From Rhodospirillales bacterium (lineage in GTDB: Bacteria > Pseudomonadota > Alphaproteobacteria > Rhodospirillales > Shumkoniaceae): 64,000 nt of DNA. Shown in pieces: positions 1-64,000 of the stretch; the first letter of the stretch is position 1; each line of letters starts with the position of its first letter. A program made the translations under genes and the position numbers. Under the pieces are notes generated by a model. It was not told the DNA's origin and ran no database searches. It saw nothing but the letters and a program-made list of their open reading frames with translations. The stretch is taken from positions 1 through 64,000 of the forward strand of contig JADHSV010000008.1 of assembly GCA_016776725.1 (NCBI GenBank), read 5' to 3'.

Positions 1-68
1 CTTTCGGATGTCGTCGCGAGCCCCTTCCGATGCACCGCATCGCTACGGGGAACGCTCCTAACCGAAAG
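1..68. other. Nested inverted-repeat hairpin downstream of pxpB
   Basis: CTTTCGG (1-7) pairs with CCGAAAG (62-68). Inside it, GAGC (18-21) pairs with GCTC (54-57), CCC (22-24) with GGG (47-49), and CGATGC (28-33) with GCATCG (37-42) around a 3-base loop. It lies just past the stop codon of the minus-strand pxpB operon, so it could end or stabilise that transcript, but there is no T-run. A dispersed palindromic repeat is an alternative. No second copy was seen in the window. Confidence 0.4.
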
Positions 69-97
69 GGCGGGAAGGCCGTCTCTATGAGTCATTA

Positions 98-814
98 TTA
101 GTGCTCGTTGGTATCAAAGGTTCCGGCCCGAACCTGTTCCTCGATGGATCGGAATTCCGTCTCGTCAATGCGAACAAGGGTCATGGTGTCGCCCGGGCTC
201 AGCAGCAGCGGATCGTCGGCGTTCACATCAAACAGCGGAACGGGGGTTTGGCCGATCATGTGCCATCCGGTGGCGTTGGTGACCGGGTAGATAACCGTTA
301 GCCCCGTTGCGATCAGTACCCCGCCTGCGGGAACACCCGGCCGCGGGTCCTTGCGCCGCGGAATGTTGAGGCTCTCGGGAAGGTCGCCCATATACGGCAG
401 CCCCGGTGCGAAACCGATCATGTACACGTAGTGGGTAACCGAGGTCATGATATCGATGACCGCACCGGGGTCCATGTTCGCCCATTCCGCGACATGGGCC
501 ATATCGGGCGCGAAGTCTTCGCCATCGAAACAAACCGGGATACGCCAGCATTTCCCCGTCGCCGCGCCATCGTCGGGGACCGGTTCGAGAAGGGGCCGCA
601 AAGCTTCGATGATGTCCGTCTGCGAGGTCTGCAGCGGATCGTAATGGATCGTCAGCGAGCGATAGGTCGGAACCGTCTCGACGATACCGGGAAGGCCCGC
701 CATTTCAACCGCCGCGCAAATGCGAAGAACGCGCCGGTTGAGATCGCGATCAATCCCGTCCCCGAACTGTACGGTCAGACCCGTATCCCCGCAGGGAAGA
801 AACAGGGCGGCCAT
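98..814 (-). CDS. pxpB: 5-oxoprolinase subunit PxpB / KipI family (orphan copy)
   Basis: A 238-residue protein of the carboxyltransferase subunit C/D (AHS1, KipI) family. Visible family blocks are GFAPGLPYMGDL (about 134-145), the RRKDPRPGVPAGGV block (about 153-166) and GWHMIG (183-188). In the characterised system PxpB works with PxpC and PxpA to hydrolyse 5-oxoproline to glutamate using ATP. It lies 15 bases after the TRAP large-subunit gene and appears to be the last gene of that operon. No pxpC or pxpA adjoins it inside the window, whereas a second pxpB at 11425-12147 sits next to pxpC. This copy may therefore serve a different cyclic-amide substrate or share partners. The family call is firm; the substrate is inferred. 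Confidence 0.85.
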   Translation of the reverse strand: MAALFLPCGDTGLTVQFGDGIDRDLNRRVLRICAAVEMAGLPGIVETVPTYRSLTIHYDPLQTSQTDIIEALRPLLEPVPDDGAATGKCWRIPVCFDGEDFAPDMAHVAEWANMDPGAVIDIMTSVTHYVYMIGFAPGLPYMGDLPESLNIPRRKDPRPGVPAGGVLIATGLTVIYPVTNATGWHMIGQTPVPLFDVNADDPLLLSPGDTMTLVRIDETEFRSIEEQVRAGTFDTNEH

Positions 815-829
815 TGTCCGCGATCCCGT

Positions 830-2140
830 CTACCGGGCCAGCATCTTGGTCGGCAGGTAGAGGGCGATCTCGGGGAAGATGGTCAACAGCACCAGACCGA
901 TCATCAGGCAGAGGAAGAATGGAAATGCCGCCTTGGCGATGAAGAACACGTTCTTGCCCGTGAATTGCTGAAGCACAAATAAATTGAACCCCACCGGCGG
1001 CGTCAATTGGGCCGCCTCGATCACGATTACCATGAAGATGCCGTACCAGATCAAATCGATGCCCATTCCCTCGATGATGGGCTGCAAAACGCCCATGGTC
1101 AGCACGATCATGGAAAAGCCTTCGAGGAAACAGCCGAGGATGAGGTACAGCACCGTCAACACGGCGATCAGGCCGTAGGTGGAATATTCCTGTGCGATGA
1201 TGAAGGTCGCCAATTTGGCCGGAATGCCGGTGAAGCTCATGGCCATGGACAGGTAGGCCGCGCCGGCGATGATCAACAGGCAAAAACACGATACACGGGT
1301 GGCGCTGGACAGCGCGTCCTTGAAACTGGCCCAGGTGAGCGATCCGAAAACCGCCGACAGCACCAACGCTCCGAAAACGCCGAATGCGGCGGACTCGGTC
1401 GGTGTGGCGATACCGGCGTAAATTGAGCCGATCACCAGGACGATCAGCATCGCCACCGGGATCAGGCGGCGCGTCCCCAAAATCTTTTGCCACAGGGTCG
1501 TCTTGATTTCCTCGAAGGGAACGCGGTCCGGATGCAGCATCGCCCACAGCGCGGTGTAGCCCATGAACAGGAAGATCAACATGATACCGGGGCCGACCCC
1601 GGCGATGAACAGGCGCGCGATGGACGTTTCGGTGACGAAGCCATAAACGATCAGAACGACCGACGGCGGAATCAGCAGGCCCAGCGTGCCCGAACCGGCC
1701 AGGGTGCAGATGGTCATGTTTTTGTCGTAGTTGCGCTTCTCCAGTTCCGGCACCGTGATCTTGGCGATGGTGGCGACGGTGGCGGCCGACGACCCCGAGA
1801 CCGCGGCGAAAATTCCGCACCCCAGGATGTTGACGTGCAACAGGCGCCCCGGAAGCTTGACCAGCAGTGGCGACAACCCGTTGAACATATCGTTGGCCAG
1901 GCGCGTACGGTTCAGGATTTCAGCCATCCAGATGAACAGCGGCAGCGCCGTGATCGCCCAGTTATCACTGAGCGCTCCCCAAATCGCCGAAGCCATCAGG
2001 GACCCGCCGGGGGCATCCGAGAAGAAGGTAATTGCAATGTAGCCGACGCCGACCAACGCAACCGCGATCCAAACGCCACTGGCCAACAGAACGAACAGCG
2101 CGATGACGAGCACAATGCCCATGCCGATTGTGGGATCCAC
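830..2140 (-). CDS. dctM: TRAP transporter large permease (DctM), system 1
   Basis: A 436-residue, very hydrophobic inner-membrane protein of the DctM family, the ion-coupled transport subunit of tripartite ATP-independent periplasmic (TRAP) carriers. Hallmarks are the long hydrophobic helices, SGSSAATVATIAKI near residue 115, IPPSVVLIVYG, and a C-terminal LTPPVGFNLFVLQ motif. The start is GTG, preceded by AGGAG at a good distance. It follows the small subunit by 3 bases and precedes pxpB by 15 bases, so binding protein, small subunit, large subunit and PxpB form one minus-strand operon. The pxpB link suggests a pyroglutamate-like or other cyclic-amide substrate, which is inference only. Confidence 0.93.
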   Translation of the reverse strand: MDPTIGMGIVLVIALFVLLASGVWIAVALVGVGYIAITFFSDAPGGSLMASAIWGALSDNWAITALPLFIWMAEILNRTRLANDMFNGLSPLLVKLPGRLLHVNILGCGIFAAVSGSSAATVATIAKITVPELEKRNYDKNMTICTLAGSGTLGLLIPPSVVLIVYGFVTETSIARLFIAGVGPGIMLIFLFMGYTALWAMLHPDRVPFEEIKTTLWQKILGTRRLIPVAMLIVLVIGSIYAGIATPTESAAFGVFGALVLSAVFGSLTWASFKDALSSATRVSCFCLLIIAGAAYLSMAMSFTGIPAKLATFIIAQEYSTYGLIAVLTVLYLILGCFLEGFSMIVLTMGVLQPIIEGMGIDLIWYGIFMVIVIEAAQLTPPVGFNLFVLQQFTGKNVFFIAKAAFPFFLCLMIGLVLLTIFPEIALYLPTKMLAR

Positions 2141-2143
2141 GGG

Positions 2144-2725
2144 TTAGGCTCCTTTTTCCGGATTATGGGCGCCGTCGGCGGGCGCGTCTTCGTGAATGAT
2201 ATCGTCGATTTCGGGGTTCTCGGCGGCGTCGGTCACATAGACCGGCATCCCGCCTTTGATCGTAATGAAAAAGTTTTCGATGAAGGTAATGGTGATCAGG
2301 GTCACGCCCCAAAACATAAAGAGTTGCGGAATCCACAGGGGGATTCCCACGACACCATCGGACATCTCGTTGAAAATGAACGATTCATAGGCCATGAAAA
2401 TGGTGAAATAGGCCAGCGTACCGAAGAAGAGCGCCGAAACCGAAAGGCACCAGATCTCAATCCAACGCCTTATTTTTGGCGGTAAATGAGCAATCACTAC
2501 GGTGATCCGGATGTGTTCGTTCTTGCGCAGGGTCTGGGCGAGAGCCAGGAATGCCGACGCCACCATGCAGAACACCACGAGCTCGATGACCCCCGGAATG
2601 GTCGTTCCGAAAAATCGCAGAATGATTTCGGAGAAAATAAGAAGACCAATCATGGCGGTGCAAAATGCCGCCAATGCTGCGGACACCGCGTAAACCTTGT
2701 CCAGAATGCGCTGAAAATTTATCAA
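2144..2725 (-). CDS. dctQ: TRAP transporter small permease (DctQ), system 1
   Basis: A 193-residue membrane protein with four predicted transmembrane segments in the usual DctQ arrangement: an N-terminal helix pair, a short loop with EHIRITVV (the family's hydrophilic-helix signature), and a late WIPQLFMFWG block before the last helix. It pairs with DctM in the inner membrane. The called start is TTG (2723-2725), with AGGGCGG a short distance upstream; no ATG suits the N-terminus better. The C-terminal tail is acidic and soluble. It lies between the binding protein and DctM genes. Confidence 0.88.
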   Translation of the reverse strand: MINFQRILDKVYAVSAALAAFCTAMIGLLIFSEIILRFFGTTIPGVIELVVFCMVASAFLALAQTLRKNEHIRITVVIAHLPPKIRRWIEIWCLSVSALFFGTLAYFTIFMAYESFIFNEMSDGVVGIPLWIPQLFMFWGVTLITITFIENFFITIKGGMPVYVTDAAENPEIDDIIHEDAPADGAHNPEKGA

Positions 2726-2761
2726 CGACGCCGCCCTTCAGGCTTGAATGGATGGGAAGAA

Positions 2762-2792
2762 GGAGGCCGACGGTTTTTGTCCATCGGCCTCC
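2762..2792 (-). terminator. Intercistronic hairpin between dctP 1 and dctQ 1
   Basis: GGAGGCCGA (2762-2770) pairs perfectly with TCGGCCTCC (2784-2792); two extra G-C pairs are possible inside. It falls between the binding-protein gene and the membrane-subunit genes of the minus-strand operon. There is no clear T-run on the transcript side, so 3'-end protection of the dctP message is as likely as partial termination. Equivalent hairpins occur at the same place in the other four TRAP operons here. Confidence 0.6.
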
Positions 2793-2826
2793 CCATCACT
2801 TGATATCGCGAATGTGGACCTGACGA

Positions 2827-3813
2827 TTACTGATTTTTGTACGCTTTCAGAACCGCTTCGCCTTCGGCGCCGGCGCCTTTGGCCCATTCGTTAAGAATGG
2901 TTTCGCCAACTTCGATGATCTTCTTGTCCAATTCGGGGGACGGATTCTGGACGACCATCCCGTTTTTCTCGAGGGTCTTCATCAACTTGGCGTTCAAGGA
3001 ATCGCACAGGATCCAGCCGTAGGTCTGCGCGTCCTTCGCCGCCATCATCAACGCCGTCTTGTTCTTGTCGCTGAGTTTGGCATAGGCCTTCTCATTGACG
3101 ACCGTCAGGGTCATGGAACGGTTGCCGCCACGGGCATGGGTGTAATACTTGGCGAAATCCCAGGCTTGGGAATCAACGCCGGTCTGGGCCGACGTGTACA
3201 TCACCTGCACCAGGTTGGTGGCGAACGCCTGAGCGATTTCACTGACCTGAATTTGGACCGGGTCCGATCCCATCAGCTCAGCCATACGCGAGGTATAGGG
3301 GCTGAAGGTGCGGAACTTGACACCCTTGAACTGATCCAGGGACGTGATCGGCTCTTTGGTGTAAAAACCGGTTTCCGGCCATGTCACCGCGATCAGGATT
3401 TTGGCATTCTGCTTGGCCATCAGCTCTTGCGTCTTCGGCTCCGACAGCATCCAGATCTTCCATGCCGTATCGGCTTTACCCGCGATGAAGGGGATTTGCG
3501 AGGTGTTGTAGATCGGATGGTCATTGCCCATGCGATAAAGGAAGAACTGACCGATCTGAATCTGACTGTTACGGACGGCCTTCAGGGTTTCTTTTTCCTT
3601 GATCAGGGACTGGCTTGCGTGAACCTTGATTGTGAAATCACCGCCCGAATAGTGGGCCACTCGTTCCGCGAAATGACGCAGATAGATGGTGTGCATATTG
3701 CCTTCACCGAGCGGAGCCGGCAGATCCCACGTTACGGCCGAGGCCGTAGAGGCGAAACCGGCAACCGCCACCATGGCGACCGTCGACAAAAAGGCTTTTG
3801 GCAAGAATTTCAT
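2827..3813 (-). CDS. dctP: TRAP transporter substrate-binding protein (DctP), system 1
   Basis: A 328-residue secreted solute receptor of the DctP family. The start at 3813 is preferred over an in-frame upstream codon at 3852 because it has GGGAG five bases upstream and gives a clean signal peptide (Lys near the N-terminus, hydrophobic core, cleavage after ASTASA). Family features include the LGEGN...HTIYLRHFAERV opening, the KGVKFRTF segment that contains the region where the carboxylate-binding Arg normally lies, and the late ETILNEWAKGAG helix. First gene of the TRAP-pxpB operon. The ligand cannot be read from sequence; pxpB suggests a cyclic amide. Confidence 0.92.
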   Translation of the reverse strand: MKFLPKAFLSTVAMVAVAGFASTASAVTWDLPAPLGEGNMHTIYLRHFAERVAHYSGGDFTIKVHASQSLIKEKETLKAVRNSQIQIGQFFLYRMGNDHPIYNTSQIPFIAGKADTAWKIWMLSEPKTQELMAKQNAKILIAVTWPETGFYTKEPITSLDQFKGVKFRTFSPYTSRMAELMGSDPVQIQVSEIAQAFATNLVQVMYTSAQTGVDSQAWDFAKYYTHARGGNRSMTLTVVNEKAYAKLSDKNKTALMMAAKDAQTYGWILCDSLNAKLMKTLEKNGMVVQNPSPELDKKIIEVGETILNEWAKGAGAEGEAVLKAYKNQ

Positions 3814-4042
3814 ATCCAGCTCCCTGTTTCGGTTTGATTGACAAACATTCACACATTTATTTCATGGAAACACTAAACGTCCGGCTGGTTTAAGTCGAAT
3901 CGAAATTTGCATCTGATTCGCACCTTGGCAGATTAAAGCGGCGAAGAATTGGCGAAAGGGAATGCTTGGCGAAAACCCCGAAACTTCACTATGGTTCGTT
4001 GTCCGGCTGCGATCCAATTTACTCTCAATTATCGGTGGTCTC

Positions 4043-4831
4043 ATGAGTTCAGAAATTCAAGCAAACGGCATTCGAATAAACGCCCGTATCGATGGTCCCG
4101 ACGGTGCGCCCGTCGTCATGTTCAGCAACAGTCTGATGTCAAACCTGAGCATGTGGGACGCACAGATGCCCGCCCTGACGTCCCGCTACAGGGTCTTGCG
4201 CTATGACCAGCGCGGCCACGGCGGCACGGAGACCACGCCGGGACCGTATCCCACCGAGCTTTTGGCCGAAGATGCCTTTGCGGTGATCGAGGCCATGGGG
4301 GGTGGCCCCGTCCATTTTGTCGGCTTGTCCATGGGTGGTTTTACGGCGCAGGTGCTGGCGGTCCATCATCCCGAGGCCGTGCGGTCCTTGGTTCTTTGCG
4401 ACACGGCGTGCGTGATGCCGCCCGCGTCGCTTTGGAACGAGCGCATCGAAATTGCCCAAACCCAGGGCATCGAGGCGCTGGCTCAAGGCACCCTGGAACG
4501 CTGGTTCACGGCGCCGTTCCATGAAACAGGCAAGGCCGAGTTGGCGACGGTACGGGCCATGATCCTGGGGACCGGTGCAGACGGTTATATCGCCTGTGCC
4601 GAGGGCATCCGCGACATGCGCATATGCGACAACCTGCCGCAAATTTCCGCTCCCACGTTGGTTCTGGTCGGCGAGGGAGATCCGGCCTGTCCCGTATCCT
4701 CGGCTGAAGTCCTGCATGCGGGGATCACCGGATCGGAGCTTGTCGTGTTGAAGGGCGCGGCGCATTTACCAAATATCGAGCAGAGCGAAGAATTCAATCG
4801 GGTCCTGCTCGATTTCCTGGATCGCCAGTAG
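4043..4831 (+). CDS. Alpha/beta hydrolase, 3-oxoadipate enol-lactonase-like
   Basis: A 262-residue cytoplasmic alpha/beta-hydrolase. The start at 4043 (MSSEIQANG) is chosen over longer in-frame starts because family homology begins there and a GGTGG element precedes it. The nucleophile elbow GLSMGG gives Ser96; the acid is probably Asp in VGEGDPACPV and the base His in GAAHLPNIE. YDQRGHG near residue 54 is typical of PcaD-like lactonases and other C-C or ester hydrolases. It lies 19 bases before the ferredoxin and AOR genes and probably shares their transcript, so it may make or use the aldehyde or acid handled there. The exact substrate is unknown. Confidence 0.8.
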   Translation: MSSEIQANGIRINARIDGPDGAPVVMFSNSLMSNLSMWDAQMPALTSRYRVLRYDQRGHGGTETTPGPYPTELLAEDAFAVIEAMGGGPVHFVGLSMGGFTAQVLAVHHPEAVRSLVLCDTACVMPPASLWNERIEIAQTQGIEALAQGTLERWFTAPFHETGKAELATVRAMILGTGADGYIACAEGIRDMRICDNLPQISAPTLVLVGEGDPACPVSSAEVLHAGITGSELVVLKGAAHLPNIEQSEEFNRVLLDFLDRQ

Positions 4832-4850
4832 GCTGAGGGATTAGGCCGAC

Positions 4851-5114
4851 ATGCCGACCATCGAAACAAGAAATGATCGATGCGCCGCCTGCAATCTGTG
4901 TGTGCTGGCGTGTTCCTTCCATCATGAAAAGGCATTTGGCCGGCGCGGCGCCAGCATCGACATCGTCAAGAACGAACGGGAAGGCGAGGTCGAGATTGTC
5001 ATTCTTGATGATCCGCAGACCGGGCGGCGTGCCTGTGACGGTTGCGTGAACGAAGAGGCGGCGTTGTGTGTCACGTGGTGCCCTGTCGGGGCGCTTCTGG
5101 CGAGGGAGAACTGA
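4851..5114 (+). CDS. Dicluster 4Fe-4S ferredoxin-like protein (AOR-associated)
   Basis: An 87-residue iron-sulfur protein. The first cluster is supported by CAACNLCVLAC (CxxCxxCxxxC, from about residue 12), followed by the Ser-Phe-His-His stretch seen in small electron carriers that accompany aldehyde:ferredoxin oxidoreductases. The second cluster is supported by CDGC near residue 64 and CVTWCP near residue 74. It lies 3 bases before the AOR gene, so electrons from aldehyde oxidation probably pass through it. The middle of the protein, between the Cys groups, is charged rather than membrane-like. The family call is solid; its onward electron acceptor is not shown here. Confidence 0.83.
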   Translation: MPTIETRNDRCAACNLCVLACSFHHEKAFGRRGASIDIVKNEREGEVEIVILDDPQTGRRACDGCVNEEAALCVTWCPVGALLAREN

Positions 5115-5117
5115 GCC

Positions 5118-7007
5118 ATGACCAAACCCTTCGCTATCGGTGGCAGCATCCTGCGTGTCGATTTGACCCAAAGCACCGTTACCATTGAACCGACGGCGCC
5201 ATTGAACGAGCGGTTTCCAGCCGGAATGGGAGTCAACAACTGGCTGCTGTTGGACGGAACGCCGGTTGGCAAGGAACCGCTCGATCCGGAAAACCCGCTG
5301 ATCTTCACCACCGGAACCTTGGTCGGCACGCCGACACCGACCGCGTGCCGCATGACGATCAGCTGCAAAAACGTCATGACCGGGGGTTTCGGTTCGGCCA
5401 GCGCCGGAGGGAATTTCGGACCGGAACTGAAGTACGCCGGGTTCGACCATATCGTGGTTACCGGGCGCGCCCAGCGGCCGGTGTTCATTGATATCGTCGA
5501 TGGTGACGTAAGTATCGTCGATGCCGCCGACCTTTGGGGCGAAACCACGTGGGAGGCCGAGAAACGCCTGCGGGCAAAAATCGACCGCCCGACCCTGGAG
5601 TTGTTGAGCATCGGACCGGCGGGCGAAAACGTGGCGGCGTCGGCCTGCATCATGGTCAACCGTACCCGGGCGGCGGCGCGCTGCGGCGTGGGCGCCGTCA
5701 TGGGATCAAAGAACCTGAAAGCCATCGCCGTTAGCGGCTCGGGCGCGCTCGAAGTCGCCGACCCCCAAGGGTTCATGGATGCGTGCCTTGATGTGCAGCG
5801 TCACCTGATGGGCAATGAAACGCGGAAGAATTTGCGGAAATTCGGCACCCCGTCCTCGTTCGGAGGATGGAACGACAAGGGTTCGATCCCCGTGCGCAAT
5901 TTCCAGGAAACGCAGATCGACGCCGAGGCGGCGAACGCCATCACCACCGCCGTCAAGGAAAAGCGATACATCGAAAAGGCCTTCGGCTGTTTCTCCTGCC
6001 CGGTTTTATGCTCGCAGTTTCAGCGGGTGAAGGAAGGGCCTTACGCGGGAACGCGCGGCGAGAAAATCGAAAGCCAGAATTATTGGGATTTCGGCGGCAA
6101 GCTGGGCATTTCCGATCCGGCTGCCGTGCTGGCGCTCAGTGAACTTTGCGCCCGCTTAGGCTTGGACAACACCAACGCCACCAATCCCATCGCCTGGGCG
6201 TTCGAGTGTTTCCAGCGCGGTTTGTTGAGCGCAGATGACGCCGACGGCCTGAACCTGGAATGGGGCGATGTGGACGTGGTTCTTGAGCTGTTGCGCAAGA
6301 TTGCCTATCGCGAGGGAATCGGGGATTTGTTGGCCGACGGCAGTTTCGCCGCCGCCAAGAAGCTGGGCCGTGGATCGGAACGTTTCGCCATCCACATGAA
6401 GGGCCAGGACCTGGCCGAGGAAATGCGTGTCTTCAAGGGCTGGGCACTGGCCATCGCGGTGGCCGAGCGCGGCGGAACCCACACCCAGGGCGGGCCGTTG
6501 ACCGAACGCATGGATCTGGAACCCGAATTGTCCATGGAACGCTTCGGCATCCCGACGGCGTTCGATTCCACCAATTACGAGCATAAGGCCGATCTGGTGG
6601 TCTATTACCAGCGCTTCCACAATCTGCTGGAGATCACGGGCATCTGTTTTTACGCCACCTACTGGTCCGGCCTGCACACCATCGGTCCCGAGGACGTGGC
6701 GCGGCTATACGGTCTGGCGACAGGCGACAAGAAGACGGCTGCCGAATTGATGATGGAGGGCGAGAAGGTTCTTTATTTGCAAAAGGCCTTCAACATGCGC
6801 CACACCACGTTTGATCGCGCTTCCGACTATCCGCCCGAACGCATGATGAGCGAACCGGCGACCGGACCCCATGCGGGCGAGCGTCTGGACCGCGCCGATT
6901 GGGATCGGCTTTTGGATCAATACTACGATCTGCGGGGATGGGACCGGGCATCGGGCAAACCGACGGCGGAGAATTTCCGCGCCGTCGGCCTGCCGGAATT
7001 AGCCTGA
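5118..7007 (+). CDS. Aldehyde:ferredoxin oxidoreductase family protein
   Basis: A 629-residue cytoplasmic enzyme of the tungsten-pterin aldehyde:ferredoxin oxidoreductase (AOR) family, close to the usual length of about 600-650. The N-terminal half carries the pterin-binding fold (GGNFGPELKYAGFDHIVVTGRA). The 4Fe-4S ligands are visible as CFSCPVLC (CxxCxxxC) near residue 293, with a fourth Cys in EITGICFYATYW near residue 510. Known members oxidise aldehydes to acids, or reverse this with low-potential electrons. It is co-transcribed with the dicluster ferredoxin. The specific aldehyde is unknown. Neither tungstate uptake nor pterin-synthesis genes are in the window. Confidence 0.88.
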   Translation: MTKPFAIGGSILRVDLTQSTVTIEPTAPLNERFPAGMGVNNWLLLDGTPVGKEPLDPENPLIFTTGTLVGTPTPTACRMTISCKNVMTGGFGSASAGGNFGPELKYAGFDHIVVTGRAQRPVFIDIVDGDVSIVDAADLWGETTWEAEKRLRAKIDRPTLELLSIGPAGENVAASACIMVNRTRAAARCGVGAVMGSKNLKAIAVSGSGALEVADPQGFMDACLDVQRHLMGNETRKNLRKFGTPSSFGGWNDKGSIPVRNFQETQIDAEAANAITTAVKEKRYIEKAFGCFSCPVLCSQFQRVKEGPYAGTRGEKIESQNYWDFGGKLGISDPAAVLALSELCARLGLDNTNATNPIAWAFECFQRGLLSADDADGLNLEWGDVDVVLELLRKIAYREGIGDLLADGSFAAAKKLGRGSERFAIHMKGQDLAEEMRVFKGWALAIAVAERGGTHTQGGPLTERMDLEPELSMERFGIPTAFDSTNYEHKADLVVYYQRFHNLLEITGICFYATYWSGLHTIGPEDVARLYGLATGDKKTAAELMMEGEKVLYLQKAFNMRHTTFDRASDYPPERMMSEPATGPHAGERLDRADWDRLLDQYYDLRGWDRASGKPTAENFRAVGLPELA

Positions 7008-7011
7008 AGCC

Positions 7012-7785
7012 CTACGCCAGCGTCTTCGCCATTGGCTGGATATTGACCCCGGCGGCGCTCAGGGCATCACGCATCTGACCCGCCATTGCGACACCGGCGG
7101 GATTGTCGCCGTGAACGCAGATGGTGTCGATGTCGACCGGGATTTTCTTGCCGCTGACACTGGTCAGCGCGCCTTCCTGAACGAAGCTGACGATGCGCGG
7201 AACCGCGATGGCGGGATCATGGATCATGGACCCTTCGATCTTGCGTGACACCAGCATGCCGTCATCGTCATAGGCGCGGTCGGCAAAGATTTCGCGGGCA
7301 CAGCGCAAACCCAGTTTTTCGCCCGCCTTCTCCAGCTCGCTGCCGGGCATGACCACGAACAGCAGGGTCGGGTCCACGGCCTTGACGGCACGGGCCGTCG
7401 CCATGGCCAGACCTTCATCCACCGACGCCATATTGTTCAGCGAGCCATGAGCTTTGAAATGCGTAACCGTCATATCGAGGGCAGTCGCCATGCCCTGGAT
7501 GGCGCCGATCTGATAGATCATGGCCTTTTCAACGTCCTCGGGGCGTTCGCCCTGGATTGGCCGGCGGCCAAAACCCCACAGGTCGTAAAATCCGGGATGG
7601 GCGCCGACGCCGACGTTGTTTTCCTTGGCCAGGTTCAAGGTCTTGTGCATGACGATGGGATCGCCGCCGTGAAACCCGCATCCGACGTTTGCCGAGCTGA
7701 TGATCTTGAACATTTCCTCGTCATTGCCGATGACATAGGCGCCAAAGCTTTCGCCCAAATCCGAATTCAGGTCGACCGTACTCAT
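7012..7785 (-). CDS. pxpA: 5-oxoprolinase subunit PxpA (LamB/YcsF family)
   Basis: A 257-residue protein of the LamB/YcsF family. It shows the N-terminal DLNSDLGESFGAY block, SSANVGCGFHGGDP with its conserved Cys and His, GAHPGFYDLWGFGRR near residue 57, and CVHGDNP near the end. PxpA hydrolyses the activated 5-oxoproline delivered by PxpBC. It is transcribed convergently with the AOR gene, leaving 4 bases between stop codons, and divergently from the RidA gene. Here it is separated from pxpB-pxpC by about 2.6 kb carrying RidA, an amidohydrolase and DUF1445, so the complete PxpABC set is present but split over transcripts. Confidence 0.9.
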   Translation of the reverse strand: MSTVDLNSDLGESFGAYVIGNDEEMFKIISSANVGCGFHGGDPIVMHKTLNLAKENNVGVGAHPGFYDLWGFGRRPIQGERPEDVEKAMIYQIGAIQGMATALDMTVTHFKAHGSLNNMASVDEGLAMATARAVKAVDPTLLFVVMPGSELEKAGEKLGLRCAREIFADRAYDDDGMLVSRKIEGSMIHDPAIAVPRIVSFVQEGALTSVSGKKIPVDIDTICVHGDNPAGVAMAGQMRDALSAAGVNIQPMAKTLA

Positions 7786-7970
7786 CCCGATGATCCTTTC
7801 GTTAAATGACTAATCCGTCTGACGATTTTGTTTCGTTGTTACAGCAGGTTTTCTGCACGAAAAATACCCAAAAATTATCCATTCTCCAACGTCGTTCGAT
7901 TTTTCAAATGTTGCAACGCCGTGCCCGGAGGTGCCAGACTTCCATTCCGGCAATCGGGAGGTGAACCGTC

Positions 7971-8366
7971 ATGGCGATACGTGAATTGATCATCCCGAAG
8001 GGGATGGAAAACATCTACGACCGGAAGCTCTATGCGCCCGGGGTGCGGGTCGGCAACCTGCTGTACGTTTCGGGCATGCTGGGCCGGGATGAAAATCTCA
8101 ACGTCATTCCTGAAATCGAGGCCCAGTTCGTCCAACTGTTCGAAAACATGAAGATGGTGCTCGAGGCCGGCGGTGCGAGTTTCGAATCCATCATCGAATT
8201 GGTCGGCTATTTCGTTGAGATGCAGCGCGACTTTTCCCTCTATCAGGATGTGCGGGACCGCTACATCCGGGCTGATTTCCCTGCTCAAACGGCGATCGGC
8301 GTCAGGGAATTATCAACGCCGGGCCTGCTGCTGGAACTGAAATGCATCGCTCTGGTCGATAATTAA
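7971..8366 (+). CDS. RidA/YjgF family protein
   Basis: A 131-residue RidA-superfamily protein (trimeric enamine/imine deaminase fold). Recognisable parts are YAPGVRVGNLLYVSGMLGRD, QFVQLFENMKMVLEAGGASFESIIELVGYF, and a C-terminal IGVRELSTPGLLLELKCIALV in which the Arg and Glu match the usual active-site region. Archetypal RidA hydrolyses reactive enamine intermediates; RidA paralogues in catabolic operons often act on ring-opening products. It lies 20 bases upstream of a metal-dependent hydrolase in the same direction, so the two probably work on one compound. The start follows a GGGAGGTG ribosome-binding site. Confidence 0.85.
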   Translation: MAIRELIIPKGMENIYDRKLYAPGVRVGNLLYVSGMLGRDENLNVIPEIEAQFVQLFENMKMVLEAGGASFESIIELVGYFVEMQRDFSLYQDVRDRYIRADFPAQTAIGVRELSTPGLLLELKCIALVDN

Positions 8367-8386
8367 AGCGGGGAGGTGCGGAAACC

Positions 8387-9481
8387 ATGATCGTCGATTG
8401 CCACTATCACATTTTCCGGCCGTGGGAGGGAACGTGCGGGCATCCCTCTCAGGAAATCCACAAGCGTTATTTGCAAAGTATGCTGAGCGCGACCAACGCG
8501 CGGGTTTACCGAATTCGCGGCGGTGCACCGGCCGAAACGGCCGCGCTGTTTACGGGCGAGGGATCGTCGTGGGAGCATCTGAACGATGTTGATTTCCGGG
8601 TCGGGCCGTTCGGGCGGTTGGAATTCAGCGTCGGGAGCGAGGAATTCGCAATTCAATTCATGCCCGTTGGCATGAGAAATATTGAAGCACCGCCCGAAAT
8701 GGCGGTGGCGCAATTGACCTACGCCGGGGTCGATCACTGTATCTTGCAAGCGGGCGGTGCCTACGGGGTCATGAGCGACGATAACTCCACCGCGCAAAAA
8801 AAATATCCGGAGAAGATCACGGGCCTCATGTGGGTCCATTCGCCAACGGCATACGAGCCGAAATCGCTGGCCGAGATCGATCGCGCCTTTCACCAGTTGG
8901 GTCTGCGCGGCATTCACTACGATATCGAAGGCTACACCCGGCAGGGGTATGAGTGGCGCATGGATGACGAACGGCTGGCTCCCTTTTGGGAAAAGCTGCA
9001 AAAGCTGGGCATCATCGTTTGTATTGAAATCCATGGCGGACCCATGCCCGGCGAGGCCGGATACAGCTTCCAGATGGAAGGTCTTGCCAACCTTTTAGGG
9101 CGGTATCCCGGCTTGAAGTGGCATATGTCATTGGGTTTGCCCGTTCATCATTATTGGCGAAACGGCGAATGGGACATGCCTGCCGAGATCGCCGCCATTC
9201 ACGAGCACGAAAACGTGTTTACCGAGGTGACGCTGCCCATCTTCTGGGGTGCGAAATGGGATTACCCGTATCCCGAAGGTCAGGCGGTGATTAAGGCCTA
9301 TCGCGACAAATTCGGAGTTGAGCGCATGTTGTGGGGATCGGATATGCCCAATGTCGAGCGCTACTGCACCTACAAGCAGTCACTGGACTACATCCTGCGC
9401 TATTGCGATTTCCTGTCGGCACACGAGAAGGACCGCTTCCTCGGCGGCAATGCGGCAGACCTTTATGGATTGCGCGGTTGA
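8387..9481 (+). CDS. Amidohydrolase-2 family metal-dependent hydrolase
   Basis: A 364-residue TIM-barrel hydrolase or decarboxylase of the amidohydrolase-2 (ACMSD-like) group. The N-terminal HYH near residue 7 (variant of HxH), EIHGG near residue 211, and GSDMPN near residue 316 supply the usual metal ligands. The 70-residue segment after the first motif contains an insertion relative to compact members. The reaction is unknown; relatives hydrolyse or decarboxylate ring-cleavage products and lactones. Its position after RidA suggests a small two-gene catabolic operon inside the 5-oxoproline region. It ends 6 bases from the convergent DUF1445 gene. Confidence 0.78.
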   Translation: MIVDCHYHIFRPWEGTCGHPSQEIHKRYLQSMLSATNARVYRIRGGAPAETAALFTGEGSSWEHLNDVDFRVGPFGRLEFSVGSEEFAIQFMPVGMRNIEAPPEMAVAQLTYAGVDHCILQAGGAYGVMSDDNSTAQKKYPEKITGLMWVHSPTAYEPKSLAEIDRAFHQLGLRGIHYDIEGYTRQGYEWRMDDERLAPFWEKLQKLGIIVCIEIHGGPMPGEAGYSFQMEGLANLLGRYPGLKWHMSLGLPVHHYWRNGEWDMPAEIAAIHEHENVFTEVTLPIFWGAKWDYPYPEGQAVIKAYRDKFGVERMLWGSDMPNVERYCTYKQSLDYILRYCDFLSAHEKDRFLGGNAADLYGLRG

Positions 9482-9487
9482 TGCCTC

Positions 9488-10315
9488 CTAAAGAACCGCC
9501 ATTTCCGCGTTCATCCGGTCGGTCACCAGCATACGGCCCGGTTTATGGGTGATGCAGAAGGGCGGCTTGGCGCTTTCCATCACCACCTGCGGGGTCACGC
9601 CGCAGGCCCAGAATACCGGAACCTCGCCTTCATGGAAATCCACCCTCTCGCCGCCGAATTCCGGCTTGTCGATGTCGTCAACGCCGATGAGTGACGGGTC
9701 GCCGAAATGAAGCGGTGCGCCATGCACGTTGGGAAAGCGTGACGTGATCTGAATGGCGCGAATGGCGTCAACCGGGGTGTAGGGGCGCATGGAGGTAACG
9801 GTACAACCCCGGTATGGACCCGCCGGCTTGGTTTGGATGTTGGTGGTATACATGGGAACGACCACGTCCATCTCCACATGGCGTAGCGGCAGTCCGGCCT
9901 GCATCAGCGCTTCCTCGAACGAGAACGAGCAGCCAAGGATGAAGGTTACCAGATCGTCGCGCCAGATATCGGTCACGTCGAACACTTCGTCGACGGCTTT
10001 GCCATTTTCGAACACGCGGTACGCGCCGACGTCCGAGCGGATATCGATGTCCTCGCCCAGCATGGGAAGGTAGGGGTCGCCCGGTTCCGATACGCCGATC
10101 AGCGGGCAGGGTTTGGGGTTGAGGTAACAAAAGCGCTGAAAATCAGCGGCCCAGTCGGCGGGCAGGATAACCACGTTGCCCTGAACAGCGCCGGACGCCA
10201 CGCTCGCAGTATCCCTGGTAAACCTGCCGGCGCGAATTTCGGCGCGCGCCGCACGGGCGCTTTCGGCAACCGCCTGTGGATCGGACTTGAATGCACAGAA
10301 GCCGGTATCGACCAT
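9488..10315 (-). CDS. DUF1445 family putative hydro-lyase / D-glutamate cyclase-like
   Basis: A 275-residue member of DUF1445 (YcsI family). Typical blocks are RFTRDTA, the [28 protein letters not shown] segment, [20 protein letters not shown], and the terminal [27 protein letters not shown] region. The related domain of vertebrate D-glutamate cyclase interconverts D-glutamate and 5-oxo-D-proline, and DUF1445 genes are often linked to pxpABC. Here it is the third gene after pxpB-pxpC on the minus strand (78-base gap), which fits a role in feeding or draining the 5-oxoproline pool. The catalytic assignment is by family and context, not shown directly. Confidence 0.85.
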
Positions 10316-10393
10316 TATTCTCCTCCCCGATTTAAAAGCGCTCTTGATGCGCCAATATGGTCCCGCAGCGCGAAGCCAATGTCCAGAGGATCG

Positions 10394-11428
10394 TTACTCG
10401 GATACGTAAAAAACACCGCTGATCAGGTTCGTCGTCATCAGCTTGTCGATGTCCGGCTCGCGCGTTCCGTCCGCCGGGCCGATTGTATCGATGGCCCGTT
10501 GAACGATGGCTTCGAGATCACGGCGGGCCTGTTCGGCGTCCGCCACGCTGACGGCTTCAAAACGCAACTTCCGGCCCGGCCGCATACGCCCGAGCCGTGG
10601 CAGATCCGTCGATATGACGGTGGCGATCTTGGGATAGCCGCCGGTGGTTTGATGATCGGCCAGAAGGATAATGGGCTTGCCGGTGCCGGGAACCTGGATC
10701 GATCCCGTGGCGATGCCGTCTGACGCGATGTTAAAGCCGATGCTGTGTTCCAACGCCGGTCCGTCGAGCTTTAGCCCCATGCGGTCGGCATCCTGCGTGA
10801 TGGTGAATTCGCCGTCCAGGAACGTCCTTAGTCCGGCGTCGGTGAAATAGTTGTCCTGCGGGCCGAGCACCACGCGAATGGCCGCGTCCGATTCCAATGC
10901 AGGGGTTTCGAACAAACGCGATTCGGTGCGTGCCGGAACAGCCCCGCTTGCCACCGGCAGGTCGTCACCTTGCTGCAGCGCGCGGCCCTGATACCCGCCG
11001 AAGCCGCCGCGAACATAGGTGGACTGGCTGGCGAAGGGGGCGGGCAGATCGAAACCGCCTTCGACGGCCAGATAGCAGCACGATGTATCGCGAATGGCGC
11101 TGATCTGAACGATCTCGCCACGGCGCAACCGAACGCTTTGCCCGGACGGAATGCTGCGTGGCTGAGTTCCGGAAATTTCGATTTCGGCATCCGTTCCGCA
11201 AAGCGCCACACGAACCGCATCGGCTTCTACGCGAAGGCCGGGAGCCATGATGCGGATTTCCAGCGCCCCGGTATCTTCGGGGTTTTCCACAAGGGCGTTG
11301 GCAAGCCGAAGGCTGATGGGATCAAGCGCACCCGCGACCGGCACGCCCAGATCCTGATGGCCGAAGCGGCCCAGATCCTGAATGGTCGTAAACATCCCGG
11401 GCGAAAGGACATGAAGGAATGAGGTCAT
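10394..11428 (-). CDS. pxpC: 5-oxoprolinase subunit PxpC / KipA family
   Basis: A 344-residue biotin-dependent carboxyltransferase-like protein (AHS2, KipA). Diagnostic segments are LSPGMFTTIQDLGRFGHQDLGVPVAGALD at the N-terminus, ALEIRIMAPGLR, YLAVEGGFDLP with RGGFGGYQGR, and QTTGGYPKIATVISTDLPRLGR late in the chain. It forms the ATP-using PxpBC half of 5-oxoprolinase with the pxpB product, whose stop codon overlaps its start by 4 bases (ATGA), implying coupled translation and equal amounts. DUF1445 follows. The only pxpC in the window. Confidence 0.92.
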   Translation of the reverse strand: MTSFLHVLSPGMFTTIQDLGRFGHQDLGVPVAGALDPISLRLANALVENPEDTGALEIRIMAPGLRVEADAVRVALCGTDAEIEISGTQPRSIPSGQSVRLRRGEIVQISAIRDTSCCYLAVEGGFDLPAPFASQSTYVRGGFGGYQGRALQQGDDLPVASGAVPARTESRLFETPALESDAAIRVVLGPQDNYFTDAGLRTFLDGEFTITQDADRMGLKLDGPALEHSIGFNIASDGIATGSIQVPGTGKPIILLADHQTTGGYPKIATVISTDLPRLGRMRPGRKLRFEAVSVADAEQARRDLEAIVQRAIDTIGPADGTREPDIDKLMTTNLISGVFYVSE

Positions 11429-12147
11429 GGGCGTGCCTTCAATTGTTCCGGATCGAAACGGCCTTCGTCGATCATTTGTTGGATGTCGTCATATTCACGA
11501 CGCGAAACGGAATAAAAATCAACGGTGTCTCCGGCGATGAGCAGGACGGGTGGGTTCTTGTCGACGTCGAAAACCGAAACCGGCGAGCGTCCGATGATGT
11601 GCCAGCCCGAAGCGTTGGTGACCGGGTAGATGATCGACAACCCTGTTGCCGTGACGATGGAACCCTTCTCGACGACCGGCCGCGGATCCTTGCGCCGCGG
11701 GATCGCCAATTCCTCGGGCAGGTCCCCCATGTGCGGCTGGCCCGGCGCGAAACCGATCATGTAAACGTAGTGGGGGGTGGTGGTGTGAATTTCGACCACA
11801 CGCTCGGGCGTCATATCGGTGCAACTCGCAACATAATCCAGATCGGGCGCGAACTCGGGATCGTAACATGTGGGAATACGCCAATGGGTTCCAGCGGCGG
11901 CGGCGCTGGCGGGTTGATCCAGAAAGGGACCGATTTCATCGATTAGCGTGGCTTGGCTGGTGCGCCGCGGATCGTAATGGACCATCAGCGCGCGATAGGA
12001 TGGAACCGTCTCGACCACTCCTTCAAGTCCGGCCGCGTCGACGGCCTTTTTGATTTGAATGACGCGCTCGTTCAGCGATCGCTCAATTCGATCACCGAAC
12101 TGCACGGACATCGCGCAATCCCCGCACGGGAGGAATTCTACCTTCAT
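11425..12147 (-). CDS. pxpB: 5-oxoprolinase subunit PxpB / KipI family
   Basis: A 240-residue AHS1/KipI-type protein, paralogous to the copy at 98-814: they share the N-terminal LPCGD...VQFGD, ETVPSYRAL and HYDP segments, YVYMIGFAPGQPHMGDLP, and PRRKDPRP. It overlaps pxpC by 4 bases and is first in the pxpB-pxpC-DUF1445 operon, so this is the copy expected to form the canonical PxpBC complex. It is divergent from the hyuB-hyuA pair across about 150 bases that may hold both promoters. Confidence 0.92.
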   Translation of the reverse strand: MKVEFLPCGDCAMSVQFGDRIERSLNERVIQIKKAVDAAGLEGVVETVPSYRALMVHYDPRRTSQATLIDEIGPFLDQPASAAAAGTHWRIPTCYDPEFAPDLDYVASCTDMTPERVVEIHTTTPHYVYMIGFAPGQPHMGDLPEELAIPRRKDPRPVVEKGSIVTATGLSIIYPVTNASGWHIIGRSPVSVFDVDKNPPVLLIAGDTVDFYSVSRREYDDIQQMIDEGRFDPEQLKARP

Positions 12148-12298
12148 AGCCTAAGCGTTCCCGGACCTCTTCCCCATACAACACTCATAACACAAATTCG
12201 GATTTTGGGCTGTAATGTGACGGCGTTGTGGTCGCGATGCCCCTTGACCCAGAGGCCAGAATTTTGCCAAGGTTTTTTCCGATTAAGGGGGAGGAGGC

Positions 12299-14095
12299 AT
12301 GAACGTGTCCGAAATCCGCGACCCTATCGTATTCGAGCTGTTCAAGAACGCGACCTTCTCGATTGCCGACGAGATGGCGTTGACCATCGTTCGAACGACC
12401 TATTCCGGCGTCTTGCGCGACAACATGGATTTCTCGACCGCGTTAACTGACGGCGAGGGCCGCCTGGTGGCGCAGGGACTGACTATTCCGGGGCACTTGG
12501 GCTCAATTCCCACGGCCATCAATACGGTTCTGGAACGTTATGGCGAGGGCATGGCCGACGGCGACGTCTTTGCCATGAACGACCCCTTCGACGGCGGTAT
12601 GCACCTGCCCGACATTTACGTCTTCAAGCCCATTTATATCGATGGTGAACGTCTGGCCTTCGGCGTGACCATCTGTCACCACACCGATGTGGGCGGGCGG
12701 GTCGCCGGATCAAACGCCTCCGATTCGACCGAGATTTATCAAGAAGGCCTGCGTATTCCGGCCCTCAAACTCTACGAAAAAGGCGAGCCCAACGACACGC
12801 TTTTCAGGCTGATCGAAAAGAACGTGCGGGTGCCGCTGGTGGTGTTTGGCGATCTGCGGGCTCAGCTTGCGGCCTGCCACATCGCCGAAACCCAATTTGG
12901 CGAGATCGTTGCGCGTTACGGCCCCGAGCGGGTCAGGGAACTGATGGATGAAACCATCGATTACGCCGAGCGGCGCACCCGGGCCGCGATCAGCGAATTG
13001 CCCGACGGTCAGGTCAGCTTCGAGGACTGGATCGACGATGACGGTGTCGATTTCGGAAAACCGATTCGCATGTTCGTGACCCTGACCAAGAAGGGCGATC
13101 AAATTATCGCCGACTGGACCGGCACCTCGCCGCAGGTCAAGGGCGCCATCAACGGAACCCTTTGCTGGGTCAAGGCGGCCAGCTACTGCGCGATCAAGTC
13201 GGTGCTGCCCATGGATATCCCCAACAACGAGGGTGTGTTCAAACCTATCGAAGTCATCGCGCCCGAAGGAACGATTGCCAACGCCGTTCTTCCCGCGGCG
13301 GTCGCGGCGCGCGGGTTGACCGGCTTTCGCATGGTCGATTGCATGTTCGGCGCGCTGGCCATGCTGCTGCCCGACAAGGTGCTGGCGGCGGGCGACGGCG
13401 GCAACACGGGCATTACCATCGGCGGCTATCGGGCCGACCGTTCGCCCTTCATTTATGTGGATTTCACGGCGGGCGCCTGGGGCGGACGGCCCTGGACGGA
13501 TGGTTTGGAGGGCAACTCCAACATGCTGTCCAACATGTGCTCGCACTCGGTGGAAATCACCGAACTGGAACAGCCCATCCAGATCCTTTCCTACGATTTC
13601 ATCACGGATAAGGCCGGCGCTGGCAAATACCGCGGCGGCGTGCCTTTCAGGCGAATTTACCGGTTCATGGAAGACGAAGCCGTGCTTCAGGTCAGGTCCG
13701 ACCGGCGCACTCACCGGCCCTATGGACTTTATGGCGGTTACCCGGGCAAGCCGTCGCTGAACGTGCTCAACCCCGACGGATCCAACGAGTTGCTGCCGTC
13801 AAAATTGACCATGACCATCAAGAAGAACGACGTCTTCTATCATGAACTTGCCGGGGCCGGTGGCTGGGGCGATCCGCTGGAACGCGATGCGGAAAAAGTT
13901 TTGAAGGACGTGCGCAACGAATTCGTCAGCCTCGAAGGCGCGCGGAACGATTACGGCGTGGTCATCGGCACGGAACCCCTGGCCGTGGATTGGAGTGCGA
14001 CCGAGAGTTTGCGCGCCCAAATAGGGTCAAGGCGGGGCTGGTCGGAGACCCCGAAGGTTCTTTGGCAGGACCCTGATGGAAAGGTGGTCAAATGA
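12299..14095 (+). CDS. hyuB: Hydantoinase B / oxoprolinase family protein
   Basis: A 598-residue HyuB-family subunit. The N-terminal IVFELFKNATFSIADEMALTIVRTTYSGVLRDNMDFSTAL region, DPFDGGMHLPDI and GVTICHHTDVGGRVAGSNASDSTEIYQEGLRIP are hallmark blocks; the C-terminal part has RSDRRTHRPYGLYGG and ELAGAGGWGDP. It partners with HyuA in ATP-dependent cleavage of cyclic amides such as N-methylhydantoin or 5-oxoproline. A very strong ribosome-binding site (GGGGGAGGAGG) precedes the ATG. It overlaps hyuA by 4 bases. The order B then A is retained. Substrate unknown; the neighbourhood suggests 5-oxoproline or a hydantoin. Confidence 0.9.
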   Translation: MNVSEIRDPIVFELFKNATFSIADEMALTIVRTTYSGVLRDNMDFSTALTDGEGRLVAQGLTIPGHLGSIPTAINTVLERYGEGMADGDVFAMNDPFDGGMHLPDIYVFKPIYIDGERLAFGVTICHHTDVGGRVAGSNASDSTEIYQEGLRIPALKLYEKGEPNDTLFRLIEKNVRVPLVVFGDLRAQLAACHIAETQFGEIVARYGPERVRELMDETIDYAERRTRAAISELPDGQVSFEDWIDDDGVDFGKPIRMFVTLTKKGDQIIADWTGTSPQVKGAINGTLCWVKAASYCAIKSVLPMDIPNNEGVFKPIEVIAPEGTIANAVLPAAVAARGLTGFRMVDCMFGALAMLLPDKVLAAGDGGNTGITIGGYRADRSPFIYVDFTAGAWGGRPWTDGLEGNSNMLSNMCSHSVEITELEQPIQILSYDFITDKAGAGKYRGGVPFRRIYRFMEDEAVLQVRSDRRTHRPYGLYGGYPGKPSLNVLNPDGSNELLPSKLTMTIKKNDVFYHELAGAGGWGDPLERDAEKVLKDVRNEFVSLEGARNDYGVVIGTEPLAVDWSATESLRAQIGSRRGWSETPKVLWQDPDGKVVK

Positions 14096-16188
14096 GTGGT
14101 TTTCGTTTGGGCGTCGACATTGGAGGAACGTTTACCGATATCGTATTTCTGGGCGATGACGGGCGGGTGATTACGCGCAAGGTGTCGTCCACGGTGGACG
14201 ATTATGCGCGCGCCATTATCGAAGGCGTGAATGACGTTTTTGCCGAGAAGGGTTTGAACGGCGGTGATATAGGCGAAATTCTTCACGGAACCACCGTGGC
14301 GTCCAATGCCATTCTCGAGCTTAAGGGCGCCAGGACGGGACTGATCACCACCAAGGGATTTCGCGACGTTCTGGAAATCCGCAATCTGCGCATGCCGCGC
14401 CTTTATGATCTGGCCTGGGAGAAACCGCCGACGCTGGTCGAGCGGCACCTGCGCCTGGTCGTTGACGAACGTATTGATGCCAGGGGCAACGTTCAGGTGC
14501 CGCTGCGTCGCGAGGACGCGGTGGCGGTGGTCGAGCGGTTGCTGGCGGAAGGGGTCGAGGCCATTGCCGTCTGCCTGCTCAATTCCTTCCTCAACCCGGC
14601 CCACGAGTTGATGATCAAGGAGGTGATTGCCGAGCGCGCGCCGGACTTGCCCAGTTGCATCAGCTTCGATGTGTTGCCCGAGATTAAGGAATACGAACGC
14701 ACGTCGACGACGGTGATCAATTCTTACGTCATGCCCATTGTGTCCAAATATCTGGCCGCCATGCGCCGCGATCTGGACGCGGCGGGGGTCACCGCGCAGA
14801 TGCTTCTGATGCAGTCCAACGGCGGGTTGATTCCCGACGATGTGGCGCGGCGCAAACCCATGAACATTATCGAATCCGGTCCCGCCGGAGGCGTGGTTGG
14901 GGCGCAGGCGCTGGCCCGTAAAACGGGCCTGCCCAATGTCATCACCTTCGATATGGGCGGAACCACGGCCAAGGCGTCGTTGGTGGAAAACGGCGAATTC
15001 ACGCGCGCCGTGGAATATCAGGTGGGCGGCGGAATTCTGATGGGATCGCGCCTGCTGACGGGGGCCGGATACATGCTGAAGGTTCCGGCCATCGATCTGG
15101 CCGAGGTGGGTGCGGGCGGCGGCTCCATTGTCTGGATCGACAGCGGCGGCGCATTACAGATCGGCCCCCACAGCGCGGGCGCCGATCCGGGGCCGCTTTG
15201 TTACGATATGGGCGGAACCGAACCCACGGTAACCGATGCCAACGTTATCCTGGGCTACATTAATCCGGACTACCTGGTGGGCGGGGCGCTTGCCCTGAAC
15301 GCGGACCGCGCGCGCGATGTGTTTGCCGAAAAGATCGCCACGCCGCTTAAGTTGTCGGCGGAAGATGCGGCCTTCGGCGCGCATACCATTGCGGCGTCGA
15401 ACATGATCCGGGCGATCCGTTCGGTCTCGACCGAGCGCGGCCGTGATCCGCGCGATCACGCCCTGGTTGCCTTTGGCGGAAACGGCGGGGTGTTTGCCGC
15501 CGGCATGGCCCGCGAACTACGCATGGGGCAAATCCTTATTCCGCCGTCGGCGGGTGTCTTTTCCTCGTTCGGGCTGCTGTATGCCGATGTCGAGCATCAT
15601 TATTCCCGGACGTTCCGTTATCTGGTTCGGGACATCGACCTTGTGGCCATCAACGAAGCCTGGGCGGCAATGGTGGATGAAGCCCGCGCACAATTGGAAA
15701 AAGACGGGTTTACCGGCGATCAGGCCGAAATCCGCCGGTTCGCGGGCCTTCACTACGAAGGCCAGACTTTCGAGTTGACCATTCCGGTTCCCGACAGGCC
15801 GCTGGAGGCATCCTCGCTGGCCGAATTGGAACACTTGTTCGCCGAGGATCACGAATACAATTACGGCCATCGCGCCGGACCGGAGGAACCGGTCGAGATC
15901 GTCAATATTCAGGTTGTCGGGCGCGGCATTCCGGACAAGCCGCGCGTTCCTGAAACCGTCCATCCGGAGATCCCGGCGGAGCTTGAGCGGCCACAACCCC
16001 GGCAAGCCTATTTCGGCCCCGAGGTCGGTTGGATGGAAACGCCGGTGCTGTTCCGGTCGGACTTGAGTAAGCTCCGCAACGGCCCCTGTATCATCGAAGA
16101 ATACGACGCCACCTGCGTCGTTCCGCCCGATGCAACGGTCGAACTGGATGGCCACGGCAACATCGCGATTATGATGCGCCCAAGCTAA
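14092..16188 (+). CDS. hyuA: Hydantoinase A / oxoprolinase family protein
   Basis: A 698-residue HyuA-family subunit with an actin-like ATPase fold. The N-terminal phosphate-binding loop GVDIGGTFTDIVFLG (about 6-20), LHGTTVASNAILE, the central IESGPAGGVVGAQ and FDMGGTTAKAS, and GAGGGSIVWID are all present. The length is near the family norm of about 680-710. With HyuB it forms an ATP-dependent amidohydrolase or carboxylase-type complex. It starts inside the last codons of hyuB (ATGA) and ends in a 4-base convergent overlap with the aminotransferase gene, so no terminator separates the two units. Confidence 0.92.
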   Translation: MSGFRLGVDIGGTFTDIVFLGDDGRVITRKVSSTVDDYARAIIEGVNDVFAEKGLNGGDIGEILHGTTVASNAILELKGARTGLITTKGFRDVLEIRNLRMPRLYDLAWEKPPTLVERHLRLVVDERIDARGNVQVPLRREDAVAVVERLLAEGVEAIAVCLLNSFLNPAHELMIKEVIAERAPDLPSCISFDVLPEIKEYERTSTTVINSYVMPIVSKYLAAMRRDLDAAGVTAQMLLMQSNGGLIPDDVARRKPMNIIESGPAGGVVGAQALARKTGLPNVITFDMGGTTAKASLVENGEFTRAVEYQVGGGILMGSRLLTGAGYMLKVPAIDLAEVGAGGGSIVWIDSGGALQIGPHSAGADPGPLCYDMGGTEPTVTDANVILGYINPDYLVGGALALNADRARDVFAEKIATPLKLSAEDAAFGAHTIAASNMIRAIRSVSTERGRDPRDHALVAFGGNGGVFAAGMARELRMGQILIPPSAGVFSSFGLLYADVEHHYSRTFRYLVRDIDLVAINEAWAAMVDEARAQLEKDGFTGDQAEIRRFAGLHYEGQTFELTIPVPDRPLEASSLAELEHLFAEDHEYNYGHRAGPEEPVEIVNIQVVGRGIPDKPRVPETVHPEIPAELERPQPRQAYFGPEVGWMETPVLFRSDLSKLRNGPCIIEEYDATCVVPPDATVELDGHGNIAIMMRPS

Positions 16189-17561
16189 ATCTCGCCTTCG
16201 CGCATCAATACGTCCAACGATGCCGAAAATGCCTGCGCGGTTTTTTCCAGGTCTTCTTGCGTATGCGCCGCCGTAATCGTTCCGCCCGGCCAGCCCGAAA
16301 TATCGACGCCGTTCACCAGCATGGCGAGGCGCAGTTTGTTGGGAAGGCCGACCGGATTGGATTTCAGTTCCAGATAATCGAAATCGAAGGGATCGAAAGC
16401 TTCGGGTGAAACGTCGCGGTTTTGCGGGTTGGTAAACAACTGAAACGACGAAAACGCGCCGTAAGCCGCCCAGGGAACGCCCTTTTCAATGATGACGTCG
16501 TTCAGGCGTTGGCGTAATTCGGCCCCGCTGGCGTTGGCCCGCTCGCAGACGTCCGAGTTGGCGATGATTTCCAGGGCCGCGATCCCGGCGGCGCAACACA
16601 CCGGATTGGCGTTGAAGGTTCCCTGGTGTTGGATCTTTTCGCGGCCCAGGCGTTCGGTGGCGTCGAAATCGAGTGCCTCCAAGATCTCGGTCGCGCCCGC
16701 CACGGCACCGCCGGGCATGCCGCCGGCGATGATCTTGCCCAGGGTCGTAATATCCGGCGTGATGCCGAAATGGGCCTGCGCGCCACCCGGCGAAACTCGG
16801 AACCCCGTGACGACCTCGTCGAAGATCAGAACGACGCCGTGTTCCGCCGTCACTTCCCGCAACGCTTCCAGAAAACCGGCGGGGAAGGGGACCATGCCGA
16901 AGGTCGCGCCCGTCGGCTCCAGAATGACGCCCGCGATATCTTTGTCGTTCTCGATCAGCGTTGTGACGGCCTCAATATCCCAAGGCGCCATAAGCACAAC
17001 GTTTTCGACGATATCGGGAATGACGCCGGTCGGCACTTCGCCCGCGAAATGCGAGGTGATGCCTGCCGTCACATGATCGTGCCAGCCGTGGAAATGGGTC
17101 TTGAAGCGTATGATCTTTTTGCGGCCCGTATGGGCGCGGGCCAGCCGCAACGCCAGCAGCGTGGCCTCGGTTCCCGACGACGTGAAGCGCACCCGCTCGG
17201 CGCAGGGGACCATCTCGCAAATAAGCTCGGCCCAACGGACTTCGAGCCCATGGTTGGCCCCGAAGTGGCTGCCGTTTTCCATGGCATGGTTGACCGCCTC
17301 GACGATTTTGGGGTGGCTGTGCCCCAGCAGCATCGCCCCGTGACCGCCGATATAGTCAACGTATTCGTTGCCGTCGGCATCCCATTTTCGGGACCCTTGG
17401 GCACGCTCCACATAAATTCCGTAAGGTTTCAAATAGCGTACGTCGTGAGTCACGCCGCTGGGAAAAAGCTGCCGCGCGGCCTTGGCGAGGCGGGCCGATT
17501 CGGGTGTTTTTTCCCGGTAAGCGGCGACGATGGCCGAGTTGGACAGAAAATCGTCAGGCAT
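16185..17561 (-). CDS. Class III aminotransferase, glutamate-1-semialdehyde aminomutase-like
   Basis: A 458-residue PLP enzyme of the class III aminotransferase fold. It shows FPSGVTHDVRYLKPYGIYVERAQGS, GGHGAMLLGHSHP, FTSSGTEATLLALRLARAHTGR, the PLP-contacting IFDEVVTGFR, and TTLGKIIAGGMPGGAVAG, which includes the Schiff-base Lys. The sequence is closer to catabolic GSA-aminomutase-like aminotransferases than to a housekeeping HemL, because it is encoded next to RraA and catabolic genes. It overlaps the RraA stop codon by one base (TAATG), so it is translationally coupled. Amino donor and acceptor are unknown. Confidence 0.85.
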   Translation of the reverse strand: MPDDFLSNSAIVAAYREKTPESARLAKAARQLFPSGVTHDVRYLKPYGIYVERAQGSRKWDADGNEYVDYIGGHGAMLLGHSHPKIVEAVNHAMENGSHFGANHGLEVRWAELICEMVPCAERVRFTSSGTEATLLALRLARAHTGRKKIIRFKTHFHGWHDHVTAGITSHFAGEVPTGVIPDIVENVVLMAPWDIEAVTTLIENDKDIAGVILEPTGATFGMVPFPAGFLEALREVTAEHGVVLIFDEVVTGFRVSPGGAQAHFGITPDITTLGKIIAGGMPGGAVAGATEILEALDFDATERLGREKIQHQGTFNANPVCCAAGIAALEIIANSDVCERANASGAELRQRLNDVIIEKGVPWAAYGAFSSFQLFTNPQNRDVSPEAFDPFDFDYLELKSNPVGLPNKLRLAMLVNGVDISGWPGGTITAAHTQEDLEKTAQAFSASLDVLMREGEI

Positions 17562-18235
17562 TAGAACACTCCGTATTTTTCGAACAGTTCGCGGATGTTG
17601 CCGCCTTCGCGCAACAGGTCGCGAACTTTGTGCTCGCGGTCGCGCACGGATTCCGCCTTTTCAATCACCTCGTCGACCACCGCACCCGGAATGACAACCA
17701 CACCATCGATATCGCCCAGGATGAAATCTCGCGGTTCAACCTTTACCCCGCCGATTAACAACGGCACCCCGAATTCGGTGATTTGCGAGCGGTAGGCCGC
17801 CGTCGCCGGGGTGAAGTATTTGGTGAAAACGGGAAAACCAAGGTCGATAATCTGTGCTGCGTCGCGCAATCCGCCGTGGATGACGGCGCCGGTCGCGCCT
17901 TGCTTGAGGGCGACGTTGCTCATCAGTTCGCCCCAATGGGATGCAACGTCGTCGTCGCCCGGCTCGATAACGATAATGCTATGAGGAAAGATGGCGTCCA
18001 GCATGTCCATCTGTTTGTAGCGCGGGTCCACGCCGTCATTGTAATGGCGAAGCCGGGCCCGGATGGTAAACACCGGCCCCGCGACCTTCATGGCGGGAAG
18101 CACGGGCCGGATGGCATGGGGCAGGCATTGATTGCGGTAGGGGGTGGGTTCAAGTTCATCCAGAATGTCGGCCACGGCCCCGGTGTAGAGCCCGTGCAGC
18201 CGTTCGCTTCGTTCGGCATCGGTTTGGGGTGTCAT
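17561..18235 (-). CDS. RraA-like / HMG aldolase family protein
   Basis: A 224-residue member of the RraA family, which includes 4-hydroxy-4-methyl-2-oxoglutarate aldolases and oxaloacetate decarboxylases as well as RNase E inhibitors. GPVFTIRA, SHWGELMSNVALKQGATGAVIHGGLRDAAQI and the later LGDIDGVVVIPGAVVDEVIEKAE are characteristic; the GGLRD motif carries the Arg-Asp pair that binds pyruvate and metal in aldolase members. Retention of that pair, and the adjoining aminotransferase, favour an aldolase or decarboxylase role over RNA regulation. First gene of a two-gene minus-strand operon, divergent from ilvC. Confidence 0.8.
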   Translation of the reverse strand: MTPQTDAERSERLHGLYTGAVADILDELEPTPYRNQCLPHAIRPVLPAMKVAGPVFTIRARLRHYNDGVDPRYKQMDMLDAIFPHSIIVIEPGDDDVASHWGELMSNVALKQGATGAVIHGGLRDAAQIIDLGFPVFTKYFTPATAAYRSQITEFGVPLLIGGVKVEPRDFILGDIDGVVVIPGAVVDEVIEKAESVRDREHKVRDLLREGGNIRELFEKYGVF

Positions 18236-18367
18236 GGATCGTCCCTCCGATCAGGTGGGAAACTGAACAAACGGTATCATAGGCGATAGGTTGCGGGCGA
18301 CATTTTAGGTTTTTTCGCGTTAGACTAAATAAAGCCGGTGGGGACCCGCACAGGGGAGGAGCCAATT

Positions 18368-19387
18368 ATGCGCGTTTATTACGATCGAGATGCCGATGCC
18401 AATCTGATCAAAAGCAAGAATGTCGCCATCATCGGGTACGGCGGTCAGGGCCATGCCCATGCGCTCAATCTGACGGATAGCGGTGTTGGCGATGTCGCCA
18501 TCGCCGAGCTGGAAGGGTCGGAAGCCTGGGAAAAGGCGGAAAAGCAGGGTTTCAAGGTGATGACCACGGTGGAAGCCGCCAAATGGGCGGATTTCCTGAT
18601 GATGTTGGCGCCGGACGAGTTGCAGGCCGATATCTACGTTCGTGAAATTCTCGACCATATGAAACCGGGCGCGGCGCTGGCCTTTGCGCATGGTCTGGCC
18701 ATTCATTACCGCCTGATCGAACCCGATCCCAAGATCGATGTCGTGATGGTGGCGCCGAAGGCCCCCGGCCACACGGTTCGCGGCGAGTATATGCGGGGCG
18801 GCGGAGTGCCGTGTCTGGTCGGCGTCGAACAGGATGCCAGCGGGCATGCCATGGATGTCGCGCTGTCTTACGCGTGCGCCATTGGCGCGGGGCGCGCGGG
18901 CATCATCGAAACCACGTTCCGCGATGAAACCGAAACCGATCTTTTCGGCGAACAGGCCGTGCTGACCGGCGGATTGACCGAATTGATCAAGGCCGGTTTC
19001 GATACCCTGGTCGAGGCCGGATACCCGCCCGAGATGGCCTATTTCGAGTGCCTGCACGAAATGAAGCTGAACATGGATCTGATATTCGCGGGCGGCATGG
19101 CCGACATGCTGTATGCGGTTTCCGACACGGCGGAATACGGTGCCTACGTGTGCGGACCGCGCGTTGTCGATCAGGGAACGCGCCAGCGGATGCGCGAAAT
19201 TCTGGAGGAAATCCAGTCGGGGCAGTTTGTGACCGAATGGATCAACGAGTATCAGGCCGGAAGACCGCGTTTCAAGGCTCTGCGCCGCCGCAATGCCGAT
19301 CATCCGGTCGAGAAAGTGGGCGAGAAGCTGCGTGAAATGATGCCATGGGTGACCGAAACACGGCTGGTGGATCGCTCATCCAATTAG
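18368..19387 (+). CDS. ilvC: Ketol-acid reductoisomerase paralogue
   Basis: A 339-residue class I ketol-acid reductoisomerase. The start at 18368 follows GGGGAGGAG and matches the family N-terminus; an upstream in-frame codon at 18338 is rejected. [13 protein letters not shown] (23-35) binds the dinucleotide, His108 lies in HGLAIHY, and [20 protein letters not shown] and SDTAEYG provide the Mg and substrate ligands. In the cofactor loop (47-53, ELEGSEA) the usual Arg and second Ser that hold the NADPH phosphate are Leu and Ala, with acidic neighbours, which suggests NADH use. It stands apart from other ilv genes and precedes a phosphotriesterase-like gene by 11 bases, so a catabolic role is plausible. 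Confidence 0.85.
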
Positions 19388-19398
19388 GGAGGTGCGCG

Positions 19399-20442
19399 AT
19401 GTCTACCTCAAGCGGCAAGGTGCAAACCGTTCTGGGGCCCATCGATCCTGCCGATCTGGGGCCGACCCTGATGCACGAGCATCTGGCGACCGAATTTACG
19501 CCACCGGCCCAACGCGGCGAAATACCCGCCGAGATCACGTTGGAGACAATTTGGGAGCTTAACTACAATTGGGTCGATGCCCCCGGCGTCCGTTGCCTGA
19601 CCGATACGGAGGTGGCGGTTCGGGAGGTGGAGCGGATGATCGAAGCGGGCGGCAAATCGGTGGTCGACGTCAGCACCCGCGGCATGGGGGTCGACCCAAC
19701 CGTCCTGCGCAAGATTTCGGAACGCACAGGCGCACAGATCGTGCTGGGGTGCGGGCGCTATCTTGAAGAGTTCATGGGACCCGAAGACCTGGAACGCACC
19801 GTCGATGACATGGCCGCGGAATTCATTGGCCACGTCAATGACGGGATCGACGATACCGGCGTGCGTGCGGGAATTATCGGTGAGATCGGATGTTCCTGGC
19901 CCTGGACGAAGGCCGAAAGACGCTCCATGCAGGCCGCCGTTGTGGCCCAGCAGGAAACCGGGCTGGCGCTGACCATTCATCCCGGCCGGCACGAGGATGC
20001 GCCGTTTGAAATCGTCTCGTTCCTTAGAGACGCGGGGGCCGATCTTTCACGCACCATCATGGATCATGTGGAGCGGCGATTGTTCGACACCGATAGCATC
20101 CTGCGACTGGCCGAAACCGGGATCGTTCTGGAATTCGATATGTTCGGTTTCGAGACATCGCGCTTTGCGCAAGGGGGCGACATTGACTTGTCCAGCGACG
20201 GCGTCAGGTTGACCCGCATACGAGACCTTCTTGATGCCGGATATCGGGACCGGATTGTCATTTCCCACGACATTTGCACGCGGACCCGGCAGATGGAATT
20301 CGGCGGTCACGGATGCGGCCACATCTTCCGCAATATTGTTCCCATGATGCGGCGCAGGGACTTCGATGAACCCGATATCCAGGCGGTCCTTATCGATAAT
20401 CCGGCGAATCTTTTGACTGGGAAAAAATCTAAAGCCGATTGA
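19399..20442 (+). CDS. Phosphotriesterase-family metal-dependent hydrolase
   Basis: A 347-residue TIM-barrel hydrolase of the phosphotriesterase/PHP family. The start at 19399 is preceded by AGGGAGGT. LMHEHL near residue 25 supplies the HxH metal pair; GIIGEIGCSWPWT near residue 160 has Glu where phosphotriesterase has a carboxylated Lys, as in PHP-type lactonases; TIHPGRH and VISHDICTR give the remaining His and Asp ligands. Relatives act as lactonases or amidases rather than phosphotriesterases. It lies 11 bases after the reductoisomerase gene. The reaction is unknown. Confidence 0.82.
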   Translation: MSTSSGKVQTVLGPIDPADLGPTLMHEHLATEFTPPAQRGEIPAEITLETIWELNYNWVDAPGVRCLTDTEVAVREVERMIEAGGKSVVDVSTRGMGVDPTVLRKISERTGAQIVLGCGRYLEEFMGPEDLERTVDDMAAEFIGHVNDGIDDTGVRAGIIGEIGCSWPWTKAERRSMQAAVVAQQETGLALTIHPGRHEDAPFEIVSFLRDAGADLSRTIMDHVERRLFDTDSILRLAETGIVLEFDMFGFETSRFAQGGDIDLSSDGVRLTRIRDLLDAGYRDRIVISHDICTRTRQMEFGGHGCGHIFRNIVPMMRRRDFDEPDIQAVLIDNPANLLTGKKSKAD

Positions 20443-20835
20443 ATTATTAATTAAGTATAACTTTAACGAGTTGAAATAACGAGATTTTCATGGACACTTG
20501 ACATGCTTCCCGAATTTGACGGACACTTCCTTATACGGGGAATGCACGCAGCCAAATAGCGGAGTCAGCGAAAGGCAATGTGGTATTCGCTAAGTAAATT
20601 GAACAAAGAAAAGAAGGAGCTCTTGGGTTCAGTCCTTGGGACTAGGCCAGGCTCCAAGTGCAGGAAGCCTCCGGAAGGAATTCCGGTTTTTGCGTGTTTC
20701 TCCAATAAGCCCGGTTCTCGTCGGGGAGTGGGAAACGACGAGCCACAGACACTACGGCGTTTGTAAAATCCAGTCGGCGCATGCCGTGCCGTCTGGCGAA
20801 GGTTTGGTGTTTTTTGTTCAATCTGGGAGGTTCAA
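20443..20835 (+). other. 393-base intergenic stretch, structured leader of TRAP 2
   Basis: No convincing protein gene: the longest reading frame here (20578-20766) has no ribosome-binding site or family resemblance. The sequence holds two copies of GGACACTT (20492-20499, 20521-20528), a short hairpin GCGAA/TTCGC near 20568-20590, a nested structure around 20617-20656 (CTTGG/CCAAG enclosing AGTCC/GGACT), a terminator-like hairpin at 20671-20691, and a CTCGTCG/CGACGAG hairpin near 20717-20742. The stretch leads into dctP 2 and looks like a long 5' leader, possibly an attenuator. No known riboswitch class was recognised. Confidence 0.5.
20671..20691 (+). terminator. Intrinsic terminator-like hairpin in the TRAP 2 leader
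   Basis: CCGGAA (20671-20676), loop GGAA, TTCCGG (20681-20686), then five T (20687-20691). The stem is perfect and the T-run immediate. It lies about 145 bases before dctP 2, with folded sequence upstream, so it could be the off-switch of an attenuator or simply the end of a short RNA. Confidence 0.6.
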
Positions 20836-21906
20836 ATGATGAAATGGTGCTTAGGTCTTGTCGGCGCTACGGTTGCTGTGGCGTTGGGTGCTTCCGCGAC
20901 GATGGCTGCCGACTTACCGCAATTGGAGGTCAAGGGTGTTGGCCTCAATAGCCAAACGATCGTTTCCTTCAGGGATGAGGTTCCCTTCTGGAACGATGTG
21001 ATCCCGAAAGCATCGGGTGGAAAAATCACGGCCACCTTCTCACCCATGGACGTCATGGGCGTCAAGGGCCACCAGATGATGCGCATGTCGAAGCTGGGCG
21101 TGGTTGACTTTGCCTCCAGTGACGTCAGCAAGATGGCCGGTGACGATCCGGTATTCGAGGGATGTGACCTTGCCGGTCTGGCCCTGGATATCGAAACCGC
21201 GCGCAAGGCTTGCGAAGCCTGGTTGCCGGTTATGTCCAAGGTCGCCGAGAAGAAGTTCGGCGTGAAAATGCTGGCGCTGGGAACCAACCCGCCGCAGGTG
21301 GTGTGGTGCCGCGTGCCCATCAAGGGTCTTGCCGATCTTAAGGGCAAGAAGGTTCGCGTCTTCAACAAGACGATGACCGACTTCATCCAGGCCGTGGGCG
21401 GCAACACGATCAGCATGCCGTTCGCCGAAGTGGTGCCGGCGCTGCAACGCGGCGTGGTCGATTGCGCCGTGACCGGCAGCCTCAGCGGCAACACCGCCGG
21501 TTGGCCGGAAGTCAGTACCCACCAGTTCAAGATCATCCTGGGCTGGAGCATCAACTATCAGTCGGTAAACATAAAATCGTGGAAGCGGTTCGGCCCCGCA
21601 GCCCAGAAGTTCTTCGTCGAGCAGTTCGCGAAGTTCGAAGACAAAATGTGGGAAACCGGCAAGATGGCCACGGATGACGCCGATGACTGCAACTTCGGCT
21701 ATGGCAAGTGCGATCTTGGAAAAATGGCCAAAAAGCCGCTTACCGAGGTTAAGGTCAGCAAAGCCGATTCCGCCCTGCACAAGCAACTGATGCAGGATGT
21801 GGTTCTTGTCCAATGGGGCAAACGCGCGGGTAAAGCCCACGCCAAGTCCTGGAACGAAACCGTCGGCAAGGTCGTCGGCCTTTCGATTCCGCTCGACAAG
21901 CTCTAG
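20836..21906 (+). CDS. dctP: TRAP transporter substrate-binding protein (DctP), system 2
   Basis: A 356-residue periplasmic solute receptor with a clear signal peptide (cleavage after ATMAA). Family features are the LKGKKVRVFN segment near residue 170, the ALQRGVVDCAVTGSLSGNTAGWPEV block that forms the hinge and ligand pocket, and a long C-terminal helix region. It is a paralogue of the system 4 receptor (47705): both share the GVVDCA-TG and AGWPEVS blocks and a late Cys pair (CNFGYGKC here) that could form a disulfide. The start ATG follows GGGAGG. A strong hairpin terminator follows the gene. Ligand unknown. Confidence 0.92.
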   Translation: MMKWCLGLVGATVAVALGASATMAADLPQLEVKGVGLNSQTIVSFRDEVPFWNDVIPKASGGKITATFSPMDVMGVKGHQMMRMSKLGVVDFASSDVSKMAGDDPVFEGCDLAGLALDIETARKACEAWLPVMSKVAEKKFGVKMLALGTNPPQVVWCRVPIKGLADLKGKKVRVFNKTMTDFIQAVGGNTISMPFAEVVPALQRGVVDCAVTGSLSGNTAGWPEVSTHQFKIILGWSINYQSVNIKSWKRFGPAAQKFFVEQFAKFEDKMWETGKMATDDADDCNFGYGKCDLGKMAKKPLTEVKVSKADSALHKQLMQDVVLVQWGKRAGKAHAKSWNETVGKVVGLSIPLDKL

Positions 21907-21915
21907 ACCTGTCAT

Positions 21916-21955
21916 GGGACGGACGCCGTTCGATCGGCGTCCGTCCCCCTTTTTT
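21916..21955 (+). terminator. Intrinsic terminator between dctP 2 and dctQ 2
   Basis: GGGACGGACGCC (21916-21927) pairs perfectly with GGCGTCCGTCCC (21936-21947) around an 8-base loop, followed by CC and a six-T run (21950-21955). It lies directly after the binding-protein gene, so it should cut most transcripts there and leave a minority reading into dctQM. Confidence 0.85.
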
Positions 21956-21991
21956 CGACCCAATCGCAACTTTCATTGATGTGTTGAAAAC

Positions 21992-22603
21992 ATGGATCGT
22001 CTGATCGCAATCGCTTATCGGTATTCGCGTTACGGGGTCTGGTTCGGCGGCGGATTAATCATTGCTTCGGCATTCGTCGTCGCAACCGAAGTCCTGATTC
22101 GCAAGTTCTTCAACCACACGATCGGCGGCGCTGACGAACTTTCCGGTTTCGCGCTGGCGATTGGCGCCGCGTGGGCCTTTGGCTTCGCCTTATTGGAGCG
22201 CGCTCACGTCCGAATCGACTCGGTTTATGTGTGGCTTCCCGTTCGTGTGCGGGCAATTCTCGACATCATCGGATTGACGGTGTTTCTGCTGTTCATGGGG
22301 CTTCTCGCCTATCAGGGAACAGGCGTTTTTCTCGATTCCGTGGAGCTTGGATCGCGCACCATGACGGCGCTGGAAACTCCGCTGAAATACCCTCAGTTCT
22401 TTTGGGTGACGGGCCTGTATTTCTTCGTCGTGATTGCCGTTCTGATGCTGATTCGGGCGTTATCGACCGCATTCCGGCGTGATTTTTCCGGCGTGCAGCG
22501 GCAACTCGCGTCAAAAACCGTCAGCGAGGAACTCGATGCGGAAATGCGGGACATCGAAAGGCGCGCTGAAGAAGAAGCAAAACATGACGGCGAAAAAGAA
22601 TAA
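21992..22603 (+). CDS. dctQ: TRAP transporter small permease (DctQ), system 2
   Basis: A 203-residue DctQ-family protein with four predicted transmembrane helices. FNHTIGGADELSGFALAIGAAWAFGFALLERAHVRIDSVYVWLP shows the typical GADE motif, second helix and HVRID signature. KYPQFFWVTGLYFFVVIAVLML begins the fourth helix, with the conserved Trp that the system 4 gene has replaced by a stop codon. The charged C-terminal tail (about 40 residues) is rich in Glu and Arg. It pairs with DctM 2, 15 bases downstream. Confidence 0.9.
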   Translation: MDRLIAIAYRYSRYGVWFGGGLIIASAFVVATEVLIRKFFNHTIGGADELSGFALAIGAAWAFGFALLERAHVRIDSVYVWLPVRVRAILDIIGLTVFLLFMGLLAYQGTGVFLDSVELGSRTMTALETPLKYPQFFWVTGLYFFVVIAVLMLIRALSTAFRRDFSGVQRQLASKTVSEELDAEMRDIERRAEEEAKHDGEKE

Positions 22604-22618
22604 GAGGGGAGTCGCACA

Positions 22619-23905
22619 GTGATTGGAACGACCGTCGCCGTCCTGATCGGAATGCTCGCAATGAGCATCCCTGTTGCGGCCGCACTTGCGGTTTTGGGGC
22701 TTGTCCTTGATCAGACATATTCATTTCTTCCGCTTTGGCTGGCCATTGGCGAAGTCGGCTGGGTTTCGTCCAATGACGTGATTCTCGTCGCCATCCCGCT
22801 TTTCATTCTTTTGGGTGAAATCCTGCTGCGTTCGGGCATCGCCGAAAAAATGTATCAGGCGGCGACCCATTGGCTTTCATGGCTTCCGGGCGGGCTGATG
22901 CATTCCAATATTGGGTCGTGCGCGATGTTTGCCGCGATTTCGGGTTCCAGCGTGGCCACCGCCGCAACCATCGGCACCGTGGCCATCGATCAGATCGATA
23001 AGCGGGGCTACAACGAACGCTTCTTCCTGGGCACCATCGCCGCGGGTGGCACCATCGGCATTCTGATCCCGCCGTCGATCAACATGATCGTCTACGGCGT
23101 TCTTACCGACACCTCGATCCCGCAGCTCTATCTGGCGGGCTTCACGCCGGGTTTCTTGCTTGCCGGATTGTTTATGGTGACAGTGGTGATCGGATGCCTG
23201 ATCAAGCCGAAATGGGGCGGCAAGAAGATCGAGACCAATTGGGATAACCGGATCAGGAGCCTGCCGGATCTGATCCCGCCCATTTTTATCTTTATCGTCG
23301 TTATCGGGTCCATCTATGCCGGATGGGCGACCCCGACCGAGTCGGCCGCCCTCGGCGTTCTCGCGGCCTTGGCCCTGGTCGCTTGGCGCAGGCGCTTGAC
23401 TTGGCCGATGATGCGCGAGGCCATCGAAGGGACCATGCGCTCGACCGCCATGATCATGGCGATCCTGGTTGGCGCCAAGTTCCTGAACTTCGTCATCACG
23501 GCGATCGGCCTGACCGCGACGGTCAATTCCTTCATTACCGACCTCGGTATGTCGCCGATGGAAACACTGATCGTCGTCATCCTTTTTTATCTCGTCCTCG
23601 GCATGTTCATGGAGACCCTGTCCATGATGGTGGCGACCGTTCCGATCATTACGCCGGTCATCGTGTCGCTTGGCTTCGATCCCGTGTGGTTCGGCATCAT
23701 CATCATCCTGCTGATCGAAACGGCGATGATTACGCCGCCGGTCGGCATCAACCTTTTCGTTGTTCAAGGGGTACGTGGGCGCGGGGGCATACATGACGTC
23801 ATGTTTGGCGCCTCACCCTTTGTCATAACCTTGATGGTCATGATCGTGTTGCTCGTTCTGTTCCCCGAAATCGCCATGTGGCTGCCGAACCTGGGCGGCG
23901 GCTAG
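22619..23905 (+). CDS. dctM: TRAP transporter large permease (DctM), system 2
   Basis: A 428-residue DctM-family transporter with about 12 hydrophobic segments. AISGSSVATAATIGTVAIDQIDKRGYN, ILIPPSINMIVYGVLT, and MITPPVGINLFVVQGV near the C-terminus are family signatures. The start is GTG, preceded by GAGGGGAG. It is followed 9 bases later by an SDR gene, so transport and oxidation of the imported compound are probably co-expressed. Confidence 0.93.
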   Translation: MIGTTVAVLIGMLAMSIPVAAALAVLGLVLDQTYSFLPLWLAIGEVGWVSSNDVILVAIPLFILLGEILLRSGIAEKMYQAATHWLSWLPGGLMHSNIGSCAMFAAISGSSVATAATIGTVAIDQIDKRGYNERFFLGTIAAGGTIGILIPPSINMIVYGVLTDTSIPQLYLAGFTPGFLLAGLFMVTVVIGCLIKPKWGGKKIETNWDNRIRSLPDLIPPIFIFIVVIGSIYAGWATPTESAALGVLAALALVAWRRRLTWPMMREAIEGTMRSTAMIMAILVGAKFLNFVITAIGLTATVNSFITDLGMSPMETLIVVILFYLVLGMFMETLSMMVATVPIITPVIVSLGFDPVWFGIIIILLIETAMITPPVGINLFVVQGVRGRGGIHDVMFGASPFVITLMVMIVLLVLFPEIAMWLPNLGGG

Positions 23906-23914
23906 GGGGCTGCA

Positions 23915-24634
23915 ATGAGTGAAAAGGTGACCTTCGATTTAACGGGCAAGCGTGCCCTGGTCACGGGTGGACGGCGCGGAATTGGGTTGGCGATTGCCCG
24001 TGCCATGCGCGACTTTGGCGCCGATGTCACCATTACCGGAACGCAACCCGGCGAGGCCACCATCGAGGGGTTCCCGTTCGTTCAGTTTGAATTGCGCGAC
24101 GCGGAGTCAATTGACGCCCTTGCCGCGCGGTTCGATCACCTGGATATCCTGGTCAACAACGCGGGCCAGCTGGTTCGCGACGGCAAGGAGTACGATCCGG
24201 GCGTTTTCGCCAGTATCATCGACGCCAATCTCAACGGCGCCTATCGGGTGTGCCACGCTTTTTACGAACATTTGAAGGCGTCGAAGGGCTGCATCATCAA
24301 TGTGGTTTCCATGCGCGCCTTCATCGGCAGCCCGTTGGGTCCCGCCTACGGGGCCAGCAAGGCAGGCATCCGCCAGTTGACGCGGACCCTGGCGCTCCAT
24401 TGGGGGGCGGACGGAATTCGGGTCAATGCCCTGGCTCCGGGCTGGGTTCGCACGGATATGAACATCACCGTCCAGCGCGACGAGGAAGCGGCCCGCAAGA
24501 TCGCCGGGGAGGCCGCGTTGAACCGCTGGGGAGAGCCCCATGAAATGGCCGGCGCGGTTGTTTTCCTGGCCTCGCCCGCGGCAAGCTTCGTGACCGGAAG
24601 CTGCCTGGTCGCCGACGGCGGTTTCATGGCCTGA
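23915..24634 (+). CDS. SDR-family NAD(P)-dependent oxidoreductase
   Basis: A 239-residue short-chain dehydrogenase/reductase. The cofactor loop TGGRRGIG (about 17-24), NNAG in the middle, Ser in VVSMRAF, and the catalytic YGASK (Tyr and Lys) are all in place; a C-terminal CLVADGGFM matches the classical family end. It follows dctM 2 by 9 bases and precedes the cupin gene by 28 bases. It probably oxidises an alcohol group on the substrate imported by TRAP 2; which one is not evident. Confidence 0.88.
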   Translation: MSEKVTFDLTGKRALVTGGRRGIGLAIARAMRDFGADVTITGTQPGEATIEGFPFVQFELRDAESIDALAARFDHLDILVNNAGQLVRDGKEYDPGVFASIIDANLNGAYRVCHAFYEHLKASKGCIINVVSMRAFIGSPLGPAYGASKAGIRQLTRTLALHWGADGIRVNALAPGWVRTDMNITVQRDEEAARKIAGEAALNRWGEPHEMAGAVVFLASPAASFVTGSCLVADGGFMA

Positions 24635-24662
24635 TTTCTTGCGGCGCGACGGGAGGCGAAAG

Positions 24663-25031
24663 ATGATCGGCGATTTCAACGAAATCGATGTTGAAGGCGG
24701 ATGGGAAACACCCGAAGGATATCCGCCGACGGTCGGCGCGAAAATCCTCAGCGGCGGGCTCGATGAAGCCAATCGACGCGGCCGTTGCACGCTTTTGATG
24801 CGCTACCTTCCCGGAACGGTCGATCCGCGGGTGATTACCCACGATTTTACAGAGGAAGTGTGGGTGCTTGACGGCGAAATGGACTGGCTGGATGCGGACG
24901 GCGGGATCGTGCAGCACATTCCCAAGAACAGCTACGTGTGCAGGCCGCCCCACGTACCGCACGGCCCGTTCCGTTCGCTGACGGGATGCCTGATACTTGT
25001 CACCTTCTATTACGCGGACAAAGGCGAATGA
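24663..25031 (+). CDS. Cupin-domain protein
   Basis: A 122-residue single-domain cupin. The start at 24663 is supported by GGGAGG; an upstream in-frame codon at 24639 is rejected. The first cupin motif is seen as HDFTEEVWVLDGEMD, with His and Glu metal ligands, and the second as PPHVPHGPFRS, with further His. Small cupins in catabolic operons are commonly isomerases, dioxygenases or sugar-acid lyases. Last gene of the TRAP 2 operon; the next gene is convergent. Confidence 0.75.
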   Translation: MIGDFNEIDVEGGWETPEGYPPTVGAKILSGGLDEANRRGRCTLLMRYLPGTVDPRVITHDFTEEVWVLDGEMDWLDADGGIVQHIPKNSYVCRPPHVPHGPFRSLTGCLILVTFYYADKGE

Positions 25032-25050
25032 TCCGATCCGCGCGCCTCGT

Positions 25051-25653
25051 CTATTCGGCCTTGCCGTCGTCCATCATTCCGCCGGCCGCCAAAACGTGCC
25101 AGAAGGTGTAGTCGGCATGGTGAACGATGGTCGCTTCCAGGCTTCTTTGCACCAGTTCCCCTTCGCCCGAATGGCAGCCCGCGATGTGGGCGACCTCTTC
25201 GGGCAGCCCGACGGTCAGACAGACATGGACGCCACGCGGCGGATGACGGATCGACGGAAAACCGGTGGCGCCCGGCGAGGCCTGCCAGCGGGCCTGATTG
25301 ACGGGGTCGAACTCCCACGGTTTTCCCACATCGTGACACAGCGCGCCGGCAACCAGAATATCGCGTTTCACCGGCAGGGCCGGGAATATGTCTTTCAACT
25401 CGTCGGCGATGCGCATGGCCAGCCGCGCGACGCCGCGCATGTGATCGGTTTGCGTTCCCGAGGAAAGCCGGCGCGTGTCGGGATTGCCCGACGGTGGGAT
25501 TTCGCCGATGGCGCTGAAGCTGCTTGCGGCAAGGGCCGTCGCCCAGGCTTCGACCACCTTGTCGCGCAATCTGACGTTCCGAATTTCAGATATTTCCGGC
25601 AGTTCATCGCGAACCGTTGCGCGCAGTTCGTCCGTTACTTTCGCGTCACCCAT
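25051..25653 (-). CDS. HD-domain metal-dependent phosphohydrolase-like protein
   Basis: A 200-residue protein; the start at 25653 is preferred over in-frame upstream codons because GGAGGG lies just before it. The HD core appears as DHMRGVARLAMRIADEL, followed by VAGALCHDVGKPWEFDP with the His-Asp pair that names the domain, and later His residues in VHVCLTVGLPEEVAHIAGCH and VHHADY. Such proteins hydrolyse phosphate esters or act as metal-dependent hydrolases. It is divergent from the DUF2848 gene across about 70 bases. Function not assigned. Confidence 0.75.
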   Translation of the reverse strand: MGDAKVTDELRATVRDELPEISEIRNVRLRDKVVEAWATALAASSFSAIGEIPPSGNPDTRRLSSGTQTDHMRGVARLAMRIADELKDIFPALPVKRDILVAGALCHDVGKPWEFDPVNQARWQASPGATGFPSIRHPPRGVHVCLTVGLPEEVAHIAGCHSGEGELVQRSLEATIVHHADYTFWHVLAAGGMMDDGKAE

Positions 25654-25726
25654 GGCATGCCCTCCGGCTTTAATCGTCTCGCTTTCAAGGCTGGAGTATA
25701 CTGAAAAAAACATTGGGAGGTGGATC

Positions 25727-26407
25727 ATGAAATTTATCGTTCACGAAGAAGGCCAGTTGCGCGAGGTCGAGGTGGCCGTGCGCGAAGTGATCATTGCGGG
25801 CATGACGGGGCGCGATGTGAACGCCGTTCAGAAGCATCTGGACGAGTTGGCCGAACTGGGCGTGGCGCCGCCCAGCACCGTTCCCATCTATTACCGGGTT
25901 TCGGCTTCGATGCTGACCCAGGATCAGCGCATTGAAGTGGTCGGTCCGGACAGTTCGGGCGAGGTCGAGGCGGTTCTGATCGGAACGCCCGAAGGGATGC
26001 TTGTCGCCGTTGGTTCAGACCATACGGACCGCAAGGTCGAAGCCTCATCCATCGCCATATCCAAACAAATGTGCCCCAAGCCCATTTCGGTGGATGTCTG
26101 GCGCTATGAAGATGTGGTCGACGGTTGGGACGACATCCAGCTTGTCAGCGATCAGATCAACGATGGCGAATGGAAACCCTATCAGCGCGGCACGCTGGGC
26201 AAGGTCAGAAAGGCAGAGGACCTGATCGGCGGTTTCTTCAGCGGTTTGAGCGAACTTCCGGCAGGCGTCGTCATGTACACCGGCACCATTGAAACGCTGG
26301 TTGAAATCGGCGGCGCGGATCAGTTCTCGATGGCGCTGGTCGATCCGAAAAACGGGCGCACGCTTTCGCATGTGTATGACGCGGCAATTTTACCGAACGT
26401 CGAATAA
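25727..26407 (+). CDS. DUF2848 family protein
   Basis: A 226-residue protein matching DUF2848 by memory of the family pattern: AGMTGRDVNAVQKHLDELAELGVAPPSTVPIYYRV, VVGPDSSGEVEAVLIG, GSDHTDRKVEA and SKQMCPKPI. The start at 25727 has GGGAGG upstream; the long in-frame extension to 25475 runs back over the HD gene and is rejected. The family has no established reaction that I can name; it is often seen near amidases and hydantoin-type genes, as here, with the amidase 32 bases downstream. Conserved His, Asp and Arg in SDHTDRK could form an active site. Confidence 0.75.
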   Translation: MKFIVHEEGQLREVEVAVREVIIAGMTGRDVNAVQKHLDELAELGVAPPSTVPIYYRVSASMLTQDQRIEVVGPDSSGEVEAVLIGTPEGMLVAVGSDHTDRKVEASSIAISKQMCPKPISVDVWRYEDVVDGWDDIQLVSDQINDGEWKPYQRGTLGKVRKAEDLIGGFFSGLSELPAGVVMYTGTIETLVEIGGADQFSMALVDPKNGRTLSHVYDAAILPNVE

Positions 26408-26439
26408 GCAAGAATGACCGCTTCGGTGGGGAGGAAACG

Positions 26440-27828
26440 ATGATGCGGTTGACACCCGATCCTATTGGCAAGGGCGGTATCGTGCGTTTCGGCGAACGCC
26501 TGCGCAAAGGCGAAATTTCAGCGCAAGAAACCACGGCGGCCTATTTGTCGCGCATTGAGGCACTGGATGCCAGCCTCGGCGCATTTCAGCATGTTGCGGC
26601 GGATCAGGCGTTGGAAACGGCGCGGGCCATGGATGCGCTGCTGGCCAGCGGCACCGATCTTGGCCCACTTATGGGCGTTCCGGTAGCCATCAAGGATCTG
26701 TTCGCGGTCGAGGGAATGCCCGCGACCGCGGGGTCCAAGGTGGACGTCAGTGATCTGATCGGTTCGGAAGGCAGCTTCGTTCGTGCGTTGCGCCGGGCCG
26801 GGTGCGTCATTATCGGCAAGACGAAAACGGTCGAATTCGCCTTCGGCGTGACCGGAATCAGCGCGCCAAGGGGAACGCCGCGCAATCCGTGGGGCGCCCA
26901 AGCCCACAGGCTTCCCGGCGGGTCCAGTAGCGGTTCGGCGGTGGCCGTGGCGGCGGGGCTTTGCGCCTTCGCCATCGGGTCCGATACTGGCGGTTCGGTC
27001 CGCATACCGGCTGCGCTGAACGGAATTTTCGGCCTCAAGACCACGTCGGGACTGTGGCCGACCGATGGCGTTTTCCCGTTGGGCCGCGATCTCGATACCA
27101 TCGGGCCCATCACCAAGTCGGCGGCCGATGCCGCCGTGGTATACGGGGTTCTGACCGGCACGCCGGCACCGCAACCGGCCCCGCTGGGCGGGTTGCGTCT
27201 GGGCAAGCCGGAAAGTTATTTCTTCAGCAATCTGGACCCCGAGGTTGAAAAGTGCACCGTCGCGGCGATGGCCGCGTTGCAGGCGGAAGGGGTCGAAATC
27301 GTTCCCATCGAAGTCCCCGAAGCGCCGGAACGCGAAGGGTATTTCCCGGTCGCATTGGGCGCTTGCCTGATCGCGGTTCTGGGCCGGGACAGGTTCATTG
27401 AAAACCGCGCTTTAATGGATCCGACGGTGGCTTCGCGCGGCGATAAGGGATTGGAGGTGCTGGCCGCCGATTTCGTGCGCCTTGAACGGCGCCGCGAGGA
27501 ATGCCGCGAAATCGCCAAAACCCGCATGCAAGGGCTGGACGGGTGGATCAGCCCAACGGCTACCATCATGGCGCCGTCCCTGGCCGATTTCGACGATCTG
27601 GATTTCGCCATGCGCATGACCCTGGGCATGACCCAGAATACGCAGCCGGCCAACCATATGGGACAGTGCGCGACGACAACGCCGATCCACGGCCTGGGCG
27701 CACCGCTTCCGGTCGGATTGCAGGTGGTTTGCGCCGCCGGTCAGGACGCCAAGGCGGTGGCCATCGGGCGGGCCTTCGAGAACCTGTTCGGCCCCGCACC
27801 GCAACCGGATCTGGAGGGCTTTCTCTAG
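26440..27828 (+). CDS. Amidase-signature family enzyme
   Basis: A 462-residue amidase-signature hydrolase. The Ser-cisSer-Lys triad is readable: Lys85 in VAIKDLF, the cis-Ser in GGSSSGSA (160-167), and the nucleophile Ser186 in SDTGGSVRIPA. The C-terminal half is shorter and less conserved than in GatA, and no GatB/GatC genes are nearby, so a catabolic amidase is more likely than a tRNA amidotransferase. It is co-directional with DUF2848. Together with the downstream hydantoinase and carbamoylase it points to degradation of cyclic or ureido nitrogen compounds. Confidence 0.87.
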   Translation: MMRLTPDPIGKGGIVRFGERLRKGEISAQETTAAYLSRIEALDASLGAFQHVAADQALETARAMDALLASGTDLGPLMGVPVAIKDLFAVEGMPATAGSKVDVSDLIGSEGSFVRALRRAGCVIIGKTKTVEFAFGVTGISAPRGTPRNPWGAQAHRLPGGSSSGSAVAVAAGLCAFAIGSDTGGSVRIPAALNGIFGLKTTSGLWPTDGVFPLGRDLDTIGPITKSAADAAVVYGVLTGTPAPQPAPLGGLRLGKPESYFFSNLDPEVEKCTVAAMAALQAEGVEIVPIEVPEAPEREGYFPVALGACLIAVLGRDRFIENRALMDPTVASRGDKGLEVLAADFVRLERRREECREIAKTRMQGLDGWISPTATIMAPSLADFDDLDFAMRMTLGMTQNTQPANHMGQCATTTPIHGLGAPLPVGLQVVCAAGQDAKAVAIGRAFENLFGPAPQPDLEGFL

Positions 27829-28757
27829 TTAAGTAGCCAGATCAGAAGGGGTGACACCGTCACCACCGATATGGCCGTGGAAAGGATGATGGCGGCCGAG
27901 GTGCGCGCGACAAGTATGTCGAAGCGCTGGGCGACCACATAAACCAGCGCACCCGAGGGCAGCGCCGCCAAAAAGACGGCTGCCTTCATGGTGCCGGTAT
28001 CCAGCGCGAACACGTAGACTGCCAGCAGCCATACAAGTGCAGGGTGGACCAGCAGCTTGGCCGTGACCAGCCAGCCGACTTCGTGCATGTCGGCCCGAAG
28101 GGGTTGGCCATAAAGCGAAAGTCCAATGGCGAATAGGGCTGTCGGTCCGGCGGCTCTGCCCAGAAGGTCGAGGTAATTTTCCACCGGTGTGGGAATCGAA
28201 AATCCTACATACGAAAATGCTATTCCACCAAACGCAGCCATGAGAAGCGGATTTCTTGCAAACGACATCAACGTGTCGCGCGCGATCTTACCGAACGTGG
28301 CCGAGTCGCTCGACACAACCTCGATCGCCGCGATCACCGTGCCGATGACAATCAGGTTGCATAGCGCGGAAACGATGGCGGGTATCGTCCCATCGGGCCC
28401 AAAGGCCATCAAAAACAGCGGAATTCCCATGTAAACGGTGTTGGCGAAAACGGCCGCCAATCCGTGAACGATGGCGGCAGCGGGGGTGTGGCCGAAGAAG
28501 GCCCGTCCCACCGCCAGGGCAATGACAAGCGTCAGCACGGTTCCACCCAGGAAAGTACCTATGAACGGCCAGTTCAGGACGTCGGCGACGGGGGCGCGGG
28601 CCGTGAAGGTGAACAGAAGCGGCGGCAGGGCTATGAAGAAAATGAAGCGGTTCAGCGCGGCGGCGGCGGCCGTCCCCAGAATTCCAAACCGACCGGCCAG
28701 ATAGCCGGTCAGCACGATCCCGAACACGGGAAAGACGATATTGACAATCGTTTCCAT
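27825..28757 (-). CDS. AEC-family transporter (auxin efflux carrier type)
   Basis: A 310-residue membrane protein with ten predicted helices, METIVNIVFPVFGIVLTGYLAGRFGIL at the start and a closing SAAIILSTAISVVTVSPLLIWLL, typical of the AEC/MdcF family of carboxylate or malonate carriers. The start at 28757 gives the family N-terminus; the 162-residue in-frame extension up to 29243 runs antisense to the hydantoinase gene and is rejected. It lies convergent with the amidase (4-base overlap) and divergent from the hydantoinase. It may move a dicarboxylic product or substrate of the pathway. Confidence 0.85.
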   Translation of the reverse strand: METIVNIVFPVFGIVLTGYLAGRFGILGTAAAAALNRFIFFIALPPLLFTFTARAPVADVLNWPFIGTFLGGTVLTLVIALAVGRAFFGHTPAAAIVHGLAAVFANTVYMGIPLFLMAFGPDGTIPAIVSALCNLIVIGTVIAAIEVVSSDSATFGKIARDTLMSFARNPLLMAAFGGIAFSYVGFSIPTPVENYLDLLGRAAGPTALFAIGLSLYGQPLRADMHEVGWLVTAKLLVHPALVWLLAVYVFALDTGTMKAAVFLAALPSGALVYVVAQRFDILVARTSAAIILSTAISVVTVSPLLIWLLN

Positions 28758-28871
28758 ATTGCGCCCAGCATAGCGGTATGAAACGGCAGAAAGCGATACG
28801 AAAGTTGGCGCGTTTCGGAGTACAATTCCCTTTGCGGGATGTGAAAGAAATGACCGCAGGGGAGGAATGAA

Positions 28872-30278
28872 ATGGCGACTGTATTGATCCGAAATGGCCG
28901 GATTGTCACGGCCAGCGAAGATTTCCATGCCGACATCCTCATCGAGGATGGCCGCGTCCATACCATCGGGCGGGACATTGCGGTGGGTGACGATGTCGAA
29001 GTTCACGATGCGAAAGGCCAGCTTGTCTTCCCCGGCGGTGTCGATGTTCACACCCATCTGGACTGGGAATTCGGCGTGGCGCGTACCGTCGATACCTTCG
29101 GCACCGGAACGCGCGCGGCGGCCTTCGGCGGCACCACGACGGTGGTTGATTTCTGCAACCAGAACCATGGGGAAAGCCCGCTGAAAGGTTTGGAAGACTG
29201 GCACAAACGGGCGGCAAGCGCCTGTGTCGATGTCGGCGCGCACATGATCATGCTGGACGTCAACGATCAGGCCCTGGCCGATATGGAAACCCTGATGCTG
29301 CGCGAGGGGGTCTCTAGTTTCAAACTGTTTACCGCCTATCCCGGCGTTTTAATGGTGGATGACGGGGTTCTGGTGAAAGCCATGCGGGTTGCCGGAAAAC
29401 ATGGCGGACAGGTCAGTGTCCATGCTGAAAACGGGTATTTGATCCAGCTTCTGGTGCAGGATGCTCTGGCGGCGGGAAACACCTCGCCCAAATATCACAT
29501 GCTGACCCGGCCGCCCGAGGCGGAAGCCGAAGCCACGGCGCGGGTGATCCGTCTCGCCGAATATACGGGAACGCCCCTTTATATCGTTCACCTGTCGGCG
29601 ATGGGCGCTTTGCAAGCGGTGGCGGAAGCGCGCGAGCGCGGCGTTCATCTGCATGCCGAAACCTGCCCGCACTATTTGTTCCTGGACACGGCCGAGTACG
29701 AGCGGCCCGGTTTCGAGGGGGCAAAATATGTAATGAGCCCGCCCTTGCGAACGGCGGACCACGGCGAAGCCCTTTGGCGGGGCCTTAAATCGGGCGACCT
29801 TGATGTGATCGCCACCGACCATTGCCCGTTCACGTTCAAAGAAGAGCCCTATGGCCGGAAGATGTCCAAGCAGGCCGGAACCGAAGCCTTCAACAAGATC
29901 CCCAACGGCGCGCCCGGTATCGAGGAGAGAATGCCGCTGATCTTCGACGGTTTCAGAAAACGCGGCCTTTCCTTAAATCGGTTTGTGGAAACAACGGCGA
30001 CAAATCCGGCAAAACTGTTCGGCATGTTCCCACGCAAGGGAACGATAAGTGTCGGTTCCGACGCCGATATCGTTATCTTCGACCCCGACGAAACGTGGAC
30101 CATCAAGGCGGCCGAAAACCACAGCCGCATGGACTATTCCCTGTTTGAAGGGTTCCCAGTGACCGGCAAGGTGAAGAAGGTCTTTTGCCGTGGCAACCTG
30201 ATCGTCGACGGTGACGAATGGTTGGGCCGCGAAGGAATGGGCGAATACCTGTCGCGCGGCGAAAGCGGCCTCATATGA
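28872..30278 (+). CDS. hydA: Dihydropyrimidinase / D-hydantoinase
   Basis: A 468-residue cyclic amidohydrolase. The binuclear metal site is visible: HTH (60-62), the carboxylated Lys151 in SSFKLFTAYPG, His184 in VHAENG, His in YIVHLSAMGAL, and Asp in IATDHCPF. It hydrolyses the ring amide of dihydropyrimidines or hydantoins to N-carbamoyl amino acids. The next gene, an N-carbamoylase, starts within its stop codon (ATGA), so ring opening and decarbamoylation are coupled. Length and motif order match the dihydropyrimidinase group rather than allantoinase or dihydroorotase. Confidence 0.92.
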   Translation: MATVLIRNGRIVTASEDFHADILIEDGRVHTIGRDIAVGDDVEVHDAKGQLVFPGGVDVHTHLDWEFGVARTVDTFGTGTRAAAFGGTTTVVDFCNQNHGESPLKGLEDWHKRAASACVDVGAHMIMLDVNDQALADMETLMLREGVSSFKLFTAYPGVLMVDDGVLVKAMRVAGKHGGQVSVHAENGYLIQLLVQDALAAGNTSPKYHMLTRPPEAEAEATARVIRLAEYTGTPLYIVHLSAMGALQAVAEARERGVHLHAETCPHYLFLDTAEYERPGFEGAKYVMSPPLRTADHGEALWRGLKSGDLDVIATDHCPFTFKEEPYGRKMSKQAGTEAFNKIPNGAPGIEERMPLIFDGFRKRGLSLNRFVETTATNPAKLFGMFPRKGTISVGSDADIVIFDPDETWTIKAAENHSRMDYSLFEGFPVTGKVKKVFCRGNLIVDGDEWLGREGMGEYLSRGESGLI

Positions 30279-31531
30279 CCGATTCAGAAGTTGCGAAAGT
30301 TGTCGGGGCGGTCCGCGAGGACCGCCTTTGGCAACGGCATATGGACATGGCCGCGTTTGGCGCGACACCGCGCGGCGGCGTCAACCGTGAAGCGCTAACG
30401 CCGGAATTTGCACAGGCGCGGCAATGTCTTCTGGGGTGGACGTCGGAACGCGGGTTCACATCGGCAACCGATCCCATCGGCAACCTTTTTATCCGCAGGC
30501 CCGGCGCCGACGGAGCGGCCGCACCCGTGGTAACGGGCTCGCATCTGGACACCCAGCCTGCGGGCGGCAAGTTTGACGGCGCCTTCGGCGTGCTTGCCGC
30601 GTTGGAGGTTTTGGAAGCCCTTTCGGATGCCGGAATCGAAACGAAACGCCCTATCGAACTTGTCGACTGGATGAATGAAGAGGGCGGCCGGTTTCAGCCG
30701 ACCACCATGGGCTCATCCGTCTTCGCCGAAACCCTTCCCCTGGCGACGGTGCTGGCAACGGCGGATAGGGAGGGGGTAACAATCGAGGCCGCGCTGGCCG
30801 AAATGCGTGGGCAAATCAAAACCGATGAAACCCGCGAATTCGGCTTTCCCATGGCGGCCTATGTGGAAGCCCATATCGAACAGGGGCCGGTGTTGGAAGC
30901 CACGGGAAACACCATCGGCATCGTGACCGATATTCAGGGGCTTCGCTGGTTCCAGGTTGAGGTGATGGGCGAGGAAGCCCACGCCGGGACGACGCCCCGG
31001 GCCAACCGCAAGGATGCGCTGGCCGCAGCCGTCGAAATGATCGAGACGCTGCACCGCTTCATGTATGACGAAAGCGACATCCTGCGCTTTACCGTCGGGC
31101 GTCTGGATGTCTCTCCCAACACCCCCAATACGGTGCCGGCCAGGGCGCTTTTCACCATCGATTTCCGCCATCCCGACGCGGGCGTGCTGCGCGAGGCGGG
31201 CGATCATATCGAAGAGATTTGCGATGCGCATTCCGGGGACTGCGACGTCGAAGTGACGGAAACCATCACCAGCGCGCCAACGATTTTCGATCCGGCGATT
31301 ATCAGCTTGATCGGAGATGCCGCGCGCCATCAGAAGCTTCCTGCCATGGAGATGATTTCGGGTGCCACCCATGATGCGAAATCCCTTGCCCCATTGTGCC
31401 CCAGCGGAATGATTTTCGTTCCCTGCGCCGGCGGGATCAGCCATAACGAAGCCGAAAGCGCCACGCCTGCCGATTTGGCCGCGGGAGCCAAGGTGCTGGC
31501 TGAAGCGGTTGTGTCGTTGGCCAACCGGTAA
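30275..31531 (+). CDS. hyuC: N-carbamoyl-L-amino acid hydrolase / allantoate amidohydrolase family
   Basis: A 418-residue M20-type zinc amidohydrolase. The start at 30275 overlaps the hydantoinase stop by 4 bases; an upstream in-frame codon is rejected. GSHLDTQPAGGKFDGAFGVLAALE carries the first metal His and bridging Asp; WMNEEGGRF gives the Glu pair; EAHIEQGPVLE, and GISHNEAE near the end, supply the remaining ligands. The family covers N-carbamoyl-amino acid hydrolase, beta-ureidopropionase and allantoate amidohydrolase. With the preceding hydantoinase, an N-carbamoyl amino acid is the likely substrate. Confidence 0.88.
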   Translation: MTDSEVAKVVGAVREDRLWQRHMDMAAFGATPRGGVNREALTPEFAQARQCLLGWTSERGFTSATDPIGNLFIRRPGADGAAAPVVTGSHLDTQPAGGKFDGAFGVLAALEVLEALSDAGIETKRPIELVDWMNEEGGRFQPTTMGSSVFAETLPLATVLATADREGVTIEAALAEMRGQIKTDETREFGFPMAAYVEAHIEQGPVLEATGNTIGIVTDIQGLRWFQVEVMGEEAHAGTTPRANRKDALAAAVEMIETLHRFMYDESDILRFTVGRLDVSPNTPNTVPARALFTIDFRHPDAGVLREAGDHIEEICDAHSGDCDVEVTETITSAPTIFDPAIISLIGDAARHQKLPAMEMISGATHDAKSLAPLCPSGMIFVPCAGGISHNEAESATPADLAAGAKVLAEAVVSLANR

Positions 31532-31545
31532 CAAGGGCGGGCAAG

Positions 31546-32820
31546 ATGGAAAACAGCGAACCGAATGGACGAACGGTCTCGCTGATGCCGTGGACCATCT
31601 GGTTCCTGGCTTCACTTTGTTTTTTCCTGGCCTTCTTCCAGCGTGTCACGCCCGGCGTCATGGTCGACGAATTGATGCGGGATTTTGCCGTGACGGCCGC
31701 CGTCGTCGGCAATTTGACCGCGTTTTACTATTACGCTTATGCGGGCCTGCAAATTCCCATTGGCGTCATGGTCGACCGCTGGGGACCGCGCCGCATGCTG
31801 ACGGTAGCGATCATGCTTAGCGCGGTGGGTGGCCTGATATTCGCCGCCACCGATAACCTTTGTCTGGCCTATCTGGGGCGAATGCTCATCGGTGCCGGTT
31901 CAGCCGTTGGCTGGGTGGGAACCCTGAAACTGATCGCCGTTTGGTTCCCGGCGCGCCGCTTCGCGTTTTTAAGCGGGATGACATCAACGCTCGGAATGGT
32001 GGGCGCCATTGCCGGCCAGGCCCCGGTCGCGGCGATGGTGGATAATTTCGGATGGCGTGGGACGCTCGTCATTATCGCGGGGTTAGCCATCGCGTTGGCG
32101 GTCGCGATCTGGTTGATCGTGCGTGACCGCCCTACCGGCGGGCGCGACGCGCAAACCCTTACCATGCGCGATTTGATGCGCGGGTTGCGCGGAACACTGA
32201 AGACGCCGCAAACCTGGATACTTGCGATTCTTTGCGGAATGCTGACGGCGCCGCAGGCGGCGTTTGCCGCCGTTTGGGGCGTGCCCTATTTGATGCAGGC
32301 TTTCGGATTGAGCCGGATCGAGGCCGCGGGCACCGTGTCATTCCTGCTTTTGGGGTGGGGGATCGGGTCGCCGCTGGGCGGATGGTTCTCCGATTATATC
32401 GGTCGGCGCAAGCTGCCCCTTCTTATGGGGGCGATGATCGCACTGACCACGATCTCATGCATCGTCTTCATTCCGGGTCTGCCGCTGGGTGTGGTTCAAG
32501 GGCTTCTGGTGATTAACGGGATCGGGTCAGCGACGATGGTCCTGTGTTTCGTTACCGCCCGCGAACACGCCGTTGCCGAGGCGGGAAGCGTCGCGGTCGC
32601 GTTGGTCAATACCGCAACCATGGCCCTGTCGGCCGCGTCCCAGCCGTTAATCGGATGGATACTGGATATCAATTGGGACGGCCGCATGGAAAACGGCGCG
32701 CGGCTTTACGATACAGTGGCCTTCAAATGGGGCCTGCTGACGCTGGTCGGTTGCGGCGTTTTCGCCGTTTTATCCGCCCTTCTCGTGCGCGAAACCCATT
32801 GCCGTCCGTTGGCGAGGTAG
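31546..32820 (+). CDS. Major facilitator superfamily transporter
   Basis: A 424-residue integral membrane protein with about 12 transmembrane segments. The MFS loop 2-3 motif appears as GVMVDRWGPRRML, and the equivalent in the second half as GWFSDYIGRRKLPLL. It follows the carbamoylase gene by 14 bases and probably belongs to the hydantoinase operon, importing the cyclic amide or exporting a product. No subfamily-specific motif was recognised. Confidence 0.88.
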   Translation: MENSEPNGRTVSLMPWTIWFLASLCFFLAFFQRVTPGVMVDELMRDFAVTAAVVGNLTAFYYYAYAGLQIPIGVMVDRWGPRRMLTVAIMLSAVGGLIFAATDNLCLAYLGRMLIGAGSAVGWVGTLKLIAVWFPARRFAFLSGMTSTLGMVGAIAGQAPVAAMVDNFGWRGTLVIIAGLAIALAVAIWLIVRDRPTGGRDAQTLTMRDLMRGLRGTLKTPQTWILAILCGMLTAPQAAFAAVWGVPYLMQAFGLSRIEAAGTVSFLLLGWGIGSPLGGWFSDYIGRRKLPLLMGAMIALTTISCIVFIPGLPLGVVQGLLVINGIGSATMVLCFVTAREHAVAEAGSVAVALVNTATMALSAASQPLIGWILDINWDGRMENGARLYDTVAFKWGLLTLVGCGVFAVLSALLVRETHCRPLAR

Positions 32821-32826
32821 CGGCGG

Positions 32827-33900
32827 CTAACCCGCGGTGCTCGGCGGCGCCGTTGTGCCGCGTACGATAAGCCCGACTTCCAGTTCCGTCGCGGCTGCGG
32901 GATTTTCACCGGCCAGTCGGGCAAGCAGGTATTCGGCCGCACCTCGGCCCATTTGATGGGACGGGACATGCATGGTGGTCAGTGGTGGCGCCACCTGCCG
33001 GGCCAGATCCAAATCGTCAAATCCAACGATGGAAAGTTCCGCCGGGACATCTTTGCCTATGGAAAGCGCCTCGAAAAGAGCGCCGAAGGCAATCACGTCA
33101 TTTCCGCAAATGAGCGCGGTCGGCGGATCGGGTTGTTCAAGAAGGACATGAAGGGCCTGACGGCCTTCCGTAATATCGTACGCAGCTTCAACCAGCAGGC
33201 GAGGTTCAAGTTCCAACCCGCGGTCGGAAAGTGCGTCGCGAACCCCGTGGACCCGATCGGCGGCGCGGTCGTTGAATTGGCATAATCCGGCGATCATGCC
33301 GATTCGGCGATGGCCGATATCAATCAGATAGGTGGCGATCCGGTACGCGGCATCCCGGTTATGAAAGCCGACGCAGGGATGTGGGCTTTCGGCGTTGTAA
33401 ACCCATGTGTTGACGTAGGGAAGCACCTTGGCCGCCAGCATGTCGTAGAGCCTCCGGTCGTGCGCCTCGCCAATAAGCATCAGGCCGTCGATGCCGCGTT
33501 CAATCAGCTTTTCCACCTGAAACAATTCGCGTTCGAAATCGTAATCGGACGTTGCCAGCAGCAGTGTGTATCCGTCTTCGCTGAGACGTTGCTGCAAGGC
33601 GCCGATGCCACGCGCGAAAATGGCGTTGTCCAGGGTCGGAACGATAGCGCCGATGGTATGGGAGCGTTGCGATGCCAACGCCCGCGCCGCGCCATGAGGA
33701 ACGTATCCGAGCTCGCGAATCGCATCGCGAACCTTTTCGGCAAGATTTGGCCGTACCTTCTTCGGATCGTTTAAAGCCCGGGAAACCGTGGCTGTGGACA
33801 CGCCTGCAAGGCGTGCAACGTCTTCAAGGCGAACCCGCCTGGAGCCATCCGTCTGTAAGCGCTTTCTACTTCTGGTATTCCTCATACCGTAATGCTGCAC
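32827..33900 (-). CDS. LacI-family transcriptional regulator
   Basis: A 357-residue repressor. The LacI helix-turn-helix covers about residues 24-45 (VRLEDVARLAGVSTATVSRALND), followed by the minor-groove hinge-helix segment (HGAARALASQRS) and a periplasmic-binding-type sensor domain (GAIVPTLDNAIFARGI through GFDDLDLARQVAPPLTT). The called start at 33900 is GTG; ATG at 33885 is an equally possible start. A copy of its likely operator (33855-33866) falls just inside its own coding start and two more lie in the divergent region, so it probably represses itself and the TRAP 3 operon. The inducer is presumably the TRAP 3 substrate. Confidence 0.88.
   Translation of the reverse strand: MQHYGMRNTRSRKRLQTDGSRRVRLEDVARLAGVSTATVSRALNDPKKVRPNLAEKVRDAIRELGYVPHGAARALASQRSHTIGAIVPTLDNAIFARGIGALQQRLSEDGYTLLLATSDYDFERELFQVEKLIERGIDGLMLIGEAHDRRLYDMLAAKVLPYVNTWVYNAESPHPCVGFHNRDAAYRIATYLIDIGHRRIGMIAGLCQFNDRAADRVHGVRDALSDRGLELEPRLLVEAAYDITEGRQALHVLLEQPDPPTALICGNDVIAFGALFEALSIGKDVPAELSIVGFDDLDLARQVAPPLTTMHVPSHQMGRGAAEYLLARLAGENPAAATELEVGLIVRGTTAPPSTAG
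33855..33866. promoter_or_regulatory. Probable LacI operator inside the regulator's 5' end
   Basis: GTAAGCGCTTTC, differing from the perfect palindrome at 34039-34050 at one position. It lies within the first codons of the LacI gene, where bound repressor would block elongation. Confidence 0.5.
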
Positions 33901-33965
33901 GCCTCTCGTGATTTACGCAATAAAAAAATATACATATAAATCAGATGGTTATAGAAAAATGACCA

Positions 33966-33973
33966 AAGCGCTT
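33966..33973. promoter_or_regulatory. Probable LacI operator core upstream of TRAP 3
   Basis: AAGCGCTT with flanking CC and GG at matching distance. It shares the core of the 34039-34050 palindrome and lies about 70 bases from it, near a multiple of the helix repeat, so looping is possible. Confidence 0.4.
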
Positions 33974-33995
33974 CGGCGGAATATACTTTTTTGTG

Positions 33996-34026
33996 TTGAC
34001 AAAAGAGAGCGATTCGCCGCTAGAAT
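33996..34026 (+). promoter_or_regulatory. Candidate sigma-70 promoter of the TRAP 3 / hps operon
   Basis: TTGACA (33996-34001) and TAGAAT (34021-34026), 19 bases apart (slightly long). A perfect 12-base palindrome begins 12 bases after the -10 box, in the expected place for a repressor that blocks initiation. Confidence 0.5.
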
Positions 34027-34038
34027 AAAGAAAAAAAT

Positions 34039-34050
34039 GTAAGCGCTTAC
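34039..34050. promoter_or_regulatory. LacI-type operator (perfect palindrome)
   Basis: GTAAGCGCTTAC is a perfect 12-base palindrome with the central CG typical of LacI/GalR-family sites. It lies between the candidate promoter and the first gene of the operon. Related copies are at 33855 and 33966. Confidence 0.7.
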
Positions 34051-34109
34051 TTTTCAAAAATGAGATGTAAGCAAGTAAACGGTCAAAGAAACCGAAGACG
34101 GGGAGAATC

Positions 34110-34427
34110 ATGGCTGGCAGGCAGCCGAAAACCGCTATGAATCATTGGGGCCAAAAAAGCCTCGTGGTTTTTGGCATCCTTATTTTCATATTCATCGCCA
34201 ACATTCTGCTTGGCAAAGCCGATGTCGTGTTCGGGTGGGGCTTATCGTTCCTTCTCAGCGATGTCGGTGAATACCTGGTCCTGCTCTTTGCCGCGCTTTT
34301 CTTCACCATTGCAACTCTGGTTCGGGAATTTCGCACGGAGGCGCGTGATGGCGCGCCCGATCCCGATCCCGATCCCGCATCGCTATCCACCGTTAGCAAA
34401 GCAGAAGAGGACTTACGCCATGAGTGA
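34110..34427 (+). CDS. Small two-helix membrane protein, first gene of the TRAP 3 operon
   Basis: A 105-residue protein with two clear hydrophobic segments (about residues 17-35 and 54-70), a short conserved-looking loop between them (GKADVVFGWGLSFLLSDVGEY), and a charged Asp-Pro-rich tail. A GGGGAG ribosome-binding site precedes the start, and its stop codon overlaps the next gene's start region by 8 bases, supporting real translation. I do not recognise the family. Its position suggests an accessory subunit of the TRAP 3 carrier or a membrane sensor. It is not a DctQ: that gene is present separately and this protein is too short. Confidence 0.7.
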   Translation: MAGRQPKTAMNHWGQKSLVVFGILIFIFIANILLGKADVVFGWGLSFLLSDVGEYLVLLFAALFFTIATLVREFRTEARDGAPDPDPDPASLSTVSKAEEDLRHE

Positions 34428-35577
34428 CATGAGGAAAGAACACGAGCTCAAATCCGAGGAACGCCGCAATTTTCTGGCAATCTCAAGCAAATTCGGCGTG
34501 ACCGCCGCGTTGGTCGCGGGCGGCGCCGGGCTGTTGACCAGCAGCGAAGCCGCCGCGCAATCGGCCAAGGAAGAAAAAGAACGCCAGAAGGCCGCGAAGT
34601 TTACGATGACCGTCGCGTCGGCCTATCGTATCGGCACCACGCGCGCCTATCCGATGATGCAGCTTAACGTGAAGGAAAACATCCAAAACGCGACCGCCGG
34701 GCAGGTTTACGTAAAATTGGCGCCGGGTGGGCAACTGGGCGCGGGTACGGCCCTGGCTCAGAAAGTGCAGGCCGGCACCATCCAGGCGGCGCAGCATTCG
34801 ATTTCCAACTTCGCGCCGTTCGCACCGGCCGTCGATCTTATCAACATTCCGTATTGGGTCGGCGAAAACCAGCCCTTCGTCAACCTCGTCACCTCCGACG
34901 TTTGGAAAAAGGAAGTGGACGCCAAGGTCGCCAAGAAGGGCTTCAAGCCGCTTTTCTACTTCTGCATCGATCCGCGCACGGCGGCCATGCGCAAGGGCCT
35001 TCGGGACGAACCGTTCCGCACGCCGTCCGATCTTAAGGGCATCAAGTTCCGGGTTCCGGGCTCGAACATCCTGAAGCAGTTCTACCGGATGCTGGGCGCC
35101 AACCCGACGCCGGTCGCCTGGGGCGAAACCCCGTCGGCCATCAAACAGGGCGTTGCCGATGCTCTTGATCCGTCCGTCGGCGCGCTTTACGTGTTCGGCT
35201 TCAAGGATATCCTTTCCTGGGTCACGTTCGACCAGGCCGTTCCGGACAGTCAGGTTTATTCGTGCAATCTCGAATGGTTCAACGGCCTTCCGGGCGACGT
35301 GCGTGAAGCCATTGATTTCGCCGCTGAAACCACTTTCGTGCAGAACCTGGCGCAGGTTCCGGCCTCGCGCGCCCACGCCATGGCCGAAATGAAGAAGGCG
35401 GGCGTCCAGTTCTACAAGCCGACGCCCGAAGAAATGGCGCAATGGGTGGACGCTGCCGGTCAGCAAAACTCCGAATGGGACGCGACCAAGAAAGAGCTTA
35501 TCGGCTCGACGGCAGGCTTCGATGAGTTGCTCGAAGCTTCGAGAACCCAGGGAATGTACCGGGTCCACGACGTGTAA
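34420..35577 (+). CDS. dctP: TRAP transporter substrate-binding protein (DctP), system 3, Tat-type signal
   Basis: A 385-residue solute receptor. From the start at 34420 the N-terminus reads EERRNFLAISSKFGVTAALVA, a twin-arginine-like motif with a moderately hydrophobic core and an AAA-like cleavage region, so Tat export is likely. Family features include GIKFRVPGSNILKQFYRMLGA, PVAWGETPSAIKQGVADALDPSVGALY, and the C-terminal helix after TPEEMAQW. The longer in-frame start at 34171 overlaps the upstream gene and is rejected. It belongs to the TRAP-HpsN cluster, so a sulfonate such as DHPS is the likely ligand. Confidence 0.88.
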   Translation: MSDMRKEHELKSEERRNFLAISSKFGVTAALVAGGAGLLTSSEAAAQSAKEEKERQKAAKFTMTVASAYRIGTTRAYPMMQLNVKENIQNATAGQVYVKLAPGGQLGAGTALAQKVQAGTIQAAQHSISNFAPFAPAVDLINIPYWVGENQPFVNLVTSDVWKKEVDAKVAKKGFKPLFYFCIDPRTAAMRKGLRDEPFRTPSDLKGIKFRVPGSNILKQFYRMLGANPTPVAWGETPSAIKQGVADALDPSVGALYVFGFKDILSWVTFDQAVPDSQVYSCNLEWFNGLPGDVREAIDFAAETTFVQNLAQVPASRAHAMAEMKKAGVQFYKPTPEEMAQWVDAAGQQNSEWDATKKELIGSTAGFDELLEASRTQGMYRVHDV

Positions 35578-35592
35578 TCGCTGACTGAAACA

Positions 35593-35622
35593 GGCCGGAC
35601 CGGTGTTTGCGCCGGTCCGGCC
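35593..35622 (+). terminator. Intercistronic hairpin between dctP 3 and dctQ 3
   Basis: GGCCGGACCGG (35593-35603) pairs perfectly with CCGGTCCGGCC (35612-35622) around an 8-base loop. A pyrimidine-rich but not T-rich stretch follows, so 3'-end protection of the dctP message is more likely than full termination. Confidence 0.65.
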
Positions 35623-35651
35623 CTCCCTTCTTCCGAAGGCGTGAAAAAACC

Positions 35652-36167
35652 ATGAAGGCATTTTTTAACAAAATCGATAAAGACGGCGAACGCTGGCTGC
35701 TTTTGTGGTTCTACGGCTTCATCGTCATGGTCATTTTTATTGAAGTGATCCGGCGTTTCGTTCTCTCCTATTCATCCGTTTGGGGCGAGGAAACGGCCCG
35801 CTACGCATTCATTTATCTGGTTTGGATTGGGGCGTCGGCCGCGGTGCGCGACCGGGCTCATATCCGCATTGACGTCATTCTTCACTACCTGCCGCCGTTG
35901 GGCGTCGGCCTGTTTTACATTCTGGGCGACGTTCTGACCCTGGCTCTGGCCGGTCTCGGCTTTTTTTGGTCCATGGACCCGGTTTTGGTCTCGTGGAAAT
36001 TCGGTTCGGTGACGGACGGCCTGCGCATTATTCAGGTTTGGTTCCTCATGGCCGTTCCGCTCGGCTTTTCGATGATGATCATGCGCATTATTCAATCGAT
36101 CATCCGCGATGTCCGCGATTTGCGCGCCCACCGGCCCGTGTTCAAGGGCCACAGGCTGTTTGACTAG
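35652..36167 (+). CDS. dctQ: TRAP transporter small permease (DctQ), system 3
   Basis: A 171-residue DctQ-family protein with four transmembrane segments. The start at 35652 gives the family N-terminus; an in-frame codon at 35607 falls in the intercistronic hairpin region and is rejected. SSVWGEETARYAFIYLVWIGASAAVRDRAHIRIDV shows the WGEE and HIRID signatures. It is followed 11 bases later by dctM 3. Confidence 0.88.
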   Translation: MKAFFNKIDKDGERWLLLWFYGFIVMVIFIEVIRRFVLSYSSVWGEETARYAFIYLVWIGASAAVRDRAHIRIDVILHYLPPLGVGLFYILGDVLTLALAGLGFFWSMDPVLVSWKFGSVTDGLRIIQVWFLMAVPLGFSMMIMRIIQSIIRDVRDLRAHRPVFKGHRLFD

Positions 36168-36178
36168 GGGGGCGGCGC

Positions 36179-37489
36179 ATGCATCAACTTTATCAGGTTC
36201 CCGGCGTCACCCTCGAATTGGGATGGGAGATTCTTGTCCCCCTCATTGGCATGGTCATCATGTTCGCCATGGCCATTCCCATCTGGGTCACCCTCGGGTT
36301 TACCGCCGTCGGGCTTCTTTATTTCACCGAAATCCTGCCGTTGGCGTTGTTCGGCGAGGCCTTGTTTCACGGCATCGACGCCTTTGCCCTGATCGCCATT
36401 CCGCTGTTTATCCTGACCGGGGACGTTCTGGTTCGTTCGGGCCTTTCCAACAAGTTGCTGGATATCGCCGAAGCGACCATGGGCAGCCTTCGCTCAGGCC
36501 TTGGCACCTCCACCGTTCTTGGGTGCGGTTTTTTCTCGTGCATATCGGGCTCGGACGCGGCAGGTGCGGCTGCCGTCGGGCGCATGACCTACAACCGCTT
36601 GATCGAACGCGGCTATCCGCGCACCTACGCCTGCGCGTTGATTGCCTCGGGTTCGTGCACCGGCATTCTGATCCCGCCGTCAATCGCCTATATCATCATC
36701 GGCTTGATTTTGGGGATTTCGGCGTCGACCCTGTTTCTGGCCGCCGCCGTTCCCGGTGTGATGATCATGATCTCAATCATGATCACCAACATTGTTCTCA
36801 ATCGAATTCACGGTTTCGAAAACAGCCGCGAGAAATTCAATTTCCAGCGCTGGGCCAAGACGGTTTGGGACGGAAAATTCGCCCTTATGGTTCCGTTCAT
36901 TATCCTGGGCGGCATCTACTCCGGCATTTTCACGCCGACTGAAGCTGCTGCGGTCGCCGTGGTGACAACCCTGATCATCGGGTTCTTGCAAGGAACCCTG
37001 CACCTAAGCGATTTTCCCAAGATGCTTGCCGCCTCGGCCAAGGTGAACGGCGTCATCGTGCCGATCATCGCCTTTGCGTTGCCGCTGGCGCAGGCGTTGG
37101 CGGCGTTGGACGTGCCGCAGGCTTTCGTCCAGGGCGTTACCGAACTTACCGGAGATCCGGTCGCGATCACCCTTCTGATGATCGGGATTTTCATCATCGC
37201 GGGCTGCGTCATGGAAACGACGCCAAATATCGTGATTCTCTCGCCGATCATGCTGCCGCTCGCGGTCGAGATCGGCATGGACGAGATTCACTTCTGTATT
37301 CTGATGGTGACCTCCCTGGGCGTCGGTTTCATTACGCCGCCCCTGGGGCTCAACCTTTTCGTTCTGTCGGGATTAACGGGAGAATCCATTCTCAACATCG
37401 CCGGACGCGCCGTTCCGTTCGTGCTGGCGATGCTGACCGTGGTGCTGATGCTCGCGTTCATCCCTGAATTGTCCCTGTGGGCCTTATAG
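36179..37489 (+). CDS. dctM: TRAP transporter large permease (DctM), system 3
   Basis: A 436-residue DctM-family transporter. SGSDAAGAAAVGRMTYNRLIERGYPR, ILIPPSIAYIIIGLILG, PTEAAAVAVV and FITPPLGLNLFVLSGL are characteristic. The start codon at 36179 follows a run of six G. It is followed 22 bases later by the HisD-like gene, so transport and first oxidation are co-transcribed. Together with the receptor and small subunit it corresponds to the TRAP carrier of known DHPS clusters, by gene order. Confidence 0.93.
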   Translation: MHQLYQVPGVTLELGWEILVPLIGMVIMFAMAIPIWVTLGFTAVGLLYFTEILPLALFGEALFHGIDAFALIAIPLFILTGDVLVRSGLSNKLLDIAEATMGSLRSGLGTSTVLGCGFFSCISGSDAAGAAAVGRMTYNRLIERGYPRTYACALIASGSCTGILIPPSIAYIIIGLILGISASTLFLAAAVPGVMIMISIMITNIVLNRIHGFENSREKFNFQRWAKTVWDGKFALMVPFIILGGIYSGIFTPTEAAAVAVVTTLIIGFLQGTLHLSDFPKMLAASAKVNGVIVPIIAFALPLAQALAALDVPQAFVQGVTELTGDPVAITLLMIGIFIIAGCVMETTPNIVILSPIMLPLAVEIGMDEIHFCILMVTSLGVGFITPPLGLNLFVLSGLTGESILNIAGRAVPFVLAMLTVVLMLAFIPELSLWAL

Positions 37490-37511
37490 AGAAAACAAGA
37501 GGAAGACCAAG

Positions 37512-38813
37512 ATGACTGTCGAATATTTGAAGAAGGCCGAAAAAACCGCTGCCACGGGCGAAGACGATACCCGCCAGATCGTTGTCGATATGCTCGACAA
37601 GATCGAGAAGGGCGGCGAAGACGTTGCCCGCGAATACGGGCTCAAGCTGGATGGTTACGATGGCGATATCGTGGTTGGCCGCGCCGAAATCGAGGCCGCC
37701 GCTTCGCAGATTTCCCAAACCCTGAAGGACGACATCAAATACGCGCGCGACCACGTTATGGATTTCGCCAGCAAACAGCGCGACAGCAATGTCGAGTTCG
37801 AGACGGAGCTTTCCCCCGGCGTGTACGCCGGACAGCGCCTGATTCCCATGACCACCGCCGGATGTTATGTGCCGGGTGGCCGCTATGCCCATGTGGCGTC
37901 CGCCATCATGAGCGTTGCCACGGCGAAAGTGGCGGGCGTGGAAAACGTCATCGCATGTTCGGCCCCGCACGCGGGCGGTGGAATTCACCCGGGTATCCTG
38001 TACACCATGGATCTTTGCGGCGCCGACCAAATCCTTGCTCTTGGCGGCGTGCAGGGGATCGCGGCCATGGCATTCGGTCTGTTTACCGGACACCCGGCCG
38101 ATATTCTTGTCGGCCCCGGCAACCGGTTCGTGGCCGAAGCCAAGCGGATTTTGTACGGGCGTGTGGGCATCGATCTTTTCGCCGGTCCCACGGAAATTCT
38201 GGTGATCGCTGACAAGAACGCCGATCCGGAAATCGTGGCCGTCGATCTGGTGGGGCAGGCCGAACATGGTCTGGACTCGCCGGCATGGCTGGTCGTGGAT
38301 GATCGCGAAATCGGCGAAAAAGTCATCGCCCGGATGCCGGAACTCATTGCCGATCTGCCCGAGGTTCAGCAGCAGGCGGCGGAAGCCGCGTGGCGCGACT
38401 ACGGCGAAGTCGTGCTGTGTTCCGACCGCGACGAAATGGCGAGCGTTAGCGACGATTATGCGCCCGAGCACCTTGAAGTTCAGGCCGAAGATCTGGACTG
38501 GTGGCTCAAGCGCCTGAAAAATTACGGCTCGCTTTTCCTGGGCGAGGAAACCACCGTGGCCTTCGGCGACAAATGCTCGGGCACCAACCATATTCTGCCG
38601 ACCAAGGGTGTGGGCAAATACACGGGCGGCCTGTTTGCCGGAAAGTTCATCAAGACCGTGACGTACCAGCGCGCTTCCCGCGAGGGCAACCGCGACATGG
38701 CGGCGGCAACCGCGCGCATTTCCAGGCTTGAGGGCATGGAAGGGCACGCGAGAACCGGCGACGTGCGTTTGGCAAAGTATTTCCCCGACGAAACGTTTGA
38801 CCTGAAAGGTTAA
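37512..38813 (+). CDS. hpsN: HisD-like sulfopropanediol 3-dehydrogenase (HpsN)
   Basis: A 433-residue histidinol dehydrogenase-family enzyme. The zinc ligands of HisD are kept (Gln and His in VGQAEHGLDSP, Asp in FGDKCSGTNHILPT, His in EGMEGHARTGDV), as is GPGNRFVAEAKRILYG. It is not linked to other his genes; its neighbours are a TRAP carrier, an SDR and a zinc alcohol dehydrogenase. That set matches the described hps cluster in which HpsN oxidises R-dihydroxypropanesulfonate to sulfolactate with NAD. The enzyme family is certain; the HpsN identity rests on context. Sulfolactate-cleaving genes (suyAB) are not in the window. Confidence 0.8.
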   Translation: MTVEYLKKAEKTAATGEDDTRQIVVDMLDKIEKGGEDVAREYGLKLDGYDGDIVVGRAEIEAAASQISQTLKDDIKYARDHVMDFASKQRDSNVEFETELSPGVYAGQRLIPMTTAGCYVPGGRYAHVASAIMSVATAKVAGVENVIACSAPHAGGGIHPGILYTMDLCGADQILALGGVQGIAAMAFGLFTGHPADILVGPGNRFVAEAKRILYGRVGIDLFAGPTEILVIADKNADPEIVAVDLVGQAEHGLDSPAWLVVDDREIGEKVIARMPELIADLPEVQQQAAEAAWRDYGEVVLCSDRDEMASVSDDYAPEHLEVQAEDLDWWLKRLKNYGSLFLGEETTVAFGDKCSGTNHILPTKGVGKYTGGLFAGKFIKTVTYQRASREGNRDMAAATARISRLEGMEGHARTGDVRLAKYFPDETFDLKG

Positions 38814-38828
38814 TCAAGGGTCTCCTCA

Positions 38829-38862
38829 CCGGGCGGTCGGATCGGCCGCCCGGGTTTTTTTT
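38829..38862 (+). terminator. Intrinsic terminator between hpsN and the SDR gene
   Basis: CCGGGCGG (38829-38836) pairs with CCGCCCGG (38846-38853), followed by G and an eight-T run (38855-38862). A textbook terminator that splits the cluster after hpsN; the SDR and alcohol dehydrogenase genes would depend on read-through or a promoter between 38863 and 38906. Confidence 0.88.
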
Positions 38863-38906
38863 GGGAATGAATGAAGACCGGCGGCAGGATCACGAGGAAC
38901 AGAAAA

Positions 38907-39680
38907 ATGAACGACGCAATCAGGAACCTATTTGATCTTTCCGGGCAAGTGGCGTTATGCACCGGCGCCGCGTCGGGGATTGGCCGACAAATGGCATGGG
39001 CGTTGTCGCAGGCGGGCGCGTCCGTGTATCTCGCCGATCTTGATGAAAACGGCTTGGCGGATGCCCAGGCAGATATAAAATTGACGGGCGGAAAAGCCGA
39101 TTTCATGGCGCTGGATTTGACCGACCGGGCCAAGCTGTCCGAACTGGTTGAAAATGCAACAAAGTCGTTGGGTGCGCCGCAAATTCTGGTAAACGCGGCA
39201 GGCGTCAATCTGCGCCAGCCGGTGGATGAAATCACCGACGAAAGCTGGGATCTGACCATCGAGATCAATCTCTCCACACCGTTCTTCCTGGCGCGGCACT
39301 GCGTTCCAGGCATGAAGGAAAAGGGCGGCGGGCACATCATTAATGTGGCGTCGCTGCAAAGCTTCCGCGCTTTCGCCAACAGCATGCCCTATGGGGCGTC
39401 CAAGGGCGGGATCGCGCAGGTAACCCGCGCCATGGCCGAAGCCTGGTCGGCCGACGGCATTATGGCCAATGCCATTGCGCCGGGCTTTTTCCCGACCAAG
39501 CTGACGGCGCCTGTCTATGGAAATCCCGATATCCTTTCCCATAACGCGCGTATGACCGCCATTGGCAGAAACGGCGAGTTGGAAGATCTGGACGGCATCA
39601 CCGTGTTTTTGGCCGCACCCGCGTCCAATTACATCACCGGCGCGGTTATCCCCGTCGACGGCGGCTTTGCGGCGAAATAG
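38907..39680 (+). CDS. hpsO: SDR-family dehydrogenase, HpsO-like
   Basis: A 257-residue short-chain dehydrogenase. The start at 38907 gives the family N-terminus with GAGGA nine bases upstream; the in-frame codon at 38871 is rejected. TGAASGIG binds NAD, NAAG is present, and the catalytic Ser (NVASLQSF) and YGASK follow. In described DHPS clusters HpsO, an SDR, equilibrates DHPS enantiomers together with HpsP. Here it lies between hpsN and the zinc alcohol dehydrogenase, matching that order. The family is certain; the specific role is inferred from order. Confidence 0.8.
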   Translation: MNDAIRNLFDLSGQVALCTGAASGIGRQMAWALSQAGASVYLADLDENGLADAQADIKLTGGKADFMALDLTDRAKLSELVENATKSLGAPQILVNAAGVNLRQPVDEITDESWDLTIEINLSTPFFLARHCVPGMKEKGGGHIINVASLQSFRAFANSMPYGASKGGIAQVTRAMAEAWSADGIMANAIAPGFFPTKLTAPVYGNPDILSHNARMTAIGRNGELEDLDGITVFLAAPASNYITGAVIPVDGGFAAK

Positions 39681-39689
39681 GAGCGGGAT

Positions 39690-40688
39690 ATGAAGGCGCT
39701 TGTTTACACGAACCCTACGGAACTGACGTACCGCGATGAACCCGAACCTGTTCCCGAGGTCGGTGAAGCGCTCATTAAAGTGGACGCCGCCGGAATTTGC
39801 GGTTCCGACATGCACGCCTTTCATGGCCATGACGAACGGCGCTATCCACCGTTGATTTTAGGCCACGAGGTTTCCGGCGTCATTGTGGGGGGAAGTCGCG
39901 ATGGCGAGGCTGTCGTCGTCAACCCGCTGATGACCTGCGGCACATGCGACGCTTGTCTGGACGGGCGCTCCAACCTGTGCGCCAATCGCCAGATTATCGG
40001 CATGAACCCGCGCGAAGGGGCGTTTGCGCAATATCTTCGTATGCCCGAACGAAACCTTGTTTCCATGCCGCAGCGCATGAACCCCGTTCACGCGGCGGCG
40101 GCCGAACCGGTCGCTACCGCCTGGCACGCCGTGGCCGTGGCGACCCGTGCTTCGGCCCGCCCCGTTGCCGAATGCAAAGCGCTTGTGCTGGGCGCGGGTG
40201 CGGTCGGTCTGGCGGTAGGCCTTGTGCTGCATCTTGGCGGATGCCGGAAAATTCGCATCGGCGATACCAACGAGTTTCGGCGCGCCACTGCGAAAGTGGC
40301 GGGCTGCGGCGACGTCTACGATCCTATTGGCGATCCGGCCCCGGAACCGAACGGCTATGACATCGTGATCGATGCCGTGGGCGGCAAGGTAACACGGGGC
40401 GTCGCGGTTGCGGCAGCGAAGCCGGGCGGCGTTATCGTGCATATCGGCCTGATGGACAATGACGGCGGGCTGGATATTCGCAAAATCACGTTGCAGGAAA
40501 TCTCGTTCATCGGCACCTACACCTACACGATGGTCGATTTCCGCGCCACGGTCGCGGCACTGCATTCAGGTGCGTTGGGTGATCTCGCCTGGGTCGAGGC
40601 GCGTCCCCTGGCCGAAGGGCATTCGGCCTTCCTCGACCTCGACGCCGGCCGCACGCCCGCCGCCAAGATCGTCCTCGTGCCAGATTGA
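39690..40688 (+). CDS. hpsP: Zinc-dependent alcohol dehydrogenase, HpsP-like
   Basis: A 332-residue medium-chain dehydrogenase. Catalytic zinc ligands are Cys in AAGICGSDMH and the GHE motif; the structural zinc lobe has four Cys in CGTCDACLDGRSNLC; the Rossmann motif is VLGAGAVGLAVG. It follows the SDR gene by 9 bases. In hps clusters the equivalent HpsP works with HpsO on DHPS stereochemistry. The usual alternatives, sorbitol or threonine dehydrogenase, cannot be excluded from sequence alone. Confidence 0.82.
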   Translation: MKALVYTNPTELTYRDEPEPVPEVGEALIKVDAAGICGSDMHAFHGHDERRYPPLILGHEVSGVIVGGSRDGEAVVVNPLMTCGTCDACLDGRSNLCANRQIIGMNPREGAFAQYLRMPERNLVSMPQRMNPVHAAAAEPVATAWHAVAVATRASARPVAECKALVLGAGAVGLAVGLVLHLGGCRKIRIGDTNEFRRATAKVAGCGDVYDPIGDPAPEPNGYDIVIDAVGGKVTRGVAVAAAKPGGVIVHIGLMDNDGGLDIRKITLQEISFIGTYTYTMVDFRATVAALHSGALGDLAWVEARPLAEGHSAFLDLDAGRTPAAKIVLVPD

Positions 40689-40696
40689 GGGCCTGC

Positions 40697-41650
40697 TTAA
40701 TTCGTGCTCCCCTGAATAAGGATGTAGGCGGTATAGGCAGGCAGCAGAAGGGCGCCGAGCGGTCGTCCGATCAACTTCGTTGAAAACAGCAACACGGTTG
40801 CGGCAAGCGCGACGCCCAGCATGATGGGGCCGTCCGTGGCGGCAAACCGTTCGGCGACGGGGATCGGTGAAATCACCGCGGTAATTCCGAGGACCGCCAA
40901 AACGTTGAAGATGTTGCTGCCGATGACGTTCGCAATAACGACATCGGCGTGCCGGCGAAAGGCCGCGACAATGGCGGTGGCGAGTTCAGGCAGGGACGTG
41001 CCGATGGCAACCACCGTCAAACCGATTACGGCTTCGGAAACACCGAAACTTCTGGCAATTCCCGTTGCCCCATCGACCATTAGCCGTGCGCCGATGACAA
41101 GAAGAACGGGCCCGAGTACGGCGGCCCCGATGGCCAGCGGCAGGGAAATCGGTAGATCGTTCCCCTTGGCGGTATCAGCCGATGCCTTGCGGTTGCGTTC
41201 AAAGACGTAGGTGAGGGCGAGATACAGCGCCAGTGCGCCGAGCATCACCGCGCCCATCAATCGGCTGATTTCACCATACGCCAGCGCCGCGACAAGCGCG
41301 GCCGTGGCGACGGCCATGACAATGACATCGCGGCGTATGCGACTGTCCCTGTTGATGATCGGCGCAATCAGCGCGGCAACGCCAAGAACCAGCAGGATAT
41401 TCGCGATGTTGGAACCGACAACGTTGCCGATGGCGATATCGGGTGATCCGGAAAGCACGGCCTGAACCGAAACCACCAATTCCGGTGCGGAAGTTCCGAA
41501 CCCGATGACAACCAGCCCCACGGCCAGCCTGGATATTCCAAAACGTTCGGCTATGGCGACGCTTCCGCGCACGAGACATTCACCGCCGAGAAAGAGAAGT
41601 ATGAGGCCGCCGAAGAGAAATCCGATTTCCGTCAACACGTCAAAAACCAT
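40697..41650 (-). CDS. Calcium/sodium antiporter (CaCA family, YrbG-like)
   Basis: A 317-residue cation exchanger with ten or so helices and the two inverted alpha-repeats of the CaCA family: GFGTSAPELVVS with GNVVGSNIANILLVLG in the first half, and AIGTSLPELATAIVAA with IANVIGSNIFNVLAVLG in the second. The conserved Glu in each repeat coordinates Na and Ca. The gene lies downstream of nhaR in the same direction, so sodium-responsive control is plausible. Confidence 0.9.
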   Translation of the reverse strand: MVFDVLTEIGFLFGGLILLFLGGECLVRGSVAIAERFGISRLAVGLVVIGFGTSAPELVVSVQAVLSGSPDIAIGNVVGSNIANILLVLGVAALIAPIINRDSRIRRDVIVMAVATAALVAALAYGEISRLMGAVMLGALALYLALTYVFERNRKASADTAKGNDLPISLPLAIGAAVLGPVLLVIGARLMVDGATGIARSFGVSEAVIGLTVVAIGTSLPELATAIVAAFRRHADVVIANVIGSNIFNVLAVLGITAVISPIPVAERFAATDGPIMLGVALAATVLLFSTKLIGRPLGALLLPAYTAYILIQGSTN

Positions 41651-41698
41651 CCGTCATTTATATGCCCGCGCTATATAGACGGCATGACGTCGAAAGAT

Positions 41699-41741
41699 AA
41701 AATCGAATTATTGAGTTAAAAAGATCGAAAAAATCGAATTA
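41699..41741. promoter_or_regulatory. Direct repeats upstream of the antiporter, candidate NhaR sites
   Basis: AAAATCGAATTA occurs at 41699-41710 and again at 41730-41741, 31 bases apart (three helical turns), with an extra ATCGAA at 41724. They lie between the nhaR stop codon and the antiporter start codon on the minus strand. Spacing on one helix face fits a LysR-type tetramer. The second copy overlaps the end of nhaR. Confidence 0.4.
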
Positions 41742-42653
41742 AGAATTTCCCTTCCCACCGGAAAGCAGGGATCGGAAATGTTCCGTGATAGCGGCCACAC
41801 CGGGATGCTGCATTTCGCGTTCGGCGGAAATGGCGAAGAATTGCACCCGAAGGTCTTCGGCTCGGCCGACCGGTTCCACGCCGAATTGTTGGGTCACCGC
41901 GTGTTCGATGACGGCGGGGGCATTGAAAATTCCCAGGCCCTTTTGTCCGAACACCTTCAGCAGTGCGCTGTCATCAAACTCCGCCTTGATCGACGGGAAG
42001 ATCCGATGCGCCTGGAACCATCTGCGAAGGTCACTGTGCAAGGAAGATTCGCTGCTTTGCATCAGAATCGGAGCGCCCGTCAAAGACCCCGGGAATCCGT
42101 CACGATAGCGATCGGCCAGTTCCTTCACGCCAAAGAATACCGTGCCGCACCCGCCAAGCGGATGGCTGAAAAGATCAAGCCGAAGGTTTGGAGGGACCGG
42201 GCAATCGGTCAGCACCAGGTCCAGCTTGTGGACAGCAAGATCCGCCAGCAGGGTCTCGACATCACCCTCGTGGCAAACCAGGCGAAGATGGTTGGCCGGC
42301 GTAAGGACCGGTTCAATCATTTGGTAGACGATCAGCTTTGGAATGACATCGACGACGCCGATCCTGAACAACGAGCCCACGTTGTCCGGCGCGCCCAATA
42401 GAGCCAATTCCAGTTCCGCTTCCAACTGAAACACCTTTTCGGCGTAGCTGAGTGCGGTCTGCCCAACTTCGGTGAGGACCAGATTTCGCCCCGATTTCCT
42501 GAAAAGATTCACCCCCACGGCCATCTCCAGCAACTTCAGTTGTCCGCTGATGGTTTGTGGCGTGACATTTAAAACCTTGCTTGCCGGGGCGATGCCGCCC
42601 TCTTTTGCGACAACCCAGAAATACCGCAGGTGCTTGAAATTGATATGCGCCAT
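41739..42653 (-). CDS. nhaR: LysR-family regulator, NhaR-like
   Basis: A 304-residue LysR-type regulator. The N-terminal helix-turn-helix (FKHLRYFWVVAKEGGIAPASKVLNVTPQTISGQLKLLE) has the LRYFW and GGI..A features of NhaR, and the effector domain shows LVLTDCPVPPNL and PAVIEHAV as in that group. NhaR activates sodium/proton antiporter genes in response to Na. Here it precedes a CaCA exchanger, so it probably controls that gene. The start codon follows a weak ribosome-binding site in a divergent region. Confidence 0.82.
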   Translation of the reverse strand: MAHINFKHLRYFWVVAKEGGIAPASKVLNVTPQTISGQLKLLEMAVGVNLFRKSGRNLVLTEVGQTALSYAEKVFQLEAELELALLGAPDNVGSLFRIGVVDVIPKLIVYQMIEPVLTPANHLRLVCHEGDVETLLADLAVHKLDLVLTDCPVPPNLRLDLFSHPLGGCGTVFFGVKELADRYRDGFPGSLTGAPILMQSSESSLHSDLRRWFQAHRIFPSIKAEFDDSALLKVFGQKGLGIFNAPAVIEHAVTQQFGVEPVGRAEDLRVQFFAISAEREMQHPGVAAITEHFRSLLSGGKGNS

Positions 42654-42760
42654 GCCATGCTCAAAGTTCGGATTAATCGAAGTGTTATGGTATTTTTTTC
42701 AGCTTTTATCGATCTTCCTTATACACGATATTTGGCTCGAACAGTAGAAAGAACGCACTC

Positions 42761-42865
42761 ATGAGCCTTGATAGTATTCGTCTTGAAGATTTCATCATCC
42801 TTTTGGCGGTGGGTTGGTTTTGCGGCTTGATCGTTGCCGCCAAACGTTCCGCTCGGTCCAAATGA
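42761..42865 (+). CDS. Possible 34-residue single-helix membrane peptide
   Basis: The frame ATG at 42761 to TGA at 42863-42865 encodes a short peptide with one hydrophobic helix (FIILLAVGWFCGLIVAA) between an acidic N-terminus and a basic Lys/Arg tail, a typical small membrane peptide. It is co-directional with and 12 bases before the zeta-like gene. There is no strong ribosome-binding site, so translation is uncertain. Confidence 0.35.
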   Translation: MSLDSIRLEDFIILLAVGWFCGLIVAAKRSARSK

Positions 42866-42877
42866 GAGGTTCCCCAA

Positions 42878-43153
42878 ATGAGAGTATCCCATGACAAGGT
42901 GACCGAGCGTCGCGCCGTCGAAGCGGCGATTCAAAGTGGTGCAACGATGGGGCTGTGGGCGGCTTCCCGCCTGGGCCTAACGGGGTTTAGCGCACTCACG
43001 TATGCGCTCGAAGTGGCCACCCTGGCCAGCGAGGGCGCTAATGATGATGCCATTGTGGCCAAGGTTGCTGAAGATTTCAGGGGCCATGGAGTCCCCGTGG
43101 CCGCGCACTCCCTGCGCTCCAAGTTTCGGCACAGGAAAACCGCGTCAGCCTGA
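42878..43153 (+). CDS. DUF1476 / F1-ATPase zeta-subunit-like protein, divergent N-terminus
   Basis: A 91-residue protein. From residue 24 it matches the alphaproteobacterial ATP synthase zeta subunit (DUF1476): GLWAASRLGLTG, ALTYALEVA, DDAIVAKVAEDFRGHGVPV and a basic C-terminal helix. The canonical N-terminal inhibitory segment (about 20 residues beginning TTFDDREKAFE and continuing through HDEELRFKA in typical members) is replaced by a different, shorter sequence. It therefore probably cannot act as the usual F1-ATPase brake. It follows GAGAGG and overlaps the convergent hydrolase gene by 9 bases. A housekeeping zeta gene would be expected elsewhere. Confidence 0.65.
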   Translation: MRVSHDKVTERRAVEAAIQSGATMGLWAASRLGLTGFSALTYALEVATLASEGANDDAIVAKVAEDFRGHGVPVAAHSLRSKFRHRKTASA

Positions 43154-44002
43154 AATCGTTGCCGTCTCGCGGGCTTGCCACCGGTCGTTGTCAACTGCGG
43201 TGAAGAATTCAAGCAGGCTCTGATTGAAAAGCATCGGTTCCTCGGTGTTGACGGCGTGTCCCGTTTTGGGGAATACGCATAACCCCGCCTTGCGGATTTG
43301 GCGTTTCAGATAGAGGCCCGGTTCAAGGGCGGGGTCGTCCTCGTCGCCCACAATAATCAGCGCCGGCATATCAAGGGCGCGAAGTTCGTTTTCCAGTTCC
43401 GATACCGCCGGACGGCCGAACTGAACACCCTTTAGGGTGAGGGCGGCGCCCAGCGGCGAGAGATTTTTCAAGGTGTGCAGAAGTTCTTTCCAGCCGCGCG
43501 GGTCCTTGGCGCGCAACTGAACCCGCGCCGGTCCGGCGGCGTAGGCTTCGGCGGTGCCGATGGGGTCGTCCTCGATTTTTTCGGCCATTGCCGTATTGCT
43601 GTCCAGCCAGGCTTGGCGTTGATCGGGGATGGAACCGTAACCGCACCCGCACAGGGTAATGGATCGGGCCATGTGCGGAAATTCGATGCCGAACATCAGC
43701 GTGCTGAAGCTTCCCATGGACAGACCGACGATATGGGCCTTCTCGGTACCCAGGTGTTCAAGGATCACCGCGATGTCGCGGGTAAAGATTTTCTGGCTGT
43801 AGGCGGACGCGTCGGCCGGAACGTCGGAAGGGGGGTATCCGCGGGCATTGAAGGTAATGCACTGAAAGAACCGGGAAAGATACCGAACCTGCGCTTCCCA
43901 GCTTCGGCAATCGCCGCCGAACTCGTGCACGAACACGATGGGCGTGCCAACGCCCGTTACCTCGTAATAAAGATTGACGCCGTGCGAGACCGCGAAAGCC
44001 AT
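43145..44002 (-). CDS. Alpha/beta hydrolase
   Basis: A 285-residue alpha/beta-hydrolase. GLSMGS gives the nucleophile Ser near residue 94, ITFNARGYPPSDVP follows strand 4, Asp in IVGDEDDPA is the probable acid, and His in KTGHAVNTEEP the base. It is the last gene of an operon with the amidase (its start codon touches the amidase stop) and the AGXT-type aminotransferase. It may hydrolyse an ester or carbamoyl bond of the same substrate. No specific family member was recognised. Confidence 0.82.
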   Translation of the reverse strand: MAFAVSHGVNLYYEVTGVGTPIVFVHEFGGDCRSWEAQVRYLSRFFQCITFNARGYPPSDVPADASAYSQKIFTRDIAVILEHLGTEKAHIVGLSMGSFSTLMFGIEFPHMARSITLCGCGYGSIPDQRQAWLDSNTAMAEKIEDDPIGTAEAYAAGPARVQLRAKDPRGWKELLHTLKNLSPLGAALTLKGVQFGRPAVSELENELRALDMPALIIVGDEDDPALEPGLYLKRQIRKAGLCVFPKTGHAVNTEEPMLFNQSLLEFFTAVDNDRWQARETATISG

Positions 44003-45289
44003 TTAATTTCCCCGTTCCATCAACCAGTTTGCGCAGCCCAAAAGCCCGGCGTCCTGACCAAGCGGACCCACCAGTTGAACGCCCAGCGGCATTCCCGATT
44101 TGGCTTTCAGAAGCGGCATCGAGAGGCTGGGCAGTCCGCACAGGGTCCACAGCTTGCAAAAAACCGGATTGCCGGTTGTTTCCAGGCCGACCGGCGCTTC
44201 GCCGGTGGTTGCTGGAGTCAGAATGGCGTCAAACCCCGAAGAGAGGGATTTCAAAAGCCCGTTCAGGGTGTCGATGGCCGTTTTTGCCTCAAAATATTCC
44301 TGGGAAGATGTGCGTTGCCCGCGCTCGATCATTTCGCGCAGGTGCCGGCTCAGGCGATCCTTGCCGCGTTCGTAATAAGGGCCGTAGTGCCTGGCCAGTT
44401 CGGTGTCATGGATAGCCTTGTGCCAGGAAATCGCGTTATCAAACTGGGCTGGCAATTCAACCTCGGTGATATGTGCGCCAAGGCTATCATTCAACGCGTC
44501 GAAGGCCGCTCTGGTTTCGTCGTCGGCGTCATTCCATACGGGCGATTTAACGAACGCCAGACGCGGGGCCTCAATGGTGCGAACCCGTAAATTTTCCGCC
44601 ATCAACACGCCTGCTATCAGGGCCGTATCTTCAACGGTGTTGGCGAACACGCCCAGCTGATCGAGGGTGGGCGACTGCATCAGAACACCGTCGCGCGCAA
44701 TGGTCCCGCGCGTCGGTTTAAACCCGAAAACGCCACAGAATGCGGCCGGACGAATGACCGATCCGCCGGTTTGGGTGCCGGTTGCCAGGGGCACCATTTG
44801 CGCGGCGACCGCTGCCGCCGAACCGCTGGATGAGCCGCCCGGCGTTCGTTTTGAATCGTGGGGATTAGCGGTTTTGCCGGGCGTGTAAACGGCCATTTCG
44901 GCGGTCACGCATTTCCCCATGATAACGGCGCCCGCGGCGCGTAGGTCGGCCACACTCAATGCGTCCAGCGATGGCTGCCGTCCGGCGTCCAGCACGGTGC
45001 CGTTCTCGGTCGGCATGTCGTGGGTGTCGAAAATGTCTTTTATGCCGACCGGAACCCCGTGCAGGGGGGGCAGCATATCCCCCTTTTTGCGGGTCCGGTC
45101 GGCGGCTCTGGCCTGGGCCAGGGCCTGTTCCTCATCAAGGAAGGTCCATGCCTTGATCTGCTCGTCGCAGTCCTTGATGCGCTCAAGGCAGCTATTCACC
45201 AGCTCTTCGGAACTTAGCCGCCCTTCGCGGATTTCCCTGGCCGCGATGTGGGCGCTGAACTCGAAGGGTTGCGTGCTGGTTTCAAGCAT
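44003..45289 (-). CDS. Amidase-signature family enzyme
   Basis: A 428-residue amidase-signature enzyme. Triad residues are Lys84 in VGIKDIF, the cis-Ser in PGGSSSGSA, and nucleophile Ser177 in TQTGGSVIRPAA. The start at 45289 lies 7 bases after the aminotransferase stop codon and has AAAGAGA upstream; the longer in-frame start would overlap that gene. It is shorter than AtzF-type allophanate hydrolases, which carry an extra domain. With the aminotransferase and AllFGH-like genes in one predicted regulon, an oxamate- or ureide-related amide is a possible substrate, by inference. Confidence 0.85.
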   Translation of the reverse strand: MLETSTQPFEFSAHIAAREIREGRLSSEELVNSCLERIKDCDEQIKAWTFLDEEQALAQARAADRTRKKGDMLPPLHGVPVGIKDIFDTHDMPTENGTVLDAGRQPSLDALSVADLRAAGAVIMGKCVTAEMAVYTPGKTANPHDSKRTPGGSSSGSAAAVAAQMVPLATGTQTGGSVIRPAAFCGVFGFKPTRGTIARDGVLMQSPTLDQLGVFANTVEDTALIAGVLMAENLRVRTIEAPRLAFVKSPVWNDADDETRAAFDALNDSLGAHITEVELPAQFDNAISWHKAIHDTELARHYGPYYERGKDRLSRHLREMIERGQRTSSQEYFEAKTAIDTLNGLLKSLSSGFDAILTPATTGEAPVGLETTGNPVFCKLWTLCGLPSLSMPLLKAKSGMPLGVQLVGPLGQDAGLLGCANWLMERGN

Positions 45290-45296
45290 GTCTCTT

Positions 45297-46469
45297 TCAG
45301 CCTTTTGCCAGATCGTCCATTGCCGCCTGTACACCGCCCTTGTTGTGCGGGACGCCCGCCAGGTCAAGACCCATCTCTACACCGGCCAGGGTGCCGCAAA
45401 GCATGAGGTCATTGAAATCGCCCAGATGCCCGATGCGGAAAACCTTGCCCTGAAGTTTGGTCAGGCCGTTGCCCAGCGACATATTGAAGGTGTCGAGGAC
45501 AACCTTGCGGAAGGCATCGGCGTCATGTCCGTCGGGCAAACGCACGGCGGTCAGAACGCCGCTGTATTCGCGTTCGTCCTGGCACTGGATTTCAAGACCC
45601 CAGGTTTGCACCGCGCGTCGCGTCGCCGCCCCGTGGCGGGAATGTCTGGCGAACACGTTTTTCATGCCTTCTTCAAGCAGCATGGTGGCCGCTTCGCGCA
45701 GGCCGTAAAGAAGATTGGTGGCCGGCGTATACGGGAAATACCCGGTTTTGTTCAGACCGACCATGCTGTCCCAGCGCCAGTACGAGCGCGCGTAACCACT
45801 GTTTTCCGACGCCGCCAGGGCCTTTTCGCTGATGGCGTTGAAGCCCAGACCGGGCGGCAGCATGAGGCCTTTTTGCGAGCAGCCGACCGTCACGTCGACG
45901 CCCCATTCGTCATGCCTGTAATCAAGCGACGCCAGCGACGAGATGGTGTCGACCAGCAGAAGGGCAGGGTGGTTGGCACGGTCCATGGCCTTGCGCACTT
46001 CGCCGATTCGCGACGTTACGCCGGTCGACGTTTCGTTGTGGACCACGCAGACGGCCTTGATCTTGTGTTCGCGGTCCGCTGAAAGCGTCGCCTCGACCAC
46101 GTCAGGGTCGGCGCCGCGCCGCCAGTCCCCGGAAACGAACTCGGCGTCGAGCTCAAGGCGGGTCGCCATTTCGTGCCAGAGTGTGGCGAAATGGCCGGTT
46201 TCAAACATCAAAACCTTGTCGCCGGGGGAAAGCGTGTTGGCCAGCGCCGCTTCCCAAGCACCTGTTCCGGACGATGGAAAAATGACGATCGGTCCCGCGC
46301 ATTGGAATATGGGCTTCAGGCTGTCGAAGACCTCGCGGGCGAGTTTGCCGAACTCGGGGCCACGGTGGTCCATGGTCGGCACGGACATGGCGCGCAAGAT
46401 TCGGCCGGGAACATTTGAGGGTCCGGGGATTTGCAGGAAATGTGGTCCCGCGACATAGCTATTCGACAT
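45297..46469 (-). CDS. AGXT-type aminotransferase (serine/alanine/ureidoglycine-glyoxylate)
   Basis: A 390-residue class V PLP enzyme. PGPSNVPGRILRAM, MDHRGPEF, FPSSGTGAWEAAL, VDTISSLAS and GCSQKGLMLPPGL, with the Schiff-base Lys, are typical of serine- or alanine-glyoxylate aminotransferases. The start at 46469 follows GAGGAAG. The same family includes ureidoglycine-glyoxylate aminotransferase, whose product oxalurate is the substrate of the AllFGH complex; genes resembling AllF, AllG and AllH lie 4-8 kb away under a shared motif. That makes a ureide role attractive, but serine-glyoxylate activity is equally possible. Confidence 0.82.
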   Translation of the reverse strand: MSNSYVAGPHFLQIPGPSNVPGRILRAMSVPTMDHRGPEFGKLAREVFDSLKPIFQCAGPIVIFPSSGTGAWEAALANTLSPGDKVLMFETGHFATLWHEMATRLELDAEFVSGDWRRGADPDVVEATLSADREHKIKAVCVVHNETSTGVTSRIGEVRKAMDRANHPALLLVDTISSLASLDYRHDEWGVDVTVGCSQKGLMLPPGLGFNAISEKALAASENSGYARSYWRWDSMVGLNKTGYFPYTPATNLLYGLREAATMLLEEGMKNVFARHSRHGAATRRAVQTWGLEIQCQDEREYSGVLTAVRLPDGHDADAFRKVVLDTFNMSLGNGLTKLQGKVFRIGHLGDFNDLMLCGTLAGVEMGLDLAGVPHNKGGVQAAMDDLAKG

Positions 46470-46533
46470 TCCAACTTCCTCGTTTTGCAGGTGAACGGCC
46501 GTCAGGCTGGAAATACCTGACTTCAAAATAAAG

Positions 46534-46551
46534 AATATTGTATTATATATT
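46534..46551. promoter_or_regulatory. Candidate GntR operator upstream of the aminotransferase operon
   Basis: ATATTGTATTATATAT lies at 46535-46550 inside an AATAT...ATATT inverted repeat, 65-80 bases before the aminotransferase start. The same 12-base core is found at 47535-47550 (minus strand) and, with one change, at 54757-54772. A following ATATTCACATT (46547-46557) also recurs at 47561-47571. Confidence 0.5.
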
Positions 46552-46669
46552 CACATTGATACCGTCAAGGCAAGCGATTTTGATCCAACGGACGTATTGC
46601 CCGTTGGGAACGAAGAAGATTGCTTAGGGCCGTTGGTATTAGAAGGACGGGAAGCCGTCGTTCGTCAGA

Positions 46670-47356
46670 TCACTTGGACTCGGAATCCCCAAGCTCCAGG
46701 CTTTCCGCAACCCGCTCGCCGGTTTGCCTTACGTGGTCCCGCAGCAGTTCGCCCAGCGCGACGCCATCTTTGTTCGCCAGCAATTCAAAAATCTTCTCGT
46801 GTTCGCGCACGCCCTGGTCCCAGTGATCATGAAGCTGGATGGCCATATACCTGGCGCGCTGGGTTTGGGTCAGCAGACCGGCATATAAAGAATCGAGAAC
46901 CGAGTTGTCGGCGATTTTGACAATTGAACTGTGAAGCGTTCCGTTAAGGCGGAAATATTCCGTCCTTTCGTCATGTTCATAGTGCTGGAGCATTTGCTGA
47001 TGGATTTTCTTGAGCGCCCGAATGTCCTTATCGGTGACCTTTTCGGCCGCAAGCTGCCCGGCTTTTCTGTCAAGCCAGCTGATAACCTCGAATACCTCGC
47101 GGACATTGCGGTCCGTCAGCACGGTCACGCGCGGGCTGCGGTTGGGGAAAAGTTCCACCAGCCCTTCGGATGCCAGAACCTTTAACGCCTCGCGCAGCGG
47201 CGTGCGCGAAATTCCGAAAACGGCACAAAGGGCCTTTTCATCGACCCGGTCACCCGGCACCAATTCTGCCTCAACGATCATTTCCCGCAATTGCTCTACG
47301 ACCTGATCGTGTAACGTCGGTCTGGCGATCAATCGTTCTTCTGCGTCAATCGGCAT
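46670..47356 (-). CDS. GntR-family regulator, FCD subfamily
   Basis: A 228-residue regulator. The winged helix covers about residues 12-75 (LHDQVVEQLREMIVEAELVPGDRVDEKALCAVFGISRTPLREALKVLASEGLVELFPNRSPRV), and the all-helical FCD sensor follows, with metal-binding candidates Asp and His in RLNGTLHSSIV, and EHEKIFELL. It is divergent from the TRAP 4 operon and lies beside the aminotransferase-amidase-hydrolase operon. The three shared upstream motifs are its probable binding sites. Ligand unknown, perhaps the TRAP 4 substrate. Confidence 0.87.
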   Translation of the reverse strand: MPIDAEERLIARPTLHDQVVEQLREMIVEAELVPGDRVDEKALCAVFGISRTPLREALKVLASEGLVELFPNRSPRVTVLTDRNVREVFEVISWLDRKAGQLAAEKVTDKDIRALKKIHQQMLQHYEHDERTEYFRLNGTLHSSIVKIADNSVLDSLYAGLLTQTQRARYMAIQLHDHWDQGVREHEKIFELLANKDGVALGELLRDHVRQTGERVAESLELGDSESK

Positions 47357-47704
47357 CGCATCTACCTATATGGTTCCAGCCATTCCTTATACGCGACGGA
47401 TAGCAAAATGTCGCACCTGAATCCAGCATATCTAATTCAATTTTGTCCCGGCATGAGCGGGTTTTCGGCCAAAATCAGCCGAATTCACGATCAGGCCGAA
47501 ATTATTATTATCGGAAAAACAACGCTGTAGCAATAAATTTAATACAATATGTAAAATTCGATATTCACATTTAGAAAATTATTGCGTAATATCAATTGGC
47601 GATCCGGGGAGACGTCGTTTGGCGTCGCAGCGGGTCGCAGGGAGCAATGCCTTTTCACGGGTGGGATGATTCCGGCCGGAGGCAAACTTTTGAGGAGATA
47701 GTCA
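47357..47704. other. 348-base divergent regulatory region between GntR and TRAP 4
   Basis: No coding potential seen. It holds the motif at 47535-47550, the repeat ATATTCACATT at 47561-47571, an AT-rich tract around 47520-47600, and GC-richer leader sequence from 47600. The ribosome-binding site GAGGAG sits before the TRAP 4 receptor start. Confidence 0.55.
47535..47550 (-). promoter_or_regulatory. Candidate GntR operator upstream of TRAP 4
   Basis: On the minus strand it reads ATATTGTATTAAATTT, identical over 11 bases to the site at 46535 and differing by one of 11 from that at 54757. It lies about 155 bases before dctP 4 and 180 from the GntR start. Confidence 0.5.
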
Positions 47705-48742
47705 ATGATCAGGACGTTGACGCTAGCCGCGCTGGGATTGACCATGATCGCCAGCTCAGCGGTAGCTGAGAAGATGACGCTTAATGTACTGGGTCAGCCG
47801 CTCGCGACCGGCCTTATCCAGAAGAACATGGAAGCACCGTTCTTCGAAAACTTCGCCAAAAACACCGGGCTCGACATCAAAGCCAATTACAAGGCCATTG
47901 ATGTGACCGGCCTGAAATCGGAAGAAACGCTTCGCGTTTTGAAGAACGGTCTTTTTGATATCGTTTCGATCCGTACGGCCCAGGCCGCGCGCGACGAACC
48001 GTTCCTTCTTGGCCAGGATCTGGTCGGCCTGAACCCCGACTATGACACCGCACGCAAGGTTTACGAACGCTATAAAGTCTACTTCGATGAACAGCTTGGC
48101 AAAAAATTTAACGCCAAACTTCTTGGCTTGTGGCCGTTTGGTCCGCAGGTTCTGTTCTGCAAGCCCGAAATCAAGGGCCTGAAGGACATCAAGGGCCTGA
48201 AGGTCCGCGTGTATGACCAAAGCCTGGCTCAGTTTGTTGAAGGCCTGGGCGCCATTCCGGTTGCCATCGGCTTCTCCGAAGCGCAGCAGGCCTTGGCCCG
48301 CGGCGTGGTTGACTGCGCCATCACCGGCGCCAGTTCCGCCAACTCCGCCGGTTGGCCCGAAGTTTCCGAATACTTCATGCCCATCGGCTTCCAGGTTGGT
48401 TTCAACGGCTATGCCATGAACCTGAACACCTGGAACAAACTTGATGCTGACGACCAGAAGAAGCTTCAGTCCGCTATTAACGGCCTGAACGCCGATATCT
48501 GGGTCTATTCGAAAGAGCTGTTTGACGATGCCCTGCGCTGCAACGTCGGCAAAGAGCCCTGCACGACCGTTACCAAGTACAACATGAAGAACGTGCCGGT
48601 TAGCGACGCCGACCTGAAAATGGTTGCCAGCGCCGTTGGCACGACCTCCTTCCCCGCATGGGCGAAGGTCTGCGAGAAGAGCCTTCCCGGTTGCACCGAA
48701 AAATGGAAAGGTATTCTCGGAAATCTGGTTGGTGTGAAATAA
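47705..48742 (+). CDS. dctP: TRAP transporter substrate-binding protein (DctP), system 4
   Basis: A 345-residue periplasmic receptor with a short signal peptide (cleavage after SSAVA). It resembles the system 2 receptor: GLKDIKGLKVRVYDQSLAQFVEGLGA, GVVDCAITGASSANSAGWPEVSEYF, and a late Cys pair (CNVGKEPC) that could form a disulfide. A GAGGAG site precedes the start. First gene of TRAP 4, downstream of the GntR-type motif. Its ligand may be oxalurate, a ureide or a related acid, given the AllFGH-like genes in the same operon. Confidence 0.9.
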   Translation: MIRTLTLAALGLTMIASSAVAEKMTLNVLGQPLATGLIQKNMEAPFFENFAKNTGLDIKANYKAIDVTGLKSEETLRVLKNGLFDIVSIRTAQAARDEPFLLGQDLVGLNPDYDTARKVYERYKVYFDEQLGKKFNAKLLGLWPFGPQVLFCKPEIKGLKDIKGLKVRVYDQSLAQFVEGLGAIPVAIGFSEAQQALARGVVDCAITGASSANSAGWPEVSEYFMPIGFQVGFNGYAMNLNTWNKLDADDQKKLQSAINGLNADIWVYSKELFDDALRCNVGKEPCTTVTKYNMKNVPVSDADLKMVASAVGTTSFPAWAKVCEKSLPGCTEKWKGILGNLVGVK

Positions 48743-48779
48743 TACATCCGACCGGCGGACTTATGAGTCCGAGGAATAT

Positions 48780-48806
48780 GACCGCCGCGAGTTAATCGCG
48801 GCGGTC
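48780..48806 (+). terminator. Intercistronic hairpin between dctP 4 and dctQ 4
   Basis: GACCGCCGCGA (48780-48790) pairs perfectly with TCGCGGCGGTC (48796-48806) around GTTAA. A smaller hairpin CGGACT/AGTCCG (48756-48761, 48766-48771) precedes it. No T-run follows. Confidence 0.65.
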
Positions 48807-48857
48807 GGTCCTTGGGGCCGGATTTAGAAACGTACTCAAACCAAGGCGAATGTATTC

Positions 48858-49415
48858 ATGAACAGTGTTTCCAGAATTTTGGGTTGTTTATTCGGCTACA
48901 TGTGTCTGGCCCTCTCGGTGTTGGTTAGCGCCGAGACGATCATGCGAAAAGTTTTTGCGATGTCGCTTCAGGGCGCCGACGAATTAGGCGGGTATACGTT
49001 GGCCATTGGGTCCAGCCTGGCTTTTTGCGTTGCCCTTATCGGCCGCAATCACATGCGCATCGATATCCTTCATTACCGGCTTCCCCGCTCCGTGCAGGGG
49101 TTTCTCAATTGGTTCGCGATGATTGTCATCGCCTTGTTTGCCGGTCTTCTTTCGTGGACGACCTTCGGCATTATCCGCGACACCATTGATTACCGCAGCA
49201 CGGCCCCGACGCCGTGGGCGACGCCGCTGGTCTATCCGCAAGGCCTCTAGTACGCCGGATTGACCATATTTGCGATCGTTGCCGCGATCCTGGCGGTTCG
49301 TGCGACGCGCCTCTTTTTCAGCGGAAGAATCGACGAGTTGAACGAAGCTTTTCAGCCGAAAGCAGCCAAGGAAGAACTTGAAGAAGAGCTCGCGAACGCC
49401 GCTCAGCGGCGCTGA
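48858..49415 (+). pseudogene. dctQ: TRAP small permease (DctQ), system 4, with in-frame amber stop
   Basis: The frame from 48858 gives 130 residues of normal DctQ (GADELGGYTLAIGSSLAF, HMRIDIL, then YPQGL) before TAG at 49248-49250. The same frame continues after the stop for 54 more codons to TGA at 49413-49415 with perfect family character: YAGLTIFAIVAAILAVRATRLFF forms the missing fourth helix, followed by a charged tail. Alignment with DctQ 2 (YPQFFW then VTGLYFF) puts the stop at the conserved Trp, so a single TGG to TAG change explains it. Recent mutation, sequencing error or read-through are the options; the flanking genes look intact. Confidence 0.85.
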
Positions 49416-49454
49416 TCGTCCAAGCGACCAACACGGGATTAATGGAAAATTATT

Positions 49455-50759
49455 ATGGGTATCGGTGAAATCTTTATTGCTTTTGTAATCGGCTTGGGCC
49501 TGCTGTTGATCGGCATCCCCATCGGCGCCGTGATGGTGGCATTGGGAACGGTTGGGGGCTTGATCGTATTCGGGATGCCGTTTGTTCAATCCATCGGCAG
49601 CGTCGTCTGGGGTGTCCAGAACGAAAACATCCTTACCGCCATTCCGCTGTTTATTCTTATGGGCGAATTGCTGCTTCGCGCCGGTATCGCCGACAAGATG
49701 TACGGGGCCTTGTCGGTATGGCTGGGGCGATTGCCGGGCGGCCTTCTGCATACCAATATCGGCTGCTGTTCATTGTTTGCGGCGACCACCGGATCATCGG
49801 TGGCCACGGCGGCCACCATCGGCACCGTCGCCTTGCCCGCACTTAACGAGCGCGGATACTCCAAGGCGCAATCCCTGGGATCGCTGGCCGCAGGCGGTAC
49901 GCTGGGCATCCTTATTCCGCCCAGCATCGCGCTACTTATTTATGGAAGTCTGACCAACAACTCGATCAGCCAGCTGTTTGTCGCGGGCGTCATTCCCGGC
50001 CTTCTTCTGACCGCTAGTTTCATGCTTTACATCGCCGGCGCCCATGCCCTGTCCGGCGGCACCCGCAACAATGTCGCCAAGCCGACATGGGGCGAGAAGT
50101 TCAGCGCTCTGGTAGATCTGATTCCGCCGATCATCATCTTCCTGGTGGTCATGGGAAGCATCTATTTGGGGATCGCGACGCCCACCGAATCTGCTGCCTT
50201 GGGCGTCATCACGTCTCTGTTCTTCGCCGCCAAAGAGCGCAGGCTGAACTTCGACATGCTGCACCATTCGTTTGTGCAGACGGCGCAGATTACGGGAATG
50301 ATCCTTCTGATCATCGTCGGCGCGTTTGTTCTCAATCTGGTGCTCAGCCTCCTGGGTGTTGCCCAGGTCATGACCGAGTGGGTCGTGTCGATGGATCTGT
50401 CGGTGACCCAACTCCTGCTGGCGATGATCGTATTCTATCTGATCCTCGGCTGCTTTCTGGAGGTGCTTTCCATTCAGGTGGCGACCATTCCAATTGCCTA
50501 TCCCATCGTTACCGCCGTTGGCGTCGATCCGATCTGGTTCGGCATCTTTATCGTGCTTATGAGCGAGATCGCGATGATTACGCCGCCGGTGGGAATGAAC
50601 CTGTACGTGGTCCAGGGCGTGCGTCCCGATGGCGGACAGATTGGCGACGTCATGCGCGGCACGTTGCCGTTCGTCATCATTATGCTGGTGTTCACCGGGT
50701 TGCTGATTGCGTTCCCCGAAATCGTCCTGTGGCTGCCGCAAATGATGCGTGGGACCTAG
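49455..50759 (+). CDS. dctM: TRAP transporter large permease (DctM), system 4
   Basis: A 434-residue DctM-family transporter, apparently intact. TTGSSVATAATIGTVALPALNERGYS, ILIPPSIALLIYGSLT, TPTESAALGVI and MITPPVGMNLYVVQGV are the family marks. It follows the amber-containing dctQ by 39 bases and ends 4 bases before the DUF2877 start, so transporter and AllH/AllF-like genes form one transcript. With a truncated DctQ the carrier might be inactive unless the stop is suppressed. Confidence 0.92.
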   Translation: MGIGEIFIAFVIGLGLLLIGIPIGAVMVALGTVGGLIVFGMPFVQSIGSVVWGVQNENILTAIPLFILMGELLLRAGIADKMYGALSVWLGRLPGGLLHTNIGCCSLFAATTGSSVATAATIGTVALPALNERGYSKAQSLGSLAAGGTLGILIPPSIALLIYGSLTNNSISQLFVAGVIPGLLLTASFMLYIAGAHALSGGTRNNVAKPTWGEKFSALVDLIPPIIIFLVVMGSIYLGIATPTESAALGVITSLFFAAKERRLNFDMLHHSFVQTAQITGMILLIIVGAFVLNLVLSLLGVAQVMTEWVVSMDLSVTQLLLAMIVFYLILGCFLEVLSIQVATIPIAYPIVTAVGVDPIWFGIFIVLMSEIAMITPPVGMNLYVVQGVRPDGGQIGDVMRGTLPFVIIMLVFTGLLIAFPEIVLWLPQMMRGT

Positions 50760-50763
50760 GTCC

Positions 50764-51663
50764 ATGGAAGCGGCGCGCGCATATGCGCCCCGGGCCGTCG
50801 CCATCAGTGAAATGGGGACGGCGGCGAGGCGGGTCCTTGCGGACGGTATGCGCGGGACCGTTCTCGCCGAATTCCGGCGGTGCTTCTATGTTGAGGATGC
50901 GGTTGGCGAACTCGTTTGTATCGGGGACGAAAGCATCGGGGCGGGGCCGCTGAATGCAACGATCCGCGCAAGCGGTGATTATTCCATCCCGACAGCACGA
51001 ACGCCGGTGTGGGTTGATGGTGCGACCTTGTACGTTGACGGTCAGGCTTCGTTCAGCCTGACGGACGCTGCGGTGTGGCTACCGGATCCCGCGCCCTCGA
51101 ATTGGGATGGGCGGACCCTTTCGGCAGGCTTGAAAATGGTTGCGGAGATTTCCCGTGACATAGCGCCCGATGACGGTTTTGCCCGTCTGACCCATGCAGG
51201 AAATGACTTCAATTTTCCGATCGGCCACATCGGAAAAGCGTCCATCGAAAAGCTGAGGGCGTGGTCCAGCGGGAAGCCGCCCGCCGAAGCGTGCGGACTG
51301 GTTGGATTGGGTCCCGGACTGACGCCATCGGGCGACGACTTCCTGGGCGGATATATGTTGGCCCTGCGGTCGATCGGCCGCGAGCGCATGGCCGACAAAC
51401 TGCGAGACCTGATAATGCCGTTCGCCAGGGAAAAGACCGGAAAAATCAGCGCCGCCCACCTGGGTTGCGCGGGTGCCGGAATGGGCGCGGCGGCGCTTCA
51501 CAATTTAATTGGTGCGATTATGGCCGGTGATCGCCCTTCCATAAGCCTCGGACTCAGCGATGTCGGCGGAATTGGTCATTCGTCGGGATGGGATGCGACG
51601 GCGGGCGCGGTGTGCGCCCTGACAATGACGACCAACAAGACTTGGAGAAACGTGAAATGCTGA
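50764..51663 (+). CDS. allH: DUF2877 family protein, AllH-like
   Basis: A 299-residue member of DUF2877, recognised by GLGPGLTPSGDDFLGG (181-196) and AAHLGCAGAGMGAAALHNLIGA. E. coli AllH (YlbF) belongs here and forms, with AllF (FdrA) and AllG (YlbE), the oxamate carbamoyltransferase that converts oxalurate to oxamate and carbamoyl phosphate. The ATG at 50764 is preferred over GTG at 50749, which lies inside dctM. Its end overlaps the FdrA-like gene by 7 bases. No carbamate kinase gene is seen in the window. Confidence 0.82.
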   Translation: MEAARAYAPRAVAISEMGTAARRVLADGMRGTVLAEFRRCFYVEDAVGELVCIGDESIGAGPLNATIRASGDYSIPTARTPVWVDGATLYVDGQASFSLTDAAVWLPDPAPSNWDGRTLSAGLKMVAEISRDIAPDDGFARLTHAGNDFNFPIGHIGKASIEKLRAWSSGKPPAEACGLVGLGPGLTPSGDDFLGGYMLALRSIGRERMADKLRDLIMPFAREKTGKISAAHLGCAGAGMGAAALHNLIGAIMAGDRPSISLGLSDVGGIGHSSGWDATAGAVCALTMTTNKTWRNVKC

Positions 51664-53210
51664 TCAAAACCGAGGTTTGGCCTTCCTTGTATCAGGACTC
51701 GGTAATCCTCATGCAGATTGCCGCCAAAGTCCGGACCCGGCCCGGCATTGACGAGGCTGCGGCCTTCATGGGAACGCAGACCAATCATGATTTGCTGGAG
51801 GAAATCGGTCTCGGCACCGATGAAGGCCGAAAGGCCGGCCCCAACGATGTGATCTTTACGGTCCGGGCGGAATCCGAAGACGGCGCCAGTGCCGCTATTG
51901 AGGCGGCCCGCGTCATGGTCAGCGAACGGCGCAGCGACGAAGGCGGCGAAACCGAAGTGTTGCCGCGAACGCTGGACTCGGCATTGAAAAAGTTGCCGGA
52001 CGCCAATCTGGCGGCAATTTCCGTGCCCGGCGAATTCGCCGAGTTCGAGGCTTCGCGCGCCATACGCCGGGGGCTCAACGTCTTCCTTTTCAGCGACAAC
52101 GTTCCCCTTGAGGACGAAATCAAGCTAAAGCGCAACGCCGTGGCAAAGGGTGTGCTGTGCATGGGGCCGGACTGCGGAACGGCCTACGTCAGCGGTCAGG
52201 GCATCGGCTTTTTCAATGTGGTCGAGAAGGGGCGTGTGGGTTGCATCGCGGCCGCTGGAACCGGTCTTCAGGCCGTTGTGTCCAGGGTTGCGGCGCTGGG
52301 CGAAGGCCTGTCCCACGGGATCGGCGTGGGCGGGCGCGATTTGTCGGCCGAAGTCGGTGGCGCCATGACCCTGTTCGCGTTGGATACGCTGGCCGAAGAT
52401 GACGCGACGGAAGTCATCATCATCATCTCCAAGCCGCCGCATCCCGATGTGATGGCAAAGATCGAGGCGGTGATTGAGCGCATCGAAAAACCCGTCGTGG
52501 TTTGTTGCCTGGGTGCATCGCAAAAATCAGCCGGACGTGCGAGCTGGGTGAGCACGCTGGACGAAGCGGCGGATGCCGCCGTCAACCTGCTGGCCGGAAA
52601 AATGTGGAGCCCGGTGGCGTTTCGCGATGGCGCGGCCGCCAGGGCCGCCCTTGATGGCATCGGGAAGCTGAAGGGTGAAACGCCGCGCGCGGTGCTTGGT
52701 CTTTATACCGGCGGGACCCTGGCTCACGAGACACACCTTCTTTTCAAGGATCATCTGGAAGCCGTTAACCTGAACGGTAAAATTGACCGGGATGAAACGG
52801 CGAGCCGCATCATCGACCTTGGCGGCGACGAATACACGGTCGGCCGCCCCCATCCGATGATCGCGCCGGAGACACGTACCGAGATCGTCGAAAAAATGGG
52901 TGATCTGCCGAACGTGGGCGTGGCGCTGTTCGATCTGGTCATCGGGCGCGGATCGCATGAAGATCCGGCTCGGCCCTTGGCCGCAGCCTTCGGGGCTGCA
53001 AGAAAAACCGCCGAGGCCGCCGGTCGCAATCTGATCGGTGTCGCGTCCGTGGTGGGAACCAAGGGCGATCCGCAGGATTTGGATGGACAGATCGCCCAAC
53101 TGGCGGAGGCCGGAATACACCTTTTTGCGTCCAACGCCGAGGCCACGCGGTTTGCCGCGATGGTGGTCAATCCGGATATGGCAAAACAATTCCTTGAAGG
53201 ATCGAACTGA
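51657..53210 (+). CDS. allF: FdrA-family protein, AllF-like
   Basis: A 517-residue protein related to succinyl-CoA synthetase (FdrA family). The start at 51657 overlaps the DUF2877 stop, with GGAG upstream; an in-frame codon at 51588 is rejected. Features include the N-terminal SVILMQIAAKV, LCMGPDCGTAYVSGQGIGFFNVV, GIGVGGRDLSAEVGGAMT, LGLYTGGTLAHETHLL, and a late GRPHPMIAPETRTEIVEK with the phospho-His-type region seen in the synthetase family. In E. coli AllF contributes to oxamate carbamoyltransferase. It is followed without a gap by a 58-residue gene. Confidence 0.85.
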   Translation: MLIKTEVWPSLYQDSVILMQIAAKVRTRPGIDEAAAFMGTQTNHDLLEEIGLGTDEGRKAGPNDVIFTVRAESEDGASAAIEAARVMVSERRSDEGGETEVLPRTLDSALKKLPDANLAAISVPGEFAEFEASRAIRRGLNVFLFSDNVPLEDEIKLKRNAVAKGVLCMGPDCGTAYVSGQGIGFFNVVEKGRVGCIAAAGTGLQAVVSRVAALGEGLSHGIGVGGRDLSAEVGGAMTLFALDTLAEDDATEVIIIISKPPHPDVMAKIEAVIERIEKPVVVCCLGASQKSAGRASWVSTLDEAADAAVNLLAGKMWSPVAFRDGAAARAALDGIGKLKGETPRAVLGLYTGGTLAHETHLLFKDHLEAVNLNGKIDRDETASRIIDLGGDEYTVGRPHPMIAPETRTEIVEKMGDLPNVGVALFDLVIGRGSHEDPARPLAAAFGAARKTAEAAGRNLIGVASVVGTKGDPQDLDGQIAQLAEAGIHLFASNAEATRFAAMVVNPDMAKQFLEGSN

Positions 53211-53386
53211 TGGAAAAGAAAAACGCCCTGCCTGCGGAGTTGCGGGTCATCAATATTGGCCTGTCGGTTTTTGCCGATGACCTTCGGGCCGATGAAGTCG
53301 ATGTGGTGCAGCTGGATTGGCGGCCGCCGACCGGTGGCGACTCCCGCCTGGCTACCCTTCTGGCAAGTCTCGACGACGACGATTGA
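53210..53386 (+). CDS. Small FdrA/AllG-associated protein (58 residues)
   Basis: The ATG overlaps the last base of the FdrA stop codon (TGATG), so translation is coupled. The sequence (RVINIGLSVFADDLRADEV, then VDVVQLDWRPPTGGD and LATLLASLDDDD) resembles the short segment that, from memory, is fused to FdrA or DUF1116 proteins in other bacteria, with the LDWRPP core. It is probably a separate subunit fragment or stabiliser of the AllFGH complex. A bidirectional terminator follows. Confidence 0.7.
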   Translation: MEKKNALPAELRVINIGLSVFADDLRADEVDVVQLDWRPPTGGDSRLATLLASLDDDD

Positions 53387-53403
53387 ATTGCCGAATTCGA
53401 ACA

Positions 53404-53437
53404 CAAAAAAAGGCCGGGTTTCCCCGGCCTTTTTTTG
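53404..53437. terminator. Bidirectional intrinsic terminator
   Basis: AGGCCGGG (53411-53418) pairs with CCCGGCCT (53423-53430) around TTTC, with an A-run to the left (53405-53411) and a T-run to the right (53430-53437). It serves both the TRAP 4-allHF operon and the convergent allG gene. Confidence 0.9.
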
Positions 53438-53454
53438 TTTCGGAAACGGACGTG

Positions 53455-54690
53455 CTACACGCCTTTCTTCTCGGCAAAAGCTTCAAGTGCTTTGACGAAG
53501 CATTCCATCGGGGCGGCGGTTAAGCCGGCGCCGATCTGGCCGATGCCGGGTTTGCGGTGCGCGATGCCGGTGTTAATGACCGGCGTAATTCCCGTTTCCA
53601 CCACCTTGCGGATGTCGATCCCCAGCGGCGTGCCCCGGAAGTTGAGGTTGGGAATACGGTAGGTCTCGTGTTCGGTGGCCGTGATTTCATACATCTTATG
53701 GGTGGTTTCCACCGCGAACTGGGCCGTGCCGCCCACATACTGAACCACGGCGGGCGCTCCGGCCATGGCCAGCGAACCGAGGCCCGCCGTTTCGGTAATG
53801 GCCGAATCGCCCAAATCCGGATTGGCGTCGTCGGGGCCATACCCGGGGAAGAAGACGCCGTCGACGAAGGGGGCGGGGGCGGTGAACCAGGCATCATTCA
53901 GCCCACTGACACGAATTCCGAATTCCGTTCCGTTGCGGGCCATGGCGGTGACGATGGTCGAATCCTCGATGCCGTGGCCGGCGTCCAGCATGGCCTTGCA
54001 CGCCGGCATCACGCTGTTAAGGCAGAAGTGCCCGCTGTTATCGAGGAACGAAATAATCTTTTCCAGATCGCCCTTGCCGCCCGCAGCCATATGCGGCGCC
54101 AGAGCCAGGACGAAGCGCGAATTGCAGGCCCGGTTCCGGTTGTGCATCTCGTCGCCCATCTGCACGGCCTCGGCGACCAGGCTTTTGATATCAATACCGC
54201 CAGCCCGGCGAATGGCAGCGGTCAGCACCGGGGCCAATTCTTCATGCATCCAGCGAAGCCGCGCCAGAACCTCGGCGTCGTTGGCGCCGTGGCGAAGGAC
54301 CTTTCCGATGCCTTCGTAAAGGTTGGCGTAAGTCTCGATCCCGTGGACATCGTTGCGAATAACGTGAACGGCCATGGATGGCGTAATGATGCCCGACATG
54401 GGGCCGACGGAACCGTGGTTGTGGCACGAATCGAAGGTCAGATCGCCGCTGGCGCCCAACTCGAACCCTTCGTCCGGTGTTTTCGCCCAGCCTTCAAAAA
54501 CACAGGCCGCGCTGATGGCCCCACGCATCGGACCACACATGCGATCCCATTGGATGGGCGGTCCTGCGTGAAGCACCGTCTTTTCCGTCATTCCCGGAAT
54601 AACATCAAGCGCGATGCGAATGTCGGTTAAAACCGCAGTGCTTTCCTGGATGCGCTTCAGGCATTCCGTGTTCGCCGAACCGATACTCAT
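53455..54690 (-). CDS. allG: DUF1116 family protein, AllG/YlbE-like
   Basis: A 411-residue DUF1116 protein. Characteristic stretches are LHAGPPIQWDRMCGPMRGA, FDSCHNHGSVGPMSGI, ARNGTEFGIRVSGLNDAWFTAPAP, DLGDSAITETAGLGS and PVINTGIAHRKPGIGQIGAG. E. coli AllG (YlbE) is the third part of oxamate carbamoyltransferase. Here it is convergent with allH-allF rather than in the same operon, yet carries the GntR-type motif in its own upstream region (54757-54772), so it is probably co-regulated. The start codon has GGAGG close upstream. Confidence 0.85.
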   Translation of the reverse strand: MSIGSANTECLKRIQESTAVLTDIRIALDVIPGMTEKTVLHAGPPIQWDRMCGPMRGAISAACVFEGWAKTPDEGFELGASGDLTFDSCHNHGSVGPMSGIITPSMAVHVIRNDVHGIETYANLYEGIGKVLRHGANDAEVLARLRWMHEELAPVLTAAIRRAGGIDIKSLVAEAVQMGDEMHNRNRACNSRFVLALAPHMAAGGKGDLEKIISFLDNSGHFCLNSVMPACKAMLDAGHGIEDSTIVTAMARNGTEFGIRVSGLNDAWFTAPAPFVDGVFFPGYGPDDANPDLGDSAITETAGLGSLAMAGAPAVVQYVGGTAQFAVETTHKMYEITATEHETYRIPNLNFRGTPLGIDIRKVVETGITPVINTGIAHRKPGIGQIGAGLTAAPMECFVKALEAFAEKKGV

Positions 54691-54756
54691 TTTTCCTCCT
54701 CAAATCGATCGCCGGGAAGGCAGAGTTTTCCGCCCCGACGCAGAATAGAATTAAAT

Positions 54757-54772
54757 ATATTGCATTAAGTAT
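54757..54772. promoter_or_regulatory. Candidate GntR operator upstream of allG
   Basis: ATATTGCATTAAGTAT, matching the sites at 46535 and 47550 at 11 of the first 12 positions, 67-82 bases before the DUF1116 start codon in the 200-base gap behind the LacI gene. Confidence 0.5.
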
Positions 54773-54890
54773 CATGCGTCCACGCCAAATTTGCGTTTTG
54801 GCGTCGATCTCGTTGAGATCATTGAAAGGCTTGGGGGAATATTGGACCAAGGGAGTCCTAAAGGCGTTGGAGCCAGGGGTTGCCGATGCG

Positions 54891-55934
54891 TTACTTTTCG
54901 TTGGAAGGATGCCAGCCCTGCAGGTTTTCTTTGATAACGACCTCGACCGGCAATCGTTCCACCGAAACGGGTCGCCGTTCGCAATGATCGATCAGCGCCG
55001 TTACGGCTTTGGTTGCCGCCACACCCATATCCTGATGAATGACCACGTCCATGGATCCGTCCAGCAGATAGCGCTGGGTTCGATCGGTCAAATTGTGGCC
55101 GATGAAAATAATGTCGCGATCACGCTTTCGTTCGGTTAACGCCTGCACGATGCCCCGGTTGCCGCCGCCGACGCTATATATGCCGACCAGGTCTTTGCGT
55201 TCCTCAAGTACGGCGCTGATAAGGGCATAATTGTTTTCCGAATCGTCGCGGCCCGAGACAAGGTCAAGCACCTCGAACTGCGGATATTCCGAACGCAATA
55301 CGCTGCGGAACCCCATCTCGCGTTCTTCGTGGCTGCAATAGAGTTCGCCGCTCCACAGCACGGCGACCTTTCCGGCCGTGCGCAGGAAACGCCCCATTAA
55401 TTGACCGGCGGTGCGCCCGGCGGCGCGGTTGTCCATGCCCACATAATCGACGATTTCCGATCCATGCAAATTCGACACCAGCGCTAGTGTGGGCATCCAC
55501 TGCGCTGCCAGCCATGTGACGGTGTTCCGGACTTCCGGATGATCCAGCGCCTGAAAGGCGATCCCGGAGCTGCCCCTGTTCGCGCACTCTTTGAGCTTGG
55601 CCGCAAGGGCGATGGGGTTCATCTTCTCAACGAACGAGCAGGAGACTTCCACCTGCTGTTCGAGACCCGCGTCCCGGAAAGACGCACTGAGCGCTTCGGT
55701 GGAAGGCCCGGCGTCAGCCGGAAGAATGACATCGAAGGCGTATCTTTGTCCGTGCCTCGTGGCCCGGGCGTGGGAGGGGCCGCGGGCTTCCAGAATTTCG
55801 ATGGCTTCCTTGACGCGTTCCCTTGTCGCCCAGCCGACACCGTTCCGTTTGTTCAGAACCCGGTCGACAGTTGCCGTGCTGACACCTGCCTCATGGGCGA
55901 TGTCGATGATTCTGGCTTTCCTCTCGCGTCGCAT
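54891..55934 (-). CDS. LacI-family transcriptional regulator
   Basis: A 347-residue regulator. The start at 55934 puts the helix-turn-helix at residues 9-30 (RIIDIAHEAGVSTATVDRVLN), where LacI members have it; the upstream in-frame start at 56000 is rejected. The sensor domain is of the periplasmic sugar-binding type (FDVILPADAGPSTEALSASF to FIGHNLTDRTQRYLLDG). It is divergent from TRAP 5, with 535 bases between, and probably controls that operon. The repeats at 55993-56016 are possible binding sites. Confidence 0.85.
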   Translation of the reverse strand: MRRERKARIIDIAHEAGVSTATVDRVLNKRNGVGWATRERVKEAIEILEARGPSHARATRHGQRYAFDVILPADAGPSTEALSASFRDAGLEQQVEVSCSFVEKMNPIALAAKLKECANRGSSGIAFQALDHPEVRNTVTWLAAQWMPTLALVSNLHGSEIVDYVGMDNRAAGRTAGQLMGRFLRTAGKVAVLWSGELYCSHEEREMGFRSVLRSEYPQFEVLDLVSGRDDSENNYALISAVLEERKDLVGIYSVGGGNRGIVQALTERKRDRDIIFIGHNLTDRTQRYLLDGSMDVVIHQDMGVAATKAVTALIDHCERRPVSVERLPVEVVIKENLQGWHPSNEK

Positions 55935-55992
55935 TGCCCCAGCCCCGATTTTTCTTGGTGTGGTCGAATAATAAACCGTTTGAGACAAAAAA

Positions 55993-56016
55993 TACATCAA
56001 AAATACATCAATGATG
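55993..56016. promoter_or_regulatory. TACATCA direct repeats and CATCAATGATG palindrome
   Basis: TACATCA at 55993-55999 and 56004-56010, 11 bases apart, overlapping the palindrome CATCAATGATG (56006-56016). The position just upstream of the LacI gene fits a binding site for this or another regulator. Confidence 0.35.
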
Positions 56017-56157
56017 CGTCGGGCGATGCCTTATTGTTGACTCTGCCGTATTTTTTCGATTATCATTCTCATGTGACCAGATGACGGGAAGGGAAATGTC
56101 GCCCTGAAAATGATCGAGGTGGCTGTTTATCTTTCCGATCTCTGCGTGAAAAGGCTT

Positions 56158-56314
56158 GTTGGAGGCGCTTTGAGGATTCCTTCTGGGATTGCGTCCACCG
56201 GCCGTGGGGTGCTTCGAGCATCATGAAACCGAAATCCTCTCATTAAACCGCTTCCGGCCCGTGAGGGCGGGATAGTGGACGTGGCGAAACAGCAGCCCGG
56301 TTATACGGGCTCTG
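56158..56314 (+). promoter_or_regulatory. Structured leader element A (homologous to element B)
   Basis: A hairpin GGCGC (56164-56168), bulge TTTGAG, GATTCC (56175-56180), loop TTCT, GGGATT (56185-56190), GCGTC (56191-56195). Fifty-nine bases after the GAGG comes GAAATCCTC (56231), then CCGC (56248-56251) pairing with GCGG (56267-56270), and a final hairpin at 56290-56314. The core 56171-56196 matches element B at 23 of 26 positions. It lies about 160-310 bases before dctP 5. A riboswitch-like RNA is proposed; no known class was recognised. Confidence 0.6.
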
Positions 56315-56469
56315 GACGAGGTGAATTGATGAAGCGTGAAGACGTTACAGGTTTTTGAGAAATGGATAGCGGCTTCGCGTCCATCGATCAGGTTCGTGTT
56401 GTTCCAAAAGAATGAAACCGACGTGAAAACTTGACGTGTTTTGCACCAATTAGAGACAGGGAGTAGAAA

Positions 56470-57468
56470 ATGAAGAAATTAGTATCGACAGTGTTTGGCG
56501 GCCTCATGGGTGTGGCGCTGCTTTCCGGTCCGACCGTGGCAGCAGACTTTACCTTTAAATACGGCAACTCTCAGCCGGAAAAGGACGGGCGCAGCCAGTC
56601 CATGGTGTTTTTCGAAAAAGAGCTTGAAAAACGCTCGGGCGGCCGCATCGACGTTGAAAACTATTTCAGCGCCGTTCTTGGCAACGAACGCGAAATGATG
56701 GATCAGGTCGCTACCGGTTTGATCCAGGGCACGCGCGGCGGTTTCTTCACCGACGTTAACCCGAAATTCTCGATCCTTCAGCTGCCGTTCCTGGTCGCCA
56801 ACTGGGACGAGGCGATCTGTCTGGTCCGTAGCGACTGGATGAAGGGTGTTCAGGCCGAAGGTTCCAAGGGCAAGTATCACGTGCCCGCCACGGGTATCAG
56901 CCAGGGCTTCCGCGCCCACACCAATAATGTCCGCCCGCTCAAGGTCCCGGCCGACCTTAAGGGCCTGAAGATGCGCGTTCCGCAGCAGGAAGTGTACATC
57001 GAAACCTCCAAGGCCCTTGGCGCCAGTCCGCAGGCCATGCCGTTCTCTGAAGCCTATCAGGCGTTCAAGACCGGCGTGATCGACGGTCAGGATAACCCGC
57101 CCGCCAACATCGCGGCATACAAGGTCGAAGAAGTGCAGAAGTACATGTCGATCACCAACTACTCGACCGGTCCCGACCCGTTGATGATCAACAAAGCCTG
57201 GTACGATAAGCTTCCCGCCGATCTGCAAAAGACGTTCGACGAGGTTGCCGTCGCAGCGCTGGCCCATTCCGACAAGACGTATCGGGACGGCGAAGCCGAC
57301 ATGATCAAGACGCTCGGCAAGCAGATGGAAGTCAACTACGTGACAGGCAAGGAACTGGCCATGTTTGTTGACCTCGCAAAGCCGGTGCACGCCATCTTCG
57401 TCGGCAAGGGTGACTTCACCCAGGCCGATATCGATGGTGCGGTTGCTGCCGCGCGTTCTTGCAAATAA
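56470..57468 (+). CDS. dctP: TRAP transporter substrate-binding protein (DctP), system 5
   Basis: A 332-residue receptor with a signal peptide (cleavage near TVAA). FKYGNSQPEKDGRSQSMVFFEKELEKRSGGRI is the DctP-family opening of the SiaP/YiaO type; LKGLKMRVPQQEVYIETSKALGASPQAMPFSEAYQAFKTGVIDGQDNPPANI holds the ligand-pocket segment with the conserved Arg and Gln-Asp-Asn. This receptor is of a different subtype from systems 2 and 4. A strong terminator follows. The downstream dehydrogenase and isomerase suggest a hydroxy- or sugar acid ligand. Confidence 0.93.
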   Translation: MKKLVSTVFGGLMGVALLSGPTVAADFTFKYGNSQPEKDGRSQSMVFFEKELEKRSGGRIDVENYFSAVLGNEREMMDQVATGLIQGTRGGFFTDVNPKFSILQLPFLVANWDEAICLVRSDWMKGVQAEGSKGKYHVPATGISQGFRAHTNNVRPLKVPADLKGLKMRVPQQEVYIETSKALGASPQAMPFSEAYQAFKTGVIDGQDNPPANIAAYKVEEVQKYMSITNYSTGPDPLMINKAWYDKLPADLQKTFDEVAVAALAHSDKTYRDGEADMIKTLGKQMEVNYVTGKELAMFVDLAKPVHAIFVGKGDFTQADIDGAVAAARSCK

Positions 57469-57483
57469 GCAATAATGCCCAGG

Positions 57484-57514
57484 GACGCCCGGACGTTTTG
57501 TCCGGGCGTCTTTT
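57484..57514 (+). terminator. Intrinsic terminator between dctP 5 and dctQ 5
   Basis: GACGCCCGGAC (57484-57494), loop GTTTT, GTCCGGGCGTC (57500-57510), TTTT (57511-57514). A perfect 11-pair stem directly after the receptor gene, where it would limit expression of the membrane subunits relative to the receptor. Confidence 0.85.
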
Positions 57515-57560
57515 CGGGGCATAATAAGTGCTCCTTGGCATTAATCGGGGTGGGTCGCAA

Positions 57561-58067
57561 ATGAACGCGTTGGTTTTCAGCGATAAATGGCTGAGCAAAA
57601 TTCTTGAATGGTTGCTCGTCGTCGTGTTCTTCGGCTTCTTTGCCATGGTTTGCACCCTCGTTGTGATGCGCTATGGATTTGGAACCACGATTGTCGGCGG
57701 CAACGAAGGGGTGACGGTGGCTTTCGTGTTTACGGTCGCCATCGGCGCGGCGGTCGCCATCTCGCGGCGCGATCACATTGCCATTACCTACTTCATTAAC
57801 TTCCTGCCACTCCCGATTAAGAAGGTGGCCTACATTGTCGGGCTGCTTCTGATCGCCTTTATCAACGTCATCATGATTTCCTATTCCATCAGGTGGATTG
57901 AGCTTTCCGGAGGTGCGGCGTGGCAGCCGTTCCGTTTTGCGCAAGGTTATTTCCAGGCGGCGATTCCGCTGGGATGCGGGCTGGCCGTTATATTCTGTTT
58001 CAACAAGATCGCCCTGACGCTGGGGGGGCACGAATCCGTCGAACATGTGTGGATGCCGGAAGATTGA
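57561..58067 (+). CDS. dctQ: TRAP transporter small permease (DctQ), system 5
   Basis: A 168-residue DctQ-family protein with four predicted helices. The start at 57561 gives the family N-terminus; a longer in-frame start at 57528 is rejected. FGTTIVGGNEGVTVAFVFTVAIGAAVAISRRDHIAITYF shows the GGNE variant of the GADE motif, and the last helix ends near FNKIAL. Followed by dctM 5 after 64 bases. Confidence 0.85.
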   Translation: MNALVFSDKWLSKILEWLLVVVFFGFFAMVCTLVVMRYGFGTTIVGGNEGVTVAFVFTVAIGAAVAISRRDHIAITYFINFLPLPIKKVAYIVGLLLIAFINVIMISYSIRWIELSGGAAWQPFRFAQGYFQAAIPLGCGLAVIFCFNKIALTLGGHESVEHVWMPED

Positions 58068-58131
58068 GCTTTTCTCGGGCAATAATTCTTTTCGGGGCGA
58101 ATAACAAAAACAGGGTTTACGGGGCGCGTTA

Positions 58132-59412
58132 ATGCTTATCTTACTGGCCAGTCTTTTCGTTTTTATCATTTTGGGCGTCCCCATCGGGTATTCGCTCGGC
58201 CTCTCTTCTTTTGCCTATTTCTTCTTCGAGCAACCGATGCTGATGGGGATATTGCCGCAGCGACTGTTCGCCGGAATGAACAACTACGCGCTTATCGCGC
58301 TCCCGTTATTTATCCTTATGGGGCAGGTGATGAATTCGGGTGGCATTACGGCCCGTCTTCTGGATTTCTCCATGCTGTTCGTCGGGCGATTCAAGGGCGG
58401 ACTGGGCCTTGTGAACGTGCTCGCCAGCATGATCTTCGGCGGCATTTCCGGTTCGGCCGCATCGGACACGGCTTCCATTGGTTCGATCCTTATCCCCGAG
58501 ATGAAACGGCGTGGATATTCGGTGCATTTCGCCGCCGGTATCACGGTGGCGTCATCGACCATGGGAATGATCATTCCGCCCAGCATGGCCATGGTGCTTT
58601 ACGCCATTGTCGCTCAGGAATCGGTGGGCCAGTTGTTCATGGCCGGAATTATTCCGGGCATCATGATAGGTTTTTTTCAGTTTGGTATCGTCTACTGGCT
58701 TTCCATTCGGCGCGACTATCCCATGGAAAAAGTGCCGTTCACGACCGAAAACGTCGTTCGCCAGTTCCGCCGTTCCGGCCTTGTCCTTCTCATGCCTTTA
58801 CTGGTCGTGGGCTCGGTCGTTTTCGGAATTGCGACGCCGACGGAATCGGCCGGTCTGGGTGTGCTGTACGGGCTTATCATCGGGCTGTTCATCGTCGGGA
58901 CGGAATCCTTCAAGACGTTTCCGAAATCGTTGCACAGCGCGATCATCACGACGGCCAAGATCATGGTCGTGATCGCCTTTTCGCAGCTTTACATCTGGGT
59001 GCTGGCGCTGGAGCGCATTCCGGACGCCCTGGCCGCTTTCGTCATCAGCCTCGAACTTGGACCGACGGCGCTTTTGATGCTGATGTCCGTGGTGATTCTG
59101 ATTGCCGGCACGTTCATTGACGTGAGCCCCGCCATTTTGCTGCTGACGCCGGTTTTGCTGCCCGCGGTCACGGCGGTTGGCGTTTCGCCCGTGCATTTCG
59201 GCGTGCTCATGGTTTCGGGGCTGGCGGTGGGCACCTGTACCCCGCCGGTGGGGACCTGTTTAAATGTTTGCGCGGCCATTGCGCGCATGGGGATCGGGCA
59301 GATTTTTGTGGGCGCGGCGCCGTTCCTGGCCGCCAACACGTTCGTTCTTTTCCTGATTTGTATTTTCCCCGATTTGGTGATGTGGATTCCCAATATGGTT
59401 TACGGAAACTAA
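58132..59412 (+). CDS. dctM: TRAP transporter large permease (DctM), system 5
   Basis: A 426-residue DctM-family transporter. GGISGSAASDTASIGSILIPEMKRRGYS, MIIPPSMAMVLYAIVAQ, TPTESAGLGVLYG and GTCTPPVGTCLNVCAAI are the family signatures; the last is a variant of the usual TPPVG-NLFV. It is separated from the next gene by about 180 bases that contain structured element B. Confidence 0.93.
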   Translation: MLILLASLFVFIILGVPIGYSLGLSSFAYFFFEQPMLMGILPQRLFAGMNNYALIALPLFILMGQVMNSGGITARLLDFSMLFVGRFKGGLGLVNVLASMIFGGISGSAASDTASIGSILIPEMKRRGYSVHFAAGITVASSTMGMIIPPSMAMVLYAIVAQESVGQLFMAGIIPGIMIGFFQFGIVYWLSIRRDYPMEKVPFTTENVVRQFRRSGLVLLMPLLVVGSVVFGIATPTESAGLGVLYGLIIGLFIVGTESFKTFPKSLHSAIITTAKIMVVIAFSQLYIWVLALERIPDALAAFVISLELGPTALLMLMSVVILIAGTFIDVSPAILLLTPVLLPAVTAVGVSPVHFGVLMVSGLAVGTCTPPVGTCLNVCAAIARMGIGQIFVGAAPFLAANTFVLFLICIFPDLVMWIPNMVYGN

Positions 59413-59418
59413 TTCGAA

Positions 59419-59572
59419 GTTAGCGGACACACTGAGGATTCCTTCCGGGATCGTGTCCGCCCGCCAAACGACGCATTGCGCCGATCGACGGTGAAATTCT
59501 CACATCGTTCCGCCGCGAACTCTGAAAAAAGGAAGCGGTGGGTTTTGTAGCGTCGGATCCGGCCGTGCCGGA
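59419..59572 (+). promoter_or_regulatory. Structured leader element B (homologous to element A)
   Basis: GCGGACAC (59423-59430), bulge ACTGAG, GATTCC (59437-59442), loop TTCC, GGGATC (59447-59452), GTGTCCGC (59453-59460): a 14-pair hairpin with one bulge. GAAATTCTCA starts 59 bases after GAGG, as in element A; CCGC (59510-59513) pairs with GCGG (59535-59538); a hairpin TCCGGC/GCCGGA (59558-59563, 59567-59572) ends just before the ACGGAGG ribosome-binding site of the next gene. Relative to element A the outer stem shows a G-C to A-T compensatory change. Confidence 0.6.
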
Positions 59573-59590
59573 CCAAACGGAGGAAATGTT

Positions 59591-60478
59591 ATGACACGTG
59601 CAGGCGTTATAGGACTTGGCGATATGGGTAGTGGCCTCGCCAAGCATCTCATAAAAAACGGTTTTGAAACGACAGGCTTGGACCTGAGTGAAAAACGCAT
59701 GGCCGCGTTTGTCGAAATGGGCGGAAAAGCGGCGGCCAGCACCGCCGAAGTCGGCGAGAATTCCGACGCCGTCTATGTGATGGTCATGAACGGCGGGCAA
59801 GCCAAGGAAGTCATTCTGGGCGACGGCCTGATAAAAACAATGAAACCGGGTTCGGTGGTCATTTTGACCGCCACCATCATGGCGTCCGAAGCCCGCGAAC
59901 TCGCCGAAGGCCTCAAGGGTTCAGGCATCGAAATGATCGACAGCCCCGTCAGCGGCGGTTTCCCCGGCGCGCAATCGGGCACGCTAACAATGATGGCGGC
60001 GGGTCCGGCGGCGGTGCTGGAAACCTACAAACCAGTCATGGAAGCGGTCAGCAAGGCCATCCATATCGTGGGCAGCGAAATCGGCGAGGGTCAGACCGTG
60101 AAGGCCTGCCTGCAATCGTTGATCGGTTCCATCTTCTCGGCCACCTGCGAAGCAGCGGCGTTGGCGGCAAAAGCCGGTGTCAGCGGACAGGTTCTTCACA
60201 ACGTGTTCAGCACGTCGGGCGCGGGTTGCGGGGTCTCCAACGGGGCTCTTGAAAACATCATCGACCGCAAGTTCGTGGGAACCGGCAGCCACATCGCCAC
60301 CATGCACAAGGATCTGACCATCGTTATGGACATGGCCCGCGAACTGGAGGTGCCGCTGTTTACCGCAGCCACCGCAATGCAATTGTTCCAGTCCGCCAAG
60401 ACCAAGCATCCTGAAGGCGACAACTGGATTATCGCAAGAGTTATGGAAGACATCGTCGGTGCGGAATTGCACCGCTAG
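59591..60478 (+). CDS. 3-hydroxyisobutyrate-dehydrogenase-family oxidoreductase
   Basis: A 295-residue NAD(P)-dependent beta-hydroxyacid dehydrogenase. VIGLGDMGSGLAKHLIKNGFET binds the dinucleotide, DSPVSGGFPGAQSGTLTMMAAG is the substrate-binding block, and TVKACLQSLIG (catalytic Lys position) and the KDLTIVMDMARELEVPLF C-terminal block follow. The family includes threonate dehydrogenase and tartronate semialdehyde reductase. A strong ribosome-binding site (GGAGG) precedes it. It lies between TRAP 5 and the isomerase, so it probably oxidises an imported hydroxy acid. The specific substrate is unknown. Confidence 0.88.
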   Translation: MTRAGVIGLGDMGSGLAKHLIKNGFETTGLDLSEKRMAAFVEMGGKAAASTAEVGENSDAVYVMVMNGGQAKEVILGDGLIKTMKPGSVVILTATIMASEARELAEGLKGSGIEMIDSPVSGGFPGAQSGTLTMMAAGPAAVLETYKPVMEAVSKAIHIVGSEIGEGQTVKACLQSLIGSIFSATCEAAALAAKAGVSGQVLHNVFSTSGAGCGVSNGALENIIDRKFVGTGSHIATMHKDLTIVMDMARELEVPLFTAATAMQLFQSAKTKHPEGDNWIIARVMEDIVGAELHR

Positions 60479-60496
60479 AAAAGAGGAAACGGACCA

Positions 60497-61357
60497 ATGA
60501 AACTAGGTGTAATCACGGACGGCATCAGCCGCGATTTTGAACATGCCCTGAAGGTCATGAAGGAGTTTGATCTCGAGTACGCCGAACTGCAATTCCTGTG
60601 GGACAAGGAAGTGGGCGATCTGGACGCCGATCAGCGCAAAAAGGCTCTCGCGCTGATCAAGGACTACGACGTCAAGGTGTCGTGCATTTCCCGCCACGTC
60701 TTCGGCAATCTTCCCATGGCCTCCGAGGTGGGCGACGAAGCGCACAGCACGCACATGGCCGGCTTGCAGCGCGTCATCGACATGGCTCATGAATTCGACG
60801 TCGGCATGGTGCGCATCATGAGCGGCAAGAAGGAAATGATCCTGTGGGGCTATAACGGCGCCGAAAAATGGAACGTCGCCAATGGTGCTTGGGATTCGCT
60901 GGTAAGGCTCGTCGAGCCCGCCATCCGCCTGGCCGAGAAAGAGGACGTCCAGCTGGTCGTCGAAACCGGCAACGGCAACATGATCAATTCGGCCTACACG
61001 GCTTGCAAGTTGATCGACGATCTGGGCACCGATCGCCTGAAAGTGCTGTGGGATTCGGCCAACGCGTGTTTCTGTCACGAAACCATGTACCCGGACGCCT
61101 ACGAAACCATGAAGGGCGGATATCTTGGCCACGTTCACATCAAGGACGTTCAGGTCAATACGCCCCAAGCGACCCTTGAAGTGCGCGAAATGTGCAAGGG
61201 ACAGCTTGCCGATCAGTTCCAGCCCGCCGCCGACGCCATGCGCGCCGACGGTTATGACGGCGTGATCTCGCTGGAAAGCGTCTATCACCCCGGCAACGGC
61301 AATTTCGAAGACGGCTTCCGGGCCTGCATCGGAAAGTTCAAGGAAATCTTCGGCTGA
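60497..61357 (+). CDS. Sugar phosphate isomerase/epimerase-type TIM barrel
   Basis: A 286-residue protein of the xylose isomerase-like TIM-barrel (AP endonuclease 2) family. Metal-binding residues are seen in VVETGNGNM, LWDSANACF, GHVHIKDVQ and ISLESVYHPGNG. It lies 18 bases after the dehydrogenase gene, so an operon of uptake, oxidation and isomerisation is likely. Which sugar acid or keto sugar it isomerises cannot be told. It ends 70 bases from the convergent caspase-TolB gene. Confidence 0.85.
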   Translation: MKLGVITDGISRDFEHALKVMKEFDLEYAELQFLWDKEVGDLDADQRKKALALIKDYDVKVSCISRHVFGNLPMASEVGDEAHSTHMAGLQRVIDMAHEFDVGMVRIMSGKKEMILWGYNGAEKWNVANGAWDSLVRLVEPAIRLAEKEDVQLVVETGNGNMINSAYTACKLIDDLGTDRLKVLWDSANACFCHETMYPDAYETMKGGYLGHVHIKDVQVNTPQATLEVREMCKGQLADQFQPAADAMRADGYDGVISLESVYHPGNGNFEDGFRACIGKFKEIFG

Positions 61358-61383
61358 TAATTTTCGGTCGAATATCCTAAGCC

Positions 61384-61422
61384 CTGCGCGGCGGCCACGA
61401 AATATCCGGGGCTGCCGCGCAG
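61384..61422. terminator. GC-rich hairpin between convergent genes
   Basis: CTGCGCGGC (61384-61392) pairs with GCCGCGCAG (61414-61422). It lies between the isomerase stop and the caspase-TolB stop, so it could end either transcript; there is no T-run. Confidence 0.45.
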
Positions 61423-61427
61423 TCGCG

Positions 61428-63857
61428 TCAGGGAATAGGCGCAGACCAGTTGGGATCGGACGCCCCCGCCGGTGTCTTGAGTTCCCGCAAATTATGCCCA
61501 CTCAGGTTTATGGTGTAGAGGCGCGAGCGCCGGTCCCGGGATTGCTTGGCGAACATGAGCACCCGTCCATTGGGAGACCAGGTGGGGGAATTAACCAAAG
61601 CACCTTCATCCAACAGGCGTTCACCACCGCCGTCGGAACGCATTATCCCCAAAAACGACCGGCTGTTGTGTTTCTTCACGAAGGCGATCAGATCGCCGCG
61701 CGGAGACCATGCCGGGGCCACGTAATCTCCCTTGCCGAAACTGATCCTTTTCTTATCTTTCCCATCGTTATTCATGACGTAGAGCTGTGGCGTTCCGCCC
61801 CGGTCCGAATTGAAAACGATCCGCTTGCCGTTGGGTGAAAATCCCGGGGTCTTTTCGTCAGCGCTATGGCTGGTTAATTTTTTTACGGCCAGGGTTCGAA
61901 GGTTCATAACGACGATGTCCGAATTCCCGTTTTCATCCAATCCCATGATGACCGACTTGCCGTCCGGCGAAAAACGCGGATCGAATGTCACCCCCGAGAA
62001 TTTCCTGAGAACCTCCTGACGTCCCGTGTCCAGATTGAATATATACACCCGCCGCTTCTTGGAAAAATCAGACTGATAAGCGATTTCCTGCAATTTGGGC
62101 GAAAACCTTGGCGTGGCGGAACGGTAGCGTCCGTCGGTGATGAAACGGTGGTTTTCTCCGTCCTGATCCATGATTGCCAGGCGCTTTACGCGCTTATCCG
62201 GCGGTCCGCTTTCGGCGATGTAAACAATGCGGGTGTCAAAGTGCCCCTCGTCCCCGATTAGCCGCTCATAGATAGCGTCGGCGACAATATGGGCCACCCG
62301 CCGCCAATTCTCTTTGATCGTGGAATAAGATCGCCCCATCTGCTGCTGTCCGGCGACGACATCCCAAAGCCGGAAATTGATTTTCAGCTTCCCGGCGCCG
62401 CCCTTGCCGACGCTCCCCAACGCAAGGCTACGGGCGTTGATGACGCGCCAGTCATCGAAACGCGGCAGGGCGTTTGGTGAAATACTCGCCTGAATAAAGG
62501 CTCTCTCGTCTATGGGCCGGAAAAGGCCGGATCGTTCGAGGTCGGCGGTTATCACTTCGGCGATTTTTCGGCCAAGTTCGTTCTGCTCGGCATTTCCGCC
62601 GACAAAGGCAGGGATAGCGATTGGAAATGACGACGGTTTACGGCCCGGTCCCGGTGGCCTGGGCCTCGCCGGCGGGCGGGGCCTTGGACGAACGACGGCC
62701 GGAACCAGTTGTTTGGGGCGATTTGCGCCAGTATTTGGCGCAGGCCTTACGGCGGCCTGCTTTTGCAATTTCCTGATCTTGATGCGGGCAAGTCCGGCAA
62801 AGCTGCCGTTGGGATACTGGCTAAGGTAGGCTTCGAACATGTCCGGGTCCGCGCTGTCCTTGACCGATTGCCAGAACACCGTCTCCTTATCGGTGCCGGA
62901 CGTTGGCGATCCGGGCCGGGCGCGGATCGTCCCTTGGTCCGCGGGCACGGACGCCAGCTTGAAGACGAAATCCCCCTTGTTCAGTTCCGGATCGCGCATC
63001 TTGCCGTGGCGCGGTGTCTGGGCGTTGCGGGTATAGTTCGACATGGCGTCGGTCAGGTGCAATCCCAGTTCACTGGCCGTCAGGTAGCCGTCGCCGTTGG
63101 CGTCCGCCGGGCGCTTGCCCGCAAGCGTATCGACGAACATCTTGGCGAAGGTTCCATCATCGGAAACCAATTGTCCCGCTTCGCCCGATGTCAGGAACTG
63201 GCGCACGGGTTCCGCCGTTACTCTTGTGATGGCCGGGGGCGGCGCGGCGCGGGCGACATTGAAGATGGTGCCCGCGAAGCAACTGTCGAAGATGGTGAAG
63301 ACGTGCTTGGATTCAGCCAGCCGCATGAACTTGCCGAAATCACGCAACGAGATGGCCTTGCGAAGAAAACCGATACGCTCGCTTGGCAACGGGCCGTCGG
63401 TGGGAACCAGATAGCCCTCTCCTTTCATGGTATGGCCATGACCGGCATACCAGACGAAAAGACGGGCCTCGGGATAGGCGCCCTTCTCCAGGAAAAAGTC
63501 CTCGAACGCCTGCTCCAGCGCTGTCGCGTTCAAATCCAACTTAAGGGTAACGTCGAACCCTCGTTCCTTCAGCGCCGCAGCGACCAGACGCGCGTCTTTG
63601 CGGGCCTGGCTGAGCCTTCCCCAGCCGCCGGTATAGGTATCGTTGCCGACGACCAGCGCATAAGACCTGGCGTAAAGCTGCATGGTTCCGGCGATGGGCG
63701 CGTCCATGGACGCCGTCGCCCGGTACTGGAGCGTAAGCCCCCGCGTGGTGGCCGCCCCGGCGGCGGTCACGCAAAATACGGTCGCCGCTAATATACCGAT
63801 GAACAAGATACGCCCGAACCGCATGAAAACCGCCCGTGTAAATGTCTCAGCCGTCAT
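61428..63857 (-). CDS. Secreted caspase-like (metacaspase) / EF-hand / TolB fusion
   Basis: An 809-residue multidomain protein. Order: an export signal (hydrophobic segment 14-35); a caspase p20-like domain (65-245) with catalytic His140 in YAGHG and Cys193 in DSCFAG; a canonical EF-hand loop 252-263 (DANGDGYLTASE); a short helical repeat (FEAYLSQYPNGSFAGLARIKI); a Pro/Arg-rich linker (386-405); a TolB N-terminal domain (about 411-530); and a TolB-type propeller (541-809) with repeated FSPDGK-like blades. The ATG at 63857 overlaps the preceding gene's stop by 4 bases; a second start at 63824 is possible. Both halves look complete. Known metacaspases are calcium-activated Arg/Lys proteases, and TolB is a periplasmic partner of Pal; a fusion of the two is unusual. 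Confidence 0.85.
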   Translation of the reverse strand: MTAETFTRAVFMRFGRILFIGILAATVFCVTAAGAATTRGLTLQYRATASMDAPIAGTMQLYARSYALVVGNDTYTGGWGRLSQARKDARLVAAALKERGFDVTLKLDLNATALEQAFEDFFLEKGAYPEARLFVWYAGHGHTMKGEGYLVPTDGPLPSERIGFLRKAISLRDFGKFMRLAESKHVFTIFDSCFAGTIFNVARAAPPPAITRVTAEPVRQFLTSGEAGQLVSDDGTFAKMFVDTLAGKRPADANGDGYLTASELGLHLTDAMSNYTRNAQTPRHGKMRDPELNKGDFVFKLASVPADQGTIRARPGSPTSGTDKETVFWQSVKDSADPDMFEAYLSQYPNGSFAGLARIKIRKLQKQAAVRPAPNTGANRPKQLVPAVVRPRPRPPARPRPPGPGRKPSSFPIAIPAFVGGNAEQNELGRKIAEVITADLERSGLFRPIDERAFIQASISPNALPRFDDWRVINARSLALGSVGKGGAGKLKINFRLWDVVAGQQQMGRSYSTIKENWRRVAHIVADAIYERLIGDEGHFDTRIVYIAESGPPDKRVKRLAIMDQDGENHRFITDGRYRSATPRFSPKLQEIAYQSDFSKKRRVYIFNLDTGRQEVLRKFSGVTFDPRFSPDGKSVIMGLDENGNSDIVVMNLRTLAVKKLTSHSADEKTPGFSPNGKRIVFNSDRGGTPQLYVMNNDGKDKKRISFGKGDYVAPAWSPRGDLIAFVKKHNSRSFLGIMRSDGGGERLLDEGALVNSPTWSPNGRVLMFAKQSRDRRSRLYTINLSGHNLRELKTPAGASDPNWSAPIP

Positions 63858-64000
63858 TTTGATTTACCGACGACGATCCGCGCCGTCTGGTCGCGGCCGT
63901 AATAGCGCCGGGCGAAGTAGGTCAGGGTGCGCTGAAGATACCGATCCAGCTCGTCATAGCCGACCGTGCCGTCTTGATTGCCGTAGGGGTCGGCATCGGC
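63854..64000 (-). CDS. C-terminal end of a probable second caspase-type EF-hand protein (partial)
   Basis: The window cuts the gene, leaving 48 codons before TGA at 63854-63856. The remnant has an EF-hand-like stretch (DADPYGNQDGTVGYDEL, with a two-residue insertion) followed by a helix (RYLQRTLTYFARRYYGRDQTARI) that resembles the tail of bacterial caspase-family proteins. It overlaps the next gene by 4 bases, so both are in one operon. The identification rests on a short fragment. Confidence 0.5.
   Translation of the reverse strand, partial: ADADPYGNQDGTVGYDELDRYLQRTLTYFARRYYGRDQTARIVVGKSK

Follow-up and report, generated by a model that had tools for sequence, protein, structure and literature searches.

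The window, a 64,000-nucleotide stretch of contig C15 (JADHSV010000008.1; 76,885 bp) from a 2.48 Mb assembly in 52 contigs that is 74% complete, carries on its minus strand a single open reading frame (61428-63857) that runs for 809 codons without an internal stop and encodes a protein of 809 aa. From the N-terminus, the protein consists of a signal peptide and a caspase domain followed by a calcium-loop motif, then a linker and finally a complete TolB fold; all positions within it given below refer to the minus strand. Residues 1-36 (63750..63857) read by eye from the translation (MRFGRILFIGILAATVFCVTAAGA) as a Sec signal peptide, with a hydrophobic core and no lipobox; Met12 is an alternative possible start. 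The caspase (Peptidase_C14) half, which has a MALT1/metacaspase-like fold according to Pfam, AlphaFold2, Foldseek and the family alignment, occupies residues 37-300 (62958..63749). It is followed by a linker (residues 301-408; 62634..62957), in which the family motif FWQSVKDSADPDMFEAYLSQYPNGSFAGLAR precedes a Pro/Arg-rich stretch. The TolB_N domain (residues 409-505; 62343..62633), delimited by Pfam PF04052 and an alignment to 28 TolBs, and the TolB beta-propeller (residues ~540-805; 61443..62240) complete the protein.

The original prediction that a caspase and TolB are joined in one secreted protein was borne out by Pfam, NCBIfam and AlphaFold2, with secretion read by eye, and all three of the domain types in question (Peptidase_C14, TolB_N and PD40) were matched. 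Pfam Peptidase_C14 (PF00656) matched residues 65-196 with 57.4 bits (cut-off 21.4), TolB_N matched residues 409-505 with 97.9 bits (cut-off 22.4), PD40 repeats were also found, and the NCBIfam TolB equivalog TIGR02800 covered residues 409-805 with 383.7 bits against a cut-off of 343. A joint alignment of both halves placed TolBs onto the caspase, and the halves were modelled apart. Both models were confident: the caspase half (pLDDT 87) found MALT1 as its best PDB match in Foldseek, and the TolB half (pLDDT 86) aligned to E. coli TolB (3iax) over 395 residues with a VIA-align Z of 49.7.

The assembly is fragmented and incomplete, which would fit an artefact joining two genes, and a sequencing error between the halves had been named as one way in which the prediction could fail. 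The linker shows neither a stop nor a frameshift, and it carries the motif typical of the family. The TolB half, for its part, lacks both a signal peptide and a TolA box, and so does not look, from its sequence, like a free-standing tolB. An artificial join is therefore unlikely. The TolB half is, moreover, only 59% identical to the TolB encoded elsewhere in the genome, and we consider an assembly artefact highly improbable.

In the caspase half, both predicted catalytic residues are in place. His140 (63438..63440) and Cys193 (63279..63281) are identical in 36/36 aligned family members, and the His-Cys dyad of the fusion is intact. Residues 252-263 (63069..63104; DANGDGYLTASE) fit the 12-residue EF-hand loop pattern D-x-N-x-D-G-x-x-x-x-x-E, and loop positions 1, 3, 5, 6 and 12 (D252, N254, D256, G257 and E263) are likewise identical in 36/36 members; Pfam EF-hand models gave 11.9-13.3 bits on the fusion, below their cut-offs of about 25. 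Because the dyad and these loop positions are invariant throughout the alignment, the calcium loop belongs to the whole caspase family and not to the TolB fusion. The predicted calcium loop is thus a real motif, but it is not a trait of the fusion, and calcium dependence, if real, would therefore not be specific to the caspase-TolB arrangement.

This family of secreted caspases (type A) comprises 68 loci in the GTDB collection, mostly in Alpha- and Gammaproteobacteria, and is patchily distributed, occurring in 14/314 genomes of the order. Most relatives carry the same linker motif behind the caspase domain, and what comes after it varies. Among 48 members, the C-terminal modules were Sel1 (14/48), SH3_3 (13/48), FGE-sulfatase (8/48) and DUF1349 (4/48); Lcl_C, PPC, MORN, PEGA, PDZ, PAN, PG_binding_1 and TPR were each seen once or twice. 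The family is therefore modular, with interchangeable C-terminal modules behind a shared linker. The nearest relative of the fusion's caspase (L057:2333-3559, plus strand; 68% identity) has a C-terminus that by eye resembles the beginning of a prolyl isomerase of the cyclophilin type, is cut by the contig end and received no confirmation from Pfam. A C-terminal stretch (VDIWTYDKGSFERIIFDWP...) common to the type-A caspases L056/L113, L114 and L116 resembles AMIN by eye. The genome of the fusion (G000; 2.5 Mb, 74% complete) has 13 Peptidase_C14 matches, with SH3, MORN, PG-binding, PAN, PDZ and Prc as partners of its caspases, several of which are joined to envelope proteins (TolB, a DegP PDZ pair and Prc).

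The TolB half is complete in fold and strongly divergent in sequence. We compared it with 28 TolBs, one from this genome and 27 from the order to which it belongs. In this set 149 columns are invariant, of which the fusion alters 33 and keeps 116; when each real TolB was left out in turn, it changed 0-7 invariant columns. In a maximum-likelihood tree the branch leading to the fusion's TolB measures 0.94 substitutions per site, compared with <=0.29 for the other tips; the tree does not place the TolB duplication. A normal tolB does lie beside pal, for the genome has an ordinary, separate tolQ-R-A-B-pal-cpoB operon on contig C32, with names read from the translations and tolB confirmed by Pfam. 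The fusion gene lies outside any tol-pal operon.

These changes bear on the contacts by which TolB takes part in the Tol-Pal system. In E. coli, TolA is contacted by the first 12 residues of mature TolB, which are disordered, and Pal binding is lost in the H246A T292A double mutant (PMC7066135). The TolA box, D-I-T-x-G, is invariant in the 28 compared TolBs; the TolB_N match in the fusion begins at profile position 11, and the alignment places the Pro/Arg-rich linker where the box would be. Thus the description of this half as a 'full TolB' holds for the fold and fails for the TolA-binding N-terminus. We mapped H246 and T292 onto the fusion via PDB alignment, H246 being given in the older numbering (the one-residue shift for E. 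coli TolB residues is explained in PMC2821528). V623, at the position of H246, and D626, which replaces an invariant neighbouring Ala (61980..61991), are aligned with M and A, respectively, in 26/26 TolBs; H246 itself is accordingly not conserved in the order-level TolBs, in contrast to T292. D667-E668-K669 (61851..61859) stands where 26/26 TolBs have I-D-T, with K669 at the position of T292. S684 and D685, canyon positions that match colicin-A contacts, are unchanged, and by eye the counterparts of E. coli H146/D150/T165 appear to be kept as well.

The original prediction placed a calcium-gated protease at the cell envelope through a TolB-like module, where it might cut envelope partners. Spelled out, this model has a working TolB holding the caspase at Tol-Pal, with Pal or TolA among the candidate targets. 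A passed TIGR02800 cut-off, a complete fold and the retained canyon residues are consistent with this model, but the absent TolA box and the changed H246 and T292 equivalents speak against it, as does the family-wide occurrence of the calcium loop. Because the TolA box is lost and Pal-binding positions are changed, we judge it unlikely that the TolB half anchors the protease to Tol-Pal, and this part of the prediction was not upheld; on the alignments, a repurposed binding platform is more likely. Since S684 and D685 are unchanged, the TolB half may conceivably retain some Pal-like or colicin-like binding.

A second possibility is that the gene is neutral or decaying, having arisen by accident, with a TolB half that has no role and is drifting. 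Its being a singleton, its very long TolB branch and the presence of another tolB in the genome would all fit. Against this, the gene keeps 809 stop-free codons, an intact dyad and two halves that fold confidently; most TolB-invariant columns are kept, and codon composition is broadly similar along the gene. We therefore regard a neutral or decaying gene as improbable. The altered propeller might nonetheless be a relaxed, nearly neutral module, and because the fusion is a singleton, constraint on it is not measurable across orthologues.

The fusion is flanked by a gene for a PDZ-caspase and by one whose product resembles, by eye, a sugar isomerase. The former lies upstream and only its 3' end falls in the window (63854..64000, minus strand; contig C15:63854-65416, also L003:3854-5416), most of its length lying beyond it; it was missed in the original prediction. 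It overlaps the start of the fusion by 4 bp (ATGA) and encodes a signal peptide (by eye), a DegP-type PDZ1-PDZ2 pair and a caspase of a second kind, distinct from type A. Four genomes have a second-kind caspase next to one of type A: that of the fusion and those of L110/L051 (a single genome), L093 and L090, with differing gene orders and orientations. No PDZ domain was recognised in the second-kind caspases of the L093 and L090 pairs. The adjacency thus recurs; the two caspases may merely be neighbours, or they may cooperate.

The propeller of TolB has a central canyon that binds disordered peptides. We propose, with a probability of roughly 0.6, that the fusion is a modular secreted caspase carrying a duplicated TolB that has come off Tol-Pal and now serves as a recognition module for a new ligand. 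The caspase, which is conserved and has a calcium-loop motif of its own, is joined through a conserved linker to what would be an interchangeable recognition module. The duplicated TolB, whose TolA-contacting N-terminus is gone, whose Pal site is rewritten and whose fold is kept, would have left Tol-Pal, and the canyon of its propeller would now bind another envelope ligand, presumably in the periplasm. Binding would recruit a substrate to the caspase or switch the caspase on, probably with Ca2+, and perhaps together with the DegP-PDZ-caspase of the adjacent upstream gene.

We asked whether the same fusion occurs in other genomes. None was found among 100 relatives at E 0.001, and no TolB module was present among the 68 caspase loci of the GTDB collection. 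Strict-threshold scans of 317 genomes of the order, 385 of the class and 398 of the phylum, which may miss a fusion split into two weaker pieces, gave no second caspase-TolB fusion either. Long open frames at five other TolBs proved to be out-of-frame readings upstream of an ordinary tolB, and no second TolB was found in the genomes of caspase relatives that are cut off at contig ends. The original prediction knew of no description of the arrangement, and we found no paper on a caspase-TolB fusion in the literature searched. Bacterial metacaspases and orthocaspases (Asplund-Samuelsson et al., 2012; PMC3501461) resemble it in combining a His-Cys caspase with an interaction or enzyme module, their partners including WD40, TPR, Sel1 and FGE-sulfatase (PMC3501461). 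TolB is absent from the main text of that work, whereas the partner here is a full Tol-Pal-type TolB fold. The fusion thus extends a known kind, the modular bacterial caspase, with TolB as a new partner. With the TolB of Tol-Pal (TIGR02800; structures 3iax and 2hqs) it shares the N-terminal alpha/beta domain and propeller; it differs in having no TolA box, an altered Pal site and no tol-pal neighbours, and in lying behind a caspase.

TolB also serves group A colicins as their docking protein in the periplasm. This raises the idea of an integrated decoy, in which a caspase carries a degenerate envelope-protein bait and fires when a bacteriocin or phage binds. The binding of colicin TolB boxes in the TolB canyon (PMC2821528) would suit such a role, as would the fusion of several of the genome's caspases to envelope proteins, a weak match to the PADLOC caspase model and the patchy distribution of the family. 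However, colicins use the same canyon as Pal, in which several residues are changed in the fusion, and the other genes of the contig are metabolic or transport-related by eye, unlike those of a defence island. Most modules of the family (Sel1, SH3 and FGE-sulfatase) are, to our knowledge, not bacteriocin targets. We consider the decoy quite unlikely.

Bacterial caspases are mostly discussed for cell death, stress and defence. Under the preferred reading, a component of Tol-Pal would have been taken over by a secreted caspase and altered to act as its recognition half. This suggests that periplasmic caspases joined to proteins of envelope quality control form a modular family, and a periplasmic set whose sensor modules can be recognised would offer substrates and triggers open to test. 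A broader and distinctly speculative extension, which we think unlikely, is that these proteins form a periplasmic caspase surveillance set, with spare, degenerate copies of TolB, the DegP PDZ pair, Prc and possibly a cyclophilin as sensors or baits. If it were true, caspase activation would report that the envelope machinery is under attack or failing.

Two of these partners can be compared with their usual forms. The gene upstream of the fusion has the PDZ1-PDZ2 pair of DegP/HtrA (Do-family, TIGR02037), matching positions 229-432 of that model, but unlike DegP/HtrA it has no trypsin-like protease domain and carries a caspase in the same protein. On contig C45 (L047:1360-3612, minus strand), a 751-aa protein combines a Prc/CtpA S41 protease, above the family cut-off, with a caspase, and a second Prc-caspase protein, also with Prc above the family cut-off, is L156 in G122. 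Both contain the Prc protease of Prc/CtpA (TIGR00225) and differ from it in the caspase that follows the Prc part. At L109:4942-6744 (plus strand), a type-A caspase bears a C-terminal DegP-type PDZ pair.
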